From positions 1 through 64,000 of IMG/VR virus record IMGVR_UViG_3300031787_000068: DNA of 64,000 nt. One strand, written 5' to 3'. Shown here in pieces: positions 1 to 64,000 of this stretch. A model generated the notes under the pieces. That model worked only from the letters and a program-made list of their open reading frames with translations. It did not search any database and was not told where the DNA came from. Origin of the DNA: a virus. Numbering within the stretch: the first letter of the stretch is position 1; the number at the start of each line of letters is the position of its first letter. A program made the position numbers and the translations under genes.

Positions 1-2
1 AT

Positions 3-815
3 ATCAGAAATTACTTGAACACATTTACAGAGATCAAGAATGACGAGATTCCTAATCTAAGAGAACATGTAATGGGAGCTTTATTTACTTACCCTGCTCC
101 TGAATTTAATGATATTATACTTTCCATGCTATCTAATTCTGATAAATACAGGGAAACTGTACAGGAAATAATTGATGATGTAATCTCCCGGGTAAGAAAA
201 TTCCAGGCAGAAGAAGCTTTGCGTAAAAAACAAATCAACGGAATAGATAACGACGACAACTATAATCCACAGGAAAAAACTTCAGCCCCTGAAAATACAG
301 ATTATTCTACTTTAGATGCATCTCAATTAGGAGCTTTGCTAAAGACGATAGATTATTCTAGCCTTTCTAAAGAAGATCTAGAGAGTTTATTGGATGCTGC
401 TGTGAAATTCGAGTATTACGAAGAAGCTAGATCTATACATACCTACATAAAAGATCATCTAAAAGAATCTGAATTTGCAGACAGGGTTTGGGAAAAAATC
501 CACGAGCGTGGAGGGTATCCATCAAATCCCGATCTTTCTCGAGTTAATGAATCCGAATCTTTCAATGATCTATATAAAGGAACCTCTTTAACTATAGATG
601 TAATAGATGGAAGAACTAGGGAGAAAAAAGGAACTATAAAAACCAAAATAAATGAAATGGTTCTAGAAGGTAACTCTTATTTTCTGAAATGCTCAGGAGA
701 TGTAAATATAGTTTACGATAAAGACACGAAGGAATTTGTAGAAGGGTATAAACCCCAATACCTAGTTTATTCTGTAGATGAATCAAATTCACAAATCCTA
801 GATTTTTTAAAATAA
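3..815 (+). CDS. Hypothetical phage protein, 5' end cut by window edge
   Basis: The reading frame is open back to the first complete codon, so the gene most likely starts outside the window; an in-frame TTG at 15 is the only start-like codon near the edge. The visible part is about 270 residues and acidic. A helical stretch around residues 115-150 (numbered from the TTG) has alternating Leu/Glu/Tyr. The C-terminal 75 residues look beta-rich. I recognise no family. The residues after the TTG (NTFTEIKNDE) resemble the leader of the 78-aa protein at 62746, so a capsid-targeted protein is possible but unproven. It is followed by an AT-rich spacer with a late-promoter-like element. Confidence 0.7.
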   Translation: MRNYLNTFTEIKNDEIPNLREHVMGALFTYPAPEFNDIILSMLSNSDKYRETVQEIIDDVISRVRKFQAEEALRKKQINGIDNDDNYNPQEKTSAPENTDYSTLDASQLGALLKTIDYSSLSKEDLESLLDAAVKFEYYEEARSIHTYIKDHLKESEFADRVWEKIHERGGYPSNPDLSRVNESESFNDLYKGTSLTIDVIDGRTREKKGTIKTKINEMVLEGNSYFLKCSGDVNIVYDKDTKEFVEGYKPQYLVYSVDESNSQILDFLK

Positions 816-839
816 TCCAAAAAAAAAGAAAAAAAGGAA

Positions 840-848
840 GATATATAA
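840..848 (+). promoter_or_regulatory. Late-promoter-like element GATATATAA
   Basis: A copy of the recurrent GATATATA(A/G) element, 38 bases upstream of the start at 878. It lies in the A-rich spacer just after the preceding gene ends. Confidence 0.55.
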
Positions 849-877
849 ATTATAATTTTAAAAACTAAAAATAAAAT

Positions 878-2293
878 ATGAAAACAAGACCAGTATTTGA
901 AAACTTTAGTGATTTCGTTGCTAATCTTTATGAAATGGAATTGAGAAATCCCGGATCTATATCCACCTTAATGGAAGGAGAGATCTACGAAAAACTAAAA
1001 AATGGAAATAGCTTTAGTCTTCCTGATCTTTTGAAGCTTAAAGGAGGATTAGATAACGATTCTGTATTTGAAGAAGCAGTAAAAAATCTACAGGTTTCAG
1101 CTTATTCGGTTCCTGACGCAGCAAAAGAATTAAAAGAATTCTCTTCTGTTATTCGAGATTTGTCAACCGAAGAATGGATAGACCAAGAATCATTTGGTAT
1201 TTTCTCCATAGGAATAATTGATAAGATTGCGCCTTACGATTACGGGGATTCCGGAAGTGTGGAAGTTAAAGGAGCTCCTAGTCTTAAAGATTTCACCTCG
1301 ATAGAAAAAGGGGTTCAAACTATGACCTATTCCGAAATGCTAGCTTTAATAGCTGCATATAATGCTTCTATTTTCATGAAGAATTTAGAAATCCAGAAAG
1401 AAAATATAAAATCCGTAAAAACGGTAAAGAAAATTATTAAAGGGAAAGAAAAAGTCTATAATCAAATGCCTCTGGCAAATCCAAAAGATCAATTAGTTCT
1501 TACGGTAACAGAAGGAAATTCCCAAATAGTAGTAACTCCTCTTGGAGAGTTAAATCCCTCTTCTATAGTTACTCTAGGTACCCCTACCGGCTATGGAGCT
1601 GGATCTGTTTCCGATGCGTTTTTTACCCAATTTAAATACATATTTCCTATAATTAAGAAAGATGCTAATAGTAAGGAGCCTCTAAGTATAGAATCCAGAC
1701 AAAAGTTGGTTTCTCCGGATAAAACTAAGAATTATATGGGAGTAAAAGAATATCCGTTAAAAATTAAAGAGGACGGAAAAACCACATTTTATGTAACTAA
1801 TAAAGCAGAATTAACTGAAGCTGGTAAAGCTGCAGCAGCTTCTCTTTCGAGGATGTTTCTTAAAATAAATACAATCGTAGTAGACGGAAGTGCTGATAAA
1901 AGAGATGCCGGTTCTCCTTGGAAAGACAATCAAGAATTGGCAGGAGCAAGAAGAGATGAGATGGTAAAATATTTACAAGAATTAGCCAAAGATTCTAATT
2001 CTTCTCTTTCGGGAGCTTCTATTGAGCCAGGAGAAATAAAAGTACAGCCAAAAGAAGGAGAGGGATCGGAGGACGATAAAATGGCAGATTGGAGATCGGT
2101 TTCATTAAAAGTAACAGGTGAAATCTACGACGAAACTAAAAAATCTTTAGATGAACAAAAAACCGAATCCAAAGTTGTAACTTACACCGAGAAAAAAATG
2201 GCAAGACAATATACATTCGATAATTGTTTAATAGCCTATAGATACGATTATCCAGAATTATCAAGTGATAAAAAACAATTCGAAGATAAATAA
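878..2293 (+). CDS. Capsid-targeted protein with C-terminal OmpA-like domain
   Basis: 471 aa. The N-terminus begins MKTRPVFENF and reaches a L-Y-E tripeptide at residues 17-19, matching the T4 capsid-targeting leader plan with its gp21-type cleavage site (L/I-x-E). Residues about 310-425 read as an OmpA-like peptidoglycan-binding fold: a hydrophobic strand, then G-S-A-D near 336, then NQELAGARRDEMV near 350. The Asp and Arg that bind diaminopimelate in this family are both present. The middle part is unassigned. It is paralogous to the protein at 2955, and each copy is followed by a convergent secreted-protein gene. Inferred role: an internal head protein ejected with DNA, possibly touching the cell wall. 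The start is fixed by the shared MKTRPVF leader. Confidence 0.8.
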   Translation: MKTRPVFENFSDFVANLYEMELRNPGSISTLMEGEIYEKLKNGNSFSLPDLLKLKGGLDNDSVFEEAVKNLQVSAYSVPDAAKELKEFSSVIRDLSTEEWIDQESFGIFSIGIIDKIAPYDYGDSGSVEVKGAPSLKDFTSIEKGVQTMTYSEMLALIAAYNASIFMKNLEIQKENIKSVKTVKKIIKGKEKVYNQMPLANPKDQLVLTVTEGNSQIVVTPLGELNPSSIVTLGTPTGYGAGSVSDAFFTQFKYIFPIIKKDANSKEPLSIESRQKLVSPDKTKNYMGVKEYPLKIKEDGKTTFYVTNKAELTEAGKAAAASLSRMFLKINTIVVDGSADKRDAGSPWKDNQELAGARRDEMVKYLQELAKDSNSSLSGASIEPGEIKVQPKEGEGSEDDKMADWRSVSLKVTGEIYDETKKSLDEQKTESKVVTYTEKKMARQYTFDNCLIAYRYDYPELSSDKKQFEDK

Positions 2294-2310
2294 ATAATTC
2301 TAAAAAAATA

Positions 2311-2346
2311 AAAAAACCCTTAGATTCTTGAGTCTAAGGGTTTTTT
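2311..2346. terminator. Bidirectional hairpin terminator
   Basis: A perfect 14-bp stem (2311-2324 with 2333-2346), core CCCTTAGA/TCTAAGGG, flanked by an A6 run on the left and a T6 run on the right. It can therefore terminate both the forward gene ending at 2293 and the reverse gene ending at 2362. Confidence 0.9.
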
Positions 2347-2361
2347 ATTATATTTAAAAAT

Positions 2362-2826
2362 CTATTCGGAAACAAAAATTATTACTTTTAAATTCTCCCC
2401 TTCGATTTTGGTTCTTACATCAAATTCTTTAAAATCCTCGTTTTTAACCCCGTAATACCCGTGTTCTTTTAATAAATCCTTAAGAATAACAACGGATTCT
2501 CTTGCTACCTGATCGTCTGAAAAATAGTCCTTAGGGAAAATTATAGATGTAATTTCTGTTGGAAAATTCGAAGTCTCTTTTATTTGGGAAAGAGAAGGGT
2601 GACCGTTAGCATTTAAATAAGAATTAACTGTTTTCTCAAATTTTCCCGTTTTCTGGATATTTGGAAAATCGACAAGCAACAGAGATTTTGCTTTTTCTTC
2701 TATCTGGGATAAGCTATTTCTACTGTCGTATTCGATTATAAAATCAGAAGATTGGGATTCTTGAGAAAATAATTTTCCTCCGATTAACGATCCAGCTAAA
2801 AAGATGGATAAAACTAATTTTTTCAT
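2362..2826 (-). CDS. Secreted/periplasmic hypothetical protein (paralog A)
   Basis: 154 aa with a clear signal peptide: MKKL, a hydrophobic core to about residue 18, then small residues before SQESQS. There is no lipobox cysteine, so a soluble periplasmic or secreted product is expected. The remainder is a small alpha/beta protein of unknown family. The protein at 4343 on the same strand has the same length, the same MKKLVL start and an identical upstream region. It opposes the surrounding late genes and has a host-type promoter (TATATTTG on the minus strand, 2862-2869), so early or constitutive expression is inferred, as for a moron-type gene. Function unknown. Confidence 0.8.
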   Translation of the reverse strand: MKKLVLSIFLAGSLIGGKLFSQESQSSDFIIEYDSRNSLSQIEEKAKSLLLVDFPNIQKTGKFEKTVNSYLNANGHPSLSQIKETSNFPTEITSIIFPKDYFSDDQVARESVVILKDLLKEHGYYGVKNEDFKEFDVRTKIEGENLKVIIFVSE

Positions 2827-2897
2827 GGCTCTTAAATTAAATTAATAAATTATTTATAGATCAAATATAGGGATTTTCTTGTAGAAAAAAAATAAAA
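2819..2897. repeat. 79-bp perfect direct repeat, copy 1 (promoter/leader of antisense gene)
   Basis: Identical base for base to 4800-4878, offset 1981. It covers the start codon and 5' leader of the reverse gene plus a Bacteroidetes-type promoter. The repeat ends sharply in the A-rich tract on the right and one base into the coding poly-T on the left, as expected for the edge of a recent duplication or for gene conversion. Confidence 0.95.
2862..2869 (-). promoter_or_regulatory. Host-type promoter -7 box TATATTTG
   Basis: On the minus strand this reads TATATTTG, an exact match to the Bacteroidetes -7 consensus TAnnTTTG, about 36 bases before the start at 2826. No clear TTG -33 box is seen about 19 bases further upstream, only a T-rich tract. 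Confidence 0.5.
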
Positions 2898-2920
2898 TAT
2901 AAAAAAATAAAAGAAAGAAA

Positions 2921-2929
2921 GATATATAA
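2921..2929 (+). promoter_or_regulatory. Late-promoter-like element GATATATAA
   Basis: Exact copy of the recurrent element, 34 bases upstream of the start at 2955 and pointing away from the divergent host-type promoter at 2862. Confidence 0.6.
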
Positions 2930-2954
2930 TTTAATTAATAATTTAAAATAAAAT

Positions 2955-4286
2955 ATGAAAACAAGACCGGTATTTGAAAGCTTTGGTGCTTTCGTAGATT
3001 TTTTAAACAATTCTGTTAATGAATCTGAGGTAAAAACTTACAAAGACCTCATAAGCAATCTCAATAATTTTTTAGATGCGGATGCAATTCAAGGATTTCA
3101 ATCGGCAAGAAAAGCTTTCGATAAAGCCCCAACATTCCAAAAACATCTTAAGAATTCCTTGGATATTCTAAGCGACAATTTAACTTATTTCGATGACGGT
3201 ATAGACTCTAGCATGGATGATAACCGATCCCCAGACTTAATGCAGATTTCGGAAAAGACTACCACAGAGATAAAGAAACATGTTTATGCACCTCTAATTA
3301 ATGGTAAGGTTAAGGTTGCCAACATTAATGGTAGTATTGCAAATTGCAATGCTGCGAATGAAATCTACGATAAAGAATGGATAGATATCAATGACCTTCT
3401 TACGAAAATGAATCTCGCTAATATTTACGAGGCAGACAATAAACCGTCTTCAAAAGAAGATAAAAGTGAAAAATGGGTTACTGTGGAAAAATCCAATAAA
3501 GTTGCTCAAAGCGGATCGGTAGGTATGCAGTATATTTCTTCTGTAGCTGCGGGAATTACGGTAGGAATGATGGAAAACGGTTTCGGAGATAAGATATTGC
3601 CTTCTTTTAGTTTTCCTTCGCTTAGTGCTGAAGATTCATCCAAAAATCCGGTAAAAAGGACCCTTATCCTATACGGAATAGGAGAAATAGGTTATGGCGC
3701 AGGAGGTACAATCGAAGATTATTTCATTAAAAAAGACTTCATAAAAGAAGTAATTCCAGGAGAAGTTACAGAATATGAGGCTAAAGTAGACGGAAGTGAT
3801 GGAATGTTCGATCAAAACGGAACCGTAATTAACCCTAAACAAAAAGATGCAATGGATAAAATGCTAACCGCAGCACTTGCTCCTTTGGCTGCCTCTCCCG
3901 AATCAATAACAATAGTAGGAGGAGCTTCTTATGAATCTAGCGGAGACAAAAAAGGACCGGATAGCGAGATTAATAAAAAATTGGTTGTGTCTAGAGCAAA
4001 TGCGGTTAAAAAGCATTTGGAAACACTTTATCCTGAGTTGGTGGGAAAAGTTAAGGTTGACGATAAAGACTTTAGTAAAATACAAAAAACAGACGATGCA
4101 AAGGAATACCCTAACTTTAGAAAAGTTTATTTAAAAGTAAGAGGAGTACTTCAAGGAGATAGTAAGGAGATAACAAGACCTATTGATCTTGTGGTAAATC
4201 AACCTATATTAGCAGATTCAGTGGAAATTATACAATATGCTATTTCTATTGAGTATTCTCTTCCCAAATTCAAAAAGCCCAAATAA
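2955..4286 (+). CDS. Capsid-targeted protein with degenerate OmpA-like domain (paralog of 878 gene)
   Basis: 443 aa, starting MKTRPVFESF, with a V-N-E tripeptide at residues 21-23 as the likely processing site. The C-terminal third (about 300-415) is OmpA-like: strand ITIVGGASYES near 317, then NKKLVVSRANAV near 339, then a helix. The Arg of the ligand pair is kept, but the usual Asp position appears as Tyr/Glu, so peptidoglycan binding may be lost or changed. The body between leader and OmpA domain has diverged strongly from the first copy, so the duplication is old at protein level even though the neighbouring 79-bp repeat is perfect. Inferred: an internal head protein with altered ligand. 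Confidence 0.8.
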   Translation: MKTRPVFESFGAFVDFLNNSVNESEVKTYKDLISNLNNFLDADAIQGFQSARKAFDKAPTFQKHLKNSLDILSDNLTYFDDGIDSSMDDNRSPDLMQISEKTTTEIKKHVYAPLINGKVKVANINGSIANCNAANEIYDKEWIDINDLLTKMNLANIYEADNKPSSKEDKSEKWVTVEKSNKVAQSGSVGMQYISSVAAGITVGMMENGFGDKILPSFSFPSLSAEDSSKNPVKRTLILYGIGEIGYGAGGTIEDYFIKKDFIKEVIPGEVTEYEAKVDGSDGMFDQNGTVINPKQKDAMDKMLTAALAPLAASPESITIVGGASYESSGDKKGPDSEINKKLVVSRANAVKKHLETLYPELVGKVKVDDKDFSKIQKTDDAKEYPNFRKVYLKVRGVLQGDSKEITRPIDLVVNQPILADSVEIIQYAISIEYSLPKFKKPK

Positions 4287-4305
4287 AAATAAAAAATAAA
4301 AAATA

Positions 4306-4335
4306 AAAAACTCCGAAATTAATTTCGGAGTTTTT
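4306..4335. terminator. Bidirectional palindromic terminator
   Basis: A perfect 30-base palindrome (AAAAACTCCGAAATT and its complement) between the convergent genes ending at 4286 and 4343. The A and T tails serve as U-tracts in either direction. Confidence 0.9.
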
Positions 4336-4342
4336 GTTTTAA

Positions 4343-4807
4343 TTAATTATAGGATTTTTTATCCGATGGGTATATGTAGGTCTCATCTAAAGCTACTACT
4401 AAGAATAATTTTCCATCTCTCTCTACGAATTTTGTAAAGTGACGGTCCGGGGTAATAGGGTATCCGGAAGACTTAATCCAATCTATTCTATTTTGAACTA
4501 TTTCTGTGATCATATCTACGGTAGGATCGTTATTAAAAGTAATTATCAAGTAGGTGTCCGGAAAATTTGAAGTAAATTTAGATTTTTCTCCTGTCATTTT
4601 TTGATTAATATAGTCATCAATTCTACTCTCGAATACCTTATATTCTTCTGATCCCGGATAATTTTTTAGGATAACATTCTCTATTCCTTCGATGATAGAA
4701 ATTCTTTTGGAATCCTCTATAGGGTATTTAATAGAATCATTAACTGATCCAAAAGATTTACCAATAGAAATCCCAACTAAACTTAAAACTAAAACTAACT
4801 TTTTCAT
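4343..4807 (-). CDS. Secreted/periplasmic hypothetical protein (paralog B)
   Basis: 154 aa, with a signal peptide (MKKLVLVLSL, then a hydrophobic core ending near GKSFGS) and no lipobox. Length, signal and leader DNA equal those of the reverse gene at 2362, but the mature sequences differ widely. Both keep a pattern of Asn/Asp-rich loops and a late hydrophobic beta segment before the C-terminus. It is transcribed against the phage late genes from a host-type promoter inside the repeat at 4800-4878. Function unknown; a periplasmic factor acting early in infection (for example exclusion of other phages) is speculation based only on location and promoter type. Confidence 0.8.
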   Translation of the reverse strand: MKKLVLVLSLVGISIGKSFGSVNDSIKYPIEDSKRISIIEGIENVILKNYPGSEEYKVFESRIDDYINQKMTGEKSKFTSNFPDTYLIITFNNDPTVDMITEIVQNRIDWIKSSGYPITPDRHFTKFVERDGKLFLVVALDETYIYPSDKKSYN

Positions 4808-4878
4808 GGCTCTTAAATTAAATTAATAAATTATTTATAGATCAAATATAGGGATTTTCTTGTAGAAAAAAAATAAAA
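4800..4878. repeat. 79-bp perfect direct repeat, copy 2
   Basis: Identical to 2819-2897. It contains the ATG of the reverse gene at 4807, its leader and the TATATTTG box. Confidence 0.95.
4843..4850 (-). promoter_or_regulatory. Host-type promoter -7 box TATATTTG
   Basis: Second copy of the TAnnTTTG box on the minus strand, in the same position relative to the start at 4807 as in the first paralog. Confidence 0.5.
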
Positions 4879-4919
4879 AGTAAAAAGAAACTAAAAAAAA
4901 TAAAATTATATAAGAATTA

Positions 4920-6374
4920 ATGTCTAAAGTAAAAAAGAAAGAGTACGTTCCTAAAGTTGATACATCAACACTAAATGAAGATCAAAAGAAGGCTTTTGAT
5001 TCCCTTGTTGATTTTATAAGGGACCTAAATGACGATTCCATATACGTTCTTAAAGGGTGGGCCGGAACTGGAAAAACGTATACGATAAGTCTTCTTGTTA
5101 GATACGTTTTAGACGTCATACAGCCGACTCGTCTGTGGTACAAAGTTGGTGTTACCGGTCCAACTAATAAATCAGTACGCGTAATAAGAAAAGCAACTGG
5201 CATATCCAGCTCAAGGGTTCAGTTCCAAACTGTTCATAAAATATTAGGACTTTCAGAAAAGATCACTTCGGACGGACAACAGATATTTGTTAATGATGGA
5301 GATTTTAAACCCCAGATAAGAACTCTAAAGCTTCTTATTGTTGATGAGGTATCTATGCTTAATGATGATCTTTTTGAGGAACTTCTTAAATATAGGGATA
5401 AGACTAAGATCATTTTTATGGGAGATCCGGCTCAGATACCTCCAGTAGGAAGACCGGATTGTATTCCATTTAGGGATGAACTTCTAGATGGTTATAGGAT
5501 AAAAACCCTAAATCTCAGACAGATAATGAGACAGAAAGAGGGAAATCCTATAATAGAATCTTCAGTAAAAATAAGAAAGAATATTACAAATCCGGATTCA
5601 GGAATTTCTTCTAGTAATAAACTAAATCAGATTGGAGAAGGAATCGAATTCATAAATCTTAATTCCCCAGAATCCAGATCTTCTTTTAGAGCTATATTAG
5701 AAAAGTATTATAAAACAGATACCTTTTCTAAAGATTCCGAGTATTGCAAAGTTATAGGATGGAGAAATAAGACAATATCCTCTATGAACGATTTAGTTCG
5801 AAAAGTTATATACGGAGACGAAGCTCTTTCCTCTAAGATACTAATAGGAGAAAAACTTATAGCAAATTCTCCTATTTTAGAAAAGGACACAATAATATTT
5901 AATACAAATGATGAATTTTCGGTGGAATCTTTTGAAGTAGAATCTGAAGATTTAAGGTTTAAAGTATCAGATCATCCCGATGATGATCCTTATCCTATAA
6001 CATTAAAGCACTATGAAGCTTTAGTCTCCTATTTGGACGAAGATGACGATTTGGTAAAGAGAACTATTAGAATCCTACATGAAGACAGTGAAGGGGAATT
6101 TAAAAAACTTGCAAATATACTTAAATTAAGAGCTATAAATAAGAAGGGAAAGGATAAGAGTTGGATAGTCTATTATAATTTTTTAAGAAGATACGCAGAT
6201 GTTATGTACGGTTATTCAATAACTGCACACAAGGCGCAAGGAAGTACTTACGACACGGTATTTCTTTTAGAAGATGATATAGATGTTAATTGGAATATTG
6301 TAGAAAGAAATCGTATAAAATACACAGCTTATACGAGATCTAGTCGAAAACTCTATGTGATTAAAAGATTTTAA
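4920..6374 (+). CDS. dda: SF1B DNA helicase, Dda/RecD-like
   Basis: 484 aa, close to T4 Dda (439 aa). Helicase motifs are in order: Walker A GWAGTGKT at about 46-53, Walker B with VDEVS near 140, motif III GDPAQIPPVG near 167, a UvrD/RecD C-terminal motif AHKAQGSTYD near 436, and a final Arg motif YTAYTRSS near 471. An ATP-driven 5'-3' helicase acting in replication start-up, recombination or fork remodelling is the known role of the family. There is no capsid leader. Only a weak ATATAAG element lies about 14 bases upstream, so this early-type gene may rely on another promoter in the A-rich tract. Symbol given by analogy. Confidence 0.88.
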   Translation: MSKVKKKEYVPKVDTSTLNEDQKKAFDSLVDFIRDLNDDSIYVLKGWAGTGKTYTISLLVRYVLDVIQPTRLWYKVGVTGPTNKSVRVIRKATGISSSRVQFQTVHKILGLSEKITSDGQQIFVNDGDFKPQIRTLKLLIVDEVSMLNDDLFEELLKYRDKTKIIFMGDPAQIPPVGRPDCIPFRDELLDGYRIKTLNLRQIMRQKEGNPIIESSVKIRKNITNPDSGISSSNKLNQIGEGIEFINLNSPESRSSFRAILEKYYKTDTFSKDSEYCKVIGWRNKTISSMNDLVRKVIYGDEALSSKILIGEKLIANSPILEKDTIIFNTNDEFSVESFEVESEDLRFKVSDHPDDDPYPITLKHYEALVSYLDEDDDLVKRTIRILHEDSEGEFKKLANILKLRAINKKGKDKSWIVYYNFLRRYADVMYGYSITAHKAQGSTYDTVFLLEDDIDVNWNIVERNRIKYTAYTRSSRKLYVIKRF

Positions 6375-6383
6375 TCAAAAAGA

Positions 6384-6392
6384 GATATATAG
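6384..6392 (+). promoter_or_regulatory. Late-promoter-like element GATATATAG
   Basis: Copy of the recurrent element ending in G, 37 bases before the holin-like start at 6421. Supports a separate late unit after the helicase. Confidence 0.55.
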
Positions 6393-6420
6393 AATGTATT
6401 AACCATAAAAAATAAATGAT

Positions 6421-6585
6421 ATGACAAGAGAACAAATTTTAGGAATTGCTAGACACGCACTAACGTTCATCGGGGGTATTCTAGTAACTAAAGGTCTTTT
6501 TGACGAATCTACTTGGGCAGAACTTTCTGGATCTGCTATCACTTTAGCTGGTCTTATTTGGTCGGTAATCGATAAAAAGAAGTAA
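6421..6585 (+). CDS. Small holin-like membrane protein
   Basis: 54 aa, starting MTREQILGIARHALTFIG and ending IDKKK. There are two hydrophobic stretches (about 8-25 and 34-49) split by a short acidic loop (DESTWAE), and a basic tail. This plan, with Gly-Gly in the first helix and a Trp near the end of the second, is that of short two-helix phage holins. It has its own late-type element upstream and a strong terminator just after. A YkuD-type endolysin candidate lies 0.7 kb downstream, so a lysis role is inferred. ATG 6416 is excluded because it meets a stop two codons later. Confidence 0.7.
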   Translation: MTREQILGIARHALTFIGGILVTKGLFDESTWAELSGSAITLAGLIWSVIDKKK

Positions 6586-6592
6586 TTTTTAC

Positions 6593-6623
6593 AATCCCCC
6601 GTACAATCATTCGGGGGATTTTT
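6593..6623 (+). terminator. Strong rho-independent terminator
   Basis: A 9-bp GC-rich stem AATCCCCCG/CGGGGGATT with a 10-base loop, followed by a T run. It closes the holin-like unit. Confidence 0.9.
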
Positions 6624-6625
6624 GT

Positions 6626-6634
6626 GATATATAG
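6626..6634 (+). promoter_or_regulatory. Late-promoter-like element GATATATAG
   Basis: Begins three bases after the terminator and lies only 13 bases before the ATG at 6639, one of a small group with very short spacing. Confidence 0.5.
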
Positions 6635-6638
6635 AAAT

Positions 6639-7286
6639 ATGATTTATTCTTTTTCTTTATTCGAATCTATTAAAAACGGATCAAATCCTCTGGATAAGGC
6701 AAGTCCAGATTTTGTTCCGCATGAAGAGTTTCATAAATATTCATGGGTAAAGCCTGAAGAATCTGAATGGTACTATTCGATAAAAAGATTGTCTCCTTTA
6801 GAAATTCCAAAATCTAGAAAATTTTACGACACTTTAGACGGACCTCTAAAAGAAGGGGTTCAGATTCTTCACAGAAAGGGAATACCAACAACACCTTCTT
6901 GTTCTGGACATTTTAACCCGGACTCTTTTTACAATAAAATATATAAATCTCTTTGTTCCGAAGAAAATCAAATAAGAGAAAAAGGAATATCTTTAAAGGA
7001 CCCGGAAACAAATAAATCCCACATTTATAAAGACCCTAATTATAGAATACCTTGGGACCAAAAATCTTTTCTTGAAATATCAAGGGAACACGGAAAAAAA
7101 GGGATAATTGGAATCGTAGATCCTTCCGGAGAAATACAAAGGTGTTTAATGGAATCCCCTGAAAGAGATTGCCAAATAACCAGGAATGGAAATCTGACTT
7201 TCTTTATAACCTCTCCGAAAGATAGAAAATCTTTAAATTCTTCTTGGGAATATTTTAATGATTCCATCAAAAATTTTTTAAGATAG
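6639..7286 (+). CDS. Hypothetical protein with capsid-targeting-like leader
   Basis: 215 aa from ATG 6639. An in-frame GTG at 6624 would start inside the promoter-like element, so the ATG is preferred. The N-terminus MIYSFSLFESIKNG has an L-F-E tripeptide at 7-9, a weaker version of the leader seen in its neighbours. The body contains a motif TTPSCSGHF around residue 85, with a Cys and a His that could bind metal or act in catalysis, and a beta strand KGIIGIVDPSG near 150. I do not recognise the family. It sits between the holin-like and YkuD-like genes. Confidence 0.7.
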   Translation: MIYSFSLFESIKNGSNPLDKASPDFVPHEEFHKYSWVKPEESEWYYSIKRLSPLEIPKSRKFYDTLDGPLKEGVQILHRKGIPTTPSCSGHFNPDSFYNKIYKSLCSEENQIREKGISLKDPETNKSHIYKDPNYRIPWDQKSFLEISREHGKKGIIGIVDPSGEIQRCLMESPERDCQITRNGNLTFFITSPKDRKSLNSSWEYFNDSIKNFLR

Positions 7287-7295
7287 GATATATAA
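7287..7295 (+). promoter_or_regulatory. Late-promoter-like element GATATATAA
   Basis: Begins on the base after the preceding stop codon and lies 34 bases upstream of the start at 7321. Confidence 0.6.
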
Positions 7296-7320
7296 AATGG
7301 AATTTAAAATTTAAAAAATT

Positions 7321-7929
7321 ATGTCATATACTAGAGAACAAATTGAAACTGCTGTAAAATCTAAAGGGTATAAATGGTTTGAAGATACTTCTAATAAAAC
7401 TTATGACGTTAATATCGTAGGAATTAGAAATACTTCTCCTTCTGTCTATAGAAAAGTAACTAATGTATTTGATGATCATTTAACTATATCATTTAAAGAC
7501 GAAAAAGGAGATTGGCAATTTTTTTGCTGGATGGCTACCTGCGATCCTGGAAAAAAAGGGGTTCAGCAATTTCACAATAGAAACGGAGTAGCCAGGTTAG
7601 TACCAGGACAGTACAGAGGGGTTTGGAAAGTGGATAAACACCAGGGGAAATATGATGCTCTTTGTCAAAGAAACGGAAATGTTACTGTATGGAGAGATGC
7701 CAATAGAGATTTAGTTTTTGAAGAAAATGTTACCGATACTGGAATGTTTGGTATTAACATACATAAAGCAGGTCAAGACTCTACATGGGTAGAAAATTGG
7801 TCAGAAGGTTGTCAGGTATTTAAGAGAGTAAAAGATTTCGATTCTTTTATGGCTATATGTAAAAAAGCTTCAAAAATTCACGGAAACAAATTTAGCTATA
7901 CTCTTCTAGAATCTACAGACATAAAATAG
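7321..7929 (+). CDS. YkuD/L,D-transpeptidase-like cysteine enzyme, endolysin candidate
   Basis: 202 aa without signal peptide, membrane segment or capsid leader. The C-terminal half carries INIHKAG, then 12 residues on, SEGCQVF. This gives His148, Ser161, Gly163 and Cys164, which matches the YkuD signature H-x(n)-S/T-H-G-C except that the second His is Glu. Upstream lie a conserved-looking VPGQYRGVWKVDKHQGKYDAL block and a beta-rich N-terminal part. In cells this fold makes or swaps peptide crosslinks in peptidoglycan. In a phage next to a holin-like gene a wall-degrading role is inferred, but a transpeptidase or inhibitor role is not excluded. It starts its own late-type unit with the next two genes. 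Confidence 0.65.
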   Translation: MSYTREQIETAVKSKGYKWFEDTSNKTYDVNIVGIRNTSPSVYRKVTNVFDDHLTISFKDEKGDWQFFCWMATCDPGKKGVQQFHNRNGVARLVPGQYRGVWKVDKHQGKYDALCQRNGNVTVWRDANRDLVFEENVTDTGMFGINIHKAGQDSTWVENWSEGCQVFKRVKDFDSFMAICKKASKIHGNKFSYTLLESTDIK

Positions 7930-7930
7930 T

Positions 7931-9334
7931 ATGAGAAGAGTAAAAGACTATAGAACTTATCTTAATGAATCCTGGCTTACCGGAAGTGATGCTTCTAAGA
8001 TAATGACCAAAATCATTAAAGGCGAAAAAAGAAAAATAAAGCCAAAAGAAAAATCAGAGATAGATCCTGATTTATCGGATTCTGGGGTATCGATAAATAC
8101 CCAATGGGAGTACGATGAAGATTATAAGGGGTTTCTTGGATCAAGTCCTCTTTTCGGAGGAGAAGTTGTTCTAAGAGAATTGTCCGAAGAAGATATTGAT
8201 GTAGAGACTAAAGAATATGAAGTTATTTCAGGTCTCAATAAAGGAAAAAGAGGAAATTTTGAATGGAAAGATGAAGGAGGAACAAGATATCCGGTTTTTG
8301 ATAAACCCTATAATTCTTCTTTTACTTCCCTTTTGGGATATTCTGAAGAATTTTTAAAAACCTATAAGGATAATTATAGATGGAAAACTCCTATTCCTGA
8401 AATTCCTGGAGCCGAAATAGTCAAAAAAGGGGATAAAGGAGAATGCGAAATTCACTATAAAGACATTTATCAGCTATACGGAAAAATAAGAATTTATTAC
8501 GATTCGAATTCCGAAGATCCTTATTTAAGCTACGAGGTACTTGATGGTCCTAATTCAGGAAAAAGGGGATCGGGAGTAACTTTTATGCAGCCAGGACAGT
8601 TTAACAATTCCGGGGTTTTAAATGCTTTTTCTGATCAAAATAGTCCTAAATTTTTATCTTCAGAGGAATTTCCTTTCTATCCCGCTGATATATCTGATAA
8701 AGATTATTCGGGGTTTGTTTCTCGAAAAAATAGAAAATGGAAATCCTTAATTTCTACAACTGGAATGAGTACTGCACAATATATATATTTTAGTACTAAG
8801 GGAATAGATTCTATAGAAGCTCCTTCGGAAGAGGTATTTGAAAGCATGATAGAAAGCGTAGAGCCCTTAAATACTACTAATCAATTACCCCGTATTAAAG
8901 CAGACAGCAGAAGTGGAGGAGGAGGAATTGTAAATAAAAGCCAATATAAAAGTACGGATTTATTTAGTAGTGGTATTCCTGAAAAAACAACTTCCACCTT
9001 AGAAGATCTAAAAATAAAAGGAAATAAATGGCCAGGAGCTATATTACATTGTTTTCCGTTCCTTAATGACATAGCTCTTTATGCAGTTCCTTGTAAAAGA
9101 TCCGAAAACCCTAAACTTAATTTTAATAGCGATTTGGGAGTTTATGGAAATTTATATTTTAGCGGTAGATTTTTAGTAAATCCTAAAGAATGGAAAATAC
9201 TTAAAGGAGAATGGTATATAGATTATTCTACTAAATCAATTGGGATCATATACGCATTTGATGAACAGGGTAAATATGCAGACATTATTTATGACCCTGA
9301 AAGTAAATATCCAAATCATTATTCACTATTTTAA
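7931..9334 (+). CDS. Hypothetical protein with capsid-targeting leader and two KOW-like repeats
   Basis: 467 aa. The leader MRRVKDYRTYLNE has an ideal L-N-E site at 11-13. After a charged linker there are two copies of a short beta motif, YEVISGLNKGKRG near 97 and YEVLDGPNSGKRG near 200, reminiscent of KOW/SH3-like turns. The C-terminal part has Cys/Trp/Gly-rich beta segments (for example GAILHCFPF near 370). Family not recognised. The start is one base after the stop of the YkuD-like gene, so the two are translationally linked. Inferred location: inside the capsid. Confidence 0.75.
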   Translation: MRRVKDYRTYLNESWLTGSDASKIMTKIIKGEKRKIKPKEKSEIDPDLSDSGVSINTQWEYDEDYKGFLGSSPLFGGEVVLRELSEEDIDVETKEYEVISGLNKGKRGNFEWKDEGGTRYPVFDKPYNSSFTSLLGYSEEFLKTYKDNYRWKTPIPEIPGAEIVKKGDKGECEIHYKDIYQLYGKIRIYYDSNSEDPYLSYEVLDGPNSGKRGSGVTFMQPGQFNNSGVLNAFSDQNSPKFLSSEEFPFYPADISDKDYSGFVSRKNRKWKSLISTTGMSTAQYIYFSTKGIDSIEAPSEEVFESMIESVEPLNTTNQLPRIKADSRSGGGGIVNKSQYKSTDLFSSGIPEKTTSTLEDLKIKGNKWPGAILHCFPFLNDIALYAVPCKRSENPKLNFNSDLGVYGNLYFSGRFLVNPKEWKILKGEWYIDYSTKSIGIIYAFDEQGKYADIIYDPESKYPNHYSLF

Positions 9335-9345
9335 AGTTTAAATTT

Positions 9346-10173
9346 ATGAAAAAAATAAAAATTTTTGAAGAATATACGAGTCAAAATTACGAAAAAGATC
9401 TTGTAGATTTTTTATATGAAAAAATTAAAAGTCATTCAGATTTTGGATATTATCCAATATATGAAGATGGGGAAGAAGAAGAACTACAAAGACCTCTTAC
9501 AAGAGGAGAAAGAGCTGCTTTAGCAAGAGATTATCAAATTATATCCGAGCCGCAGTTAGCAGCTTTGTACCTTAAGGCCTTAGGAAGAGCTGAAGGAGAA
9601 GATGGGGCATATTTGGTCATGATAGACGGGATAAGGGATTTTGGAGAAATTGATCCTAATACAAGAGCTTTTTCTATAACTAATCCAGCTCTAGCTGATG
9701 CTATAGGACTCGAGTCTACGAGTACAGTATATAGAACTGTAAGTAAATTTATCAATTTGATAGAGGGAGTAGGAGAAACTTCTTCTGAAGCATTGTACCC
9801 TAAGGTAATTAAAGCTTTCGAAAAATTTTCCACTATGAATCCGGTTCAAATATCAAATTTAGCTTCTGAATGCATTCAGGATTCTATGGAATATACTGTA
9901 AATAGGGACAAGGCAGAATTATCTAGAGATTCTTCTGCTAAAAAAAGAGAAGAAGCTTTAAAAAGAGCCGATTTAATAGGACAGAAAGTTTACACTCTAA
10001 CCAATCTTCTCAAAGAAAAACCTTTGTTTAAACTAGAAGGAAAAGCTCAAAGAGCAGCTATAAGAAAAATAGCAGCGGAAGAAGAAGAAACAGAAGAAAA
10101 AATTAAAGATTTCTACAGAAATTACTTAACATCTAGAAAAATTTTAAATTCTGCAACTTTTTATGATAAATAA
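9346..10173 (+). CDS. Hypothetical capsid-leader protein with helical body
   Basis: 275 aa. It begins MKKIKIFEEY with I-F-E at 6-8 and N-Y-E at 14-16 as possible cleavage sites. The body is almost entirely helical and charged. Residues about 115-140 (ALADAIGLESTSTVYRTVS) look like a helix-turn-helix and could touch DNA. The C-terminal 80 residues are rich in Lys/Glu/Arg. A packaged DNA-associated internal protein would fit, though this is inference. Last gene of the unit beginning at 7321, followed by a strong terminator. Confidence 0.72.
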   Translation: MKKIKIFEEYTSQNYEKDLVDFLYEKIKSHSDFGYYPIYEDGEEEELQRPLTRGERAALARDYQIISEPQLAALYLKALGRAEGEDGAYLVMIDGIRDFGEIDPNTRAFSITNPALADAIGLESTSTVYRTVSKFINLIEGVGETSSEALYPKVIKAFEKFSTMNPVQISNLASECIQDSMEYTVNRDKAELSRDSSAKKREEALKRADLIGQKVYTLTNLLKEKPLFKLEGKAQRAAIRKIAAEEEETEEKIKDFYRNYLTSRKILNSATFYDK

Positions 10174-10628
10174 AAATTTAAAGAGATAAAAGAAATAGAA
10201 TATAGAATCACTATAGAAAATAAAAATCTATAGTGATTTTTTATTTTATGGAGATATTTATTTCTTTTTAATATGGAAAGAGAATCTTTAAATATGTAAT
10301 TTCTGTCCTCATCCGTTACAAAGGGAGAATCATTCTGGAATTCCCCGACCCCATTTCTTTCTAATTCTTCTCCCATAAATATTTCTTCTACTATGCAATA
10401 CTCTAGCATTTCTAATTTTATTTTATTTTTTCTATAAGTCTCATAGGAGATAAAAATAGCAATAACCAATGATATAAAATAAGTTCCAAAAATAATCTCA
10501 ATCATCATAGAAAGAATTAAATTGGAAATCATGAAAATTAAAGGAGTTTTATTAGGAATTGGAATTACCCCGAAAATTCTCGTAACTTCTTTTAATGAAT
10601 TCAATTTTTGAATATAATAATTTTCCAT
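10161..10628 (-). CDS. Predicted membrane protein, antisense, unknown
   Basis: 155 aa. Two adjacent hydrophobic stretches (about 28-45 and 47-62) are followed by a charged cytoplasmic-like region, then a C-terminal hydrophobic segment (about 135-150). It would cross the membrane two or three times. It fills a region with no other gene and overlaps the convergent forward gene by 13 bases. A terminator hairpin for that gene lies inside its 3' coding part, so the last 25 codons may be poorly constrained. A host-type box TGTATTTG lies upstream on the minus strand. Function unknown; a superinfection-exclusion membrane protein would be one guess. Confidence 0.6.
   Translation of the reverse strand: MENYYIQKLNSLKEVTRIFGVIPIPNKTPLIFMISNLILSMMIEIIFGTYFISLVIAIFISYETYRKNKIKLEMLEYCIVEEIFMGEELERNGVGEFQNDSPFVTDEDRNYIFKDSLSILKRNKYLHKIKNHYRFLFSIVILYSISFISLNFYLS
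10206..10243 (+). terminator. Hairpin terminator within the 3' end of the antisense gene
   Basis: A 12-bp stem AATCACTATAGA/TCTATAGTGATT with a 9-base A-rich loop and a downstream T run on the plus strand. It ends transcription of the forward gene stopping at 10173. Confidence 0.85.
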
Positions 10629-10645
10629 ATTTTTATTTTATAGTA

Positions 10646-10653
10646 CAAATACA
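10646..10653 (-). promoter_or_regulatory. Host-type -7-like box TGTATTTG
   Basis: One mismatch to TAnnTTTG on the minus strand, about 18 bases before the antisense start at 10628. Confidence 0.3.
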
Positions 10654-10687
10654 TTAAATATATTCAGAAAATTATGCCGAAATGAAA

Positions 10688-10696
10688 AATATATAA
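10688..10696 (+). promoter_or_regulatory. Late-promoter-like element AATATATAA
   Basis: Variant of the recurrent element with A in the first position, 12 bases before the ATG at 10700; another short-spacing case. Confidence 0.4.
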
Positions 10697-10699
10697 GAT

Positions 10700-11092
10700 A
10701 TGGGGAAAATTATAAAACTCGGAAAGATAGAAGCTTATATGGATAATCCGGAGGATGTCATAAATATATATTGGGATTCTACAAAAGAAAAAATTGAAAA
10801 AAATTATGGAAAAGGGTGGAGACTTCCTACGATGGAAGAACTTCTTTATATAAGAAATTTATCACTAGAATTTGATATTTTTTCAGATTTTAATAAAGAA
10901 GATGATTATTGGACTTCCACGCCAGGAGAACCCGATTATATTCCAGATCGTAACGAATTCGGAGATGATCTTAGGTGGTTTTATCAGGTAAGAATGCCAA
11001 ATAATGAAAATGGTTCTAATGGTTCTTATCAAAGAGGATTTCTATGTCACGTAGCCTATTACGGAAATATACTTCCCGTTAGAGATATATAA
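10700..11092 (+). CDS. Small Lcl/DUF1566-like protein 1
   Basis: 130 aa. It contains GWRLPTMEELLYI near residue 37, a central DYWTSTP and a C-terminal VRDI. This is the signature order of the Lcl C-terminal/DUF1566 domain (WRLPT..EL, then YWSST, then VR), a compact C-type-lectin-related fold that often binds surface ligands. There is no signal peptide. It is the first of three paralogs (also 11896 and 12270) around a CHAP-type gene. A stand-alone domain suggests a small binding or immunity-like partner; function not known. Confidence 0.7.
   Translation: MGKIIKLGKIEAYMDNPEDVINIYWDSTKEKIEKNYGKGWRLPTMEELLYIRNLSLEFDIFSDFNKEDDYWTSTPGEPDYIPDRNEFGDDLRWFYQVRMPNNENGSNGSYQRGFLCHVAYYGNILPVRDI
11084..11092 (+). 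promoter_or_regulatory. Late-promoter-like element GATATATAA overlapping a stop codon
   Basis: The element forms the last three codons (Asp-Ile-stop) of the 10700 gene and sits 21 bases before the start at 11105. Confidence 0.5.
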
Positions 11093-11104
11093 AATAAATA
11101 TAAA

Positions 11105-11896
11105 ATGAAAAATCTTAAAAGATTTAACGAACTTATAGAAGAAGGATTTTTTGATTCCGAAGGGGTTTCATTGTTTGGATCTCTTTTAAGAAAAACACTA
11201 TCAAATTCAGTAAATACCGATAAAATAGAGAACGAAACAGAATTAAAAGGAGAAGAAGAACCTGGAGGTTCCCCATCAGATTCCCCTGTAGGAAAAGGAA
11301 TTTCTCTTGATTCTGATGCTTATTTATCTTCTGAAGATCAAGATTCATATGGATCCAAAATAGGAATATCCGATAAAGGAGAAGATGCAGATTTAGAACA
11401 GCCTTTTTCTGGACCCATTGGAAATATTTCCAATTCTGCTTACGCTAATTTAAATGTACCGACAAGGGGGATACCTGGAACTGGAAGGGGAAATCTAGGG
11501 TGTGCAGCTGCTGTTTCTTTGATATTTTATAGAGCTACAGGATATTCTCTTGCAGGAAATACCAAAATCTGTTTAGGAACAAAAACTATATATGATGAAT
11601 TAGATACTAGGAGTAGAGAATCTGGTTCTCCTTGGAAAAAAATATCGGACTGGAAAAATAATTATAAACCCGGGGATATTATAATAACAAGCAAAGGGTC
11701 TAGAGCAGGTCACGTAGGAGTAGTTGTTAATGATGGGAATATAATATCAAATTCTTCTAGAGGAATAATGGGAAATTCCAGCGGACAAATAGAATCTAAT
11801 TACACAATAAAATCCTGGGAGAGTATAGCTAAAAGAAATCCATCAGAAACCTGTATATTTAGGTATTTTGGACCTTATAAAACTAGCTGGTCGTAA
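11105..11896 (+). CDS. Capsid-targeted CHAP/NlpC-type cysteine peptidase
   Basis: 263 aa. The leader MKNLKRFNELIEEGFF contains L-I-E/I-E-E at 10-13. A low-complexity acidic Ser/Gly/Glu linker runs to about residue 105. The catalytic domain follows: Cys133 in NLGCAAAVSL, and KPGDIIITSKG then GHVGVVVNDGN with His203. This is the Cys-His pair and PGDI/GHVGVV layout of CHAP/NlpC peptidoglycan amidases or endopeptidases. Leader plus hydrolase suggests a head-internal enzyme ejected at infection that opens the wall locally, though a late lysis role cannot be ruled out. The stop TAA overlaps the next ATG. Confidence 0.8.
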   Translation: MKNLKRFNELIEEGFFDSEGVSLFGSLLRKTLSNSVNTDKIENETELKGEEEPGGSPSDSPVGKGISLDSDAYLSSEDQDSYGSKIGISDKGEDADLEQPFSGPIGNISNSAYANLNVPTRGIPGTGRGNLGCAAAVSLIFYRATGYSLAGNTKICLGTKTIYDELDTRSRESGSPWKKISDWKNNYKPGDIIITSKGSRAGHVGVVVNDGNIISNSSRGIMGNSSGQIESNYTIKSWESIAKRNPSETCIFRYFGPYKTSWS

Positions 11897-12273
11897 TGAA
11901 AAGATTTATAGCAGGAAGGGTAGAGGTTTGTATCGGATATGATTTCGAAGAGATGAATAAATATGATGCTATAAAAAAATGTGAAAAATTAGGCCCTGAA
12001 TGGAGATTACCTAATCTAAAAGAAATTAAATACCTTTGTCAAGATTTATGCTACGCAGGATCTTCCGATTTCTGGGAATCTACTTCTACTGTAGGAAATC
12101 TTATTACTAGAAGGGGATCTGGATTCAATGAACCGAGATACTGGGTTGGAGATGGGGTTGACGGGTATCTTTCTTATTTTTATGATTGCCAATTTTTTAA
12201 CGATAGAGCTATCTCTCGAAAAACTATGAGCCATTCGGCTGAATGTGTATTCTTAGCAGTTAGAGAAATATGA
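11896..12273 (+). CDS. Small Lcl/DUF1566-like protein 2
   Basis: 125 aa. WRLPNLKEIKYL near residue 36, DFWESTS near 58 and a C-terminal FLAVREI match the DUF1566/Lcl signature. The five Cys include a C-x-D-L-C pair near the motif. The start overlaps the stop of the CHAP-type gene (TAATG) and its end overlaps the next paralog (ATGA), so the three genes are translationally coupled. No leader or signal peptide. Confidence 0.7.
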   Translation: MKRFIAGRVEVCIGYDFEEMNKYDAIKKCEKLGPEWRLPNLKEIKYLCQDLCYAGSSDFWESTSTVGNLITRRGSGFNEPRYWVGDGVDGYLSYFYDCQFFNDRAISRKTMSHSAECVFLAVREI

Positions 12274-12599
12274 TAATAATAGATCTAGGACATATAATAG
12301 CAGAAATTCCAGAATCCCGCCAAGAAGGAAAAGACGGAAGCTGGATTTATTTTAATAAATTGTCGGGGGAAGAAGATTTTAGACTTCCTACTTTAAAAGA
12401 ACTCGGATATCTATATTCATTAAAAGAAGATCTGAATTTAGAAATACCTAAAGATTGGTATTGGTCTTCGGAAATAAATCAAAGAATGGTATACGATACG
12501 TCAACTAAATATTATTTTTTCGATTTTAGAACTGGAGTTATCGATTGGGAATATTCTAATCAGGAAACTTGTGCTTTAATAAGAATCTACGATAAATAG
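12270..12599 (+). CDS. Small Lcl/DUF1566-like protein 3
   Basis: 109 aa, the shortest of the three paralogs. FRLPTLKELGYLY near residue 43 and DWYWSSEI near 64 keep the core motif; the C-terminus ALIRIYDK replaces the usual VR ending. Coupled to the preceding gene by an ATGA overlap and closed by a hairpin terminator. Function unknown; probably a binding protein related to the two upstream copies. Confidence 0.65.
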   Translation: MIIIDLGHIIAEIPESRQEGKDGSWIYFNKLSGEEDFRLPTLKELGYLYSLKEDLNLEIPKDWYWSSEINQRMVYDTSTKYYFFDFRTGVIDWEYSNQETCALIRIYDK

Positions 12600-12605
12600 A
12601 CAAAA

Positions 12606-12632
12606 AAACCAGAATCTTTTGGATCCTGGTTT
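12606..12632. terminator. Bidirectional hairpin terminator
   Basis: An imperfect stem AAACCAGAATC/GGATCCTGGTTT (one mismatch) with a TTTT loop, between the convergent genes ending at 12599 and 12662. Confidence 0.8.
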
Positions 12633-12661
12633 AATTTTTCATTTAAAACTTTATTACTTTA

Positions 12662-13231
12662 CTAAGAAAGCTGAGTATCCTGGCTAAATAAGATAGTTAT
12701 AATTAATTTTCCTGAATCTTCTATAGAAGAAGAAGGAATGCATATCGAAAAATTAGGAACTTTTTCTTTAGGAGGAATCCCTGCTATTTCTTTGAATTTA
12801 TCAAAAACCCCGGTCTTTTTCTTAGAATACATATCTTTCAATTTAGCAGGTAAATCTTTAGGTATAGTATATTCGAAAGTTAAAATACCATTATTAATTT
12901 TTAGATTTCTAAAATCATCTTTCATTACGGCTTTAGTTAAATCTAGATTTAATCCTTTTAATTTAGATAAATTTATACTTCCAGAAAGAACTTCTCCTAT
13001 TTGATATCCTCCTTCGTCAGACAGACCTATTTCGATCTCATTGTCGTATACTAAAATTTCATCCGAAACTGAAACAGTTTCTCCGTCTTTATCTTTTACC
13101 GTACACCCTTTTGCAAAGTCCATTCTAGCTCCTCCTTTACCATCACCTATTATCTTTGTGATGTCTATAAATTTATCAAACTTAGCTTCTTCGTTGATAA
13201 ATTGTTCAAATAATTTGATGTGTTTTACCAT
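12662..13231 (-). CDS. Hypothetical protein with capsid-targeting leader
   Basis: 189 aa. The leader MVKHIKLFEQFINEEAK has an I-N-E site at 12-14, one of the best matches to the T4-type motif. The remainder is mainly beta strands with a helix before residue 150 and no recognisable domain. It is the last of three antisense units, each with its own terminator. It has its own late-type element on the minus strand (13253-13261), so it is probably expressed late like the forward leader genes despite its orientation. Confidence 0.75.
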   Translation of the reverse strand: MVKHIKLFEQFINEEAKFDKFIDITKIIGDGKGGARMDFAKGCTVKDKDGETVSVSDEILVYDNEIEIGLSDEGGYQIGEVLSGSINLSKLKGLNLDLTKAVMKDDFRNLKINNGILTFEYTIPKDLPAKLKDMYSKKKTGVFDKFKEIAGIPPKEKVPNFSICIPSSSIEDSGKLIITILFSQDTQLS

Positions 13232-13252
13232 TTTTTTTAATTTTTATTTATC

Positions 13253-13261
13253 CTATATATC
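13253..13261 (-). promoter_or_regulatory. Late-promoter-like element GATATATAG (minus strand)
   Basis: Reads GATATATAG on the minus strand, 30 bases before the start at 13231. The G and A/G flanks show direction, since the core itself is palindromic. Confidence 0.6.
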
Positions 13262-13264
13262 ACA

Positions 13265-13298
13265 AAAAAAATCAGAATTCTTAAATTCTGATTTTTTT
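13265..13298. terminator. Hairpin terminator between antisense units
   Basis: A 15-bp stem (13265-13279 with 13284-13298), core ATCAGAATT/AATTCTGAT, with A and T tails. It ends the reverse gene finishing at 13320, just ahead of the next minus-strand promoter element. Confidence 0.85.
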
Positions 13299-13319
13299 TT
13301 TTAAATTTTTATTTATTAT

Positions 13320-13709
13320 TTATACCTGTGCGGGTTTTATCAAATCATACATAGCTGCACTCATAGGGAATTTTTTGTCGTTTTTGAAATAGGTTTTTCC
13401 CCAATAAAAAGCATAATAAATAACTTCTGAATTTTTAAGTATTCTATCTTTTCCGTTATCTTTAAATTTTATTGTTGAATTTTTTTTAAGAAATTCAGTG
13501 GCAGTGGAAACAGTTCTTTTATATTTAGGATTAGCTACATTCATTGATGCCATTAGTGCTGAATATTCTGACCATTTATTACATACATCAGACCAGGATG
13601 TATCCATCTGGGGTTTAGAAAAATCCATATCGAATAAAGATGATTCCTGAATTTCATTATACTCAGAGTTATTTCCTGAATATTCCTGAATAGATTTAAT
13701 ATTTTTCAT
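13320..13709 (-). CDS. Small hypothetical protein with capsid-targeting-like leader
   Basis: 129 aa. MKNIKSIQEY opens with I-Q-E at 7-9, and a second I-Q-E lies at 20-22, so processing could occur at either. The mature part is helical with several Trp/Tyr (SWSDVCNKWSEYSALM near 38) and a basic middle. No family recognised. Single-gene unit with its own minus-strand late-type element and terminator. Confidence 0.72.
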   Translation of the reverse strand: MKNIKSIQEYSGNNSEYNEIQESSLFDMDFSKPQMDTSWSDVCNKWSEYSALMASMNVANPKYKRTVSTATEFLKKNSTIKFKDNGKDRILKNSEVIYYAFYWGKTYFKNDKKFPMSAAMYDLIKPAQV

Positions 13710-13730
13710 TTATAATTTTTTTAATTTATC

Positions 13731-13739
13731 TTATATATC
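13731..13739 (-). promoter_or_regulatory. Late-promoter-like element GATATATAA (minus strand)
   Basis: Reads GATATATAA on the minus strand, 30 bases before the start at 13709, the same spacing as the neighbouring antisense unit. Confidence 0.6.
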
Positions 13740-13744
13740 AAAAA

Positions 13745-13771
13745 AAACCAGGATTTTTTGAATCCTGGTTT
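13745..13771. terminator. Hairpin terminator after methyltransferase
   Basis: Stem AAACCAGGATT/AATCCTGGTTT with a TTTTG loop. It lies downstream of the antisense gene ending at 13793 and has an A run that gives a U-tract on that strand. Confidence 0.85.
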
Positions 13772-13792
13772 ATCTATAATTTATTTAATCTA

Positions 13793-14800
13793 TTATTTTA
13801 ATTTCTTTCTTAAAATAACCCCTGCTTGATAGGAAGGAACCGGAACACCTGGATACATTTTAGGGTAAGTTCTCATGAATAGTGTTTCTGGAATATGTCT
13901 GTGCATATAAAGACCGTAATATTCCATATCTGGATTATTCTTAAGTACTTCATCCATAATCATAGAAGATAGTAAATAAGGTTTTTTATTCTGGATCATA
14001 TCCTTAATCAAGGTAACGAAGTATCCACCTGGCTTTAAAAATTCAATACCTTGAGTGTACATTCCATTAACAAGATCCCAATACTCACTTCCTTTAGTTA
14101 GTCCAATATTGTTAGGATGCTCATAATCGAAAGTCTTATCATTTATAGATCCATCCGGATTTTTAGCCATTCCTCTTTGTGGTGCATCTGAGGATTTCCC
14201 ACTGATTTTAGGGTATGGAGTACCATTAACGATTAGTGATAATTGTCCTCTTTTGATCCCTGCACTTTCTAAATTCTGAGTTGTGTTTCTAGCATCCCCT
14301 TGAATTAGTTTAGCTACGACATCAGTTCTTTCCGTTTGTGCTGCAATATTGTTATAAGCAATCTGGGGATACTCTAACTCAACTCCGATTGAATTTCTAC
14401 CGTTATTATATGATTCAACTAAAGTTGTTCCTGTGCCACATGTGGGGTCAAATACCCAATCACCCGGCTGAGTTAAATTGTGTACCGCCCATCTATATCC
14501 CTGCCAATGTCCTGGACACAAATGTTTGTCCTCTTGTCTAGGATAATATTTATATCTAGCAGATTGTGAATAATACTTATCCCTCTGTGTATCGTAGATT
14601 TCCCCTAGAAAATTTTGAGTGTAATCTGTTGTGTGGTAATCGGAAGGGAGCTCTTTTCTCACCAAAAGTTCTTCGGTCGGACTTATGTCATTTCTGTAAA
14701 CACTTTTGTCCTTAGGATCTTTTTTTACTTTTTCTTTAACCTCTTGAACTTCTTTTTTCTTGGTTTTGTCCTCGAAAGGAACCTGTTGCATTTCGATCAT
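13793..14800 (-). CDS. Putative SAM-dependent DNA methyltransferase
   Basis: 335 aa. Motif I VFDPTCGTGTTLVES spans 116-130, followed by an acidic ligand residue in IGVELE (138-143) and GDAR (168-171). Motif IV appears as NGTPYPK at 192-198, where N4-cytosine/N6-adenine enzymes normally have S/D/N-P-P-Y/W, so the first Pro is Thr and the acid/Ser is Gly. The motif order I then IV and the TPYP text resemble site-specific N4/N6 enzymes. The first 35 residues are Lys/Glu-rich. It is antisense to its surroundings and visibly less AT-biased, consistent with a separate origin. Likely role: modifying phage DNA against host restriction; target unknown. Confidence 0.75.
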   Translation of the reverse strand: MIEMQQVPFEDKTKKKEVQEVKEKVKKDPKDKSVYRNDISPTEELLVRKELPSDYHTTDYTQNFLGEIYDTQRDKYYSQSARYKYYPRQEDKHLCPGHWQGYRWAVHNLTQPGDWVFDPTCGTGTTLVESYNNGRNSIGVELEYPQIAYNNIAAQTERTDVVAKLIQGDARNTTQNLESAGIKRGQLSLIVNGTPYPKISGKSSDAPQRGMAKNPDGSINDKTFDYEHPNNIGLTKGSEYWDLVNGMYTQGIEFLKPGGYFVTLIKDMIQNKKPYLLSSMIMDEVLKNNPDMEYYGLYMHRHIPETLFMRTYPKMYPGVPVPSYQAGVILRKKLK

Positions 14801-14859
14801 TTCTTAAAATTTAAATAATAATATGATTTTTATACATCTTTTATTTCTAAAAATTTCGG

Positions 14860-14868
14860 GATATATAG
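14860..14868 (+). promoter_or_regulatory. Late-promoter-like element GATATATAG
   Basis: 27 bases before the start at 14887, in the divergent spacer shared with the methyltransferase gene. Confidence 0.55.
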
Positions 14869-14886
14869 TAAAAATAAAAATTTTTA

Positions 14887-15960
14887 ATGAAAAATCTGGA
14901 AAAATTTTCAAATTGGGATTTAAACGAATCTTATTCTTCTTCTAGCTTTAAATGGGTATCTCCCCCTAAGAATATAACATTCCCCCAGAAATCGGCTATA
15001 GAGGGTAAGATGTCTATACACGGAATAGATCTTAAAGAAAATTTAAATTTTTCTTGCACCGGAAAAGCCTGGGAATCTCTAAAAAATAGAATGGCCAAAA
15101 GCAAAATACCTTTTAAAATAATAAATCCAGCTAAAGGATCTAATCAATTTATAAAATCTGGGGAAAAAATAATTTATTCGGACCAAAGGCCTTTGATATC
15201 TAAAAATATAGAAAATGAAAAAGTTTTAGGGTATTACCCTTCTTCTTATAAAGGAGAAGCTCTAGAAGAATCTTGGGTTGTTGGGGTTTGGGAAAACGAA
15301 TCAGGTAAAAAATATTTAAAGGAAATGTCCCTAAAAAATTTTTTAACTAGAAGTACTAAGGATATAATCAAGAAAGATTTTTTAGGAACTTCTTCGGTCA
15401 AGCTGGACGAATCTCTACAGGCTAAGATAAACAAAAAAGACTATTGGACCCTTATTACCATAATAGCTTGTGAAAATTACATAGATCAATCCCAAGGAAT
15501 GGCAGATGTTGCTCAGTCTATATACAATAGATACCACGTAAAAGGAAAACCTTACGGAAAAACAATAGCAGATATAATATTAACAAAAGGACAATATTCT
15601 CCTGTAACAAAGGGACTTAAAAAAGGAGCAGATTGGAAAAATATAACAGATAGGAATAAAGCTATAAATGTTTATATGAAAAGCATGGGAATGAATCTTG
15701 CTAATTCCACCAAAGCAATAGATCAAGCGGTAAAAGCCCAAGCTAACAAATCTCTTGTAGATAAAGCAAAATCCCACGTTAAGACGAGAACAGAATTTTT
15801 AGCTGATAAACCTAAGGGTTCTTCCGCTGCTAGCCCGGTAGAAAGAGATTCCAAAAACAAAAATAATTCTTTTTTCTGGAATTATGCGGGGAAAACTAAC
15901 TATTATTCTAAAAATGATTTTAAAGCAAGATCGATTCCTTCGGAAGTTAAAATTGCTTAA
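14887..15960 (+). CDS. Capsid-targeted SleB-like cell wall hydrolase
   Basis: 357 aa. The leader MKNLEKFSNWDLNESY has L-N-E at 12-14. A beta-rich region (20-150) precedes a domain at about 190-260 with IIACENYIDQSQGMADVAQ, then IYNRYH, then GKTIADII and GQYSP. This is the SleB/hydrolase-2 layout, in which the Glu (here Glu196) is catalytic and VA..IYNR follows; family members cut glycan strands of peptidoglycan. The last 80 residues are basic and disordered-looking. With the CHAP-type protein it makes a second wall hydrolase carrying the same head leader. A late-type element lies upstream. Confidence 0.8.
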   Translation: MKNLEKFSNWDLNESYSSSSFKWVSPPKNITFPQKSAIEGKMSIHGIDLKENLNFSCTGKAWESLKNRMAKSKIPFKIINPAKGSNQFIKSGEKIIYSDQRPLISKNIENEKVLGYYPSSYKGEALEESWVVGVWENESGKKYLKEMSLKNFLTRSTKDIIKKDFLGTSSVKLDESLQAKINKKDYWTLITIIACENYIDQSQGMADVAQSIYNRYHVKGKPYGKTIADIILTKGQYSPVTKGLKKGADWKNITDRNKAINVYMKSMGMNLANSTKAIDQAVKAQANKSLVDKAKSHVKTRTEFLADKPKGSSAASPVERDSKNKNNSFFWNYAGKTNYYSKNDFKARSIPSEVKIA

Positions 15961-15969
15961 GATATATAA
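15961..15969 (+). promoter_or_regulatory. Late-promoter-like element GATATATAA
   Basis: Starts directly after the stop codon of the hydrolase gene, 22 bases before the start at 15983. Confidence 0.6.
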
Positions 15970-15982
15970 ATAAAAAAAATCA

Positions 15983-16423
15983 ATGTCAAGGATATACGAT
16001 TACGGATCTTTTTCGAGTAATAAATCTAAATTTTCTGATACTAGAAATAAATTTGGGTATGAGATGTCTCTAGTTGACATAGATATAATAGGAAAGCCTA
16101 AAGAATTTAGAGATATAACCGAAGCTAAAGTTTTTATAGAATATTCAACTGAAATACTTTCCAATAAAAGAGGACTAGAAGGAGTTAATTTTTCCGTGGA
16201 TTCTATAGAATTGATTATGAAGATAGAGACTTCTACAGGAAAAGAAGATGAGATAGATTTTGATTTAATCCCAGGAAAAACTATAGACTACGGACAGGTG
16301 AAATATTCTGTTAATGATTTTCCTATACCTTCTTATCCAGAAAGAATAGAAATAAATATGAACGGATTTACGGATCCTTCTAGATTTGATGTAATGGTTT
16401 ATTTTGGAACTAATTACCCATGA
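15983..16423 (+). CDS. Hypothetical protein
   Basis: 146 aa. The first residues (MSRIYDYGSFSS) recall the basic/aromatic start of the leader proteins but lack a [L/I/V]-x-E site, so it is not counted among them. The rest is an alternating beta-strand protein with conserved-looking IELIMKIETSTG and FDVMVYFG segments. No family recognised. The stop overlaps the next ATG (ATGA), so it forms a pair with the 16420 gene. Confidence 0.7.
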   Translation: MSRIYDYGSFSSNKSKFSDTRNKFGYEMSLVDIDIIGKPKEFRDITEAKVFIEYSTEILSNKRGLEGVNFSVDSIELIMKIETSTGKEDEIDFDLIPGKTIDYGQVKYSVNDFPIPSYPERIEINMNGFTDPSRFDVMVYFGTNYP

Positions 16424-17382
16424 GAGAAATATTAAATTATGAAAATTTTAGTCCATTACACGAATCTAAAAAGTATGAAAATTTAAGATCCGTCACTAAG
16501 ACTTGGGGAGGAGATTATATTTTGGACGTGGTAGACTACCAAAAAAATGGAACTTCTCCTTTAAAGGGAAATCTTCTTGTAGCAAAAGACAGCGGAAAAG
16601 CTGTTGCCCTCACCTATCTTGATTCGGACGGAAGAGAAGCTAAATACCTATGGATTCCTTATTTTGGAGCATACATAAATAGAAATACAAGAGGAGGAAT
16701 AGGGTCCATCAAGATATCTCAATATAAAAATTGGTTGTCTCAGAACCAATCAAACCTAGAGGAATTTTTAGATGGATTTGAAGATTCCATAGAAAAAGAA
16801 AAAGGGGAAAAAGAAAAAACCGTAAGCTTACAAGCTCAAAGAGATTTAGACCTTATATTAGATATGTATGGAATAAATTCCAATATTAAAAAATTCGAAA
16901 AAGGAGATAGAGAAAATGAGTGGAGATCTGAATTGGAGAATGGATTTGTAGTTATAATAAAAAAGAGATCTGCGGAAGACCTAGTTGGGGAATTTAGGAT
17001 ATACCCCAAAAAAGATTCGGAAATCCCCTACATAGAAATAAACACGGAAAAAAACTCAGAAGGATTTAACTTTAGAAGACCGGGGGAAGACAGGATCGTA
17101 AGGAAAATATCAATGGTAGACCTTAAAAAAGACCCAGTTGCTAACTATCTATTCAAAAAAATATCGGGAATACAAGAATACGAAGATGAAAAATCCCTAT
17201 TGGAGTATTTTGAATCTATTATTAAATCGGAAGATACTAGTTATTATATGTCAGACGATCCTAGATCTTATAGCAGAGGAGAATCCCAAAGAAAAGAAAT
17301 AGATTTAGTCTCTAGTCTTCTGGAAGACTTTTTAACTTCCAAAAAAATAGAAGATATCTACACCAAAAATAGAAAAAAATAG
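16420..17382 (+). CDS. Hypothetical protein with capsid-targeting leader
   Basis: 320 aa. The leader MREILNYENFSPLHESKK has L-H-E at 13-15. The N-terminal half is beta-rich and includes a glycine-arginine loop (NTRGGIGS near 88). A Lys/Glu-rich helix near 120-135 leads to a second alpha/beta part. The C-terminal 80 residues are helical and charged. No known family. It overlaps the preceding gene by four bases and carries its terminator across its own stop codon. Confidence 0.72.
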   Translation: MREILNYENFSPLHESKKYENLRSVTKTWGGDYILDVVDYQKNGTSPLKGNLLVAKDSGKAVALTYLDSDGREAKYLWIPYFGAYINRNTRGGIGSIKISQYKNWLSQNQSNLEEFLDGFEDSIEKEKGEKEKTVSLQAQRDLDLILDMYGINSNIKKFEKGDRENEWRSELENGFVVIIKKRSAEDLVGEFRIYPKKDSEIPYIEINTEKNSEGFNFRRPGEDRIVRKISMVDLKKDPVANYLFKKISGIQEYEDEKSLLEYFESIIKSEDTSYYMSDDPRSYSRGESQRKEIDLVSSLLEDFLTSKKIEDIYTKNRKK

Positions 17383-17403
17383 AAACTTTTCCCTTCTATT
17401 TTT
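17375..17403 (+). terminator. Hairpin terminator overlapping a stop codon
   Basis: Stem AAAAATAGAA/TTCTATTTTT with a 9-base pyrimidine-rich loop. The stop TAG at 17380 lies in the left arm. Confidence 0.7.
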
Positions 17404-17415
17404 CTATTATCTTAG

Positions 17416-17703
17416 ATGAAAATTGATGAATCTTTTGTCCTAAATAAAGGAGAAACCCTAATCTTAAAAAAGAAAGGCGGTTTTACATATTTAGAATTTA
17501 CTAGAAGGAACGAAAAACACCTCAATGACATTATAGAATTGGAATATAGAAATTCCAGGAGCAAGAAAAAAGATCCTTCGGTTTGGATAATAGAAAAAGA
17601 TTTTATTAATAGAATTTCTTATGAGATTAATTCATGCGGATTCGAATTCCATAAGATAGTTAAAGTAGAAAAACCAAATAAAAAGGATCAAAATGATTCA
17701 TGA
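17416..17703 (+). CDS. Small hypothetical protein
   Basis: 95 aa, basic, with a beta hairpin (ETLILKKKGGFTYLEF) followed by helices. No leader, signal peptide or membrane segment. It begins 34 bases after the previous stop, just past a terminator, and overlaps the next gene by ATGA, so it heads a compact run of small genes up to 19557. No late-type element was found upstream. Function unknown. Confidence 0.68.
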   Translation: MKIDESFVLNKGETLILKKKGGFTYLEFTRRNEKHLNDIIELEYRNSRSKKKDPSVWIIEKDFINRISYEINSCGFEFHKIVKVEKPNKKDQNDS

Positions 17704-18338
17704 TGAGAAAATTAATTTCTTTATTCAAAAATAAAAAAAAAGACCCAAAGATGGAAACTAAGGAGAAAAATTTAGACGATTTAAGATTAAAGTACCAGGG
17801 AATGATGTTTGAATGGATTAAAGGGGATTTATCGGGATCCACTAATCTATTCAAGGAAGTCAGACAGACCGGAGAAAATTTTTTCATAGAATTCATGGAA
17901 GGAGGTAGAATAAATGAGGATCTTGTGGAAGAATATACTCTTTTTTATCCGGCTCCTCAAATAAATACCAATCAAATTCAAGTGGCTCCTCAAAAATCCT
18001 CCACGGTAACTTCTATAGTTTATGGAGGACCTAATCAAAATCACAGCGACTTTGATTCTCCTATTTACAATCTCTTAAGGAAGCAGAAAAAAAATATGGT
18101 AGAGGTTTCAATTAAAATTGAATTAAATCTTCCTTCTAAAGAGCTCTATGGAGTTTTATCTTCTTCTTTTGAAGATGCTGAAAATGAAATTATAAAATTT
18201 GTAATTGACGGAGTAGATATAGAAGATATTAAAAAATCTCTTTCCGAGTCGATAAGAAGAAATTATTATTCCCCTAATACTTCCCCTGAAAAAAATTCCA
18301 TAAAAAAGATAAATAAGGAAAAAGATACTAATGAGTAA
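17700..18338 (+). CDS. Hypothetical protein
   Basis: 212 aa. A basic start (MMRKLISLFKNKKKD) may be an amphipathic membrane-surface helix. The central part is acidic with one Pro/Gln-rich loop (near 85-100) and a later helical segment before a Lys/Asn-rich tail. No family recognised. Coupled at both ends: it starts inside the stop of the preceding gene and overlaps the Nudix gene by eight bases. Confidence 0.68.
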   Translation: MMRKLISLFKNKKKDPKMETKEKNLDDLRLKYQGMMFEWIKGDLSGSTNLFKEVRQTGENFFIEFMEGGRINEDLVEEYTLFYPAPQINTNQIQVAPQKSSTVTSIVYGGPNQNHSDFDSPIYNLLRKQKKNMVEVSIKIELNLPSKELYGVLSSSFEDAENEIIKFVIDGVDIEDIKKSLSESIRRNYYSPNTSPEKNSIKKINKEKDTNE

Positions 18339-18915
18339 CGAAGAAAAAATACTATACAGTTCCGAAAGGTTCGATTTGGTAGATTTGGGGGAAAATACCG
18401 GGATAAGAACCAAATTGGATTCCGTTTTAATTCTTCCTTTTACCTCCGACGATAGAGGAATACCCCTTATGTTAGGAGTATTAAACGAAAGAAATTTATT
18501 TAGAAGTGGAGGGTATGCTTTATCCGTGATATCAGGGAGTCCAGAAGACGAGGATCCCAATATTCTTTCAACAGCCCAAAGAGAACTTCTGGAAGAGACT
18601 GGATTCGATGTACAAGACGAGGAAAGATGGTATTTTATCGGAACATTAACAGGTAGTAAATTTGTAGATTCTGTTCACCCTTGCTTTGCTGTTGACGTCA
18701 CTGGAATAGATCCCGGAGAACCTAAGACCGATGGGTCCGAACAGGAAAAACTTTCAAAATTTACATTAATCCCCGCTAATGATATTATATCTATAGAAGA
18801 TCCTTTTATTTCTGCTTTGTTTCTTAGAATTTTTAAATATGTAGTTGGAATAGACATATATAATAGGGAGGATTCTATATTTTCCAAAAAGAAAGAAATA
18901 AACACTGAAATTTAA
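18331..18915 (+). CDS. Nudix hydrolase
   Basis: 194 aa. The Nudix helix is plain: AQRELLEETGF near residues 83-93, preceded by GSPEDEDPN. The canonical spacing G-x5-E-x7-REUxEExGU is off by one because an Asp stands in place of the first Glu, but REL-x-EE-x-G is intact and supplies the metal ligands. Substrate cannot be read from the sequence; phage relatives cleave nucleotides, ADP-ribose or dinucleoside polyphosphates. It overlaps the upstream gene and leads into a small gene 5 bases downstream. Confidence 0.82.
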   Translation: MSNEEKILYSSERFDLVDLGENTGIRTKLDSVLILPFTSDDRGIPLMLGVLNERNLFRSGGYALSVISGSPEDEDPNILSTAQRELLEETGFDVQDEERWYFIGTLTGSKFVDSVHPCFAVDVTGIDPGEPKTDGSEQEKLSKFTLIPANDIISIEDPFISALFLRIFKYVVGIDIYNREDSIFSKKKEINTEI

Positions 18916-18919
18916 TAAA

Positions 18920-19213
18920 ATGAATAGAGCACAAAGAAGAAGAATGCTTAAAGATGCAGGTTTGTTGGGAAAACAAGCAGAGAAAAAAGGAATAAAAATA
19001 GATAAAAGAGAATTGAACTCCCTTATAAAATCAGGGGAAGATAAAAGAAGATCAGATCTCCAAAATATAAAAAATAAAAATATATTAGAAGGAAAAGGAG
19101 AAAAGAATACTTCAGAGGAGTATATCCAATTTGTTACTTATCCTACCGATTCTTACAGCGGGTTATCTGAATTTTTAACAAATCCCGACTGGGAGGACAC
19201 AGGAAACGATTAA
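18920..19213 (+). CDS. Small basic hypothetical protein
   Basis: 97 aa. A strongly basic start (MNRAQRRRMLKDAG) is followed by a Lys-rich helix and a short acidic C-terminus. Such MNRAQRR openings recur in small phage proteins near tail operons, but I cannot assign a role. Its stop overlaps the next start (TAATG). Confidence 0.65.
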   Translation: MNRAQRRRMLKDAGLLGKQAEKKGIKIDKRELNSLIKSGEDKRRSDLQNIKNKNILEGKGEKNTSEEYIQFVTYPTDSYSGLSEFLTNPDWEDTGND

Positions 19214-19557
19214 TGGAAGCTATCATGTCGGAAACTAAAAGCTTGGTTTTTTATATTTCTAAATATACCCCAAAAGAATCCAAGAAAAGAATAGAAGATC
19301 CCTTAGACCTTTATATAGTAGACATTTCAAAAATAATAAAAGATTTAGGGTACGATACTAAAAATTTATCTCTACAATCTGAATTTATACTAAATTATTC
19401 AATTCACAAAAAAATTATTCATGGAATATATAATAGTAAATGCGAGGGTATTCTCATTTGCTACAGGGGTAATTCTCCAGATTTTGTGGATAATTTAATT
19501 TCATTTATCGAAGAATTACAAGAACCAATAGAATACTCCTTCAATTTTATAAATTAA
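19213..19557 (+). CDS. Small hypothetical protein
   Basis: 114 aa from the ATG that overlaps the preceding stop; a second ATG twelve bases later is possible. Alternating helices and strands (LVFYISKY, ILICYRGN) suggest a compact alpha/beta fold. It lies directly before the baseplate block. No family recognised. Confidence 0.65.
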   Translation: MEAIMSETKSLVFYISKYTPKESKKRIEDPLDLYIVDISKIIKDLGYDTKNLSLQSEFILNYSIHKKIIHGIYNSKCEGILICYRGNSPDFVDNLISFIEELQEPIEYSFNFIN

Positions 19558-19569
19558 AATTAGAGGTTT

Positions 19570-21477
19570 ATGTATTACTATGATGTAAATGATCCAACTA
19601 CTTCGACCAACGGTGGGCAGGTCCTTGCAGGAACACCTATTCAGGAGCAGGCTTTAAATTCTAATGCATCTTCCATAGTAAAAAGATATAGTAATATAGG
19701 GGGGGATAATCCAGCAAAATCGGAACATCCTCTTCCCAGAAGTCTCTTCTACGACGGAGCAAAATTAGATCCGGATTCGAAACAGGCAGAAAAGTATGGA
19801 CTTTTTATGTTCTATTCTTTTGGTGGAGGACAAAATAATTTTTTGGACCAATATTATCTATCGGAAAGATCTGAATATAATAGATTAATATCTACCCCGG
19901 CTTCTAAGAATCCAACGGCATTTCAACTTGTAAAAGACACATCTCAATATAGCCCTCTTCTTCTTTCTACTGGAAATAGCACTACCGAGGGAAGTCCTAT
20001 AAAAGGAGGTTTACATGCACCCTACTACTGGAAAGACTTTATATATTGTAAATATTACGGAACAATACCAAATAACAGGCTGATAACTTTAAGGAGATTT
20101 AGTTCTCCAGTATTAGATAATTTCTCCCTTCCCCCTGGCTTAAAAACTCCCGAAAATCAAAAATTGGGAGTTGGTATGCCGGTTGCTCAAGCAGTTACAT
20201 GGTTTGGGGGAAATAGCGGAAATAGATTATCAGATCTTATCGGGTTTTCAACAGGATTAGCGTGGGGTACCGAGAATATTAACGAGGAGAGGATTCAACA
20301 AGCTTTTGGTGACGGTCTACTAAATTCAACCGCATTTAAAACTCTAACGAGTTTAACTACAGCTTTTTCCGCGACTAATACAGGGAATGAATCCGACGAA
20401 GATTTTACTATTGGAGCAGAAGCTATAGCAACTTCTCTAAGCGCTGCTGGAGACGATCTAACAAAAAGTAGATATTTTAGAGCATTCTATGACGCTATAA
20501 AAGAGGACTCTGATGGAAGATTCGGAATTCTTTCGGAAAGAATTTGGGTTCCTGTAGATGTGATAAAAAATACATCATATAGAACTTTTGGACTTGAATT
20601 TACGTGGACTGATTTGGTTCTTAAATTTACTTACGATTTAACTTCGGCAGGAGAAGTTAATACTAAAGCTGCTATGTTTGATATATTGGGAAATCTACTC
20701 TCTATAGGAACAAATTATGGTAATTTTTTAGCTCCTTATATAAGATACGATTCGAAATATTCTGCTTTAACCTTTCCTGGAGGAGACGATGGTGCTAGAG
20801 ATTTTAATACAGATCCTGCAAAATTCATTTCGGATAATTTAAGTAAACTATTGGTATCTGACAATTCTTCTTCTAGAACAATAGGGGGGAGTGAAATTAA
20901 TAAAAGTGAACTTGAAGATTTTAAGACACAGCTACAAGAGCTATCCAAGCAGTTTAAAGAGGGAACAGTTACTTTCGAAGAAGGAGGACTTTTTGATAGG
21001 ATTATAAAGGGAATAAAATCTGGACTAGGAAAACAGGCCGCCGAAGATTGGCAAGCCCCTTTATCTCTTTATACCGGAGCTGCAATAGGGGAATGGCACG
21101 TTGTTTTGGGAAATCCATACAATCCTATCGCAATGATAGGGAATTTGATTTGTACTGATGTTAGTATAGATTTTGGGGATTCCTTAGGACCCGACGATTT
21201 CCCGAATACTTTAGAAGCATCTATTACCCTTCAACACGCAAGACCAAGAGAAAGAGGAGAAATAGAAAGCATATTTAATCAGGGAGATGGGCGTCTTTAC
21301 CAAAATGTTAAATCTACTACAGCAAATGCACAAACTTACAACGCCACAGTAGATCTTGCAGGCCAGGTATTTACCCAGAGAAGTGTAAACTCGTTCTTCT
21401 CTCCAGAAAATGGTGGAGTCGCTGGAAGTGGGTCTCCTACCACATTCGGTGATATTGAGCTAGGAGAAAGAGAATAA
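19570..21477 (+). CDS. Baseplate/tail structural protein
   Basis: 635 aa. The most distinctive part is the C-terminal region (about residues 505-580): EWHVVLGNPYNPIAMIGN, then DFGDSLGPDDFPNTLEA, then LQHARPRERGEIESIFNQ. These read as a conserved tail-assembly surface in a protein that probably caps or starts the tail tube at the baseplate. The N-terminal 450 residues are Ser/Thr/Asn-rich and mixed beta. There are no enzyme motifs. It is first in the block with the LysM-like and hub genes, eleven bases before the next. The exact T4 equivalent (gp48/gp54-like tube initiator?) is inferred from context only. Confidence 0.72.
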   Translation: MYYYDVNDPTTSTNGGQVLAGTPIQEQALNSNASSIVKRYSNIGGDNPAKSEHPLPRSLFYDGAKLDPDSKQAEKYGLFMFYSFGGGQNNFLDQYYLSERSEYNRLISTPASKNPTAFQLVKDTSQYSPLLLSTGNSTTEGSPIKGGLHAPYYWKDFIYCKYYGTIPNNRLITLRRFSSPVLDNFSLPPGLKTPENQKLGVGMPVAQAVTWFGGNSGNRLSDLIGFSTGLAWGTENINEERIQQAFGDGLLNSTAFKTLTSLTTAFSATNTGNESDEDFTIGAEAIATSLSAAGDDLTKSRYFRAFYDAIKEDSDGRFGILSERIWVPVDVIKNTSYRTFGLEFTWTDLVLKFTYDLTSAGEVNTKAAMFDILGNLLSIGTNYGNFLAPYIRYDSKYSALTFPGGDDGARDFNTDPAKFISDNLSKLLVSDNSSSRTIGGSEINKSELEDFKTQLQELSKQFKEGTVTFEEGGLFDRIIKGIKSGLGKQAAEDWQAPLSLYTGAAIGEWHVVLGNPYNPIAMIGNLICTDVSIDFGDSLGPDDFPNTLEASITLQHARPRERGEIESIFNQGDGRLYQNVKSTTANAQTYNATVDLAGQVFTQRSVNSFFSPENGGVAGSGSPTTFGDIELGERE

Positions 21478-21487
21478 AAATAAAATT

Positions 21488-22072
21488 ATGTTAAATATAG
21501 ACACACTATCAGTAAATAAAAGGATTTTCAATCCCAACCCCGAAGATCAATCAAATTCTTTTGGAATATGGGATTTGACTCAATCCTCTGTAAATTACGA
21601 GATAAATAAATTGAATGCCAGAAAATTCTATAAAGTTACCTCTGATCTAGTTATGAGGCCCGATCTCATATCTCTCTATAATATAGGGGATCCTGAGTAT
21701 TGCGGATCTCTAATGAAAATAAATGGAATTTCTAATCCTTTTTCCATAGATGAAGGGAGAATACTAATTATACTATCTAGGGATGTAATAAAAAAGACGT
21801 ACGAAATAAAAACCAAGGAATTATCTCAGTCATCAAATTCCTCTAGTAGCAATTCTTTGGACAATCTCAAGAAAGCTCAGGAAGATAAAATATTTAAAGT
21901 TAGCGAGGGGAGAAAAAATTTCCTTGAGAAATCAATTAAAAATAAACCCGTTGCTGTACTTCCTCCTAACGTTTCTCAGCCGGGAGATCGTAAATTCTCT
22001 AGAAAAGGATCGGTATTTACTTTTGCCCCGGATTCCGGAAGAGGAGGATTTAATAAACCTACAAAGAAATAA
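21488..22072 (+). CDS. gp53/LysM-like baseplate wedge protein
   Basis: 194 aa. Residues about 45-90 (FYKVTSDLVMRPDLISLY, then GDPEYCGSLMKINGISNPF, then EGRILIIL) follow the LysM-like plan found in T4 gp53 and in tail proteins X/LysM of other phages: a beta strand, D-L-I-S-x-x-Y-x-G-D, a helix, N-G-I-x-N-P-F, then a strand. The last 70 residues are Ser/Lys-rich and flexible. Inferred: connects wedge and hub. It is separated from the next coding start by one base. Confidence 0.6.
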   Translation: MLNIDTLSVNKRIFNPNPEDQSNSFGIWDLTQSSVNYEINKLNARKFYKVTSDLVMRPDLISLYNIGDPEYCGSLMKINGISNPFSIDEGRILIILSRDVIKKTYEIKTKELSQSSNSSSSNSLDNLKKAQEDKIFKVSEGRKNFLEKSIKNKPVAVLPPNVSQPGDRKFSRKGSVFTFAPDSGRGGFNKPTKK

Positions 22073-22073
22073 T

Positions 22074-23585
22074 GTGAGGGAAATTAAGATAAATCAGATA
22101 TCATTAAATGATATAAAACTGGATCAGCAGTTTCTTATAGTAGATGGAAACGATCCGTCGAATCCAAATTATAATGCAGGAGAAAGAACGGGGGTTGAAA
22201 AACCATTTATAAGCATAAACGGATATCCCTTTAGTGAATATTTAACTTCTTTCAATTTAGATTTAACGGGGTTTATCCCCGTTTTATCCTTTTCTTTTTA
22301 TTCTGGTAATTCCACTTTTATATCGGTAAATTACCCTAAAGACGGAGATGTTGTTTCTCTTTATATTTCTTCCCCGGAAGGATACTATAATCCAATAAGG
22401 ATGGATTTTAATATACTCTCAGTAAAAAGCAATGTTTCTAGTAAATATTCTCAATCGGGGAGTGCCCCCGATCCCGAAGGATCTCAATTTAGATTTTATG
22501 TAACCTCAGAAGCTAAAATACCCTCTTTGTATACTCCGGTAATAAAATCTTTCAGAAATAAAAATTCTTATGAGACTTTATTGGAAATTTCTCAGGATTT
22601 AGACCTTGGATTTTCGACCAATGAAACTTCAACAGAAGATACAATGACGTGGATTTGCCCTAATTATTCCTATTATGATTTTATACAGGAGGTCTGTCTA
22701 AGAGCTTATAAAGATGACGATTCGAGTTTTTTTGATTGTTGGATAGATCCTTATTACAATTTAAATTTCGTTAATCTCGGGTCCCAGTTTGGGTATAGCG
22801 GAATCGTAAAAGAAGAAATAGTTTATGCAGTAGGTTATTATTCTAATTCAAACTATAAACCAAACGTAAAAATAAACGGAAGCGCAAAACCAGAAATAAA
22901 AAGAGCTTACTTAATATTAAGAAATAAATTAGACCCGGGGGTTTATCCTTTTGGTATAAATGGGTATACATTAGTTTCTAATTCCGGGACAAATGTAAAT
23001 AAAACCGGATATGTGGTTAATATAGGATTTTACGATGAAAACCTGGAAGAAGAAAAGCCAGAAAATAAATACATAAACTATGACATTGAATCTTTAACTA
23101 GCAAGGAACTTATTAAGGGTCAAATACTTCAAAAAGGGAGAAATGATGATGAGTATAAAAGAGAAAAAAGGAGAGAATGGCTGGGGATTCTTAATCGAAA
23201 GGACGAAAGCGGAGGGGTTCATATCAACTATTTACATTCTAAATACCAAAATCTAATAAATTACAACGACTGTACTAAATTTTCCCTTAAAGTAGAATTG
23301 GATGGGTACTTTGCTGGATTTTATAGGGGACAAGTAGTTCCTGTTCATATAGAGGTTGGAAAATCTAATTTAAGGTCTCAAAACGTAGGAAATACCCCAG
23401 GGAATGAAAAAAACACTACCCAGGAATTTAAAACTGATATTTTCCTTTCCGGGAACTATGTTGTGATGGGAATTGAAATTTCATGGTCTTCTGGATTTAG
23501 ACAGATACTCCATCTATGTAAAAGAGATTGGGTAGTTAATAGAGCAGGAGGTCTTCCGAAATCTTTCCCTTTTGTTTTAGAATAA
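22074..23585 (+). CDS. Baseplate hub-like protein (gp27/gpD type)
   Basis: 503 aa from GTG 22074, one base after the preceding stop TAA. The overlapping ATG at 22072 meets TGA at once, so GTG is the only sensible start, and the open frame upstream is just the overlap with the previous gene. The sequence is beta-rich. The segment around 200-240 (YDFIQEVCLRAYKDDDSS, then FFDCWIDPYYNLNFVN) has the helix followed by hydrophobic strands typical of hub proteins that carry the central spike. Such proteins form the trimeric hub at the end of the tail tube, and the gp5-like spike gene two positions downstream supports this. Confidence 0.6.
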   Translation: MREIKINQISLNDIKLDQQFLIVDGNDPSNPNYNAGERTGVEKPFISINGYPFSEYLTSFNLDLTGFIPVLSFSFYSGNSTFISVNYPKDGDVVSLYISSPEGYYNPIRMDFNILSVKSNVSSKYSQSGSAPDPEGSQFRFYVTSEAKIPSLYTPVIKSFRNKNSYETLLEISQDLDLGFSTNETSTEDTMTWICPNYSYYDFIQEVCLRAYKDDDSSFFDCWIDPYYNLNFVNLGSQFGYSGIVKEEIVYAVGYYSNSNYKPNVKINGSAKPEIKRAYLILRNKLDPGVYPFGINGYTLVSNSGTNVNKTGYVVNIGFYDENLEEEKPENKYINYDIESLTSKELIKGQILQKGRNDDEYKREKRREWLGILNRKDESGGVHINYLHSKYQNLINYNDCTKFSLKVELDGYFAGFYRGQVVPVHIEVGKSNLRSQNVGNTPGNEKNTTQEFKTDIFLSGNYVVMGIEISWSSGFRQILHLCKRDWVVNRAGGLPKSFPFVLE

Positions 23586-23616
23586 ATATCATTTCGGATA
23601 AATAGAATAAAAAGAT

Positions 23617-26115
23617 ATGAGTTTCGGATTTTCAGGAGCTACGGATAGAAATAGGTATAGGTTTCTAAGCGGCTTTAAACTTAATGATCAAGGGAAAAAC
23701 GAGGATCCAACATATCTTGGGTTTTCGGTAGATTTTGATTTTGGGGTTTTGGATATAGATTTAGAATATGGAACCCCAATAAGTCCTCTTTTTAGGGATT
23801 CGAATTATGAAAACCCCACCGGAAGAAACCTATTCGGACAGCTACAATATATTGGAAGAAGCGATCCTAGTGTTCTTTTTTATTGTGCCCAAGGCTATTT
23901 AAACGAGAGAGAAAAAAGAGTAGGTCAGGGATTCCCGGAGGGAGGAGGAAAAAGATCCCAGATGCTTAAACAATTTAAAATCCTTTTAAGGGACATAACT
24001 AGAAATCAGCCTTGGTTTTTTCAATCTATAGATGGACTAGATTCTTTATATAAAGTTGCTAGACCAGGATTTCAAACGGAAACACTGGAAAGCGACTTTA
24101 ATCCATCCAGAGCTGCAACCATAACCATCAATACATTAGAATCCCTAAATCTTAGAATTACTGCTTTAGCAGATCTCTATAATCATGCCACCTTCGATTT
24201 CATAAATATGAGGGAAACTATTCCTCGAAATCTTAGAAGATTTCGAATGTATATTTATGTTACCGATTTGAGAAATTTCTTTAAGACCAATAGGCTTATT
24301 AATTCGTCTACTACTCTTTCCACTATAAATAATTTTTCAAATCTTTTAGGATCAGGTATAAATCCCGGGAATAGCTTATCCGGGGGAACCCTAGATAGTA
24401 CAGGGGATTTTCCGGACGATACAGGAGCACAGGGAGGAGTTGTCGGAAATGTTCTTGGCGATATAGCAAGATCCGAAGGAGTTACCAATCAACAAGACCA
24501 ATCTGGAATAAAACCGGTAATACTTTTGGAATGCAGTAATTGCGAATTTGATTTTACTGATACCTCTCCAATAGGTAATAGTATAAATGCAGGAACCGAT
24601 TCCGGAGATCAACTAGGACAGAGTTTTAAAATCCACGTAGGTAGAGTTAGAATAAGAAGTCAATACCCTAATATAAGGCTCGACAAAAATCCTCTAATAA
24701 TTTCTGACGATGTATTCACAAATAAAAGCTCACTTCAAAAATATGAAGGAGATCCTTCCGGAAGAACTCTATTTGGGGTAGACTTAGGAGGATCGGATTT
24801 AGCAGAACAGGGAGCAAGTGTTCTTAATAATTTTATAGGAAATACTGTAAATGATCTTTATGATAGAGGAGTTCAGCTAGTATCAGATGCTCTTAGTGGG
24901 GCTGATCAATTGTTATTAGGAAATATATATTCTTTTAATCCTTCTCAGATAACAGGATTTTTATCTGGAAATACCTCCAATCTAAGTCTTAATACTATTA
25001 GAGATTTTGCTAATCAAAGTTCTCAAGTTGATTTAGTTTCTTCTTTTGAAAACGGATTACCAAACCCTCAAACTACGGGACAAGGAGGCCCTCCTCAAAA
25101 TACATATCCTCCTGGTATTTTAACGAATTTAGATCTCTATAGTAAAGTTCCGGGCCAGGATTTAGGGGTTACCCCTCCCGGATCCCCTACAATAGGAAGG
25201 GTTTACCCTCAATTAAAGCCAGAAGACGTTTATAACGGAGTTCCTGGCGGAGATTTAGGTGTTCCCCAAAGAGTTTACAAAGATCCTGAGGGAGATGTAT
25301 ATGGAAATGTTCCGGGAAGTGATCTCGGTCCTCCCCAGAGACTTTATCTTTCACCGGACGAAGGGGATAGATATCCTGAAGTTCCTGGAAAAGATTTAGG
25401 AGTTCCCCAAAGAGTTTATCCCTCCCCCGGGGGAAATTTAGATTCTTATCCTGACGTTCCGGGAAAAGATCTTGGTGTTCCCGAAAGAATATACCCAACC
25501 GTGACGGAAGATTTTTATCCTGATGTTCCGGGAAGAGATCTAGGAGTTCCTAACAGACTATACCCAGAAGTAAAAGACGATGTTTACCCAGAAGTTCCAG
25601 GAAGAGATCTAGGAGTTCCTAATAGGCTATACCCAGAAGTAAAAGACGATGTTTACAAAGAGGTTCCGGGAAGAGATCTAGGGGTTCCGGAAAGATCATA
25701 CCCTATCGTTAAAGACGATGTTTATAAAGAAGTTCCCGGAAAAGACCTAGGAGTTCCAGGAAGAAGATATGATGGAGTTAATCAAAACGTTTATCAAAAT
25801 TCTCCTAATGTATCCAATCAATTAAATCCTCAGCCTAGAATATATGAAGATGAGCCAGCAAAAAATCCAGGAATCCTAGGAGATGTTTATTTGAATCAGA
25901 TCGAAAACCCTAGTGAATTTAAAACCAAACCTTCCCCGGTTTATCCTAGAGAAGAAACTAAATACTTTAGAGGAAATCTAGGAGATCTATATCCTCCAAC
26001 AAGAGAAGATTTTAATCCGGACGAACCTGGGGATTTAGGAAACTTAAAACCTAAAGATTCGTATAATATAAGTCTCGGAGGTAAAAATCCGGATCCTACT
26101 AAATTTAATTCTTAA
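23617..26115 (+). CDS. Baseplate structural protein with C-terminal proline-rich tandem repeats
   Basis: 832 aa. The N-terminal 350 residues contain PWFFQSIDGLDSLYK, a helical LESLNLRITALADLYNHA and RRFRMYIYVTDLR, giving the look of a folded tube/baseplate domain. Residues about 508-720 are nine tandem units of about 23 aa with the core VPG-x-DLGVP-x-R-x-YP; the tail has further degenerate copies. The repeats probably form an extended, flexible proline-rich arm that could act as a length-setting or docking element next to the spike. Its stop overlaps the spike gene's start. No enzyme motif. Confidence 0.7.
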   Translation: MSFGFSGATDRNRYRFLSGFKLNDQGKNEDPTYLGFSVDFDFGVLDIDLEYGTPISPLFRDSNYENPTGRNLFGQLQYIGRSDPSVLFYCAQGYLNEREKRVGQGFPEGGGKRSQMLKQFKILLRDITRNQPWFFQSIDGLDSLYKVARPGFQTETLESDFNPSRAATITINTLESLNLRITALADLYNHATFDFINMRETIPRNLRRFRMYIYVTDLRNFFKTNRLINSSTTLSTINNFSNLLGSGINPGNSLSGGTLDSTGDFPDDTGAQGGVVGNVLGDIARSEGVTNQQDQSGIKPVILLECSNCEFDFTDTSPIGNSINAGTDSGDQLGQSFKIHVGRVRIRSQYPNIRLDKNPLIISDDVFTNKSSLQKYEGDPSGRTLFGVDLGGSDLAEQGASVLNNFIGNTVNDLYDRGVQLVSDALSGADQLLLGNIYSFNPSQITGFLSGNTSNLSLNTIRDFANQSSQVDLVSSFENGLPNPQTTGQGGPPQNTYPPGILTNLDLYSKVPGQDLGVTPPGSPTIGRVYPQLKPEDVYNGVPGGDLGVPQRVYKDPEGDVYGNVPGSDLGPPQRLYLSPDEGDRYPEVPGKDLGVPQRVYPSPGGNLDSYPDVPGKDLGVPERIYPTVTEDFYPDVPGRDLGVPNRLYPEVKDDVYPEVPGRDLGVPNRLYPEVKDDVYKEVPGRDLGVPERSYPIVKDDVYKEVPGKDLGVPGRRYDGVNQNVYQNSPNVSNQLNPQPRIYEDEPAKNPGILGDVYLNQIENPSEFKTKPSPVYPREETKYFRGNLGDLYPPTREDFNPDEPGDLGNLKPKDSYNISLGGKNPDPTKFNS
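25141..25775 (+). repeat. In-frame tandem repeats, about 69-75 bp, nine units
   Basis: Coding repeats inside the 832-aa protein with the core DLGVP. The middle units around 25520-25740 are nearly identical at DNA level, including a repeated run encoding YPEVKDD, while outer units have diverged. This pattern suggests recent unit expansion by slippage or recombination. Confidence 0.9.
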
Positions 26116-26783
26116 TGCCGTCTAATAAATCTTATCTAGGAGTAATAGTTGATATAGCAGACCCTTTAAAACAGGGTAGAGCTAGGGTTAGAGTTTTTGG
26201 TATATTTGACGATATACCAGTTGAAGATCTACCTTGGGCAGAGCCAGGAACTGCATGTGAATATTTCGGTGGAGGTGGAGGTGGAGGAGCTGTAAGTGTT
26301 CCTAGAGTAGGTGCTGTAGTATATTGTTCTTTTGAAGGTGAAAATTATTATAAATTGTATTTCGATACAATAAAGGAATTTTGTCCTGAACTTGTAGATG
26401 AAATGAATGAAGAAAATTCTTATGAGGGATTTCATTCCATAATATATGATACAGAAGCTCAGCCTGGACCTTTAAAATTATTTTATAGCCGAAAAAAAGG
26501 TCTAGTTTTTGAGTTGGGGGAAGCTAAAGTTCAATTGGATACCCAAAACGGAGGAAAATTGAGAGTTGTCCTAAAGATGGGAGAAGACGAAATAAGAATG
26601 GAAAACAATAAAGTTATCGTAAATTCCTTAAATATAGAATTGGGGGAGGGAGCAGTTCAATCTGTAATACTTGGTGATCTATTTAAAACTATATACGATA
26701 CCCATACCCATGCGGGAGCAGGATCTCCTCCTGTCGTTCCTCTCCCCACTTCAGTATTAAGTAAAACCTCTAAAACTAAGTAA
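26115..26783 (+). CDS. gp5-like baseplate spike with OB-fold, no lysozyme domain
   Basis: 222 aa. The N-terminal OB-fold (LGVIVDIADPLKQGRARV, then VFGIFDDIP) is the gp5/VgrG-type spike base. It has an unusual run of seven glycines near residue 53, then VPRVGAVVYCSF. A narrow beta part (about 125-185) follows with repeated short strands. The tip has YDTHTHAG, with His197 and His199 in an H-x-H pair like those that bind an iron ion at the apex of P2 gpV-type spikes. T4 gp5 carries a lysozyme between OB-fold and needle; here there is none. The start overlaps the previous stop (TAATG). Confidence 0.82.
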   Translation: MPSNKSYLGVIVDIADPLKQGRARVRVFGIFDDIPVEDLPWAEPGTACEYFGGGGGGGAVSVPRVGAVVYCSFEGENYYKLYFDTIKEFCPELVDEMNEENSYEGFHSIIYDTEAQPGPLKLFYSRKKGLVFELGEAKVQLDTQNGGKLRVVLKMGEDEIRMENNKVIVNSLNIELGEGAVQSVILGDLFKTIYDTHTHAGAGSPPVVPLPTSVLSKTSKTK

Positions 26784-26786
26784 CCT

Positions 26787-27428
26787 ATGTCTTTAAAAGC
26801 TCAAACTGAAATATTAAGCAAATTGGGAAATCTCGGAGAATCTATTCCAGGATTAAGTCCTGGACCTATAATTGATAAGCTAGCCAAGGAAAGTGAAGAG
26901 ATTAAAACCATTACAGATTCTATAGATACCGAAGTAGAAGAAGAGATTGAAAGAGCAAAAAGATCGGAAGATAAAACAAAATCGGAAGAGGAAAGAAAAG
27001 CGGAAAGGGATCAAAAAATAAAAGAATCCAGAAAAAAAGCAGATGCCCAAAAAAAGAAAATAATAGATTCGTTTAAAAAAAATATAAAAGGCATAGTCGA
27101 AGAAAAAATAACTGTAATAAAACAAAATTATAAAGTATTTAAAGATTCTATAGATTCTATACCCCCTGATGTTACAGCTCTAATAAGTAACATCGCTCTT
27201 CCCCCTGCAATAACAGCTCCTCCTGGTGCTCCTAATCCCCTTTATGCTATAAATCTAGCAAAGCAAGGGAAAAATACTTTAGGTAGAACTTTAAATGCTG
27301 CCATAGTTGCTTTTACCGAAGTACTAAAAGCTGCCAATGCAATAAAATTTGAGATCCCCCAATTTATATTGTCTCTTTTTGAGAAAATATCCATTGTAAA
27401 TAATGTTATCTCTTCTATACCTATATAA
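26787..27428 (+). CDS. Coiled-coil structural protein
   Basis: 213 aa. A long, highly charged Lys/Glu/Arg helix spans about 30-110 (repeated EE-x-ER-x-K patterns). It is followed by a Pro/Ala-rich loop (ALPPAITAPPGAPNP near 135) and a final helical region rich in Ala/Ile/Phe. It could be a rod linking spike or hub to other wedge parts, or a small chaperone. No family recognised. Located directly after the spike gene. Confidence 0.65.
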   Translation: MSLKAQTEILSKLGNLGESIPGLSPGPIIDKLAKESEEIKTITDSIDTEVEEEIERAKRSEDKTKSEEERKAERDQKIKESRKKADAQKKKIIDSFKKNIKGIVEEKITVIKQNYKVFKDSIDSIPPDVTALISNIALPPAITAPPGAPNPLYAINLAKQGKNTLGRTLNAAIVAFTEVLKAANAIKFEIPQFILSLFEKISIVNNVISSIPI

Positions 27429-27451
27429 TTCTCTTTATTGTTTTTTGTAGA

Positions 27452-27462
27452 GATATATATAG
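27452..27462 (+). promoter_or_regulatory. Late-promoter-like element GATATATATAG
   Basis: Expanded version with one extra AT, 15 bases before the start at 27467. Confidence 0.45.
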
Positions 27463-27466
27463 ATAA

Positions 27467-28870
27467 ATGAGCGAAAGAAATCACATAGATAAACTTAATG
27501 CACTTTCTTCTTCTGTTATAGGATTCGAATTTGAATTTTATACTAATATGCTGAAGGGGGAAGCTGCTGAATCTATAGGGAAGGAGATAAAAAAGAAAGT
27601 TCAGGTATCTGAGAAATACCATTCTGAATTAAAAGTCACTTCATCTCTTTTTAAATTGGAACCCGATTACTCGGGGGGTAATAAAATGGTAGAGCTTATA
27701 ACTGGACCTATGGAATATTCGGAAGCTATTCCGGTTATGATAAAAATTCTAAACTGGATAGAAAAAAATGGGTGGACCGATGATAGGTGTGCATTTCAAT
27801 TTTCTCTTAGTTTCGATAAATTTAGAAGAGAGATAAAAGATAGGATAGAAAATCTAGATAAGCTTAAATTTATATTAGGTCTTGATGAAAATTTTATTTA
27901 TTCTAAATTCGGAAATAGATCGAATAATGTTTATGCAAATACGGTTAAAAGGGTAGTTCCCGTTAACAGATTTTCTATGCTTGAAAATATAACTAGCATA
28001 GACCCTAGACTATTTAAAGTTCCTGATGAAAAATATTACGGGGTAAACTTTACTAAGCTAAAAGATGGATATCTAGAATTTAGATATCTTGGAAATAGGG
28101 ATTATCAGAAAAAAATTAAAGAGATAAGAGAGGTTGTAGATTATGTCATTTTGTATCTTTATGATATCCTAAGTCATAGGACTAACGGATACACAAAAGA
28201 AGATTTAGCAAAATTAAAAGAAATGATGAAGGAATATAGCAAAGTCGTTAGATGCTATAGTAATCCGGAATTATTTTTTATGAATTTCCCTGACTTCCAC
28301 ATATTCGTAGATCTAAAAGGCCTTGATGAAAATATAAAAACTTATTTTCCGATGATAAAAGATAAAATATTTGAGCTTGTCGTCGATGGAAATGTTAGAT
28401 CTTGCTATTTTAATTATGACACGACAAACGGAAGATATCAGGTAAAAGAAGCAAGAATAAGGGATTTTATGAAAATTAAGGATATGGATTTAATATCCTG
28501 TGATATAAAAGGAGGAGCTTTAGAAAATTGTAATCTTTTTACTTGTGACATAAAAAAATCCAGAATAGAGAATTGCAATGTGGCAAACGGATGTAAAATA
28601 ATATCATCTAAAGTTAACGATAGCGTGGTAGAATTTTCAAACGAGCTTAAAAATTGTTTTGTTGACTGCAAAGGAAAAAACATTAACGGTAAGATGGAAG
28701 GAGGGGTTTTTAGAGCTGGGAATATAGGGGAATACGCTGAAATAAGTAAGGATACCGTGAAAGTTAAAGGATTCAACGAACTTAGAGATGAGAGATTCGT
28801 AACGGATACAAGACTAAAAGATTTGAATTTCGATTACAAAAAACCAAAATTTGGAAATATAAACTACTAG
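27467..28870 (+). CDS. Amidoligase-like protein with C-terminal beta-helix-like repeats
   Basis: 467 aa. The N-terminal half has VIGFEFEFYT near 17-26, then NKMVELITGPM near 75, and YLEFRYLGNRDYQ near 205. These correspond to the Glu-bearing strands of the amidoligase/glutamine-synthetase-like COOH-NH2 ligase fold (G-x-E-x-E-F, E-L-x-T-x-P, E-F-R). The usual CGxHVH strand reads CAFQFSLS, so the His pair is absent. Residues about 340-430 repeat short strands with Cys/Asn every 8-12 residues (SCDIKGG, NCNLFTCDIK, ENCNVANG), resembling a small right-handed beta helix. It stands among baseplate genes with its own late-type element. Such ligases form amide or isopeptide bonds; the substrate is unknown, and loss of the His pair may mean a non-catalytic scaffold. 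Confidence 0.55.
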   Translation: MSERNHIDKLNALSSSVIGFEFEFYTNMLKGEAAESIGKEIKKKVQVSEKYHSELKVTSSLFKLEPDYSGGNKMVELITGPMEYSEAIPVMIKILNWIEKNGWTDDRCAFQFSLSFDKFRREIKDRIENLDKLKFILGLDENFIYSKFGNRSNNVYANTVKRVVPVNRFSMLENITSIDPRLFKVPDEKYYGVNFTKLKDGYLEFRYLGNRDYQKKIKEIREVVDYVILYLYDILSHRTNGYTKEDLAKLKEMMKEYSKVVRCYSNPELFFMNFPDFHIFVDLKGLDENIKTYFPMIKDKIFELVVDGNVRSCYFNYDTTNGRYQVKEARIRDFMKIKDMDLISCDIKGGALENCNLFTCDIKKSRIENCNVANGCKIISSKVNDSVVEFSNELKNCFVDCKGKNINGKMEGGVFRAGNIGEYAEISKDTVKVKGFNELRDERFVTDTRLKDLNFDYKKPKFGNINY

Positions 28871-28873
28871 AAA

Positions 28874-29668
28874 ATGACATTAGACGAATTAATACAAGAA
28901 ATAGAAGATGCTATATCTTTTAGTTGCTCTCTCCCTTATAATCTTAATAGACAGGAGACCGAAAGAATCATAAAAAGAGCTCGAGCTTGGTTTTATGACA
29001 ATTACCAATATGCGGTAGAAGAAAGGATAATGGTTCTAGCAAATCAGCTATTCAATCATCCCGAATTTAGAAAAACCAGACAACTAAAGCTTCCTGATTC
29101 TATAGTAACTGTATTTGACGTTAGAGAAGTTGGGGGTGCTGGGATCTCTGGGAATCCCGACAGGGATTTTAGTGATTCTAAACTTTTAGGTTCTGAATTA
29201 TTGCTTTCCCCTTTTATCGGAGACAATCTTGTATATAGAACCGTCATGTACTCTTACTTCGACCTAGCAAAAGCTTATTTATTACCTACCTATGCTTTCA
29301 AATGGAATAAAAATAGTAAATTTTTAACTATATTAGGTAGAGATCCAGGGAGAAGCGGAAAAGGAGGAGGATCCCAGCAGGCTCAGCTAGCCCAGGGATT
29401 TGGGTCCGGAGGAACCGATGTGGCAGTAAGGTGCTTTGTTGCTATAAATGATGAATATCTTTACGATGATGAATTATTTGTTAGGTATTGTATCGGAAAA
29501 TGTAAAGTAGCATTGGGAACTATGCTAGGAGTATTTTCTTATACTCTTCCGGGAGGAGTCCAAGTCAATTCAGCGGATATAAAATCAAATGGAGAAGCGG
29601 AGATACAAGAAGTAATGGAAATGATAAACGGAGAAAATACGGCTTCTTATTTCTTACAGTGGTCTTAA
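28874..29668 (+). CDS. Conserved structural protein, possibly neck/connector (gp13-like)
   Basis: 264 aa. An N-terminal helical pair (IIKRARAWFYDNYQYAVE) is followed by RQLKLPDSIVTVFDVREV, a pattern of helix, Leu-Pro, then strands like that of T4-type neck protein gp13. A Gly/Ser-rich loop near 160-178 and a helical GKCKVALGTMLGVFSYTLP segment follow, ending in aromatic residues FLQW. The assignment is weak: position between the amidoligase-like and gp25-like genes would also suit a wedge component. Closed by a hairpin terminator at its stop codon. Confidence 0.6.
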   Translation: MTLDELIQEIEDAISFSCSLPYNLNRQETERIIKRARAWFYDNYQYAVEERIMVLANQLFNHPEFRKTRQLKLPDSIVTVFDVREVGGAGISGNPDRDFSDSKLLGSELLLSPFIGDNLVYRTVMYSYFDLAKAYLLPTYAFKWNKNSKFLTILGRDPGRSGKGGGSQQAQLAQGFGSGGTDVAVRCFVAINDEYLYDDELFVRYCIGKCKVALGTMLGVFSYTLPGGVQVNSADIKSNGEAEIQEVMEMINGENTASYFLQWS

Positions 29669-29700
29669 TCTAAAAAAAGAATATTTTTTAGATTTTTTTT
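29667..29700 (+). terminator. Hairpin terminator at stop codon
   Basis: Stem AATCTAAAAAA/TTTTTTAGATT followed by T7. It begins inside the TAA of the 28874 gene and precedes a late-type element by five bases. Confidence 0.75.
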
Positions 29701-29704
29701 CTAG

Positions 29705-29713
29705 GATATATAA
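29705..29713 (+). promoter_or_regulatory. Late-promoter-like element GATATATAA
   Basis: 22 bases before the gp25-like start at 29727, directly after the terminator. Confidence 0.6.
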
Positions 29714-29726
29714 AAAAATAAAATGT

Positions 29727-30101
29727 ATGCTTAGAGAAATCTATAATAGAGATCCGGAAGATCCAAATTACAAAGAAAATCAATTAGAGGTAACCGATCC
29801 ACTCGAAGCTTGTCTGGGGAAAATTAAAATGCTTTTTTTCACTAGAAAGGGAGAGGTTTTAGGGGATCCTAGCTTTGGATTAGATCTTGAAGAATACATA
29901 TATGATTTGAATTTAACGGAAGCAGCTATGAAAAAACAAATACAGAATAATATAGAAGCATATATACCAGAATTTGAATCCCTGGGAGGAACCTATGAAC
30001 TTAAATTTTATTTGGGGACTAATAGAGATATTGCTACTTTAGATTTTAGGTTTAATTCCAATTCCGGATTAAGTCCTCTTGTTACACTATTAATTAGTTA
30101 A
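29727..30101 (+). CDS. gp25-like baseplate wedge protein
   Basis: 124 aa, the usual size (T4 gp25 is 132 aa). Central motif FFTRKGEVLGDPSFGLDLEEYIYD near 33-56 matches the gp25/W family core (L-x-T-x-x-GE-x-x-x-P-x-FG). In contractile tails this protein sits at the wedge core and helps start sheath assembly. An upstream ATG at 29723 runs into a stop after three codons. It heads the operon with the gp6-like gene three bases downstream. Confidence 0.85.
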   Translation: MLREIYNRDPEDPNYKENQLEVTDPLEACLGKIKMLFFTRKGEVLGDPSFGLDLEEYIYDLNLTEAAMKKQIQNNIEAYIPEFESLGGTYELKFYLGTNRDIATLDFRFNSNSGLSPLVTLLIS

Positions 30102-30103
30102 AA

Positions 30104-31828
30104 ATGAATATTTATAAAAAGAATAACATATTAATATCCGGTCTATTATCTAGTACCTATTCTTTCATAACAAAGACTTATTCTCAAAGCAGAAATCTAT
30201 TTACTGTTGCTTCTGCATGGGGACAGATTACTTTCGTTTTTCAAAATATTTCTCAACTTATTCTTTATTTCATAGAGGATTCGATAACTGAATTAAATAT
30301 AGAACAAGCTACCAGAGATTATTCGATAAGGAGTCTTGCAAGAATATCGGGGTATGATCCTAAAAGAACAAATGCTTCTCAGGGAGAAGTCATTGTTACC
30401 TGGAATGCTTCCAATACTCAAGCAGGAGGAGGATCTATAATAATACCAAGAAATACCCAAATTAGAAATCAACAAAACGGACAAACCTACACTTTGATTC
30501 TTTCCTCCGATAGAATAACCATTCCCCTCTCATCTCAATCCCAGCCTCAGGTTTTTAAAGTGGTTCAAGGAACATTCGATTCTACTACTTTTACTTCTAC
30601 GGGTTCTCCCCTATTAAGTTTTAATATCCCGGTTATAAACGGGCAGTATATAGATCAATTTTACGTGGACGTGTATGTTAACGAGGAAAAATGGAGAAAA
30701 TATGATTCTCTCTATGATATACCTTTAAACGGAAAGGGATACATAATAAAAAGCGGAATAGCTAGCGGGGTGGACGTTTATTTTGGTAATTCTTTTTTCG
30801 GAAGAATCCCTCAAGGAGGATCTAGAATTAGGGTAGAATATCTTTCAAATATAGGAATAAAAGGAAATGTTTATTCTTCACAAAATAACCCTTTAACTTG
30901 GAAATTTTCTACAGAAGGAACTGATTTATACGGAGCATCTGCGGATTTAAATTTATACCTAAATATCACAAATTCTTTGGACCCGGATTTTGGAACAGAT
31001 CCCGACCCGACATCATTAATTAGAGTAGTTGCTCCTAAAACTAGTAGATCTTTTGTATTTGCAAATGCAGAAAGCTACGAAATCTTTTTAAATAAATTGG
31101 GAATATTTTCTCAAATACAGGCTTATTCCACGTTCGAAGATGAAAATTTGGACGACGATAACGTTATTTACATTTATCTGGTTCCTGATATAACATTAAA
31201 TATAGCTTCTAATCAGGACTATTTTAGTGTTCCTATCCAAAACTTTATTCTTACTGGGGATCAAAAAAATAGAATATTAAATTTAATAGAGGATTCAGGA
31301 TCTATGATAGCTACTACTGTGGTTCAAATAGTAGATCCGATTATTAAAAAATTCATTTTAAACATAACCATAAGTACTTTTCAGGGATTTGATCCCAATA
31401 CCATTAAACAACAGATAAGAAACAAGATATCAGATTACATGTTAAATCTAAAAAGAAGGGATAAGATACCTAGATCTGACATGATTGCAATAGTAGAATC
31501 CGTTTCTGGGGTAGACTCCGTTTTTGTTGAATTTATATCTCAGGAGGATCAAGAAGCTTTAATAGCACTTCAGAATACTGGGGGATCTGGACAGACCGTG
31601 AATTATCAATCAAGCTCCATAGACACTTTTGGTGATATTATAATAGGAATGAATCAACTAGTTCTTCTTAGAGGGGGGTGGACAGATTTGGAAGGAAATA
31701 ATTATACAATTAGCCCGGTAACCGGAAGTCTAGGACCGATAAATATAACTATCCAAGGAGCTCCGGTTCCTGTTAATTTCAACAATCAATTGAATTCTAC
31801 AACTAGACAATCTATAATAAATAAATAA
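30104..31828 (+). CDS. gp6/J-like baseplate wedge protein
   Basis: 574 aa. The order gp25-like then gp6-like is the conserved contractile-tail arrangement. The N-terminal helical part (to about 85, SIRSLARISGYDPKR) leads to a beta-rich region with YIDQFYVDVYVNEEKW. Near 420-485 the baseplate-J-type ending appears: KKFILNITISTFQGFD, then IRNKISDYMLNLKRRDKI and a strand with VESVSGVDSVFVEF. This protein forms the inner ring of the wedges. Tightly spaced with the next gene (one base). Confidence 0.8.
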   Translation: MNIYKKNNILISGLLSSTYSFITKTYSQSRNLFTVASAWGQITFVFQNISQLILYFIEDSITELNIEQATRDYSIRSLARISGYDPKRTNASQGEVIVTWNASNTQAGGGSIIIPRNTQIRNQQNGQTYTLILSSDRITIPLSSQSQPQVFKVVQGTFDSTTFTSTGSPLLSFNIPVINGQYIDQFYVDVYVNEEKWRKYDSLYDIPLNGKGYIIKSGIASGVDVYFGNSFFGRIPQGGSRIRVEYLSNIGIKGNVYSSQNNPLTWKFSTEGTDLYGASADLNLYLNITNSLDPDFGTDPDPTSLIRVVAPKTSRSFVFANAESYEIFLNKLGIFSQIQAYSTFEDENLDDDNVIYIYLVPDITLNIASNQDYFSVPIQNFILTGDQKNRILNLIEDSGSMIATTVVQIVDPIIKKFILNITISTFQGFDPNTIKQQIRNKISDYMLNLKRRDKIPRSDMIAIVESVSGVDSVFVEFISQEDQEALIALQNTGGSGQTVNYQSSSIDTFGDIIIGMNQLVLLRGGWTDLEGNNYTISPVTGSLGPINITIQGAPVPVNFNNQLNSTTRQSIINK

Positions 31829-31829
31829 G

Positions 31830-32372
31830 ATGGAAGACAAGAATCAAAAATTTTCTCCATTTTTTCCAGGGGATGAGCTGAAAGTAAGTTATACTCCATT
31901 TGGGGCTAAATATAAGACTACTAACACAACTTTTTACGATTCTAAAGACCAATACGAAACGATCCAACTCGCAGAAGAAAGATCTATAAATATAGGTTGC
32001 TCTGGGTATAGATCTTCAGTAATAAATTCAAATGGGGATCTTAGATTTTTTCCTTGTTCTAGTTCTTCGGATTATTTGGAAATAATGAAAGGAATGATTC
32101 CTGTCGAAGAGGAAAGAAAATATTATGATTTCGATCAGAGAAATAATATATTCGATGTGATGTATAGTACTAATGACACCGCTTATTCGGGGTTTGATTA
32201 TAAAGATAAAATATTAAAGAAGACTTTGTCCAAGGTTATATTTAAAGACCCGGTTAAATCTAATATTTTATCTTATTTTGAAAGAGGGTTTTTTGCTTTA
32301 GTTGAAACCACTAAACAGATAAAAAATTATTTTAATTATACAGTACCCAAGAATAATAGGAGGGTTTTTTAG
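31830..32372 (+). CDS. Hypothetical baseplate-associated protein
   Basis: 180 aa, between the gp6-like and the giant wedge genes in a run with almost no spacing. Aromatic and Ser/Asn-rich, with a Cys pair (INIGCSG, FFPCSSS) in the middle and a basic C-terminus (VPKNNRRVF). No enzyme motif or membrane segment. A small wedge linker is the most likely role, from position alone. Confidence 0.65.
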   Translation: MEDKNQKFSPFFPGDELKVSYTPFGAKYKTTNTTFYDSKDQYETIQLAEERSINIGCSGYRSSVINSNGDLRFFPCSSSSDYLEIMKGMIPVEEERKYYDFDQRNNIFDVMYSTNDTAYSGFDYKDKILKKTLSKVIFKDPVKSNILSYFERGFFALVETTKQIKNYFNYTVPKNNRRVF

Positions 32373-32374
32373 AT

Positions 32375-35300
32375 ATGGCAGATTTAAAACTTAGATTTTT
32401 TAATAAACAGGGAAATCCTTTAAATTTCGATTATATAGGTCCTACCGGTCCTAGCGATCTGGATTCTAATTTTTTATATAAAACTAATACAACTTCTTCG
32501 AACGAGGGAGATGTTATTTTCCAGCAGTCCGGACCAAATTATACCTTCCAGTTCAACCCAAAAGATTCTAATTTTTTCGACATAACCTCCCTATCAAATC
32601 AGATAGATTATTCTATAGACAGAGGATCTGAAATTTATTTAGAAGGAAGAGTTATCGGGGGAAGCCAGTTTAAAGGAAAAATATTATCTTGTGTTGTAAC
32701 CCCAACTAATGTAACAATAACCATTCCCGTAAATAATTTTATAGGTCAAAATATAATAGCATTAAGCAAAATTATATCTTTTAAAATCTCTTATAAAAAT
32801 CTTCCAGGGGGATATTTTTTCGGGAATATCTATTTCGATCCAGTTTCTTCTGGACTTTACGAAAACGAACAAATCTTTATCTCTCAACAAATATTAGGCC
32901 CTTCCGGGCAAACCGAATACAGTTACCCAAGAACTTTAGCGACTGGATCTACCGGAGGAAAATGGAGAACTAGATGGTACAATAATTCATATGGAAATAT
33001 TGATGTAACGGAGATAATTTTTACGTATAAAATATTAGAGGATCTCCCGGGCGGAGAAGGTAATCCTTTAATAGTTTCCTATCCCAATATAGTTTATACG
33101 GATATAATAGCATCTTCTACCGATTACTATTCTAATGGATCTTTAGTTTGTCCATCTTTTGGTCCTTCAGAATCTAAAGCACTTTCCGTAAATGTAGCTT
33201 TAAATGGACCGGAAGAATCGGAAGAAGTTTACGAGAGAAAACTTATAATAGAAGACATAAGTGCTGGACCTACCGGAAATAATGTTTCTAAAATTTTAGA
33301 GGTTAATTTTTACGGACAAATAGTAGGAGAGGACGAAAGATTAAAAGTTTTAGCTAATAACTTAGGAAGATCTTTTGATCTTGAGGATTCTATAATTCTA
33401 AGGAATCACGATCCTAAAGAGCCTCTTCCTAATTACGAAGAAATAAACGAAAAAAGAAAAGAATTACTTATTGCCGGGGAAGAAATATTTCCTTATCTTG
33501 GTAGTTATAAAGGACTAGTAAATGCCCTAAAATTTTTCGGGTATCAAGATTTAAGAATAAAAGAATACTGGCTGAATCTGGATTTTAGCCAAGCTGAGGG
33601 ATTAATTCCTCCGCAGTTAAAGAATAAACAAGTCTTAGATGAAATAAAATCCCAAAGACTGAAATCAGGAACCCAATCTTATTCGATACAAGATGTACTT
33701 GATAATCCAAATTCTGGAAAATATAGATTGGAGCAGACTTATGGGCCGGATTCAGAAGGAAATTATGTTCTTGACGTTTCTTCTCAAAACACACTAGTTC
33801 CTACTAATGCCTATAAGAAGACCTCATTATTTGGACTTTATTATGATATAAATAAAGTAACCGGAGAAATAGACGAATTCGGATATCCGGTAGTAGTTGA
33901 TGCATTTCAATTTACTCAAGAAGAAGTTCTCATAAAGCTTTTTGGACTAAAAAATATACTAAAAAGAGATTATCTTCCTTTAAATGCAAGAATAGTAGAT
34001 ATAACAGGAGAAGGAATTTATTTTTCTGTTTATAGAAATAAATTTTGGTTCGATCTGGTAGAAAGAAGAGAAATAAAACCAGGATCTAGATTTGATTTTA
34101 GGATAAACCCAGATCTAGCTTATATAGAAGATCTAAGGAATTTTAATATAAGACCTCAGTCTCTTCCTTTACAAACCCCAAGTTTATATTACGATACTTA
34201 CAATATATCAGTGGATGTATTAGGAGGAACCGGTAGCAGCGTTTATTTTACAGGATTCCCAGACTTAGGAGTAACAGGTCCTTCAGGACCTAATTTTCCA
34301 TTAAATGTTGTTTCTGGTAAATCATATAATTTTAATACCTCTACGGAGGGATTTACTTTTTACATAACCGAATCCCCTTCTTTTACCCAGCAAGATCCGA
34401 TAGGACTCACTGGAAATGGAGCTACCTCGGGATCTTCTGGAATTTCTTGGTATGTTAATCCCCAACAAACAGGGCCTTTATATTACTATTTTTCTGAAAA
34501 TTTAAATATAAATGGGATAATAAATGTTTCCCCTTCTAATTTATCGGATTTAGGTAACTCCATAAACCCTCTGGATTTTCAACAGAATTATAGCTCTTCT
34601 CAGAATGAAAGTCTAATAAATTCTATAAATGAATTCTACGATCTAAAGCAACAAGGAAAAATACAACTTCTTGGGGACGGGAGATACGATCCCCCTTCTT
34701 ATCAAGATCCTTCTACAAATACCCCATATAAAGTTCCAATAGGTACTCCTTTAGTTCTAGAATTAGAAATTGATAGATGGACTTGGGACGAAATGAATTT
34801 TTTATGGAGCTCAATAAATCTTCCTTCTTTTAAAATTGGAGATTCCGTTTCAATTAAGCCTAAGATTGCTTCTCTGACCGCAGGAATAACTGGGGGATCT
34901 ATTTCATCCGTAACTATAAATTTTGCAGGTCTTGGGTATTCTTCGGTACCTAATATATCTATAACTGGAGGGGGAGGAGCTGGAGCTGGATTGATCGCAG
35001 TAATTTCAGGAACAGAAATAACTTCGATTACTATAGTATCTGGAGGATCTGGATACACGTCTAGTCCTACTTTAACAATAGATTCTCCTTCAGGAGATTC
35101 GGGAACTGTGGTTGGTGTTAACTATTCAAACGGAACCTATGATGTTTTGCTTTCTTCTACGGGATTAGTCCATAACTTCGAAGGATTTGAAATATCTTCT
35201 AGCTCCCAATCTTACAATCTAATGACCTGGAGAAATATAGATTTTTCTAATGATGTTGAAATAGAATGGGTAATAAATAAGGATTCTACCCAAGATGGAT

Positions 35301-36805
35301 CCCCTTATAATTTTGAATTTAGGGGATCTATAGTAGATTTTAATAAGCTTGCCCACTTTATCCCTTTTACGGGAGATTTTAATGTAACCTGCAACATATA
35401 CGACGGATTTAACAATAAATCTACCAGGATAAAAAATAAGAATTTAACTGTTCAACCAAAGAGAATAAAACTGGAATCCTGGGCTAATGAGGAAGCAAGC
35501 TCTTGGACTAGATATAGAGAAGTAGAGCATTATATTTGGGATAGAGTTTTTAGGTCTTGGGATAATTATCAATCTATATGGGAATTTCCTGCAGAGGGAG
35601 AAAGCGAATCTAAGATGAAAAATCTTATTCCCCAGGAAATATTAGATTTCGCATTTTACGGGAATAAGTCAGAGGAGGGACAGGATGTTTACGTTAAAGT
35701 TAAAACAGATCCTATAGGAGCTACCGGAGAGATAAGATTGGCCCAGTCTTTTTTAAATGTGAGCGAGATATATTCTTTAGAAGTAACTCCTACTCAATAT
35801 GGATATGTTAGGGTATCTTTCTCTTCTCCTCACGGCCTAAGTACGGGAGATTACATCTATATTTCTAATACGATACCGGAGCTAGAAGGAAGTTGGTCCA
35901 TAACCGTTCTTTCCTCTACTGAAATTAGAATAAGTACCGTTTTGGAGATTGGATGGACCGGAGTTATATCTTCAGTTTCTCCTAACCGATTAAATGTGGA
36001 TTCTTCTTTATACCCTTCTCAGCAGATAACAGGGAGCGGATTTGTTTCAGTTAATGTCGGAGGAGTTACTATAGGATCTACAATAGCAGGACAATCCCTT
36101 TATAACACAACAAATTATTTGGTTTCCTCTATAAATAACTTAACCACGTATCCGGATTATTTTGCAACCTGTTTAGACCCAACTACCAATCCAACCAAAA
36201 TAATTATACATGCTTCCGACGATCTCGGAAGTACTCAGAATGGGGTTCCAGTAGTAGTTTCGACCTCTGGGCTTCTCTCTACGACTTATTACGATACTCA
36301 ATTAGGAAATGGACTCAGTCCAACTGAAACCTATGAATTCTGGAGTGAATCCAGTGAAAAATATCCCAATGAGAATCTAAAATTCTGGGGAACTAAAAGA
36401 CTAAATTGGGATATATTCTATAACAATAGTTGGGAAGATGGATATGCACATTCGTGGTTAGATTTTGAATTCAATAACGATTGGCTTGGAGGATTTGAAT
36501 TACATAATTTAAGTATAGGAGATTTGATTTCCGTGAGTTCAGGAATATTAAGTCCACCGGACACTAAAAATTATAATTCTTACGTCTATAGTTTAGGATT
36601 CTACGGGATAACGGGATCTACTATACAGGAGATATCCAATGAGCTAAATGGGAACTCAAATTCTCATATAGGAAATTATGATTATAGGCCAATACCTAGC
36701 GATACTGGTTCTTTTAATAGTGATTCTCCTCCGATTAATATAGGAATAAATAGTTTTACCGCTCCTATTTCTCCTTATCCTTCTCCCCCTTCTGTTCCAG
36801 TGTAA
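32375..36805 (+). CDS. Giant baseplate wedge protein, gp7-like by position
   Basis: 1476 aa. Distinct zones: a beta-rich N-terminus with collagen-like patches (GPTGPSD near 23); near 370 EEIFPYLGSYKGLVNALKF, a helical motif shared by tail wedge proteins of the gp7/P2-I type; a central region with more TGPSGP patches; near 845-910 two Gly-rich beta repeats with GLGYSSVP and GSGYTSSP; a PKD-like segment near 970-1030 (GDFNVTCNIYDG); then a Trp-rich stretch near 1040-1080. It follows gp6-like as T4 gp7 follows gp6. Probably the large arm of the wedge with several binding modules. Confidence 0.72.
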   Translation: MADLKLRFFNKQGNPLNFDYIGPTGPSDLDSNFLYKTNTTSSNEGDVIFQQSGPNYTFQFNPKDSNFFDITSLSNQIDYSIDRGSEIYLEGRVIGGSQFKGKILSCVVTPTNVTITIPVNNFIGQNIIALSKIISFKISYKNLPGGYFFGNIYFDPVSSGLYENEQIFISQQILGPSGQTEYSYPRTLATGSTGGKWRTRWYNNSYGNIDVTEIIFTYKILEDLPGGEGNPLIVSYPNIVYTDIIASSTDYYSNGSLVCPSFGPSESKALSVNVALNGPEESEEVYERKLIIEDISAGPTGNNVSKILEVNFYGQIVGEDERLKVLANNLGRSFDLEDSIILRNHDPKEPLPNYEEINEKRKELLIAGEEIFPYLGSYKGLVNALKFFGYQDLRIKEYWLNLDFSQAEGLIPPQLKNKQVLDEIKSQRLKSGTQSYSIQDVLDNPNSGKYRLEQTYGPDSEGNYVLDVSSQNTLVPTNAYKKTSLFGLYYDINKVTGEIDEFGYPVVVDAFQFTQEEVLIKLFGLKNILKRDYLPLNARIVDITGEGIYFSVYRNKFWFDLVERREIKPGSRFDFRINPDLAYIEDLRNFNIRPQSLPLQTPSLYYDTYNISVDVLGGTGSSVYFTGFPDLGVTGPSGPNFPLNVVSGKSYNFNTSTEGFTFYITESPSFTQQDPIGLTGNGATSGSSGISWYVNPQQTGPLYYYFSENLNINGIINVSPSNLSDLGNSINPLDFQQNYSSSQNESLINSINEFYDLKQQGKIQLLGDGRYDPPSYQDPSTNTPYKVPIGTPLVLELEIDRWTWDEMNFLWSSINLPSFKIGDSVSIKPKIASLTAGITGGSISSVTINFAGLGYSSVPNISITGGGGAGAGLIAVISGTEITSITIVSGGSGYTSSPTLTIDSPSGDSGTVVGVNYSNGTYDVLLSSTGLVHNFEGFEISSSSQSYNLMTWRNIDFSNDVEIEWVINKDSTQDGSPYNFEFRGSIVDFNKLAHFIPFTGDFNVTCNIYDGFNNKSTRIKNKNLTVQPKRIKLESWANEEASSWTRYREVEHYIWDRVFRSWDNYQSIWEFPAEGESESKMKNLIPQEILDFAFYGNKSEEGQDVYVKVKTDPIGATGEIRLAQSFLNVSEIYSLEVTPTQYGYVRVSFSSPHGLSTGDYIYISNTIPELEGSWSITVLSSTEIRISTVLEIGWTGVISSVSPNRLNVDSSLYPSQQITGSGFVSVNVGGVTIGSTIAGQSLYNTTNYLVSSINNLTTYPDYFATCLDPTTNPTKIIIHASDDLGSTQNGVPVVVSTSGLLSTTYYDTQLGNGLSPTETYEFWSESSEKYPNENLKFWGTKRLNWDIFYNNSWEDGYAHSWLDFEFNNDWLGGFELHNLSIGDLISVSSGILSPPDTKNYNSYVYSLGFYGITGSTIQEISNELNGNSNSHIGNYDYRPIPSDTGSFNSDSPPINIGINSFTAPISPYPSPPSVPV

Positions 36806-36832
36806 TGAGAGATTATACCTTTTTATAAAAGA

Positions 36833-36841
36833 AATATATAG
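36833..36841 (+). promoter_or_regulatory. Late-promoter-like element AATATATAG
   Basis: Variant with A in the first position, 24 bases before the start at 36857. Confidence 0.45.
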
Positions 36842-36856
36842 TTAAAAAAAAGATTA

Positions 36857-39800
36857 ATGCCCGGAACCAGTATTTACATAAATCAAATAGATTTGGATCC
36901 CAATTCTTTCGTTTGGGCAACCGGACAAGATTTGAGAAAATTTAACGGAAGCACTTGGGAATATTACGATAGTACAAATTCATCAGTTCCCAGTGGATCC
37001 CCTTATTATCTTGACACTAGATCTATATCCATAGACGATTCAGGATTAGCTTGGTGCGGAATAGCTCAGGGCCCAACGGCTTCTTACGATTCCCCTTGTG
37101 TTTTTAATATTTCTGTTGAAGATGTTTCGGTAGGAGAAAAATGGAATTTTTCTGATCTTGGAACTTTTAATGTTCCCCAAGAAGTTTCTTTGATATATTC
37201 ATCTCCTTACGGGAACGAGGTTTTGGCATTTTTGTCCCCCTTAAATGGAATAGGAACTACTGGTGCAACCGCATATACCAGAATAAATGGAGTAACTGGG
37301 GGAAGATTATTTTTCTATGATAAGAATATAGAAAAATGGAATGAAACTCTTCCTAGCTATAGATGGCCTCATATATATGAGATTAAATCAAAAGGGTATA
37401 AAGGAAAAGAATATAAATATTTTTTAGGAACCTCCCAGGGAATGTGGATAATACCACCCGGAAAATTAAGCACTCTTTCTCTCGATGGAGGGGGAGAAAT
37501 AGTTTATCAAGCTAAAGTTTATAATACTAGTACCAGTGGAATAATATCTAATGAGGTATATTCTTTGGATTTTGATGAAAATGGAAACTTGTGGATAGGA
37601 ACAGATCAGGGGATATCTTTTTTTGATGGGAACAAATTCTGGAATTACGATACCTCTGGACCTGTTACTTATATAAAATCTAGAGAAAATGGACACATCT
37701 TCTATTCTATAGGGGATGGAGAACTTTCCCAGGGAACTGGTCTTTGGCATTTTAATGGAACTACTCACACTAATCTAAATTCTTCTAATTCGGATCTTCC
37801 CAATGACAATATATTGAACATAGATTTAGTAGAAAACGGGACTAAGCAATCTAATTTAACCCTTTATGAAAACTCTCTTTGGATACTGTGTCTAAATGAG
37901 ATTTCTTCTTTTGCTTACGATTTGCCCCATGTCTATGCTTCTTCTAAAAATGAAGGAGCTACAGGGTGGAATTTTACTTATAGAGTTCCTATTGCAGGAA
38001 CTGGCCCAACGGGGGCTCCTCCTATACCTAAAGTTAATAAATATACTTGGGCCTACCCAGAATGGCAAACATACGAAACCGAATTTGTGGCTTCAAAACT
38101 TCCTGGAACGGATCCTAGAAATCTTTTTCTTACTGTTCCCATTAAAGACATAGCGGACGGAAAGGCAGGAGAGCAATATTATTGGAGTAATTCCCCAATA
38201 GCTAGTTATGATGAAAAAGTATTAGAGGAAAAAATAGGTCTTTCTCTATGGGATTCTCCAGTAGGAGTAGGAGGGTCTGGAGGAGATGTAAAAATTACTT
38301 GCTCTACCTCGATAGAAACAGATTTAGGAATTAAATACTTCGTCGGAGGGTATATTACCGGGGAGACCCAGGCATTTTTTGGATATTATAACGACTCAAG
38401 TTTAGCATACGTAAGTAATCTAAATCCTACTATAGGAGGATCAGGAGGAACAGCAGGATCTTCTAGCTATTACGGAGAAATGGGATTTGTTGTTTGCTAC
38501 GATTATTTGGGATCTGTTGAAAGTATACTTCCCTTTAGAGGATATAAAACTAGAGTGGATTCTTTAGATCCTAGCCCAGATAACAATTCAGTTTCAGTTT
38601 CTGGAACTTATTCTTGGTTCATAGAATCTGGACCTTGGGTATACCATTCTTGGGAAGGAGCAAATTCTTTTTCAGGAAATGGGGTTACCGGAGCTCCTTA
38701 TGGTGCAACTAATATAAATTATCCGGGATTGACAGCCGGAGACTACAATTGGATATACGATCCTTTATCTACTTCATCGGGAATTTTCTCGGGATCTTGG
38801 ACTTATAATCCAATGGCTACCTCTACGATTTCTTCTGGAGAATTTGATTTTTCTTACAACGGATCTGGATACAATTTAGAAGATATAAATGGGGTTTATA
38901 TCGCTTTTTTAGATGATACCTCTTTTGATTGGACTTCCGTAATGGAAAATCTAGTAACTTCAAATTCCGTAGGAATATCTTTAGCTCCTTCTACGATATA
39001 CACCATAACTTTTATAATATCGGTTAGCTCCGGTCTTTTTGTGGGTCTTAGCTATCAATCCGGAACTTCAGGTCCTATTCCTTTTTCGGGGGGAGCTAGT
39101 ATAACTTTTGATTTCTATGAATGGAACAATCAGGCTTATCCTTTAGTTAAAAATATAGGGTCTTTCCCAGGAACTCCGGAAGCAAATTCATATGGAGCTT
39201 TCTGCGCAGAGATCCACAGAGAAATAGGTGATAAATTTTCTTTTACCGGTATAACTGGTGATTATAACTGGGGGTTAAATTCTTCATACAGAGTTAAGAA
39301 ATTTAGAAATTTCCCAGTCAAAAATTTAAATACTCTTTCTGGAAATAATTACGTTCCTCTTACTTCAATTCAAAGAACGAACTACCATACCCATCTACTA
39401 GTACAGTCCAATCTTTCTGGTAATCTTGCAGATCTTTCAACTTTAAAAAATGAGTGGACTAGAACAAATGACAATTCTTCGGTTGATAATTATTTATCCG
39501 ATCCTGCATACACTGGTCTTCTTTCCTATGTGAAAATAAATAATTTAGACTATTCACTTCAGAGTAATTACAACTCAAATACTCCTGGATCTACTGGGGG
39601 GTGGCTTAGAGTTGGATCTGAAATAAACTCTTTAGATCTTGGGGAATCTGTTGTTATAACAGGATCAGCAACAGGGGGATTTTATTTTTCTGGAAATTAC
39701 CTTACCCCAACAGGATCTTCAAATTCTCCTTTCTACATTTCTATAACTTCTAATCCGGTAGGATCTACGGGATTTTATTTAGATTCTTTTGGTCTAACTG

Positions 39801-40918
39801 GAAATAAAATAGATGTAACTAAGGACGAATCATGTTATTATATAACAACTGTAGTGGGATCGTCAGGATCTTATTTTGGGAAAAATTTTGTAGCAGAACC
39901 GGATAAAACTTATTTCTTAACTTCTAAATTAACAGAACAGACGGTATGTAAAGGAATTTTCTATCCTTCAATTACAGGGTCTCATCCTTCTCTAGATCTA
40001 AAAACGACTTTAAGACTTCCTAACGAGCAATTTGTAGTTCATTATGAGGATTATGATGATCTATATACGGTAAAAGTACTTAAAACTGACGAGGATTCTA
40101 GAATAAATGACATGATTACGGTCTCTGGTTTTAATGGGGATCTTTCTCTTAGTACCGATTCTGATTCTAATATATTATTTTCTGGGTTCAATTCTTTAGG
40201 TCTAACTGGATCTGCTTATGTTAATTTCGGATATGTTAATGTTGGGTATATTGTCAATGAAATACCAGAAACTTTTATAGATTTTGATTACATAGATATA
40301 GGTTATTTTGTAAATTCAGCAAGCGGATTTGTTTATTTACTTAAACAATATAAACCTAATCTAGGGATAAACGAAGGAGAAATAATATCTAGACCGGGAT
40401 CGGATCCTTGGGTTTGGAGCGATTCTCACGTAAAAGGAGAAGGATCTTTTGAAGTTCCTCTTATGTCTACTCTTATATTTAATAATTACGCATCGGAAAT
40501 ATACGGAAAAAATACCAACAAATGGATTCTTTCAAATTCTTCTACCGGGGAAGAGATTTTGAATATAAAATATTCTCCTTATTTTATTTATACTTTTACG
40601 GAGGAGGGAGAATATACCATCTATAATGAGGTTTTGGATTCTGAAGGAAACGTTTATGCCACTACAGGAAATGGATTTATAAAAGTCATAGACCATAAAA
40701 AGATGAGAATTCCGGGAAGAAAATCCGGACCTATAGATTCTGTTAATTATGGAGCAGAGGAACCACAAAGCGGAATATCTTATCAGGGACAAAAGCTGAG
40801 AAAAGATATCGAAAAACAGCAAATGGAAATAGAGAGAAAAAACAAAACTAAATTTACTCCTGCTATATCTATACCGGATAATCCTGATTCTACTTATAAA
40901 AGAGTAATATTAGAATAG
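36857..40918 (+). CDS. Large tail protein with N-terminal beta-propeller-like and C-terminal PKD-like domains
   Basis: 1353 aa. The N-terminal 350 residues contain propeller blades: SISIDDSGLAWCGIA near 55, VYSLDFDENGNLWIGTDQG near 235 and IDLVENGTK near 320. The LWIGT form is the regulator-propeller signature known from Bacteroidetes hybrid sensor proteins. The middle is Ser/Gly/Thr-rich with TGPTGAP patches. Near 1265-1300 FTEEGEYTIYNEVLDSEG resembles a PKD/Ig-like fold. The C-terminus is helical and charged. No signal peptide, as expected for a virion protein. Inferred: receptor- or glycan-binding part of the baseplate periphery. Confidence 0.7.
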   Translation: MPGTSIYINQIDLDPNSFVWATGQDLRKFNGSTWEYYDSTNSSVPSGSPYYLDTRSISIDDSGLAWCGIAQGPTASYDSPCVFNISVEDVSVGEKWNFSDLGTFNVPQEVSLIYSSPYGNEVLAFLSPLNGIGTTGATAYTRINGVTGGRLFFYDKNIEKWNETLPSYRWPHIYEIKSKGYKGKEYKYFLGTSQGMWIIPPGKLSTLSLDGGGEIVYQAKVYNTSTSGIISNEVYSLDFDENGNLWIGTDQGISFFDGNKFWNYDTSGPVTYIKSRENGHIFYSIGDGELSQGTGLWHFNGTTHTNLNSSNSDLPNDNILNIDLVENGTKQSNLTLYENSLWILCLNEISSFAYDLPHVYASSKNEGATGWNFTYRVPIAGTGPTGAPPIPKVNKYTWAYPEWQTYETEFVASKLPGTDPRNLFLTVPIKDIADGKAGEQYYWSNSPIASYDEKVLEEKIGLSLWDSPVGVGGSGGDVKITCSTSIETDLGIKYFVGGYITGETQAFFGYYNDSSLAYVSNLNPTIGGSGGTAGSSSYYGEMGFVVCYDYLGSVESILPFRGYKTRVDSLDPSPDNNSVSVSGTYSWFIESGPWVYHSWEGANSFSGNGVTGAPYGATNINYPGLTAGDYNWIYDPLSTSSGIFSGSWTYNPMATSTISSGEFDFSYNGSGYNLEDINGVYIAFLDDTSFDWTSVMENLVTSNSVGISLAPSTIYTITFIISVSSGLFVGLSYQSGTSGPIPFSGGASITFDFYEWNNQAYPLVKNIGSFPGTPEANSYGAFCAEIHREIGDKFSFTGITGDYNWGLNSSYRVKKFRNFPVKNLNTLSGNNYVPLTSIQRTNYHTHLLVQSNLSGNLADLSTLKNEWTRTNDNSSVDNYLSDPAYTGLLSYVKINNLDYSLQSNYNSNTPGSTGGWLRVGSEINSLDLGESVVITGSATGGFYFSGNYLTPTGSSNSPFYISITSNPVGSTGFYLDSFGLTGNKIDVTKDESCYYITTVVGSSGSYFGKNFVAEPDKTYFLTSKLTEQTVCKGIFYPSITGSHPSLDLKTTLRLPNEQFVVHYEDYDDLYTVKVLKTDEDSRINDMITVSGFNGDLSLSTDSDSNILFSGFNSLGLTGSAYVNFGYVNVGYIVNEIPETFIDFDYIDIGYFVNSASGFVYLLKQYKPNLGINEGEIISRPGSDPWVWSDSHVKGEGSFEVPLMSTLIFNNYASEIYGKNTNKWILSNSSTGEEILNIKYSPYFIYTFTEEGEYTIYNEVLDSEGNVYATTGNGFIKVIDHKKMRIPGRKSGPIDSVNYGAEEPQSGISYQGQKLRKDIEKQQMEIERKNKTKFTPAISIPDNPDSTYKRVILE

Positions 40919-40985
40919 TGAAATTTTATCTCTATTTTTTACTAGAATAAATAACCAATTTCGATTTTTAACTATTTAAAAAAAC

Positions 40986-40994
40986 GATATATAA
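40986..40994 (+). promoter_or_regulatory. Late-promoter-like element GATATATAA
   Basis: 28 bases before the start at 41014, in a 95-bp A-rich gap with no other visible feature. Confidence 0.6.
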
Positions 40995-41013
40995 AAATAA
41001 AAAAACAAAAAAA

Positions 41014-41925
41014 ATGGCTTCAACTGTAAACATTACTGAAATTTTAGGTTCCGATTCTATATCGGGATCTAGGGTTACTATTAATTCTAATTTTTTAATA
41101 CTTCAAAACTGGATAAATGGATATGTTCAGGTATTTGGAGTCGATACTACTAATGGGATATTAGATTTAACTTCATCGTCTACCGGAAAAGTTATGGCAA
41201 AAATAGGAAGATTTGACTCCCTTTCTTTGCCAGCATCAGGAACAGCTCTTACTTCTTTTGATTCTATTGGAGGAGGATCTCTAGTATCTCTTTCATCTAC
41301 AAATGTTACAGTTTCCGGAGCATTAACTGCTACAGGAACAATAACTTTTGGAACTGGATCTATTTTCATTGCCGGTGGAACTTCTAGCTTTAATTCATCT
41401 TTAAGTGCAAATGCATCTCTTTATCTGGGACCACAGGGACATGTCATAAGTCAGAATACTACAGTTGCTACCGGTTTAACAGCAGGAACCGCATTCCCTT
41501 CTACCGCTTTAGGAGGAGGTGGTTATCAAACTACCACATCTGCTTCTCCTTATGCTATAACCGGATTAGAGGATGTTATATTTGCAGATTGTGGTCCTAC
41601 GGGATTCTATTTAAAAGTAGTAGATGGTCTTTCTCCTGCGGGGGGAACCCTACCAAATATACCCCAAGGAACCAGAGTTACGATAGTGAATACGAATCCT
41701 GCAACGGGATACATTTGGACAGGACTTACCGGATCTACCACTTATTATACAGGGTTTAATACAGATTCTTCTTACGGGGGGTATTCTTCTTTAGGAATTC
41801 AAATTCCACAAAATAAAGCATATCGATCTTCAATTACTCTTCAATGGGAGCCTAGAATTGGACAGGGACAAGCCACCATGAATGGATCTTGGGTAGTTAT
41901 AGGATCTAGTAATGTAACAGTTTAA
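41014..41925 (+). CDS. Tail fibre/baseplate outer protein
   Basis: 303 aa. The N-terminus (ILGSDSISGSRVTINSNF, then ILQNWINGYVQVFG) looks like an attachment domain; the x-IN-x-NF-x-x-L core recurs at the start of the three collagen-like fibres at 53-58 kb. The rest is Gly/Ser/Thr-rich and beta, with short periodic strands (GALTATGTITFGTGSIF) suggesting a trimeric beta-prism shaft, then a compact head domain. It resembles short fibre or gp9/gp11-like proteins by position. No enzyme motif. Confidence 0.65.
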   Translation: MASTVNITEILGSDSISGSRVTINSNFLILQNWINGYVQVFGVDTTNGILDLTSSSTGKVMAKIGRFDSLSLPASGTALTSFDSIGGGSLVSLSSTNVTVSGALTATGTITFGTGSIFIAGGTSSFNSSLSANASLYLGPQGHVISQNTTVATGLTAGTAFPSTALGGGGYQTTTSASPYAITGLEDVIFADCGPTGFYLKVVDGLSPAGGTLPNIPQGTRVTIVNTNPATGYIWTGLTGSTTYYTGFNTDSSYGGYSSLGIQIPQNKAYRSSITLQWEPRIGQGQATMNGSWVVIGSSNVTV

Positions 41926-41938
41926 TATTTTTTAGGAA

Positions 41939-44140
41939 ATGGCAAAAACCCCTTTTATTAGACCGCTACAAATTCAGGGAGGTACTTTTTATACTTTTAG
42001 CTCTGCTGCTGAAGATTTATCTTTTACTTTTAATAATCCCACTAATAAATTTTCATTTTCTAAATTTGCCTTATTAAATATACCCAATTTCGATACTAGT
42101 TCTTCGGAAGCCAATTATGTTAGATTGAATGGTCCGGATGGAGCTTTTATAGACTGGGCAAATAACACTCAAAAGATAATAACAGGAAATTCTAACATAG
42201 ATTTTTCTCAGAGTTTTCAAAGCTACTGTTTAAATCTAGAATCCACCATAACAGGAGATGATAATTATAATAGAGGATTAAAACAAAATGTATCGGAAAG
42301 AGTATTCTTTAAATGGCTTAAAGAAATAGGAGCTATTAGATTTCGTCCTGCTAATTCTAGCGAAGTCTCTCCTGCTTTGGACCAAAATACAGTTACTACT
42401 AGCCCCCAGGGATTACCACAAACGCAGAAAAGATATGTTGAAGGAGATCAAACTCCAGGAACTACGGGATCTTATGGAATGACAGGACCTACCTATAGTA
42501 GAGTTGTTCAGTATGTTGGATCTATAGACATATCAAATTCAGTAAGTAATAATACAAATGCCTATACGGAAATTTATCTCTATGTTCCTACTGATGCAGG
42601 AAATACCCCTACTGTGCTATTTAAAAACGTAGTAGACCAAAATTATCTTCCTGATTTTTCTTTAACAAATAGCCCAGTAGATCCTCTTAATGCGGAATAT
42701 CTTTATGGGAGAAACTACACCGAAAATAACCCTAGCGGGCTAACCAATCTTGCTATATACGATCTCGAGACAAAAAATGTCCCTTCAGCATCTTATATAG
42801 ATACTGCAATTCCCCCTGTAACTATACCAAATAACTGGTATGATAATAGGGGATTAAATAACAGCTATTTAACCGACTCTTCTTTTACAGATCCATCCAA
42901 TTACATATTAACTAAAACGGATAATTCCAATACTCTTACCTATATCAGAAGTAAATTGGATTCTATAGGAATAGATTTTGATCCAGATTCATATAAAGCA
43001 ATCCTAGATGATACTTCGATATCTACTATAGATGAATATAATTCCACTCCAGCTTCTACGGACTTCGAATTTAATGCAGCTTTAGTTTATTATGACGTTT
43101 TCGATCCTTCAGATCCTACACAAAGAGCAACTAATTTATATGGGGTTTTATTCTTGGATGATGTAAATTCTTCCTCGGGAGACATATTTATTCCTAGAAC
43201 ACAAAAAATAAAGCCTAATCCTATTAGCAGACTGAATGGTAATTCATTTGCGCTTAAGGTAAATTTAAAATTAGATTCTGATGTAGATCAAGTTGGAGTA
43301 GAACAATCTATAAATGACTATTCTCCTTTTTCTTTATTGATGTTTATGGATGCGATGAATGTTCTTCAAGATTCTAGCGCAACTCTTAACAGATCAGCTT
43401 CTCAATTTATAGATTTATCTAATAGAGTAACTAATCTGGAAAATCTTGCATTGACTACAGAAACCTCTATAAATTTTAGCACGAGGATAGCAGCTATAGA
43501 ACAATCTCTTGCAGCTAATCAAGCTTTATTTAATAATACCCAATCTATACTTAATCTTATAAATCAGAATTACGATTTAACTCGGTCAATTATCAATAAC
43601 GAAACAAGTGTTGAGGTATCCTATAACTTAAATACTATAAATCAAGGACTAGGAATAAATGTAGATAGATCCGTAGAAAATCTAGTAACAATAAACAATA
43701 CTAGCCAGGATTTTAATATAGGTGAAAATAAAGGATATGGAATTTTAACCCAAACGGGACAAAACGTAATAGAGCTATTAAATTTCTCAAATTATTTTAA
43801 ACATATTAATAACGGGATAGAAATAAATCTTACCGGTGATATGACTATTAGAATAGATGATACTAAGGTAAAATGGAAAAATGGACAGAGATTTAGAATC
43901 TCATTTGGAGATAAAATTTACCCTCAATCTTCTATAATAACCATTGTAACAGATTCTCAGGGATTATATCCCTTAAGTTCTCCCTCGGGAGGAATTTATT
44001 CTACTACGATAGTAGTTTTAGACGATTCTGTTTTTCTGGAATGGGGAAATAAACCAGTATTTGATATAGTTTGCATAGACGACCAGAATTTAATATTCCA
44101 GGTAGATGCGATAGGAAAAAGTTTGACAGATAATCAATAA
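41939..44140 (+). CDS. Structural protein of the baseplate/fibre region
   Basis: 733 aa. The first 150 residues (RPLQIQGGTFYTFSSAAED, then VFFKWLKEIGAIRFRP) appear folded and conserved in style. The centre is Asn/Ser/Asp-rich. Near 480-560 a helical stretch (RVTNLENLALTTE, IAAIEQSLAANQALF) predicts a trimeric coiled coil, followed by a beta domain. Such a plan suits a connector between baseplate and fibre. No known family. Confidence 0.65.
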   Translation: MAKTPFIRPLQIQGGTFYTFSSAAEDLSFTFNNPTNKFSFSKFALLNIPNFDTSSSEANYVRLNGPDGAFIDWANNTQKIITGNSNIDFSQSFQSYCLNLESTITGDDNYNRGLKQNVSERVFFKWLKEIGAIRFRPANSSEVSPALDQNTVTTSPQGLPQTQKRYVEGDQTPGTTGSYGMTGPTYSRVVQYVGSIDISNSVSNNTNAYTEIYLYVPTDAGNTPTVLFKNVVDQNYLPDFSLTNSPVDPLNAEYLYGRNYTENNPSGLTNLAIYDLETKNVPSASYIDTAIPPVTIPNNWYDNRGLNNSYLTDSSFTDPSNYILTKTDNSNTLTYIRSKLDSIGIDFDPDSYKAILDDTSISTIDEYNSTPASTDFEFNAALVYYDVFDPSDPTQRATNLYGVLFLDDVNSSSGDIFIPRTQKIKPNPISRLNGNSFALKVNLKLDSDVDQVGVEQSINDYSPFSLLMFMDAMNVLQDSSATLNRSASQFIDLSNRVTNLENLALTTETSINFSTRIAAIEQSLAANQALFNNTQSILNLINQNYDLTRSIINNETSVEVSYNLNTINQGLGINVDRSVENLVTINNTSQDFNIGENKGYGILTQTGQNVIELLNFSNYFKHINNGIEINLTGDMTIRIDDTKVKWKNGQRFRISFGDKIYPQSSIITIVTDSQGLYPLSSPSGGIYSTTIVVLDDSVFLEWGNKPVFDIVCIDDQNLIFQVDAIGKSLTDNQ

Positions 44141-44143
44141 AAA

Positions 44144-47100
44144 ATGGCAGGTACAAATAATAGTATAAGTTCTTTAATAGCTCAGTTTCTTAGACTACAA
44201 TCTAATGCTTTAGAAATAATAAACGGTTTAAATGAAGTAGCTACTTCTACAAATGAATCGGTTACTATACAGATATTAGATGAAAATGGATTACCGAATA
44301 CCGTAAATGTACCTTCTTATGGGTATATGAGTGGAGAGATACTAAGACTAAATAACAATGTTAAATCTTTAGCGGGTTTAGGAGATGGAACGGCTACTGT
44401 TAGAAATTCAGACGGAACATATTCCCAAGTATATAGAAGCAAATCTATAAAAGAGCCTTCTAGAGTTACTGATCTTCAGGTTCCCAGTTCTTTTAAAGTT
44501 AAAGACAATTGGTTTTTCGAGAGTTTTCTAAGTCCCCTTCTTTATGTTAGTATAGACGTAACGGGGAAAATCCCAGAAAATTCTGATAGAATAGTCATTA
44601 AGAGAATTATAGCAAACACCGAAACAGAAGATCAAAAAAACTTTTTTGATTTAAATCTAAAAGGCAAAAATGATATAAGCCATGATGGATTTATTTCTTC
44701 CTTAGAGTCATATGGAATTTCATATTTTACCGATGAAGATATAGTGGATCTCCCACTTAAAACAATAAGATATGTAGGAAATTTTGGGGTTTTAAATTTT
44801 ATAGATGATACTGTAAATCAGAGAGATTCCCAGGGAAATTCCTTTCAAGTAACAGTTAGAAATTATAAATTAACCTCTTTAAATTATACCGATACCTCAA
44901 GTACAGTTACCAACGGAGAAACTCTAAAAAATGGAGACACTTTATCAACTCCGGACGGAACAAAGTACAAAATAACTTCTGTTAATATTTCGGATTCTAC
45001 AGTTCAGCTAGAAAGAGTTTCTGGATTCCAACCTGTTTTATTGGGAAGTAATTCTCTTTCAATCGCACTTGCGGATTTTTCTAATAGATTTGCAGACGTT
45101 AATATAGGAAACGATGAAAGACAAGGAATATTTTTTAAATCTATAGATGATGATTTTAATATAGTTGCAGCTAACTGGTCAACAGGAGTTACTTTTTGGT
45201 CTAGCGAATTAGAAACAGTAAATACCGACGGGAATCTAGTTAACCTTTCCACTTATTATAAAGATAGTGTTTCGGACTTCGGAAAACTTTTTATAGGGCT
45301 TGCTAAAGAAAATACGGTTACTGCATTAGAAGGATTAATTCCTAATGTCCCTACTGTTACCGAGGATTCTTTCAAAGTGGTTCAAATAAATAAACAGATA
45401 ACGGATTCAACTTCAGTAAAAAACATAGATGAAAAATTAAAACTTAAGGTCTCCGTAAAAAGCGAAATAGATTCTATAGATCAAGCTCTACAGCAAAATA
45501 AGCTACAAATAAGTAATCTTAACTCCGGAAAAGCTTCAGGAAAAGGATCTGCATTTTCTACATTTACAGATCAAAAATCTTCTCTAGAGAATAATGTCAA
45601 ATCTTTAACCGAGGAGAGATCTAAGAAATCGGAACTTTATGCTTCTTTGGTCAGCGAAGTTTCTACCCTAACTAAAGATGTCCCTCAGCTTTTAGAAAAA
45701 CCTAAATACAGGATTAGAGGATTTTGGCCAATACCGGACCCTAAAGTAAATGGTACTACGAAACAAGAGGTTATTCAATTTATAGTAAGATATAGATACC
45801 TTTCCGATTCAGGATCCTCCCAGCCATCAGATCAAATAGAATATACTGATAAAGACGGTCTTAAGAAAAATGCAGCTTTTTCCAATTGGGTAGAATACAA
45901 AACTCCAGAAAGAAAAAAAGTTTATGATTCTACCAGAGGAATATACGTTTGGGCTAATGAAGATCCTTCTAATGCAAATTCGGTAAATGTAAATCAATTA
46001 GATATTCCTATAACAAAAGGAGAAAAAGTGGAAATACAGATAGCTTCCATTTCTGAAGCTGGGTGGCCTCAAAATCCTCTAACTTCGGATTTCTCCCCTT
46101 CTGTTATTATATCTTTTCCGGATAATCTTAATGTAAATGGAGCTTCCGATACTTTGATAAAAAATAACGAAGATTCTGCAGTAGTTAAAGTACAGCAGAC
46201 GTTAAATTCCCAGGGTCTTCCCCAGCATTTATCTGAACAGTTTACTGATGGATCGGTAACTTATTTCCATAATTCTTCTAATATAGCAAGTGGATTCTAT
46301 ACGTCTTCGGGTTCTGTGATAAGCCTATTTGATAAAATATCGGAGCTACAAAATCAGATAGAGATATTAAAAGCTCAAATTACTAATACTAAAGGTATTC
46401 TTGAAATTTATATTGTTGATCCTACAAACCAGAAAATTAAAATAACTAGAGGATCTTTAGTTAGTCTAAATTCAGATTTTTACGATAGAATATTCAGTAA
46501 TCCTTTGACTTTAGACGCAGGAAAAATAGCTTCTACGACTTACAATATACAACTTCTAAACACACAAACAACCGCAGTAGAATTAGTTTCTATAATTCCA
46601 GGAGGACTTGGCCTTAAAGCACCTAATGTTATTTCGGCAAGTTCCCCGGTAGGATATAACGAAAATCTGAGATATGGCCAATGTCCTATATCAATAAGCT
46701 CTTTACAAATTTCTGAGGTAGAAGATAATACTTTCTTTAGACAGGTATCACCTTTTGCTTCTTCTAGCTCGTATTCCCAATTCATATACCCTAGATTTAA
46801 AAACGTAGGATTAAATGAGATACTTTATTGTGCGGTAGATAATAACATTTCTACTAATACTCCAACTGGGGATATCCCAGCAGCTCCAACAGTTTCTGGA
46901 GCGTTTACTGATAATTACAGTCCGACATATGACTATTCTGGAAGTTTACAAACTAATTTTAGCGCATCAGGAACTTACCCTCAGAATGGAACAGTATTAA
47001 TACCTTATGATCCGGGGAATACTCCAGTAGATGCAAGGGGGGGAACTGCTTCCGGAGTATGGAATGGAACCTTTTCCGGAATTACGGGGGGTACACCTAA

Positions 47101-47749
47101 CGGGGGAGGAAGAATTTCGGAATTTTCTATTTCTACTTCCCACCCTTATTTAGAAAGTGTAGGAGGATCTTTTAGTTACACCACATATTCCGAATTAGTT
47201 AAACCATATTCTTCGGATACTAAAGTTTATCCTCCTTTTAGGCACACCCAAACTTTCTGGGGAGATACATCTCTTTCAGATTCTAAAATGCAACAAGGAT
47301 ATAGAGATCCTATAACTTTTGCTTCCGGGCCTACGGCAGACAGAGAAGATAGAATGTATGCGGATAAATTAGGATTTTCGGTAAACGATGAATATCTAAT
47401 AGGAAAATATTCTTGTGGGGCTTATCTTTTCTTGAGCCCGGTAGATTCTGCTTTCTTACAGGTTCCTGGAAGAAGCGCTTTATCTACGGTTTTTCTTGAT
47501 AGCGGAGAAGTTAATGCTATAAATATCCCTTTAATTTTTCAATTTAGAGCAGTTGATAAATTAGGATATATCGGAGGATTTAGAAAATCCGGAAATATTT
47601 CTAATATAACATATACAAAGAAGATAGGAATAGATATCCAAACTAAAAACGAAGACGTTTTTTCTTTTGATGTCCAGGTTACAGGTTCGTATAAAAATGA
47701 AACTCTAGTAGCTCCTAATTTCGATAGTGCAACTGTTAGTAGATCTTAA
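44144..47749 (+). CDS. Large structural protein with coiled coil and FN3-like region
   Basis: 1201 aa. The N-terminal helix (SSLIAQFLRLQSNALEII) is followed by a beta-rich body. Residues about 430-510 form a coiled coil (IDSIDQALQQNKLQISNLN and following). Near 525-665 an FN3-like module with YRIRGFWPIP, IQFIVRYRYLSDSG and VEIQIASISEAG can be traced. A second coiled coil near 730-750 precedes a C-terminal Gly/Ser/Thr-rich beta half with many aromatic residues. Probably a peripheral baseplate or long fibre protein. It starts three bases after the previous stop. Confidence 0.65.
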   Translation: MAGTNNSISSLIAQFLRLQSNALEIINGLNEVATSTNESVTIQILDENGLPNTVNVPSYGYMSGEILRLNNNVKSLAGLGDGTATVRNSDGTYSQVYRSKSIKEPSRVTDLQVPSSFKVKDNWFFESFLSPLLYVSIDVTGKIPENSDRIVIKRIIANTETEDQKNFFDLNLKGKNDISHDGFISSLESYGISYFTDEDIVDLPLKTIRYVGNFGVLNFIDDTVNQRDSQGNSFQVTVRNYKLTSLNYTDTSSTVTNGETLKNGDTLSTPDGTKYKITSVNISDSTVQLERVSGFQPVLLGSNSLSIALADFSNRFADVNIGNDERQGIFFKSIDDDFNIVAANWSTGVTFWSSELETVNTDGNLVNLSTYYKDSVSDFGKLFIGLAKENTVTALEGLIPNVPTVTEDSFKVVQINKQITDSTSVKNIDEKLKLKVSVKSEIDSIDQALQQNKLQISNLNSGKASGKGSAFSTFTDQKSSLENNVKSLTEERSKKSELYASLVSEVSTLTKDVPQLLEKPKYRIRGFWPIPDPKVNGTTKQEVIQFIVRYRYLSDSGSSQPSDQIEYTDKDGLKKNAAFSNWVEYKTPERKKVYDSTRGIYVWANEDPSNANSVNVNQLDIPITKGEKVEIQIASISEAGWPQNPLTSDFSPSVIISFPDNLNVNGASDTLIKNNEDSAVVKVQQTLNSQGLPQHLSEQFTDGSVTYFHNSSNIASGFYTSSGSVISLFDKISELQNQIEILKAQITNTKGILEIYIVDPTNQKIKITRGSLVSLNSDFYDRIFSNPLTLDAGKIASTTYNIQLLNTQTTAVELVSIIPGGLGLKAPNVISASSPVGYNENLRYGQCPISISSLQISEVEDNTFFRQVSPFASSSSYSQFIYPRFKNVGLNEILYCAVDNNISTNTPTGDIPAAPTVSGAFTDNYSPTYDYSGSLQTNFSASGTYPQNGTVLIPYDPGNTPVDARGGTASGVWNGTFSGITGGTPNGGGRISEFSISTSHPYLESVGGSFSYTTYSELVKPYSSDTKVYPPFRHTQTFWGDTSLSDSKMQQGYRDPITFASGPTADREDRMYADKLGFSVNDEYLIGKYSCGAYLFLSPVDSAFLQVPGRSALSTVFLDSGEVNAINIPLIFQFRAVDKLGYIGGFRKSGNISNITYTKKIGIDIQTKNEDVFSFDVQVTGSYKNETLVAPNFDSATVSRS

Positions 47750-47759
47750 TAAAATATAA

Positions 47760-50700
47760 ATGGCGGAACCAAAATTATTCGATTATAATTCTTCTTTTTC
47801 TGTCCTGAGGACTAATCCCGCTATAACGGGAAATTTAAAGATAACGGTAGATTCTAAAGGCGGGGTTTCTTTTAATTCTTTTTCTGCTAATACCCCTCTT
47901 AGCTCTAAAAAATTTAAAAAATTCAATATAACAGGGAAAAATCCCTTTAACGTAGACGTTTATAATTTTTTTGAGCAAGGGCAAACCCCGATAGAATCTA
48001 TATTTCAGGTAGCAAAAAAAACAAACGGAGAAACTAATACTGCTACTAAATATTCTGGACAATATGATTTTTTTTATGGAAGTGGAGCATCCCTTTTCAT
48101 AGATCCAAATTACCCAGAATCTTTTAGTTATCTTTCCCCTTTATGGATTAAAGATGAACTCCCGGATTTTTTCGTTATATTTAAAGTTCCTGGACCTCTT
48201 AGTTATTCTTATACCGAAAATGTAACTTCTATAAATTCTGGTATTTTCTATAAAGTCATAGCTGATTACGATAGTTCTTACATAGACCCGGAAACTAATC
48301 TTCCCAACTATAAAATAAGATACGGGAAAGATCCTTTAGGGAATGATATCTTTTATTATGACGGATCTATATTTCAAGGTAATATTTCTTACAATTCCTA
48401 TGATTCCATATTAGGATCTGGGAAAGTCGTCGTGTTTGATGAACTTTACAATTTATCCAATGTTGATAATGTAGAAAACACTTTTAAAAGTAAAATATTA
48501 CCTAATGCTACGTCTATTAAAACTTTTGATCTAAGAGAAAATACGACAATAGGAAGCTACATAAGATCGATAATAAATAATCCAAATTTTTCAAAATCCC
48601 CTATAGACATAAATTGGTCTCCTAATGGGTATTCTTACTGGAACGGCGTAGACATAAAAAATGGGGTTTTTGGGTCTAAAGGAGAGATACTGTATAACTA
48701 TTTTAGATCTTCCGAATCTGATTCTCTAATAGATTTTGAAAATTATATAACTTCAGGATTTTCTAGAAATGGAATTATATGTCCAAATCTACTTAATTTA
48801 GAATTTCTTTTCGATGATGACGACTCCGATTTATATACCATAAATAGGTATTTTGGGATGTATGTTTCTAGAAATGATATATCATCTTTAAGAAGTAACG
48901 GAAAGTTTTTTTATGAATTTAAAGATCTTGAAGGGAATGATAATTTACCTAAGCCTTCAAGGGACAATTTAGGGTATTATTACAACACGAAAAATAATCT
49001 TTTATCCGCAACTTCAGGAATTAGATTTTTCTATGAAAACTCTTCTGGATTTTCTCCGGGTTCTAACGATGTAAATATATCGGACGAGTATAAACTTTTT
49101 TATCTTACCGATAAAAATGAAAATTTTTATAGCTTAAAAAGATCGGAGAATTATGATCCTAATGATTCTTCATCCCCTAATTTTTTTGGTCCCTATGATT
49201 ATACTACTATGTCTTTTGGGGGAACTGGATCTACCGGAGCAACTTCTGGTAGTTTATCCCTTCATGATACGAAAATAGATCTTTTAGATTTTACTGGGGT
49301 GGGGAGAAAAATAGCTACTATAAAGGGATCTAAGACGGAAGACCCAGGAAGATCTTACATAGATATAGAATTCTTAAAAGCTTACGATCTTCCTTTTACC
49401 CTTACTTTTAAAATATTTTGGCCTAATGGATCTCAGAAAGAAGGATCCAGAAAATACGATATAGTGGAATCTAAAGATTTATCCTCTATATTTCCTTGGC
49501 TAGAGGGAGCTTATTATTCTTCTGGGGATTCTTATTACTTTAATGCCTTACTAGGTTCGGTTAGCGACATTTCCGGGGCCTTTGCTAATGTTCTAGATGA
49601 AATGAATCCTATAAGTTGGGATACGGGATCTAATGAAGGCTATACGATAATCCGAAGCAAAAATACCGGGGTATATGGAAATTCTTCTTTATTCGTAAGT
49701 GTTTTTGATGATTATGTTAATTTCAAATTATCGTACAAAAAAGAGTGGAACAATACGGAAGCTTATTCTTCCGGAGATGTTGTTTTATATTTAGATCGAT
49801 ATTATCAAGCAAATTCTCCTATATCTTCTCCGCCTTTGGGGAATTTTAATTCTTCCCCAAATAATTCTTCTTCTTGGGACCCATACTATACTTTTTCTTC
49901 TAGCGGATATCTAAAAATAAAAGGGGTAGATCCTTCTTCAAGTAATCAAAACTTTAATTTTACCGGAGGAACCAAAACTAAAAACAATAGGTTAGTTTTT
50001 TCTAATGAGTATTCGGAACAGGTTCGGGTAGGGGATTTTATAAAGACTTTAACCGGGTTTAATGAGATAAAAGAAGTAACTAGATATGTAGAATCTCCTG
50101 AGATAGATCCCAACAGTAAAAAAGTAATCTCTTTTAAAGATTTTTTAAGTAAGCTTGTTGTAGAATTTGAAGATGATTATGCTAGAGTTGATTTAGGATC
50201 TGATGAGTCTTTTAATACTTATTCTACTCCGGACCTTAAAGTAGGGGTTTTTACTTTTTTTGATACAAAAGAATTTGATTTTGATTTTTTCTCCTCCGAT
50301 TATTCATATAATCCTTTTCCGGAGACTTATCGATATTATCAAATACAACCCGGGAGAGAAGGTGTTATAGAAGATGGAATTTACTATTTTGTAAAACAGG
50401 GTCAAATCATTTACAATTCGGTTTCTTATAGCAGTGGAGATATTTTTACTGGGGTTTCTGGAGCAAGCTCCTATACGGAAACAAACCCAAACCCAAATTT
50501 TCCGGTAGTAGTTTTTCCTTCCCAATACTCAAATGTTTCTTATGATGGATCTACCTCTTATAGTAATATAGGGTATGAGCCTAACTTAGATTCGTTCAAT
50601 GGGTTTCTAGGAATACAAAAATTAAACCCGGGAACACCCAATTCAACGGATACAAAAACCCAAATATTTTCTTTTGGTAAGCTAGATTTAGAATATGACT

Positions 50701-53270
50701 ATTTACAGGAAAATTATAACCCTAGACTTTCTAATTTCTCTAGAATAGTTCCTTTTGTTAATAAATGGGCTTATTCATCTGGAACCGATGGAAGAGGAAA
50801 TGCTTATAGGTTAAATTCTACCCCTGCATTTTCTCCTACAAATTTTTCCCCTTCTGTTGATAGGAATAGAAGAGATTCTAAGTATTTAACACATGAATGG
50901 TTTTTACTAGAATCTATTCCTTACAAATTTCCTATCGAATATATGGGGGATCAAAATAGCTATCTCCCCGAAAAAATAGATTTAAATAAATGTAAAAATG
51001 CGGATCCAAATTCTGTAGATTCCCTTTATCTTCCTTCTTACTTTACTGTGGATCCTTCTGATTACCCAATAGATTTTAGAGACCTTAAAAATTACACCAA
51101 AGAGCTATTTACCCCTTTGGTTTATAATCCAGCAAATCAATACTATGAAACTGTTTTTAGAGGGGTTAAAATAACAATAAAAAAAAGATCGGATATTTCT
51201 GGGAACGATCCCGAGGATACTAACAGATATGTTCCAGCATATAAAGGATTTGAAGACTATAGATTCTCTGCTATACTTAGAGCTATACCCGAGGATTCTT
51301 CTATTATACAGCCTCCTATTAAATATGAAATTATAGAGAATTCAACCCAGAAATTTATATTATTTATTTGCGATGTTGTAATTAAAGACCAAAAATCTCT
51401 TCCGATAGGGTATACCGGAGGTACCGGATCTACTCCAGGATTAGATTATACTTTACTTTATACACTTTCGGATAAAGAAAAATTAACTTTTCCTTTAACT
51501 ATCGGTGAAGGATTTAATTCTATAGACGATATAAAATTAAGTGTTGCTTTAGATCTTTCTCTTTCGTCCGGAAGTTCAGTAAATACAGTAGATCCTACCG
51601 GATTCATATATTCAGTTCCAAACCCTGATTATAATACGGATTTAAGAGAAGAAATAACAAGAGTTTTTTCCAGAAATACATCAGGAGCTACTTCGGGACC
51701 TTCCCCGACCGGTCCTCTAAGTTTTTATGCCCCTAGTATATCTACGGGTCTTAATTATCCTTGGCCTGTTGGTGTAAATTCAGATTCTATAGAATTTGGA
51801 AGGGTAACTACGACCCCCAATTACACTTTTAATATACCTTATTCATTCTTAAGCCCGGCAACTGTTCCAGTTGGTCCTTCTTCGATATATAAAAATCAAC
51901 CAGTTTTCCAGGTAGAAGGAGGAAATAATTACTATGACGGAATAATGAATAGATTATCTGTCGGCTACATATTTGAAGAATTACAGAAAAAATCCCAATA
52001 TATTAAATATAAAACATATTCTTGGGACCCTTTAACTTCTTCTACAGTAGAGACCACAGATTCTTTCGAAATAATTTTCCAGAGACCCGATTTGGTTCTA
52101 AAACCAGAAGGATCTTTTCCTGTAGCTATTTATGATGGTCCAAAAACTTTAGGATCTAACCAGCCTACTGGATATATTTTTGATTCCGACGATAACCCAA
52201 ATTTAGCTTCTAGTTTAACAAGGCACTCTGGTAAATATGATCCTATATTTAGAAAGATAATACATTTCGACAGAGATAAAAACGACACGATAACAGGAGA
52301 TACTTCTATAGATCTTTCTTTTAGAAACTGTAATTTCTCCCCTTCTAAATATTATTTTGGTATATCTAGAAATCTTTGTTTTACTAAAGTAGATTTAGGG
52401 TCCAATATACTTTCAAATAGCTCTTCTCTTCCGCAGGGAAGTGTTTATCCCCTAGTGGGACAAACCCCTATATCCATAAAAGATTTTAATGTTTTTTCTT
52501 CTTCTTGGGACCCTGGATACTATGAAAGATTTACACTACCTGAAACTTCTATTAAAGTTGCGGGAACAAGATCGATGGAAGAGTATAAAACATTCATGGG
52601 ATCTAAGATAATGAAAACTCCTTTCGAATTATACGTAAATAATTATACTGTTCTTCAGATTTCTAAGAATTCCGGTGACAATTCAGTAAATTCTATAAAT
52701 CAGAAAATATCTTCTTACATAAAAGAAATACAGGAAATAAATAAAAATAATAGCGGAACTGGTATAGGGATAGGTGGGACATACCTTTCTGGGATAGATC
52801 TTTCTTCTCTTAATCAGGATCTATTTCCGGGGGTAGAGGTTTTTTATCAGTATTTTCCGGATTCGAGCAGAGTTTTCGGGATAATGAGATTGGATAGAAT
52901 TTTAAGAAGATATCTCTTAAATTCGGGAATAAAAAATGTTTTTTTAGATAATATAATATCTGAATTTGGAGTAGGGGATCCTAATTCCATAAATGACGAT
53001 ATAAACACATATATAGATCTAAATATTTCCCCTGCTTACGAAGGGGGTAATTTCAACCTTTATGTAAAAAAAGTAGCGGCTAAAACAATATCCACCGAAA
53101 ATTTAGTAGTAGGGGATATTAGTTCTTATAACAGAGCAACGTCCGGGTATTCTATAAATAATAATTATACATTGACAAAAATAAATAATTTAGTTTATAA
53201 TTTTACTTTCGATATGGAAAGAAACTTTAATTATTCATTATCCTTTTCGATACCAATTATTAAAATTTAA
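47760..53270 (+). CDS. Very large tail/baseplate structural protein
   Basis: 1836 aa, the largest gene in the window. The N-terminus (SSFSVLRTNPAITGNLKIT, then KKFNITGKNPFNVDVYNFF) looks like a well-folded anchoring domain. The rest is rich in Ser, Asn, Tyr, Asp and Gly, with alternating beta strands and many aromatic turns, and only a few helical stretches (near 1660 and 1740). A few TGxTG patches occur. No enzyme motif was identified. It could be a peripheral baseplate plate or the proximal part of a fibre. The start of the first fibre gene follows after two bases. Confidence 0.65.
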   Translation: MAEPKLFDYNSSFSVLRTNPAITGNLKITVDSKGGVSFNSFSANTPLSSKKFKKFNITGKNPFNVDVYNFFEQGQTPIESIFQVAKKTNGETNTATKYSGQYDFFYGSGASLFIDPNYPESFSYLSPLWIKDELPDFFVIFKVPGPLSYSYTENVTSINSGIFYKVIADYDSSYIDPETNLPNYKIRYGKDPLGNDIFYYDGSIFQGNISYNSYDSILGSGKVVVFDELYNLSNVDNVENTFKSKILPNATSIKTFDLRENTTIGSYIRSIINNPNFSKSPIDINWSPNGYSYWNGVDIKNGVFGSKGEILYNYFRSSESDSLIDFENYITSGFSRNGIICPNLLNLEFLFDDDDSDLYTINRYFGMYVSRNDISSLRSNGKFFYEFKDLEGNDNLPKPSRDNLGYYYNTKNNLLSATSGIRFFYENSSGFSPGSNDVNISDEYKLFYLTDKNENFYSLKRSENYDPNDSSSPNFFGPYDYTTMSFGGTGSTGATSGSLSLHDTKIDLLDFTGVGRKIATIKGSKTEDPGRSYIDIEFLKAYDLPFTLTFKIFWPNGSQKEGSRKYDIVESKDLSSIFPWLEGAYYSSGDSYYFNALLGSVSDISGAFANVLDEMNPISWDTGSNEGYTIIRSKNTGVYGNSSLFVSVFDDYVNFKLSYKKEWNNTEAYSSGDVVLYLDRYYQANSPISSPPLGNFNSSPNNSSSWDPYYTFSSSGYLKIKGVDPSSSNQNFNFTGGTKTKNNRLVFSNEYSEQVRVGDFIKTLTGFNEIKEVTRYVESPEIDPNSKKVISFKDFLSKLVVEFEDDYARVDLGSDESFNTYSTPDLKVGVFTFFDTKEFDFDFFSSDYSYNPFPETYRYYQIQPGREGVIEDGIYYFVKQGQIIYNSVSYSSGDIFTGVSGASSYTETNPNPNFPVVVFPSQYSNVSYDGSTSYSNIGYEPNLDSFNGFLGIQKLNPGTPNSTDTKTQIFSFGKLDLEYDYLQENYNPRLSNFSRIVPFVNKWAYSSGTDGRGNAYRLNSTPAFSPTNFSPSVDRNRRDSKYLTHEWFLLESIPYKFPIEYMGDQNSYLPEKIDLNKCKNADPNSVDSLYLPSYFTVDPSDYPIDFRDLKNYTKELFTPLVYNPANQYYETVFRGVKITIKKRSDISGNDPEDTNRYVPAYKGFEDYRFSAILRAIPEDSSIIQPPIKYEIIENSTQKFILFICDVVIKDQKSLPIGYTGGTGSTPGLDYTLLYTLSDKEKLTFPLTIGEGFNSIDDIKLSVALDLSLSSGSSVNTVDPTGFIYSVPNPDYNTDLREEITRVFSRNTSGATSGPSPTGPLSFYAPSISTGLNYPWPVGVNSDSIEFGRVTTTPNYTFNIPYSFLSPATVPVGPSSIYKNQPVFQVEGGNNYYDGIMNRLSVGYIFEELQKKSQYIKYKTYSWDPLTSSTVETTDSFEIIFQRPDLVLKPEGSFPVAIYDGPKTLGSNQPTGYIFDSDDNPNLASSLTRHSGKYDPIFRKIIHFDRDKNDTITGDTSIDLSFRNCNFSPSKYYFGISRNLCFTKVDLGSNILSNSSSLPQGSVYPLVGQTPISIKDFNVFSSSWDPGYYERFTLPETSIKVAGTRSMEEYKTFMGSKIMKTPFELYVNNYTVLQISKNSGDNSVNSINQKISSYIKEIQEINKNNSGTGIGIGGTYLSGIDLSSLNQDLFPGVEVFYQYFPDSSRVFGIMRLDRILRRYLLNSGIKNVFLDNIISEFGVGDPNSINDDINTYIDLNISPAYEGGNFNLYVKKVAAKTISTENLVVGDISSYNRATSGYSINNNYTLTKINNLVYNFTFDMERNFNYSLSFSIPIIKI

Positions 53271-53272
53271 AT

Positions 53273-54856
53273 ATGCCAATCACAAATATACAAGGTCTTA
53301 ATTATTCCGATAGTCAAAATGAATTAGTAAATAAGCTAAATAGTAATTTTGATGAACTTATAGAACTCCACGGGGGGATTCAAGGAAATCTTGGACCCAC
53401 TGGAGGAGATGGCTCTATCGGGCTTGCCGGGATAAACGGGAAACCCGGTATTACTGGGCCCAGAGGAACCAGATGGTTTGTGAGATCCTCCCAGCCAGGG
53501 GGGACCGGAAATTATTCAGTAGAAGGAGATTACTGGGTAGAGATTTCTACCTCTAAAATTTATATTTTTACGGATACCGGATGGGTGGATACGGGGTATC
53601 AATTAGATTCTTCAAATTCTTTATTTAGAGATGTTTCGTATACATCTTCAGGGGGATCCTCAGGAAATGCTATAACTGAAAATCAAAATTCTCCTTCCCT
53701 CTATACTTTTGTTGTTGAGGATCAAACCCCGGAAAATTCTTCTTTGGTAAATAGAAATCTTTCTAAATTCCTTCTTTCTACCGATACTTCTTTGAATGAT
53801 GGTGCTCTTTTAGAATTTTCTAAGAGCGAATTGGAGGATGGAAGTATATCTGATTATTCCTCTCACCCTATAATATCTTGGGGAAATTTTGATCCTTCTA
53901 ATCTCGATTTAAATCTGGAAGTTCCAGAAGGAAAATTTTATACTGGAGCTAGCGGGGGAATGAGTATAAAAGCTTCTGATATATCCATAGAATCCTACAC
54001 CGGGATAACTTTTGAAAGCTTGGCAAATGTATTTGCTACGGGGGGAATTAATTTAACTTCTGTTAGTGCTCTAATATCTTCTTCAAATTTAACTAACTCG
54101 TTGACTTTAACTTCAGTAAAAAGATGTTTAAGTTTAACCCCGACACTAACTTCTCCTTCTCCTAGCATATCTGTTAATTCTACTTCCTCGGGAGGAGGAA
54201 CAGGAGCATTAAAAACAACTAGAACAGCAGATAATTATGATGACCTTTCTAATTCCGTATATAATGTACTTTTGGCATGTGATGGGCCAGGGGGATCAGA
54301 TGATCGTCAATTTTATATAAACACAAAAGGAAAAGTAAAAACCAAAAAAATAGACGGAGGAGTTACTTATCCATTTTCTGGATTTGGAGCAACTTCTTCG
54401 TCGGGAACTGATGTTATATGCTGGTATCTCGTAGCTAGAACTTCTTCCCCTACATTTCCGTTATCCACACCGAAGCCATTTGCTCTTAATAACGGAAATG
54501 TAGCTGTGATAAATCCCTACACTACTGCACCAACTACTTTTAGCTCTTTTTGTGGTATAGGAATATATTCTTTTACTGACTATACTTGGGGAAGAGCAGG
54601 TGGTTTACAAAATGGGGAATCTCTAAGATTCAGCGCTTACTGCAGTCAAAACCCAGGAGGAGCTTCCCAATTTAGAGGATTTAGATACATCGGATACGGA
54701 AGAAATTCTTCAACGATGACAACCGTAGCTGAACTTCCTTTCTATGCTGCATCTGTGGATTTCATAATATCCAGAGGGGCAACGGGATCTTTAACTAGCG
54801 TAAGCTATCTTGCCTATGGATCTTCTGGGGGAAGTGGAGGATCTTTTTATTTCTGA
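53273..54856 (+). CDS. Collagen-like tail fibre 1
   Basis: 527 aa. N-terminal attachment domain (NELVNKLNSNFDELIEL), then a collagen-like Gly-x-y run at about 36-66 with triplets such as GPT, GKP and GPR. Next is the conserved W-x-x-R, P and GDYWVE segment near 67-90 common to all three fibres. The long beta C-terminal half differs from the other two copies and ends in a Ser/Gly-rich tail. The first of a tandem triplet; the divergent ends suggest different receptor specificities. Confidence 0.72.
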   Translation: MPITNIQGLNYSDSQNELVNKLNSNFDELIELHGGIQGNLGPTGGDGSIGLAGINGKPGITGPRGTRWFVRSSQPGGTGNYSVEGDYWVEISTSKIYIFTDTGWVDTGYQLDSSNSLFRDVSYTSSGGSSGNAITENQNSPSLYTFVVEDQTPENSSLVNRNLSKFLLSTDTSLNDGALLEFSKSELEDGSISDYSSHPIISWGNFDPSNLDLNLEVPEGKFYTGASGGMSIKASDISIESYTGITFESLANVFATGGINLTSVSALISSSNLTNSLTLTSVKRCLSLTPTLTSPSPSISVNSTSSGGGTGALKTTRTADNYDDLSNSVYNVLLACDGPGGSDDRQFYINTKGKVKTKKIDGGVTYPFSGFGATSSSGTDVICWYLVARTSSPTFPLSTPKPFALNNGNVAVINPYTTAPTTFSSFCGIGIYSFTDYTWGRAGGLQNGESLRFSAYCSQNPGGASQFRGFRYIGYGRNSSTMTTVAELPFYAASVDFIISRGATGSLTSVSYLAYGSSGGSGGSFYF

Positions 54857-54863
54857 TATATAG
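54855..54863 (+). promoter_or_regulatory. Late-promoter-like element GATATATAG overlapping a stop codon
   Basis: Begins inside the TGA of the first fibre gene, 17 bases before the second fibre start at 54872. Confidence 0.5.
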
Positions 54864-54871
54864 ATTAATAG

Positions 54872-56503
54872 ATGAAAGAACTTAAATTATTATTATTAGA
54901 AAAGGGGGATTCCCAAAAGAATTTGGTGGATAAGTCCAATTTCAATTTTAGCCAGATACTTTCTTTTGAAGGAGGTCCTTACGGAAAGATAGGGCCTGAG
55001 GGAAAAACAGGGGTCCCTGGATCTGAAGGGCCTACCGGATCTTTTGGTCCTCAAGGAAAAAGAGGAAATACCTGGGAAGTTTCAATAACCCAACCATTAA
55101 ATCCTTCTAATGGTGATTATTGGCTGAATCCTTTAAGTAATAATGAAGTAAAAGTCTATAATTCCTCTACAGGAAATTGGGATTTTTATTCCATTAATAT
55201 TAGTGGACTTGACTTATTTAGGGAATTTGGCCCTCTTCAAACCGGGTCTGGGCCCTCTCCTAAAAATGGATATTTTATATCCTTGCCTTTTCCTGAATTA
55301 ACGACTTTTGTGATTAGTGATTCCTATCTTTCGGATGGATCCCCGACAGCAAATCCACAATATTCAAAAATGGTGATTTCTACAGATTCACAAATTCCAA
55401 ATAGAAGAATAATGGAATTTACTAAAGGACCTTATCACGGAACTCTTTTTAGTCAAGAAACCCCTTATTTTTCATGGTCTTCTGGACCTACTTCTTCCGT
55501 TGGAAATTATGCTTTGGATTTCATTTCTCCAAAATCTTTGGATTTTGATCTAGGGGGAGATTTTAAATTGAAATCTACATCTTCTTCGATCTCATTAAAA
55601 TCTGGACCTTTCATTTCTGGGTATGGAATCAATAAATACATAACAGGAACCTATTCTTCTTCTGCCAACGGTAATTTAGTTATAAATGTGAATTCTGGTT
55701 TAGGAAGTCTTTTGTTTTCGGGGAAAAATATTTCTTATACTACTCCGGCATCGTCTACTATAGTAGCAAATTTAAATCTGAGATCTTCGAATATCCTTTT
55801 TAGTTCCGGAGCTTCTCTTATACTAACTTCTCAGAATCCTAATCTAGGAAATCTTTATTATAAGATGGATGTAGCATCCCCTCTGAATAGTAGTAGATCT
55901 GCTTCTACACTATTCAAAGCAACCGACTCCGGCGGAGAAATAAATATTCTTGAAATCTCAGGAAAAGGTGATTTTAAAATTGATAAGGCGGTTTATCCAT
56001 TGCATCCTTTAACGAATCCCACGAGGGTAATACTCCCTCCTTTTTCGCCAGATCCCGGATGGGCGGTTACCCATTTTTTTCCTTCGGTTTCCCCAGCTTT
56101 TACGACTGTCGGGTTTAATGCTTCCCGAGGGGTTGATTACTATTTAGTTCCTTCGACTTCGATTTCCGGAGAAATACTTGTTATTTACACTCCTTCTACA
56201 GGAGAAGGGTGGTTAGATTTAATCGATAATAACGAATATATGAATTTTAGAGTCCATAGCTCTAATCCCAATAAAGGATTTAATGCGATAGGAATTTATG
56301 ACGGAACTTTAATTTATGATTATGTTTCTTCTAGCTTTTCCGATTATTGCACTTCTGTTGAATTCACAATAATAAATATAAGTCAAACTTCTTCGGGAAC
56401 AGGTCCTTCTGACAGATGGTTCAAGGTACTTTACCAACTATGGGGAGGATCTTTATCTACTCCCATCTGCAGAGAAATATATGTCCCTGGATCTACACCT
56501 TAA
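54872..56503 (+). CDS. Collagen-like tail fibre 2
   Basis: 543 aa. The attachment domain NLVDKSNFNFSQILSFEGG is followed by a Gly-x-y region at about 35-68 (GPE, GKT, GPQ and GKR triplets), then NTWEVSITQPLNPSNGDYW, the same junction as in the other two fibres. The remaining 440 residues are beta-rich and unlike the first fibre except for short turns such as TTFVISDSY and KMVISTDSQ. Its own late-type element suggests it can be expressed separately from fibre 1. Confidence 0.72.
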   Translation: MKELKLLLLEKGDSQKNLVDKSNFNFSQILSFEGGPYGKIGPEGKTGVPGSEGPTGSFGPQGKRGNTWEVSITQPLNPSNGDYWLNPLSNNEVKVYNSSTGNWDFYSINISGLDLFREFGPLQTGSGPSPKNGYFISLPFPELTTFVISDSYLSDGSPTANPQYSKMVISTDSQIPNRRIMEFTKGPYHGTLFSQETPYFSWSSGPTSSVGNYALDFISPKSLDFDLGGDFKLKSTSSSISLKSGPFISGYGINKYITGTYSSSANGNLVINVNSGLGSLLFSGKNISYTTPASSTIVANLNLRSSNILFSSGASLILTSQNPNLGNLYYKMDVASPLNSSRSASTLFKATDSGGEINILEISGKGDFKIDKAVYPLHPLTNPTRVILPPFSPDPGWAVTHFFPSVSPAFTTVGFNASRGVDYYLVPSTSISGEILVIYTPSTGEGWLDLIDNNEYMNFRVHSSNPNKGFNAIGIYDGTLIYDYVSSSFSDYCTSVEFTIINISQTSSGTGPSDRWFKVLYQLWGGSLSTPICREIYVPGSTP

Positions 56504-56511
56504 AAAAATAT

Positions 56512-58194
56512 ATGCACTTTAATACTAAATATATTAATCTAGGAGACTCCGAAAAGGAGATAAAAGATAAAATTAATTATAATTTTAATCAAATACTTTC
56601 TTTTGCAGTAGGCCACGAGGGACTTCCAGGTCCTAAAGGGGCAAATGGAATACCGGGACCTTCTGGAAAAATCGGATTATCGGGAAGTACGGGCGATAGA
56701 GCTTCTGAATGGTATAGAGGAATTACATTTCCTTCTTCGCCGCAGGAATTTGATTTATGGATAAACGATTCCTCTGAATTAGGGGACGTCTACGAAAGAG
56801 GTGCTACTTCTTGGGGATATACCGGTCTTTCTCTATTTAAATCAGATTTCTTTGAGGTTTATTCGGGAATAATAGGTCCTTTAGGTTTAACTAATAAATC
56901 TGCAATAGGAATAAAATCGACATATACTCCGAATCAGACTTCTTTGGTTATAAGCGATTCTTATTTTTCCAGTCTGGACGTAAACCCAAATAATTCTAAA
57001 GTTCTTATAGCTACAGAGGATCAGACAACAAATCCTATTTTTTCTTTCAATAAATCCAATGGTAATTCCTTAGAATACCCCTCTTTTTATTGGAAAAACT
57101 TGGGAACTTCATCAGATCTTATTTTTAAATCCCCAGGAGGACTATCTATCTTTTCTCTCCGGGAGGCTGAGATCTCCTCTAATGATCTTTTTCTAGGGGG
57201 AGGTGTTTTAATTTCGGGGGACTCCTTTCATTCTTCGGTTACTGTGGGAAATATTAATCTAATAGGGGGAGGATCTCAAATGAGACTTTTCACGGACCCG
57301 TTAGTAAATTCAGTTATTATAGATTCTTCGTATTTTAAAATCAATACTAATGAAATATTCAGCGCTAATAGATTTGAAATCTCTAGCAATAATTCAGTAC
57401 CGGGATCTTATGTTCTATCTTCTGTTCCTATCGGATCTCCTACCGATAAATATTTTGGCGGGATTAGTGTAAAAGCCTCTTCTCTAAGAATTTTTGATTT
57501 TGGTGGAACGGGGGGATCTATTTTATATGGAAGACCATTAAATTCTGTTACCTCTGGGGATCACAAACAGGTAGTATTCGGAGAGACCGGGGGAGTTCCT
57601 GCGGGAGCTACTTCTGGTCCTTATTCGTATCACGTGAAAGGGTTAACAAATAGTTTTTTTACCCCTTACAGCTTAAATTCAAGTTTTTTTCCCGAAGCCT
57701 CCAAAAACTCTATTTTTAGCTTTCTTCCTTCTACTATCAGCAATATTTTAAATATAACATCTCCTTCGAATTGGAATTCAAATCTACTAGTTCTAACGGT
57801 AGACACTTCATTAACTCCGATGAGTGGTGATGCTTACATATACATTCCTTCCACAACAAATACTTCTTTGGAACCGGTTTTTTACCAGGGGGAAGCAACT
57901 GAATTTAGGGTATATTTAAACGAAAAGGCTAATTTCCCATCAAGAAAGATTAGAGGAATAATCTACGATTACACTGTAAGATACACACAATTTTTTACGG
58001 GTAATGTTGTTACCGAAGTAAGAAAGGTTTTTTTGAACCTCCCGTCTCCTTGCTCTTATGTAGATCTTTTTTGGGCTTGGGCCGGAAGTGCAACCAACCC
58101 AAACGGAAGAATATTCTGGAAAACCTGTGATGGGTCATCAGGAATTCTAGATATGACTAATATTTATACGGTATCTAGTAATCCTTTCCCTTAA
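56512..58194 (+). CDS. Collagen-like tail fibre 3
   Basis: 560 aa from ATG 56512. The frame is open further upstream through overlap with fibre 2, but only the ATG at 56512 gives the shared attachment domain (IKDKINYNFNQILSF). Collagen-like triplets run at about 33-63 (GLP, GPK, GIP, GPS). The junction ASEWYRGITFPSSPQEFDLW matches the paralogs. SLVISDSYFSS and KVLIATEDQ recall fibre 2, so 2 and 3 are closer to each other than to 1. The C-terminal domain is distinct. Confidence 0.72.
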   Translation: MHFNTKYINLGDSEKEIKDKINYNFNQILSFAVGHEGLPGPKGANGIPGPSGKIGLSGSTGDRASEWYRGITFPSSPQEFDLWINDSSELGDVYERGATSWGYTGLSLFKSDFFEVYSGIIGPLGLTNKSAIGIKSTYTPNQTSLVISDSYFSSLDVNPNNSKVLIATEDQTTNPIFSFNKSNGNSLEYPSFYWKNLGTSSDLIFKSPGGLSIFSLREAEISSNDLFLGGGVLISGDSFHSSVTVGNINLIGGGSQMRLFTDPLVNSVIIDSSYFKINTNEIFSANRFEISSNNSVPGSYVLSSVPIGSPTDKYFGGISVKASSLRIFDFGGTGGSILYGRPLNSVTSGDHKQVVFGETGGVPAGATSGPYSYHVKGLTNSFFTPYSLNSSFFPEASKNSIFSFLPSTISNILNITSPSNWNSNLLVLTVDTSLTPMSGDAYIYIPSTTNTSLEPVFYQGEATEFRVYLNEKANFPSRKIRGIIYDYTVRYTQFFTGNVVTEVRKVFLNLPSPCSYVDLFWAWAGSATNPNGRIFWKTCDGSSGILDMTNIYTVSSNPFP

Positions 58195-58218
58195 AAATTA
58201 ATTATTTTAGGAGAAAAA

Positions 58219-58227
58219 AATATATAG
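58219..58227 (+). promoter_or_regulatory. Late-promoter-like element AATATATAG
   Basis: Variant with A in the first position, 54 bases before the start at 58273, the longest spacing seen. A nearer ATG at 58232 is followed at once by a stop. Confidence 0.4.
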
Positions 58228-58272
58228 TTAAATGAAATAGATTACGAATCCTTTAATATAAAACTAAAAATT

Positions 58273-58530
58273 ATGAAAAAACTAAATAATAAAGAAAGGA
58301 ATGAAATACTAAATCTATCTAAAAGATTTATAGATATACATTCTCAAATAGTTAAAGTAGAAAAAGAGATTCAATTTTTAGAAACCCAATCTTCTAATCT
58401 CCTATCAGATTTAGAATTTTGCAGAGAAATCGAAAGAGAATTCTGTAAAAAAATGTCTAAAAAATACGGAGAAGGAGAATTAGACCCTTTATCAATGACA
58501 TGGAAAATCAAGACGGAAAAAGTAAAATAA
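58273..58530 (+). CDS. Small coiled-coil protein
   Basis: 85 aa. It is almost wholly a coiled coil (FIDIHSQIVKVEKEIQFLE, then SNLLSDLEFCREIEREF), with Cys near 56 and 64 and a charged C-terminus. The next gene starts inside its 3' end (31-base overlap), so both are expressed together. Together they resemble a two-gene lysis or tail accessory pair, but no signal peptide is present. Function unknown. Confidence 0.68.
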   Translation: MKKLNNKERNEILNLSKRFIDIHSQIVKVEKEIQFLETQSSNLLSDLEFCREIEREFCKKMSKKYGEGELDPLSMTWKIKTEKVK

Positions 58531-59369
58531 AAAAAATTAGCGAAACTTTAGAATCTATATCTAAAATAGTTTCAAATAGACTAGTTCTTATAGGGATAAT
58601 AATTCTTCTTATATTCTTATCTATAAGACAATGCGAAAGAGCTGTTTCTGCAGAAGCAGATTCTAAAAGACAGCATAATAATTATCTAGCCATGCAAGAT
58701 TCTGTGAGGATAATAAAAAAAGAAAAAGATCATCTAATAGTCGAGAAATCTGCTATGGAGATGAAAGTTTCTGAACTTACCGAAGAACAAAAAGAGCTAA
58801 TAAGAAAATTAGGACTTAAAGGGAATGGAAAAGGGGGGACTCCTTCAGTTGTAACCGATGTTGAAATTATATATGTTGATAGATTTGTAAATGTTCCCAC
58901 GAAAGTGGAAAAGGATAAAGACGGAAAAGAATCCATAACTTTTACACATTCTCCGGAAATGAAAGGAAATAATAGCCTAACTATATCTGGAAAAATTCCT
59001 TACAGCTTCGACATAGTAAAAAGCGATAAAGAAGATCTTGTATTTACAAGATTGAATGCAGGAAAAGCCCAGTTAGACATAAAACAAAATATAGAAATAA
59101 CTACCGGAATTTATAGGGATCCAGATACCAAAAGATTAATGACGAGAGTATCTACGGAATATCCCGGAATAGAATTTAAAGACGTCAACTCTTTTACTAT
59201 ATTGGACACGAAAGAAAATAGGGATGCTTTAAAGGCATCTAGAAAACCATATGGAATAGGGGTTAATTTCGGAATAGGATTAGCAGCAAATCAAAAGGGA
59301 ATAGGGCCAGGTGTTTATCTAGGAATCGGAATCCAATACTCGCCTAAATTTTTACAATTCGGAAAATAG
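58500..59369 (+). CDS. Membrane-anchored coiled-coil protein with beta C-terminus, spanin-like candidate
   Basis: 289 aa. One strong transmembrane helix at about 28-45 (LVLIGIIILLIFLSI) is followed by a periplasmic-type coiled coil (about 50-105), a Gly/Lys linker, a beta region and a C-terminal hairpin with alternating aromatic/glycine residues (YGIGVNFGIGLA and GVYLGIGIQYSP) of the sort found in outer-membrane strands. An inner-membrane anchor, a helical rod and an outer-membrane-like end would suit a spanin that fuses membranes at lysis. A virion role is the alternative, as tail genes flank it. Overlaps the upstream small coiled-coil gene. Confidence 0.6.
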   Translation: MENQDGKSKIKKISETLESISKIVSNRLVLIGIIILLIFLSIRQCERAVSAEADSKRQHNNYLAMQDSVRIIKKEKDHLIVEKSAMEMKVSELTEEQKELIRKLGLKGNGKGGTPSVVTDVEIIYVDRFVNVPTKVEKDKDGKESITFTHSPEMKGNNSLTISGKIPYSFDIVKSDKEDLVFTRLNAGKAQLDIKQNIEITTGIYRDPDTKRLMTRVSTEYPGIEFKDVNSFTILDTKENRDALKASRKPYGIGVNFGIGLAANQKGIGPGVYLGIGIQYSPKFLQFGK

Positions 59370-59371
59370 AT

Positions 59372-61777
59372 ATGTCTTTTAGTTATACTCCTAAATTTTT
59401 TCAGCTTACCTCTTATCTATTGATGGAATATAGGTATGCAGATAGTCCAAACCCAGAAATTTATTTTACCAATTCGGGTCCTACAACCGTGGGATATGAT
59501 AAATTGGTAAATGGTTTTATGGAAAACTCCATACAGATATTAAATCCAGATGTGGATTCTTCTATAACCAATAATACTCTATCTAATAGCGTAGTTAAAA
59601 TTTCAGAATCATCTTATGTGACACTAGATCCTAATCTTCCGGTTCCATTTAATGATTTTTCCGATGAATTGACAAATACCCAAAATTTACCTGTAGTTTT
59701 TCCTCAGAATCTCCCTGTAGTTTATGATAGTGTAAGGTATCATATAAGAGCAGGATATAATTTAAATAATATAGATGGTATTATTGCAACTATAGAATTT
59801 CCCGACCAAAACGGTAAATATGTAACCATGTCTCAGGTCCTAATAAGAAAAGGAACTAACCAAGAATATGAATTTAGTCCTAGTCCCATTTCCATAGGAT
59901 CTGCTATATATGATAAGTATTTAGAGATTAAGATCCCTAATCTTAAATCGATGAACGATGAGTATCTTTCAGCTTCTGATTTTTCTAAGCCTGATACTCT
60001 AGCAGCATTGATAAGTCAAAGTGGTAAAGGATTTATATATGGTGCACCATTAAGAATTTCTTTAAATGAGGTCCAAAGTATAACAACATACACCGGAAAT
60101 TACGAGAAATATAACACTGCAAGACTTTCTACCCTTTCTCTTGAACAGGAAGATCCTTTTTCTAATATAGGAGCCATAATAAAAGAATCGGACCAGGGAC
60201 AATTTTTTGAATATTTCGCAACCGATAACGAAGGATTTATTGAAGATTTCATATTATTCCAAAACTCTATAGGGAATAGTTATTTCATTTCACACCAAAT
60301 ACAAGTCGTCGAACAGATAGGAGCTTCTTTTATAGAGACGTCTAGATTTGAAAGTATACAAACCACTGCTTATGATGTCCCTAATTATTATCGACCAATA
60401 GTTAAGAATGCCGGGGTCGCTGCGAGTTTTAGTCTTAGGTATACCATGTCTTTAGTTAATAATAAGGATCAATCCAGGGTAATAAGAGTAGGAACCTATA
60501 CTTCTACAAATCCTTCCCAGTGGGGAACTAATATAACTCCTATCCAGCTTTCTAATTTTCCCCAGGTTCAAAAAATTTACAATAAGATATACGGACAGGT
60601 GTCTTCTTCTTCGGGCCAAAGAAAAATATCCCCTGTAAAAATACTAGAAAGAACAAAGTATATCAATAGTATACTCCAACAAAATTATGTAACTACAGTT
60701 TTCAATAATATTTCCATACCCAACGAGAGTATTTCTACAACGGGGAGCACTTCCGTAGAAGCTATAGGAACTGGTAAATTGACCATAGAAGTTTCTCCTT
60801 TTGATAATTTGTACAAATTTAAATTCATAAAAACTGGATCTGACGGATCCCCAATTGATATAGATCTAACTTCCTTTGGAATTATTAGAATATCTTTTAT
60901 TGCCGAAAAAGGAGAAAAGTTAAATATAAAATCTTTTTCGGATAATACAATCGCAAATCCAGGAAAAGGAGAGATTTTATTTAAGATAGATGAATCTAAT
61001 GCCTCTAAAGTATTAAGCTTTAAAGATAGAAGATTCTTTATAACTTCCGGAACTGAAGATCCGGATCCTTCTAAATCTTTGAATCCGGAGAAATCTATCC
61101 GGGAATCCGCAAAGAGACCGATCGAGCCTTTAGTTTCTCTGAAGAAAGGAATAAAAGGAAGAATATTGGATAGAGCTAATGCAATCAATGCCGCAAAATC
61201 TATATCCGACCCAGCTAAAACTTTTCAGGCAAACGTTATATACTGGGGATACTGGAAGCCTGCAGGAGAAAAAGATGTAGTGGAGTTACCTCCAACTTCC
61301 TCTTCTTCCGCTATAGGCCTAGAAGGATTGCCTGTTATAAAGAGGCCAATAAACCCTCCTGCTAAATCCCCAGCAAAACCTTCTGTTAATACGCTGAAAC
61401 CTGCTTCTAGCTTTGATGTTTCTTCTGCACTCGGAACCACCGGATCGAATCAGTCCCAGGGCGATATTCTATCTTCTTTAACCGGAACAGCTTTAGATAA
61501 TTCTATAATCACAGGAATAAAGAATATATTTAGCCAAAATTCAACGGGATCTATTTCTACCTCACAGCAAGGATTTGGATTTAATTTTGCTTCTCCGACA
61601 AGTAATTTCACGGATCTAAATATTATAGTTGACCAACTTGTAGATTTATATTCTAAATACCCTCAGACCACGAAGAATAAATTTTTAGGTTTATATAGTA
61701 ATGCTACAAATAATATTAATGGATATAGTATTTTAGATATATCTACTATAAAAAATAGACTTACAATTCAAATATAA
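59372..61777 (+). CDS. Large tail structural protein
   Basis: 801 aa. The N-terminal section (YTPKFFQLTSYLLMEYRYA) and a beta-rich body to about 560 carry conserved-looking loops; near 600-690 a Pro/Ser-rich linker (INPPAKSPAKPSVNT) leads to a Gly/Ser/Gln-rich region and a final helical segment (IVDQLVDLYSKYPQ). No enzyme motif. It precedes the tube-like gene by three bases and may be the baseplate tube-cap or a measuring component; this is positional inference. Confidence 0.65.
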   Translation: MSFSYTPKFFQLTSYLLMEYRYADSPNPEIYFTNSGPTTVGYDKLVNGFMENSIQILNPDVDSSITNNTLSNSVVKISESSYVTLDPNLPVPFNDFSDELTNTQNLPVVFPQNLPVVYDSVRYHIRAGYNLNNIDGIIATIEFPDQNGKYVTMSQVLIRKGTNQEYEFSPSPISIGSAIYDKYLEIKIPNLKSMNDEYLSASDFSKPDTLAALISQSGKGFIYGAPLRISLNEVQSITTYTGNYEKYNTARLSTLSLEQEDPFSNIGAIIKESDQGQFFEYFATDNEGFIEDFILFQNSIGNSYFISHQIQVVEQIGASFIETSRFESIQTTAYDVPNYYRPIVKNAGVAASFSLRYTMSLVNNKDQSRVIRVGTYTSTNPSQWGTNITPIQLSNFPQVQKIYNKIYGQVSSSSGQRKISPVKILERTKYINSILQQNYVTTVFNNISIPNESISTTGSTSVEAIGTGKLTIEVSPFDNLYKFKFIKTGSDGSPIDIDLTSFGIIRISFIAEKGEKLNIKSFSDNTIANPGKGEILFKIDESNASKVLSFKDRRFFITSGTEDPDPSKSLNPEKSIRESAKRPIEPLVSLKKGIKGRILDRANAINAAKSISDPAKTFQANVIYWGYWKPAGEKDVVELPPTSSSSAIGLEGLPVIKRPINPPAKSPAKPSVNTLKPASSFDVSSALGTTGSNQSQGDILSSLTGTALDNSIITGIKNIFSQNSTGSISTSQQGFGFNFASPTSNFTDLNIIVDQLVDLYSKYPQTTKNKFLGLYSNATNNINGYSILDISTIKNRLTIQI

Positions 61778-61780
61778 TAA

Positions 61781-62326
61781 ATGATTTTAAATCCTAGAGG
61801 TAATAGCTTTTATTTTAACTTCCCAAGGGGATTTTTTCCTGAGAGGGTAACAGAAAAATATTTGCCTTATATAAAAAAACAGCCTATCCCTTTTGATACG
61901 GTAGAACAGTATATAAATAGTACGATACAGTCTATTTCTTTTCCTACTTTATCTTTAGATTCTGTTGAGCAGGTAAGAAAACTAGGAAAAAAGATAGCTT
62001 ATAAAGGATCTAATCCTGTACAGGACCTTTTTACGAAGGAATTTAGCATTACCATGAAAATGACAGATGGGTTTATGAGCTATTGGATAATGCTAGATAC
62101 AATATTAGATTTTATAAATTTTGCAAATCCCGAGGTTTTTCTCATGAACTTGCCTTTAAGGATAATGGATAGTCAAGGGGATATTGTTGCTTCGGTTGTT
62201 TTTCAAGAGGTTTTATTTACTTCTTTTGCAGAAATAGAACTAAATTATACTTCAAACAATCCTCAATTTTCTGCATTCTCTGTTGGCTTTAAATGTAATT
62301 ATCTGGATATAAAAATGGAGATATGA
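61781..62326 (+). CDS. Tail-tube-like protein
   Basis: 181 aa. Strands and spacing follow the tube fold of contractile tails: NSTIQSISFPTLSLDS, then KEFSITMKMTDGFMSYW, a helix, LPLRIMDSQGDIVASVVF, then SAFSVGFKCNYLDI at the end. T4 gp19 and the tube-like parts of gp48/gp54 have similar size and layout. Whether this is the main tube subunit or a baseplate tube starter cannot be decided, because no sheath gene is seen beside it. It overlaps the next gene by four bases. Confidence 0.6.
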   Translation: MILNPRGNSFYFNFPRGFFPERVTEKYLPYIKKQPIPFDTVEQYINSTIQSISFPTLSLDSVEQVRKLGKKIAYKGSNPVQDLFTKEFSITMKMTDGFMSYWIMLDTILDFINFANPEVFLMNLPLRIMDSQGDIVASVVFQEVLFTSFAEIELNYTSNNPQFSAFSVGFKCNYLDIKMEI

Positions 62327-62703
62327 CGGAAGAAGAATTAAAATCATTTAAAAGTTTATTGGACATCAGAAAATATCCCTATGAAGAAGAGGGAGAGATT
62401 TTAATAATTACTGGACATTCAAATGTGGATTTACAAGATATTAATTATATCCCAAAAAATGTTTGCTTCTCTAATGAAGGATTTGTTCATCTGGAAAAAT
62501 TAATTCTCCCGGAAAACACAGTATTTAGAAATGAGGGAAACATATATTTAAATGATTTAATAGGACTTTCTAAAGGGGTTAGATTTGAAAATTACAATTA
62601 TTTTCTATATGCTAACGATTTTTTCTTTTTAACAAAAGTAACTATCCCTGAGATTTCTCCTCAAAGGATAATTAATTGCTACATCAAACAAATATACGGA
62701 TAA
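62323..62703 (+). CDS. Small protein with repeated F-x-NEG beta motif
   Basis: 126 aa. Three short repeats of about 23 aa are visible: VCFSNEGFVHLEKL, TVFRNEGNIYLNDL and VRFENYNYFLYANDF, each a strand pair like a small solenoid. Similar repeats occur in phage proteins of unknown role. Coupled to the tube-like gene by an ATGA overlap. Confidence 0.65.
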   Translation: MTEEELKSFKSLLDIRKYPYEEEGEILIITGHSNVDLQDINYIPKNVCFSNEGFVHLEKLILPENTVFRNEGNIYLNDLIGLSKGVRFENYNYFLYANDFFFLTKVTIPEISPQRIINCYIKQIYG

Positions 62704-62719
62704 AAATATTTTAAAAAAA

Positions 62720-62728
62720 GATATATAA
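62720..62728 (+). promoter_or_regulatory. Late-promoter-like element GATATATAA
   Basis: 26 bases before the start at 62746. Confidence 0.6.
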
Positions 62729-62745
62729 ACTAAAAAATAATAATT

Positions 62746-62982
62746 ATGAGAACTTTTACGGAATTAAAGGAAATTAATGAAATGAAGTACGGTCAATCAC
62801 TTTATAGTGAAAAAGACCAGATGAAGAATGCTCTGATAGCTGCTTGTGGTAACGATCAAAGAGTATTGAATGATCTAGTAGATTGTCTTTCTGATCAACA
62901 AATGAAATCCTGTTTTGATAAACTATCCAAAGAATACGGATATACAGGAAGCGTAGGACAAAGCGAACCAGCTGATTTATAA
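62746..62982 (+). CDS. Small capsid-leader protein
   Basis: 78 aa. It opens MRTFTELKEINEMKYG, the window's closest match to the T4 internal-protein leader (MKTYQEFIxEA), with I-N-E at 10-12. If cut there the mature product would be only about 66 residues, helical and acidic, with three Cys (AACGNDQ, VDCLSDQ, KSCFDK). Size and leader fit a small internal head protein of the T4 IP type, which counters host restriction in T4; that function is inference. Standing alone with its own late-type element. Confidence 0.75.
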   Translation: MRTFTELKEINEMKYGQSLYSEKDQMKNALIAACGNDQRVLNDLVDCLSDQQMKSCFDKLSKEYGYTGSVGQSEPADL

Positions 62983-62990
62983 TAATTTTT

Positions 62991-63647
62991 ATGAATTTAG
63001 TCGGGATAGATTTCTCGATCAATTCTCCTTCTTTTTGTTGTCTCAAAGACGATAAGTATGTATGGGGATCTTTGACGAGATCGGATAGAACAGAAGAATC
63101 TCTTAAAAAGAATTCTAAAAAACCATTCGCAATTCTTAGCGATGTGGAGGATTTAAGATTTATTTTTTTGGATAAAAAAGAACTCCCTTCGGAATATTCC
63201 GAAAGGGAAAGAATAAAAATAGAATATTTTTTAGAAATAGTTGATAATCTATGGGATGCAATTTCTAATGAAATGGGAGACGAACCATTTAAAGTAGCTA
63301 TGGAAGGACTTAGCTTTTCTTCTAATGGTAATTCTCTTGTTGATATAGCAATGGCTACTGCTCTACTAAGAGAAAGAATCATCAATTCTATAGGAGTGGA
63401 AAATTTTCATGTTTTTTCTCCCACATCAATTAAAAAGTTTGCGGTAAAAGGAAATGCCAAAAAGGATGAACTTTACCATGCTTTGGTTGATTTAAAAGAG
63501 GAGGGAACTAATATGAATGAATTGACCCAGATACTGGAGGAAAATAAGGGAGAATGGATTACCCCGAAGAAAGTAGTTAATAAGCCAGTGGATGATATAG
63601 TAGATGCAACTTGGATTCTTTTATTTTTAAAAAATAATTTAAAATGA
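62991..63647 (+). CDS. RuvC-fold nuclease (Holliday-junction resolvase-like)
   Basis: 218 aa. RNase H-like acids are in order: Asp7 in VGIDFSINSPS, Glu105 in AMEGLSFSSNG and Asp residues near 201-206 in VDDIVDATW; the strand FHVFSPTSIKKFAVKGNAKK before the last motif is typical of RuvC. Such enzymes cut branched DNA during recombination, repair and packaging preparation. It opens the replication block at the right edge, followed by a hairpin terminator and the gp32-like gene. Confidence 0.78.
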   Translation: MNLVGIDFSINSPSFCCLKDDKYVWGSLTRSDRTEESLKKNSKKPFAILSDVEDLRFIFLDKKELPSEYSERERIKIEYFLEIVDNLWDAISNEMGDEPFKVAMEGLSFSSNGNSLVDIAMATALLRERIINSIGVENFHVFSPTSIKKFAVKGNAKKDELYHALVDLKEEGTNMNELTQILEENKGEWITPKKVVNKPVDDIVDATWILLFLKNNLK

Positions 63648-63669
63648 TCGGAAATATTTCTCCGATTTT
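63641..63669 (+). terminator. Weak hairpin terminator
   Basis: Stem ATCGGA/TCCGAT with an 8-base loop, flanked by A and T tracts, overlapping the end of the RuvC-like gene. Confidence 0.6.
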
Positions 63670-63673
63670 AGTG

Positions 63674-63682
63674 TATAATTTG
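63674..63682 (+). promoter_or_regulatory. Possible host-type promoter TATAATTTG
   Basis: One base longer than the TAnnTTTG box. It lies about 30 bases before the gp32-like start and is unlike the GATATATA(A/G) elements, consistent with early expression of a replication gene. Confidence 0.35.
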
Positions 63683-63712
63683 TGTTAATTTAAAATTTAA
63701 AAAAAAGTAATT

Positions 63713-64000
63713 ATGGAAAATTTGGACATTTTTAATTTGAGTGCAGATTCTTTAGTAACTAAAGTAAATGCAAAAACAGAAAAGGATTTGGAATTTTATA
63801 AGCCTTATCCTGAAAACGGAAAAGATGGAGTTTATAAGTCTTTAATCCGTTTCGTACCTAATCCGGTAGATCCGGCTAAATCTAAAATCCACAAATATTA
63901 TGTTTATTTGAATGATCCAGTTTCTGGAGAATCATTTCCGGTAGACTGCCCTTCAACTGTGGGTAAAAAATCAATCGTAAAAGATCTTTTCTGGAAACTT
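63713..64000 (+). CDS. 32: gp32-like single-stranded DNA-binding protein, 3' end cut by window edge
   Basis: 96 codons are visible and the frame is open at the edge. After a short acidic start (MENLDIFNLSADSL) it reads YKSLIRFVPNPVDP, then HKYYVYLNDPVSGESFPVDC, and CPSTVGKKSIVKDLFWKL. This is the order of T4 gp32: basic N-terminal arm, RFLP strand, Cys of the zinc site, then K-x-x-FWK. The protein coats ssDNA in replication and recombination. Likely about 300 aa in full. The symbol is a T4 analogy. Confidence 0.8.
   Translation, partial: MENLDIFNLSADSLVTKVNAKTEKDLEFYKPYPENGKDGVYKSLIRFVPNPVDPAKSKIHKYYVYLNDPVSGESFPVDCPSTVGKKSIVKDLFWKL

Follow-up and report, generated by a model that had tools for sequence, protein, structure and literature searches.

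An amidoligase-like protein with a pentapeptide-repeat helix in a viral baseplate gene neighborhood

Many phages have genes annotated as amide-ligating enzymes, but none of the papers that we found establishes the substrate of such an enzyme. The closest described systems are the phage members of Amidoligase_2 (PF12224), e.g. those of Pseudomonas phage PA11, Escherichia phage Bas93 and Atu_ph07 (gp196); canonical phage amidoligases are mostly encoded beside amidotransferases, ATP-grasp enzymes and cyclotransferases. The wider superfamily, with its common metal/ATP motif logic, includes glutamine synthetase (GS), gamma-glutamylcysteine synthetase and the Pup ligase PafA.

The gene studied here (27467-28870, plus strand) lies in a 64,000-nt stretch of huge-phage DNA, referred to below as the window. 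It is an intact open reading frame with an ATG start and encodes 467 amino acids, in which a GS-fold amidoligase-like domain is followed by a pentapeptide-repeat beta helix. The protein has the same fold as the phage Amidoligase_2 enzymes and shares with them the ExE, DxS, VEL Glu, Asn and ExR positions, but in place of their HVH strand it has QFS (most relatives have HxN), a pentapeptide helix is fused to the domain, and the genes of the window family adjoin baseplate and rpS1-like genes rather than the canonical partners. Its likeness to the GS superfamily lies in predicted fold and in metal/ATP motif logic, whereas identity is about 10%, the domain measures ~300 amino acids and the presumed second-metal His is replaced by Gln.

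Fold and homology of the amidoligase-like protein

We modeled the whole protein with AlphaFold2 using 84 relatives in the alignment (pLDDT 86.5) and residues 1-308 (27467-28390, plus strand) using 61 relatives (pLDDT 91.3). In a Foldseek comparison of the domain with the PDB, every one of the best matches was a glutamine synthetase (E 4.4e-6 with probability 1.0), with low TM-scores of 0.25-0.4 against the solved structures. The similarity of the modeled domain to glutamine synthetase is thus remote yet in agreement with the sequence profiles. A different fold for residues 1-300, which would have refuted the original prediction, was ruled out, as the confident model matches glutamine synthetase. 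Apart from one uncharacterized close relative, the viral Foldseek matches were largely phage amidoligases, that of Atu_ph07 among them (E 7e-11).

The original prediction had assigned GFEFEF, VELITGP and LEFRYLG to amidoligase core strands, and the family alignment bears this out. Aligned against nine canonical phage amidoligases with hhalign (probability 96.5, E 7.1e-10), these segments and CAFQFSLS correspond to the canonical strands ExE, E(L/V)VSP, ExR and CGxHVH, respectively, with CAFQFS placed on CGVHVH. All four are strands in the predicted structure (residues 16-26, 74-78, 203-209 and 109-116). The first core strand (residues 16-26, 27512-27544) carries the invariant Glu21-x-Glu23 and is preceded by a helix that begins at residue 6. 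The segment FKLEPDYSGG...VELITGP (residues 61-81, 27647-27709) holds the invariant Asp67, Ser69 and Glu76, CAFQFSLSF (residues 108-116, 27788-27814) holds Gln111 and Ser113, and LEFRYLG (residues 203-209, 28073-28093) holds the invariant Glu204-x-Arg206, all on the plus strand.

Direct comparison with PF12224, which had been proposed as a check, gave a divided answer. The window protein alone scored 14.3 bits (E 0.037) and so missed the gathering threshold of 22 bits, whereas two relatives ~66% identical to it (G001 and G002) passed with 26.1 and 24.8 bits, and Atu_ph07 gp196 also exceeded it with 30.2 bits. As gp196 additionally scored 71 bits against the family profile, this homologue bridges the window family and the PF12224 amidoligases. 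The protein is accordingly homologous to GS-fold amidoligases and probably works like them; it is a new variant rather than a standard Amidoligase_2 member because the window protein itself lacks the HVH motif and scores below the Pfam threshold.

Atu_ph07 gp196 (L262:14512-16014), from an Agrobacterium phage, was the sole cultured-phage homologue returned by direct search. It is "hypothetical" in RefSeq despite passing PF12224, and adjoins portal and prohead genes. By location it falls inside the CDS 170-215 virion-protein cluster of that phage (PMC6102473).

The C-terminal repeats, read previously as a beta helix, proved to be of the pentapeptide type (residues about 330-420, 28454-28726, plus strand) and end in a conserved GGVFR motif with an invariant Arg416. 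The family profile matched solved pentapeptide-repeat proteins (E 4e-6), relatives of the window protein matched Pentapeptide_4 (6e-6), and Foldseek matches included MfpA and QnrB1; single sequences score under the Pfam cut-offs. By profile and by fold, the right-handed helix resembles the MfpA, Qnr and McbG-like proteins, but, unlike them, it is short and appended to an enzyme domain. The variable tail (residues 421-467, 28727-28867, plus strand) was mostly modeled with low confidence. No PHROG family matched the window protein.

Six huge-phage records, 462-735 kb in length, contain homologues at 30-35% identity (LR756500-LR756504 and LR745206; LR756501 and LR756503 are of equal length and give an equal match), and IMG/VR yielded up to 485 matches per scan. 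This huge-phage amidoligase-like family has apparently not been described so far. Genomes above 634 kb were all placed in the Mahaphage clade, with predicted replication in Bacteroidetes (Al-Shayeb et al., PMC7162821).

Conserved pocket and the His-to-Gln change

Among 84 representatives, with identity down to 29%, 23 positions never vary. E21, E23, D67, S69, E76, R151, N194, E204 and R206 are invariant in 84 of 84. The DxS motif followed by E(L/V)(V/I)(S/T)xP is present, with T79 and G80 near-invariant and P81 found in the window. By correspondence with glutamine synthetase, we take ExE, the VEL-strand Glu, the first His of HxH and ExR to be metal and ATP ligands, and Gln111 would presumably sit at the second metal.

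As had been pointed out from the sequence, the strand that should read CGxHVH does not do so in the window, where Gln111 and Ser113 stand in place of the canonical His-x-His; elsewhere in the family, the clades retain the first His, and Asn takes the place of the second. The His is retained in 61 of 61 sequences outside the Gln group. Every one of the 22 window-clade representatives has Gln at position 111, as does, by a separate change, one further sequence (L141), and in both cases replacement of Asn113 by Ser goes with it (one exception in the window clade). The latter sequence (L141:9959-11359), on the mahaphage side, sits on a long branch, and its placement is less certain. Only eight positions discriminate between the clades, three of them in the CAFQFS strand.

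Between the window gene and relatives at 91-94% identity, omega was 0.024-0.028 with synonymous sites near saturation, and purifying selection on the gene is very strong. The suggestion that the protein could equally be a degenerate scaffold is unlikely because none of the 84 representatives departs from ExE, DxS, the VEL Glu or ExR, and omega is only about 0.025. A local sequencing error or decay in CAFQFS was ruled out, the Gln being fixed in 22 of 22 clade members and recurring in L141. From these alignments, the His-to-Gln replacement is a clade-level switch, a narrow alteration of a pocket that has otherwise stayed fixed, and not decay, and it suggests that the site persists with a changed use of metal, nucleotide or substrate. 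Having arisen twice in parallel, the change is an experiment of nature on what is presumed to be the second metal site of the GS fold.

Baseplate and rpS1-like neighbors

The placement of the gene in a baseplate operon was confirmed by PHROG matches on both sides, all on the plus strand. Upstream lie a gp5-like baseplate hub gene (26115-26783; phrog_430, E 4e-20, N-terminal match only) and a coiled-coil-like gene (26787-27428) in a slot of variable length. Downstream follow a conserved head-tail adaptor Ad2-like gene (28874-29668; phrog_211, E 2e-5, and synteny) and the gp25-like (29727-30101; phrog_261, E 1e-6) and gp6-like (30104-31828; phrog_219, E 2e-30) baseplate wedge genes. The window clade and the marine clade share one gene order: gp5-like, variable gene, rpS1-like, amidoligase, Ad2-like, gp25-like and gp6-like. 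The slot that separates the gp5-like gene from the next conserved one differs widely in length among relatives, from a few dozen bases up to over 5 kb. Mahaphages carry the amidoligase gene near other tail genes or elsewhere, outside the baseplate arrangement. The window also holds an endolysin-like gene (14887-15960) upstream of the tail genes.

The neighbors of the window gene are tail genes, and neither a glutamine amidotransferase, an ATP-grasp enzyme nor a gamma-glutamyl cyclotransferase was found beside it. Within the whole window record and seven related IMG/VR records, all possible fragments, no gamma-glutamyl cyclotransferase was detected, whereas three mahaphage records contain one elsewhere in the record.

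In most relatives, an rpS1-like gene stands between the variable slot and the amidoligase gene. It is directly upstream in 194 of the 204 non-mahaphage loci with enough upstream sequence (some contigs counted twice), and in the window clade the two reading frames mostly overlap by 7-10 nt, with starts assigned mechanically. The gene has four domains (examples are L008:4809-5996 and L254:8842-9975). Its product matched bacterial rpsA over positions 3 to 342 in one clade (E 1e-42) and over part of that range in the other (7e-24), and it also matched solved bS1 chains. In mahaphages, the rpS1-like orthologues are unlinked and lie at other genome positions.

Among the exceptions are five contigs, those of the window and its closest relatives, which have no upstream rpS1-like gene, and none is present in 26787-27466 of the window; the neighbor was therefore invisible from the window alone, as this subclade lacks the gene there. 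In one contig (L028), an S1 gene is found about 1.3 kb upstream of the amidoligase. We searched the available genome fragments of the window and its closest relatives for an rpS1 remnant or a relocated copy and found none. The rpS1-like gene is hence not an obligate neighbor, since the fragments of the window subclade contain the amidoligase gene but no rpS1 gene. Fusions of the two genes were looked for and not found. The papers that we found contained no link between amidoligases and rpS1. In huge phages, rpS1 has been reported and correlated with missing Shine-Dalgarno motifs, with amidoligases unmentioned (Al-Shayeb et al., PMC7162821).

Proposed function, competing explanations and host

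Taking fold, pocket and neighborhood together, we give a probability of about one half to the window gene encoding a late-expressed, ATP-dependent amide-forming enzyme with a macromolecular substrate, most likely a phage-made or ribosome-associated protein. Such a divergent amidoligase would be made late in infection along with the baseplate proteins. Its GS-fold domain would probably bind Mg-ATP via Glu21, Glu23, Glu76, Glu204 and Arg206, phosphorylate a carboxylate (at the C-terminus of a protein or on the side chain of a Glu or Asp) and then join an amine to it, while the pentapeptide-repeat helix would likely serve as a docking module for the protein substrate. In the window clade, Gln has taken the place of the His at the presumed second metal site; Gln111 and Ser113, in the strand that bears the catalytic His of canonical enzymes, count against this enzymatic reading, as do the sub-threshold Pfam score of the window protein, the lack of the canonical partners beside the gene, the rpS1-less fragments of the window subclade and the low TM-scores.

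The original prediction had proposed a virion protein or the host wall as the target, and the neighborhood favors the rpS1-like protein at least as well. The leading substrate candidate in relatives would be the upstream-encoded rpS1-like protein, and the second a co-expressed tail protein. A narrower proposal, which we hold only tentatively and consider unlikely as a whole, is a two-gene module of an S1 mimic and an amidoligase that would covalently modify the viral S1 (or the ribosome that it joins) late in infection, one clade having shifted its active site from His to Gln and the window subclade being without the adjacent S1. RimK, an ATP-grasp ligase, adds glutamate to ribosomal protein S6; it would be a functional analogue of the window family if the S1-like protein is the substrate, although the folds are unrelated. 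If true, the S1-amidoligase module would be a viral counterpart of RimK-type ribosomal-protein ligation built on an unrelated enzyme fold.

The main rival to an amide-forming enzyme, with a real but minor chance of being right, is a structural baseplate component that has kept the amidoligase fold, lost catalysis and is conserved through virion packing. The fixed position that the gene holds in two of the three clades, with hub genes on one side and wedge genes on the other, the His-to-Gln change of the window clade and the lack of adjacent canonical enzymatic partners would all suit such a role. On the other hand, the invariant residues are the amidoligase pocket set (ExE, DxS, VEL Glu, Asn and ExR), also in the clades that keep His; the mahaphage gene has left the baseplate arrangement with this set retained, and the partner gene in relatives is rpS1-like and no known structural protein.

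We consider improbable a small-molecule amide ligase, making gamma-glutamyl-amines or dipeptides in a metabolic or anti-defense role. Glutamine synthetase and gamma-glutamylcysteine synthetase, whose solved folds come nearest, do use small molecules, and the cyclotransferases of the three mahaphage records would fit, but the pentapeptide-repeat fusion together with the rpS1-like and baseplate operon favors a macromolecular target, and the window record and its seven relatives, possibly fragments, show no cyclotransferase. It is very doubtful that the enzyme acts at the cell wall or is delivered with the virion, there to modify the peptides of peptidoglycan or to crosslink proteins of the tail. 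The baseplate-operon location and the endolysin-like gene elsewhere in the window would suit such a role, but the domain fold begins so close to the N-terminus that an export signal would not fit, the homologue in mahaphages lies outside the baseplate arrangement, and no wall-enzyme partner is adjacent.

For the enzymatic reading with a macromolecular substrate, the ties to rpS1-like and baseplate genes provide testable substrates, in a family that is widespread in the largest known phages and has kept its active-site set.

Among GTDB species genomes, relatives of the gene were present on three MAG contigs only, one of them from a Bacteroidetes bin, and no cultured host or prophage was found in that set. 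Upstream of 40 gene starts in the window (878-62326), Shine-Dalgarno-like motifs were at background level and TAAA/AATAA-type motifs were strongly enriched. These TAAA-type, non-Shine-Dalgarno starts fit Bacteroidota-type initiation and a Bacteroidetes host.
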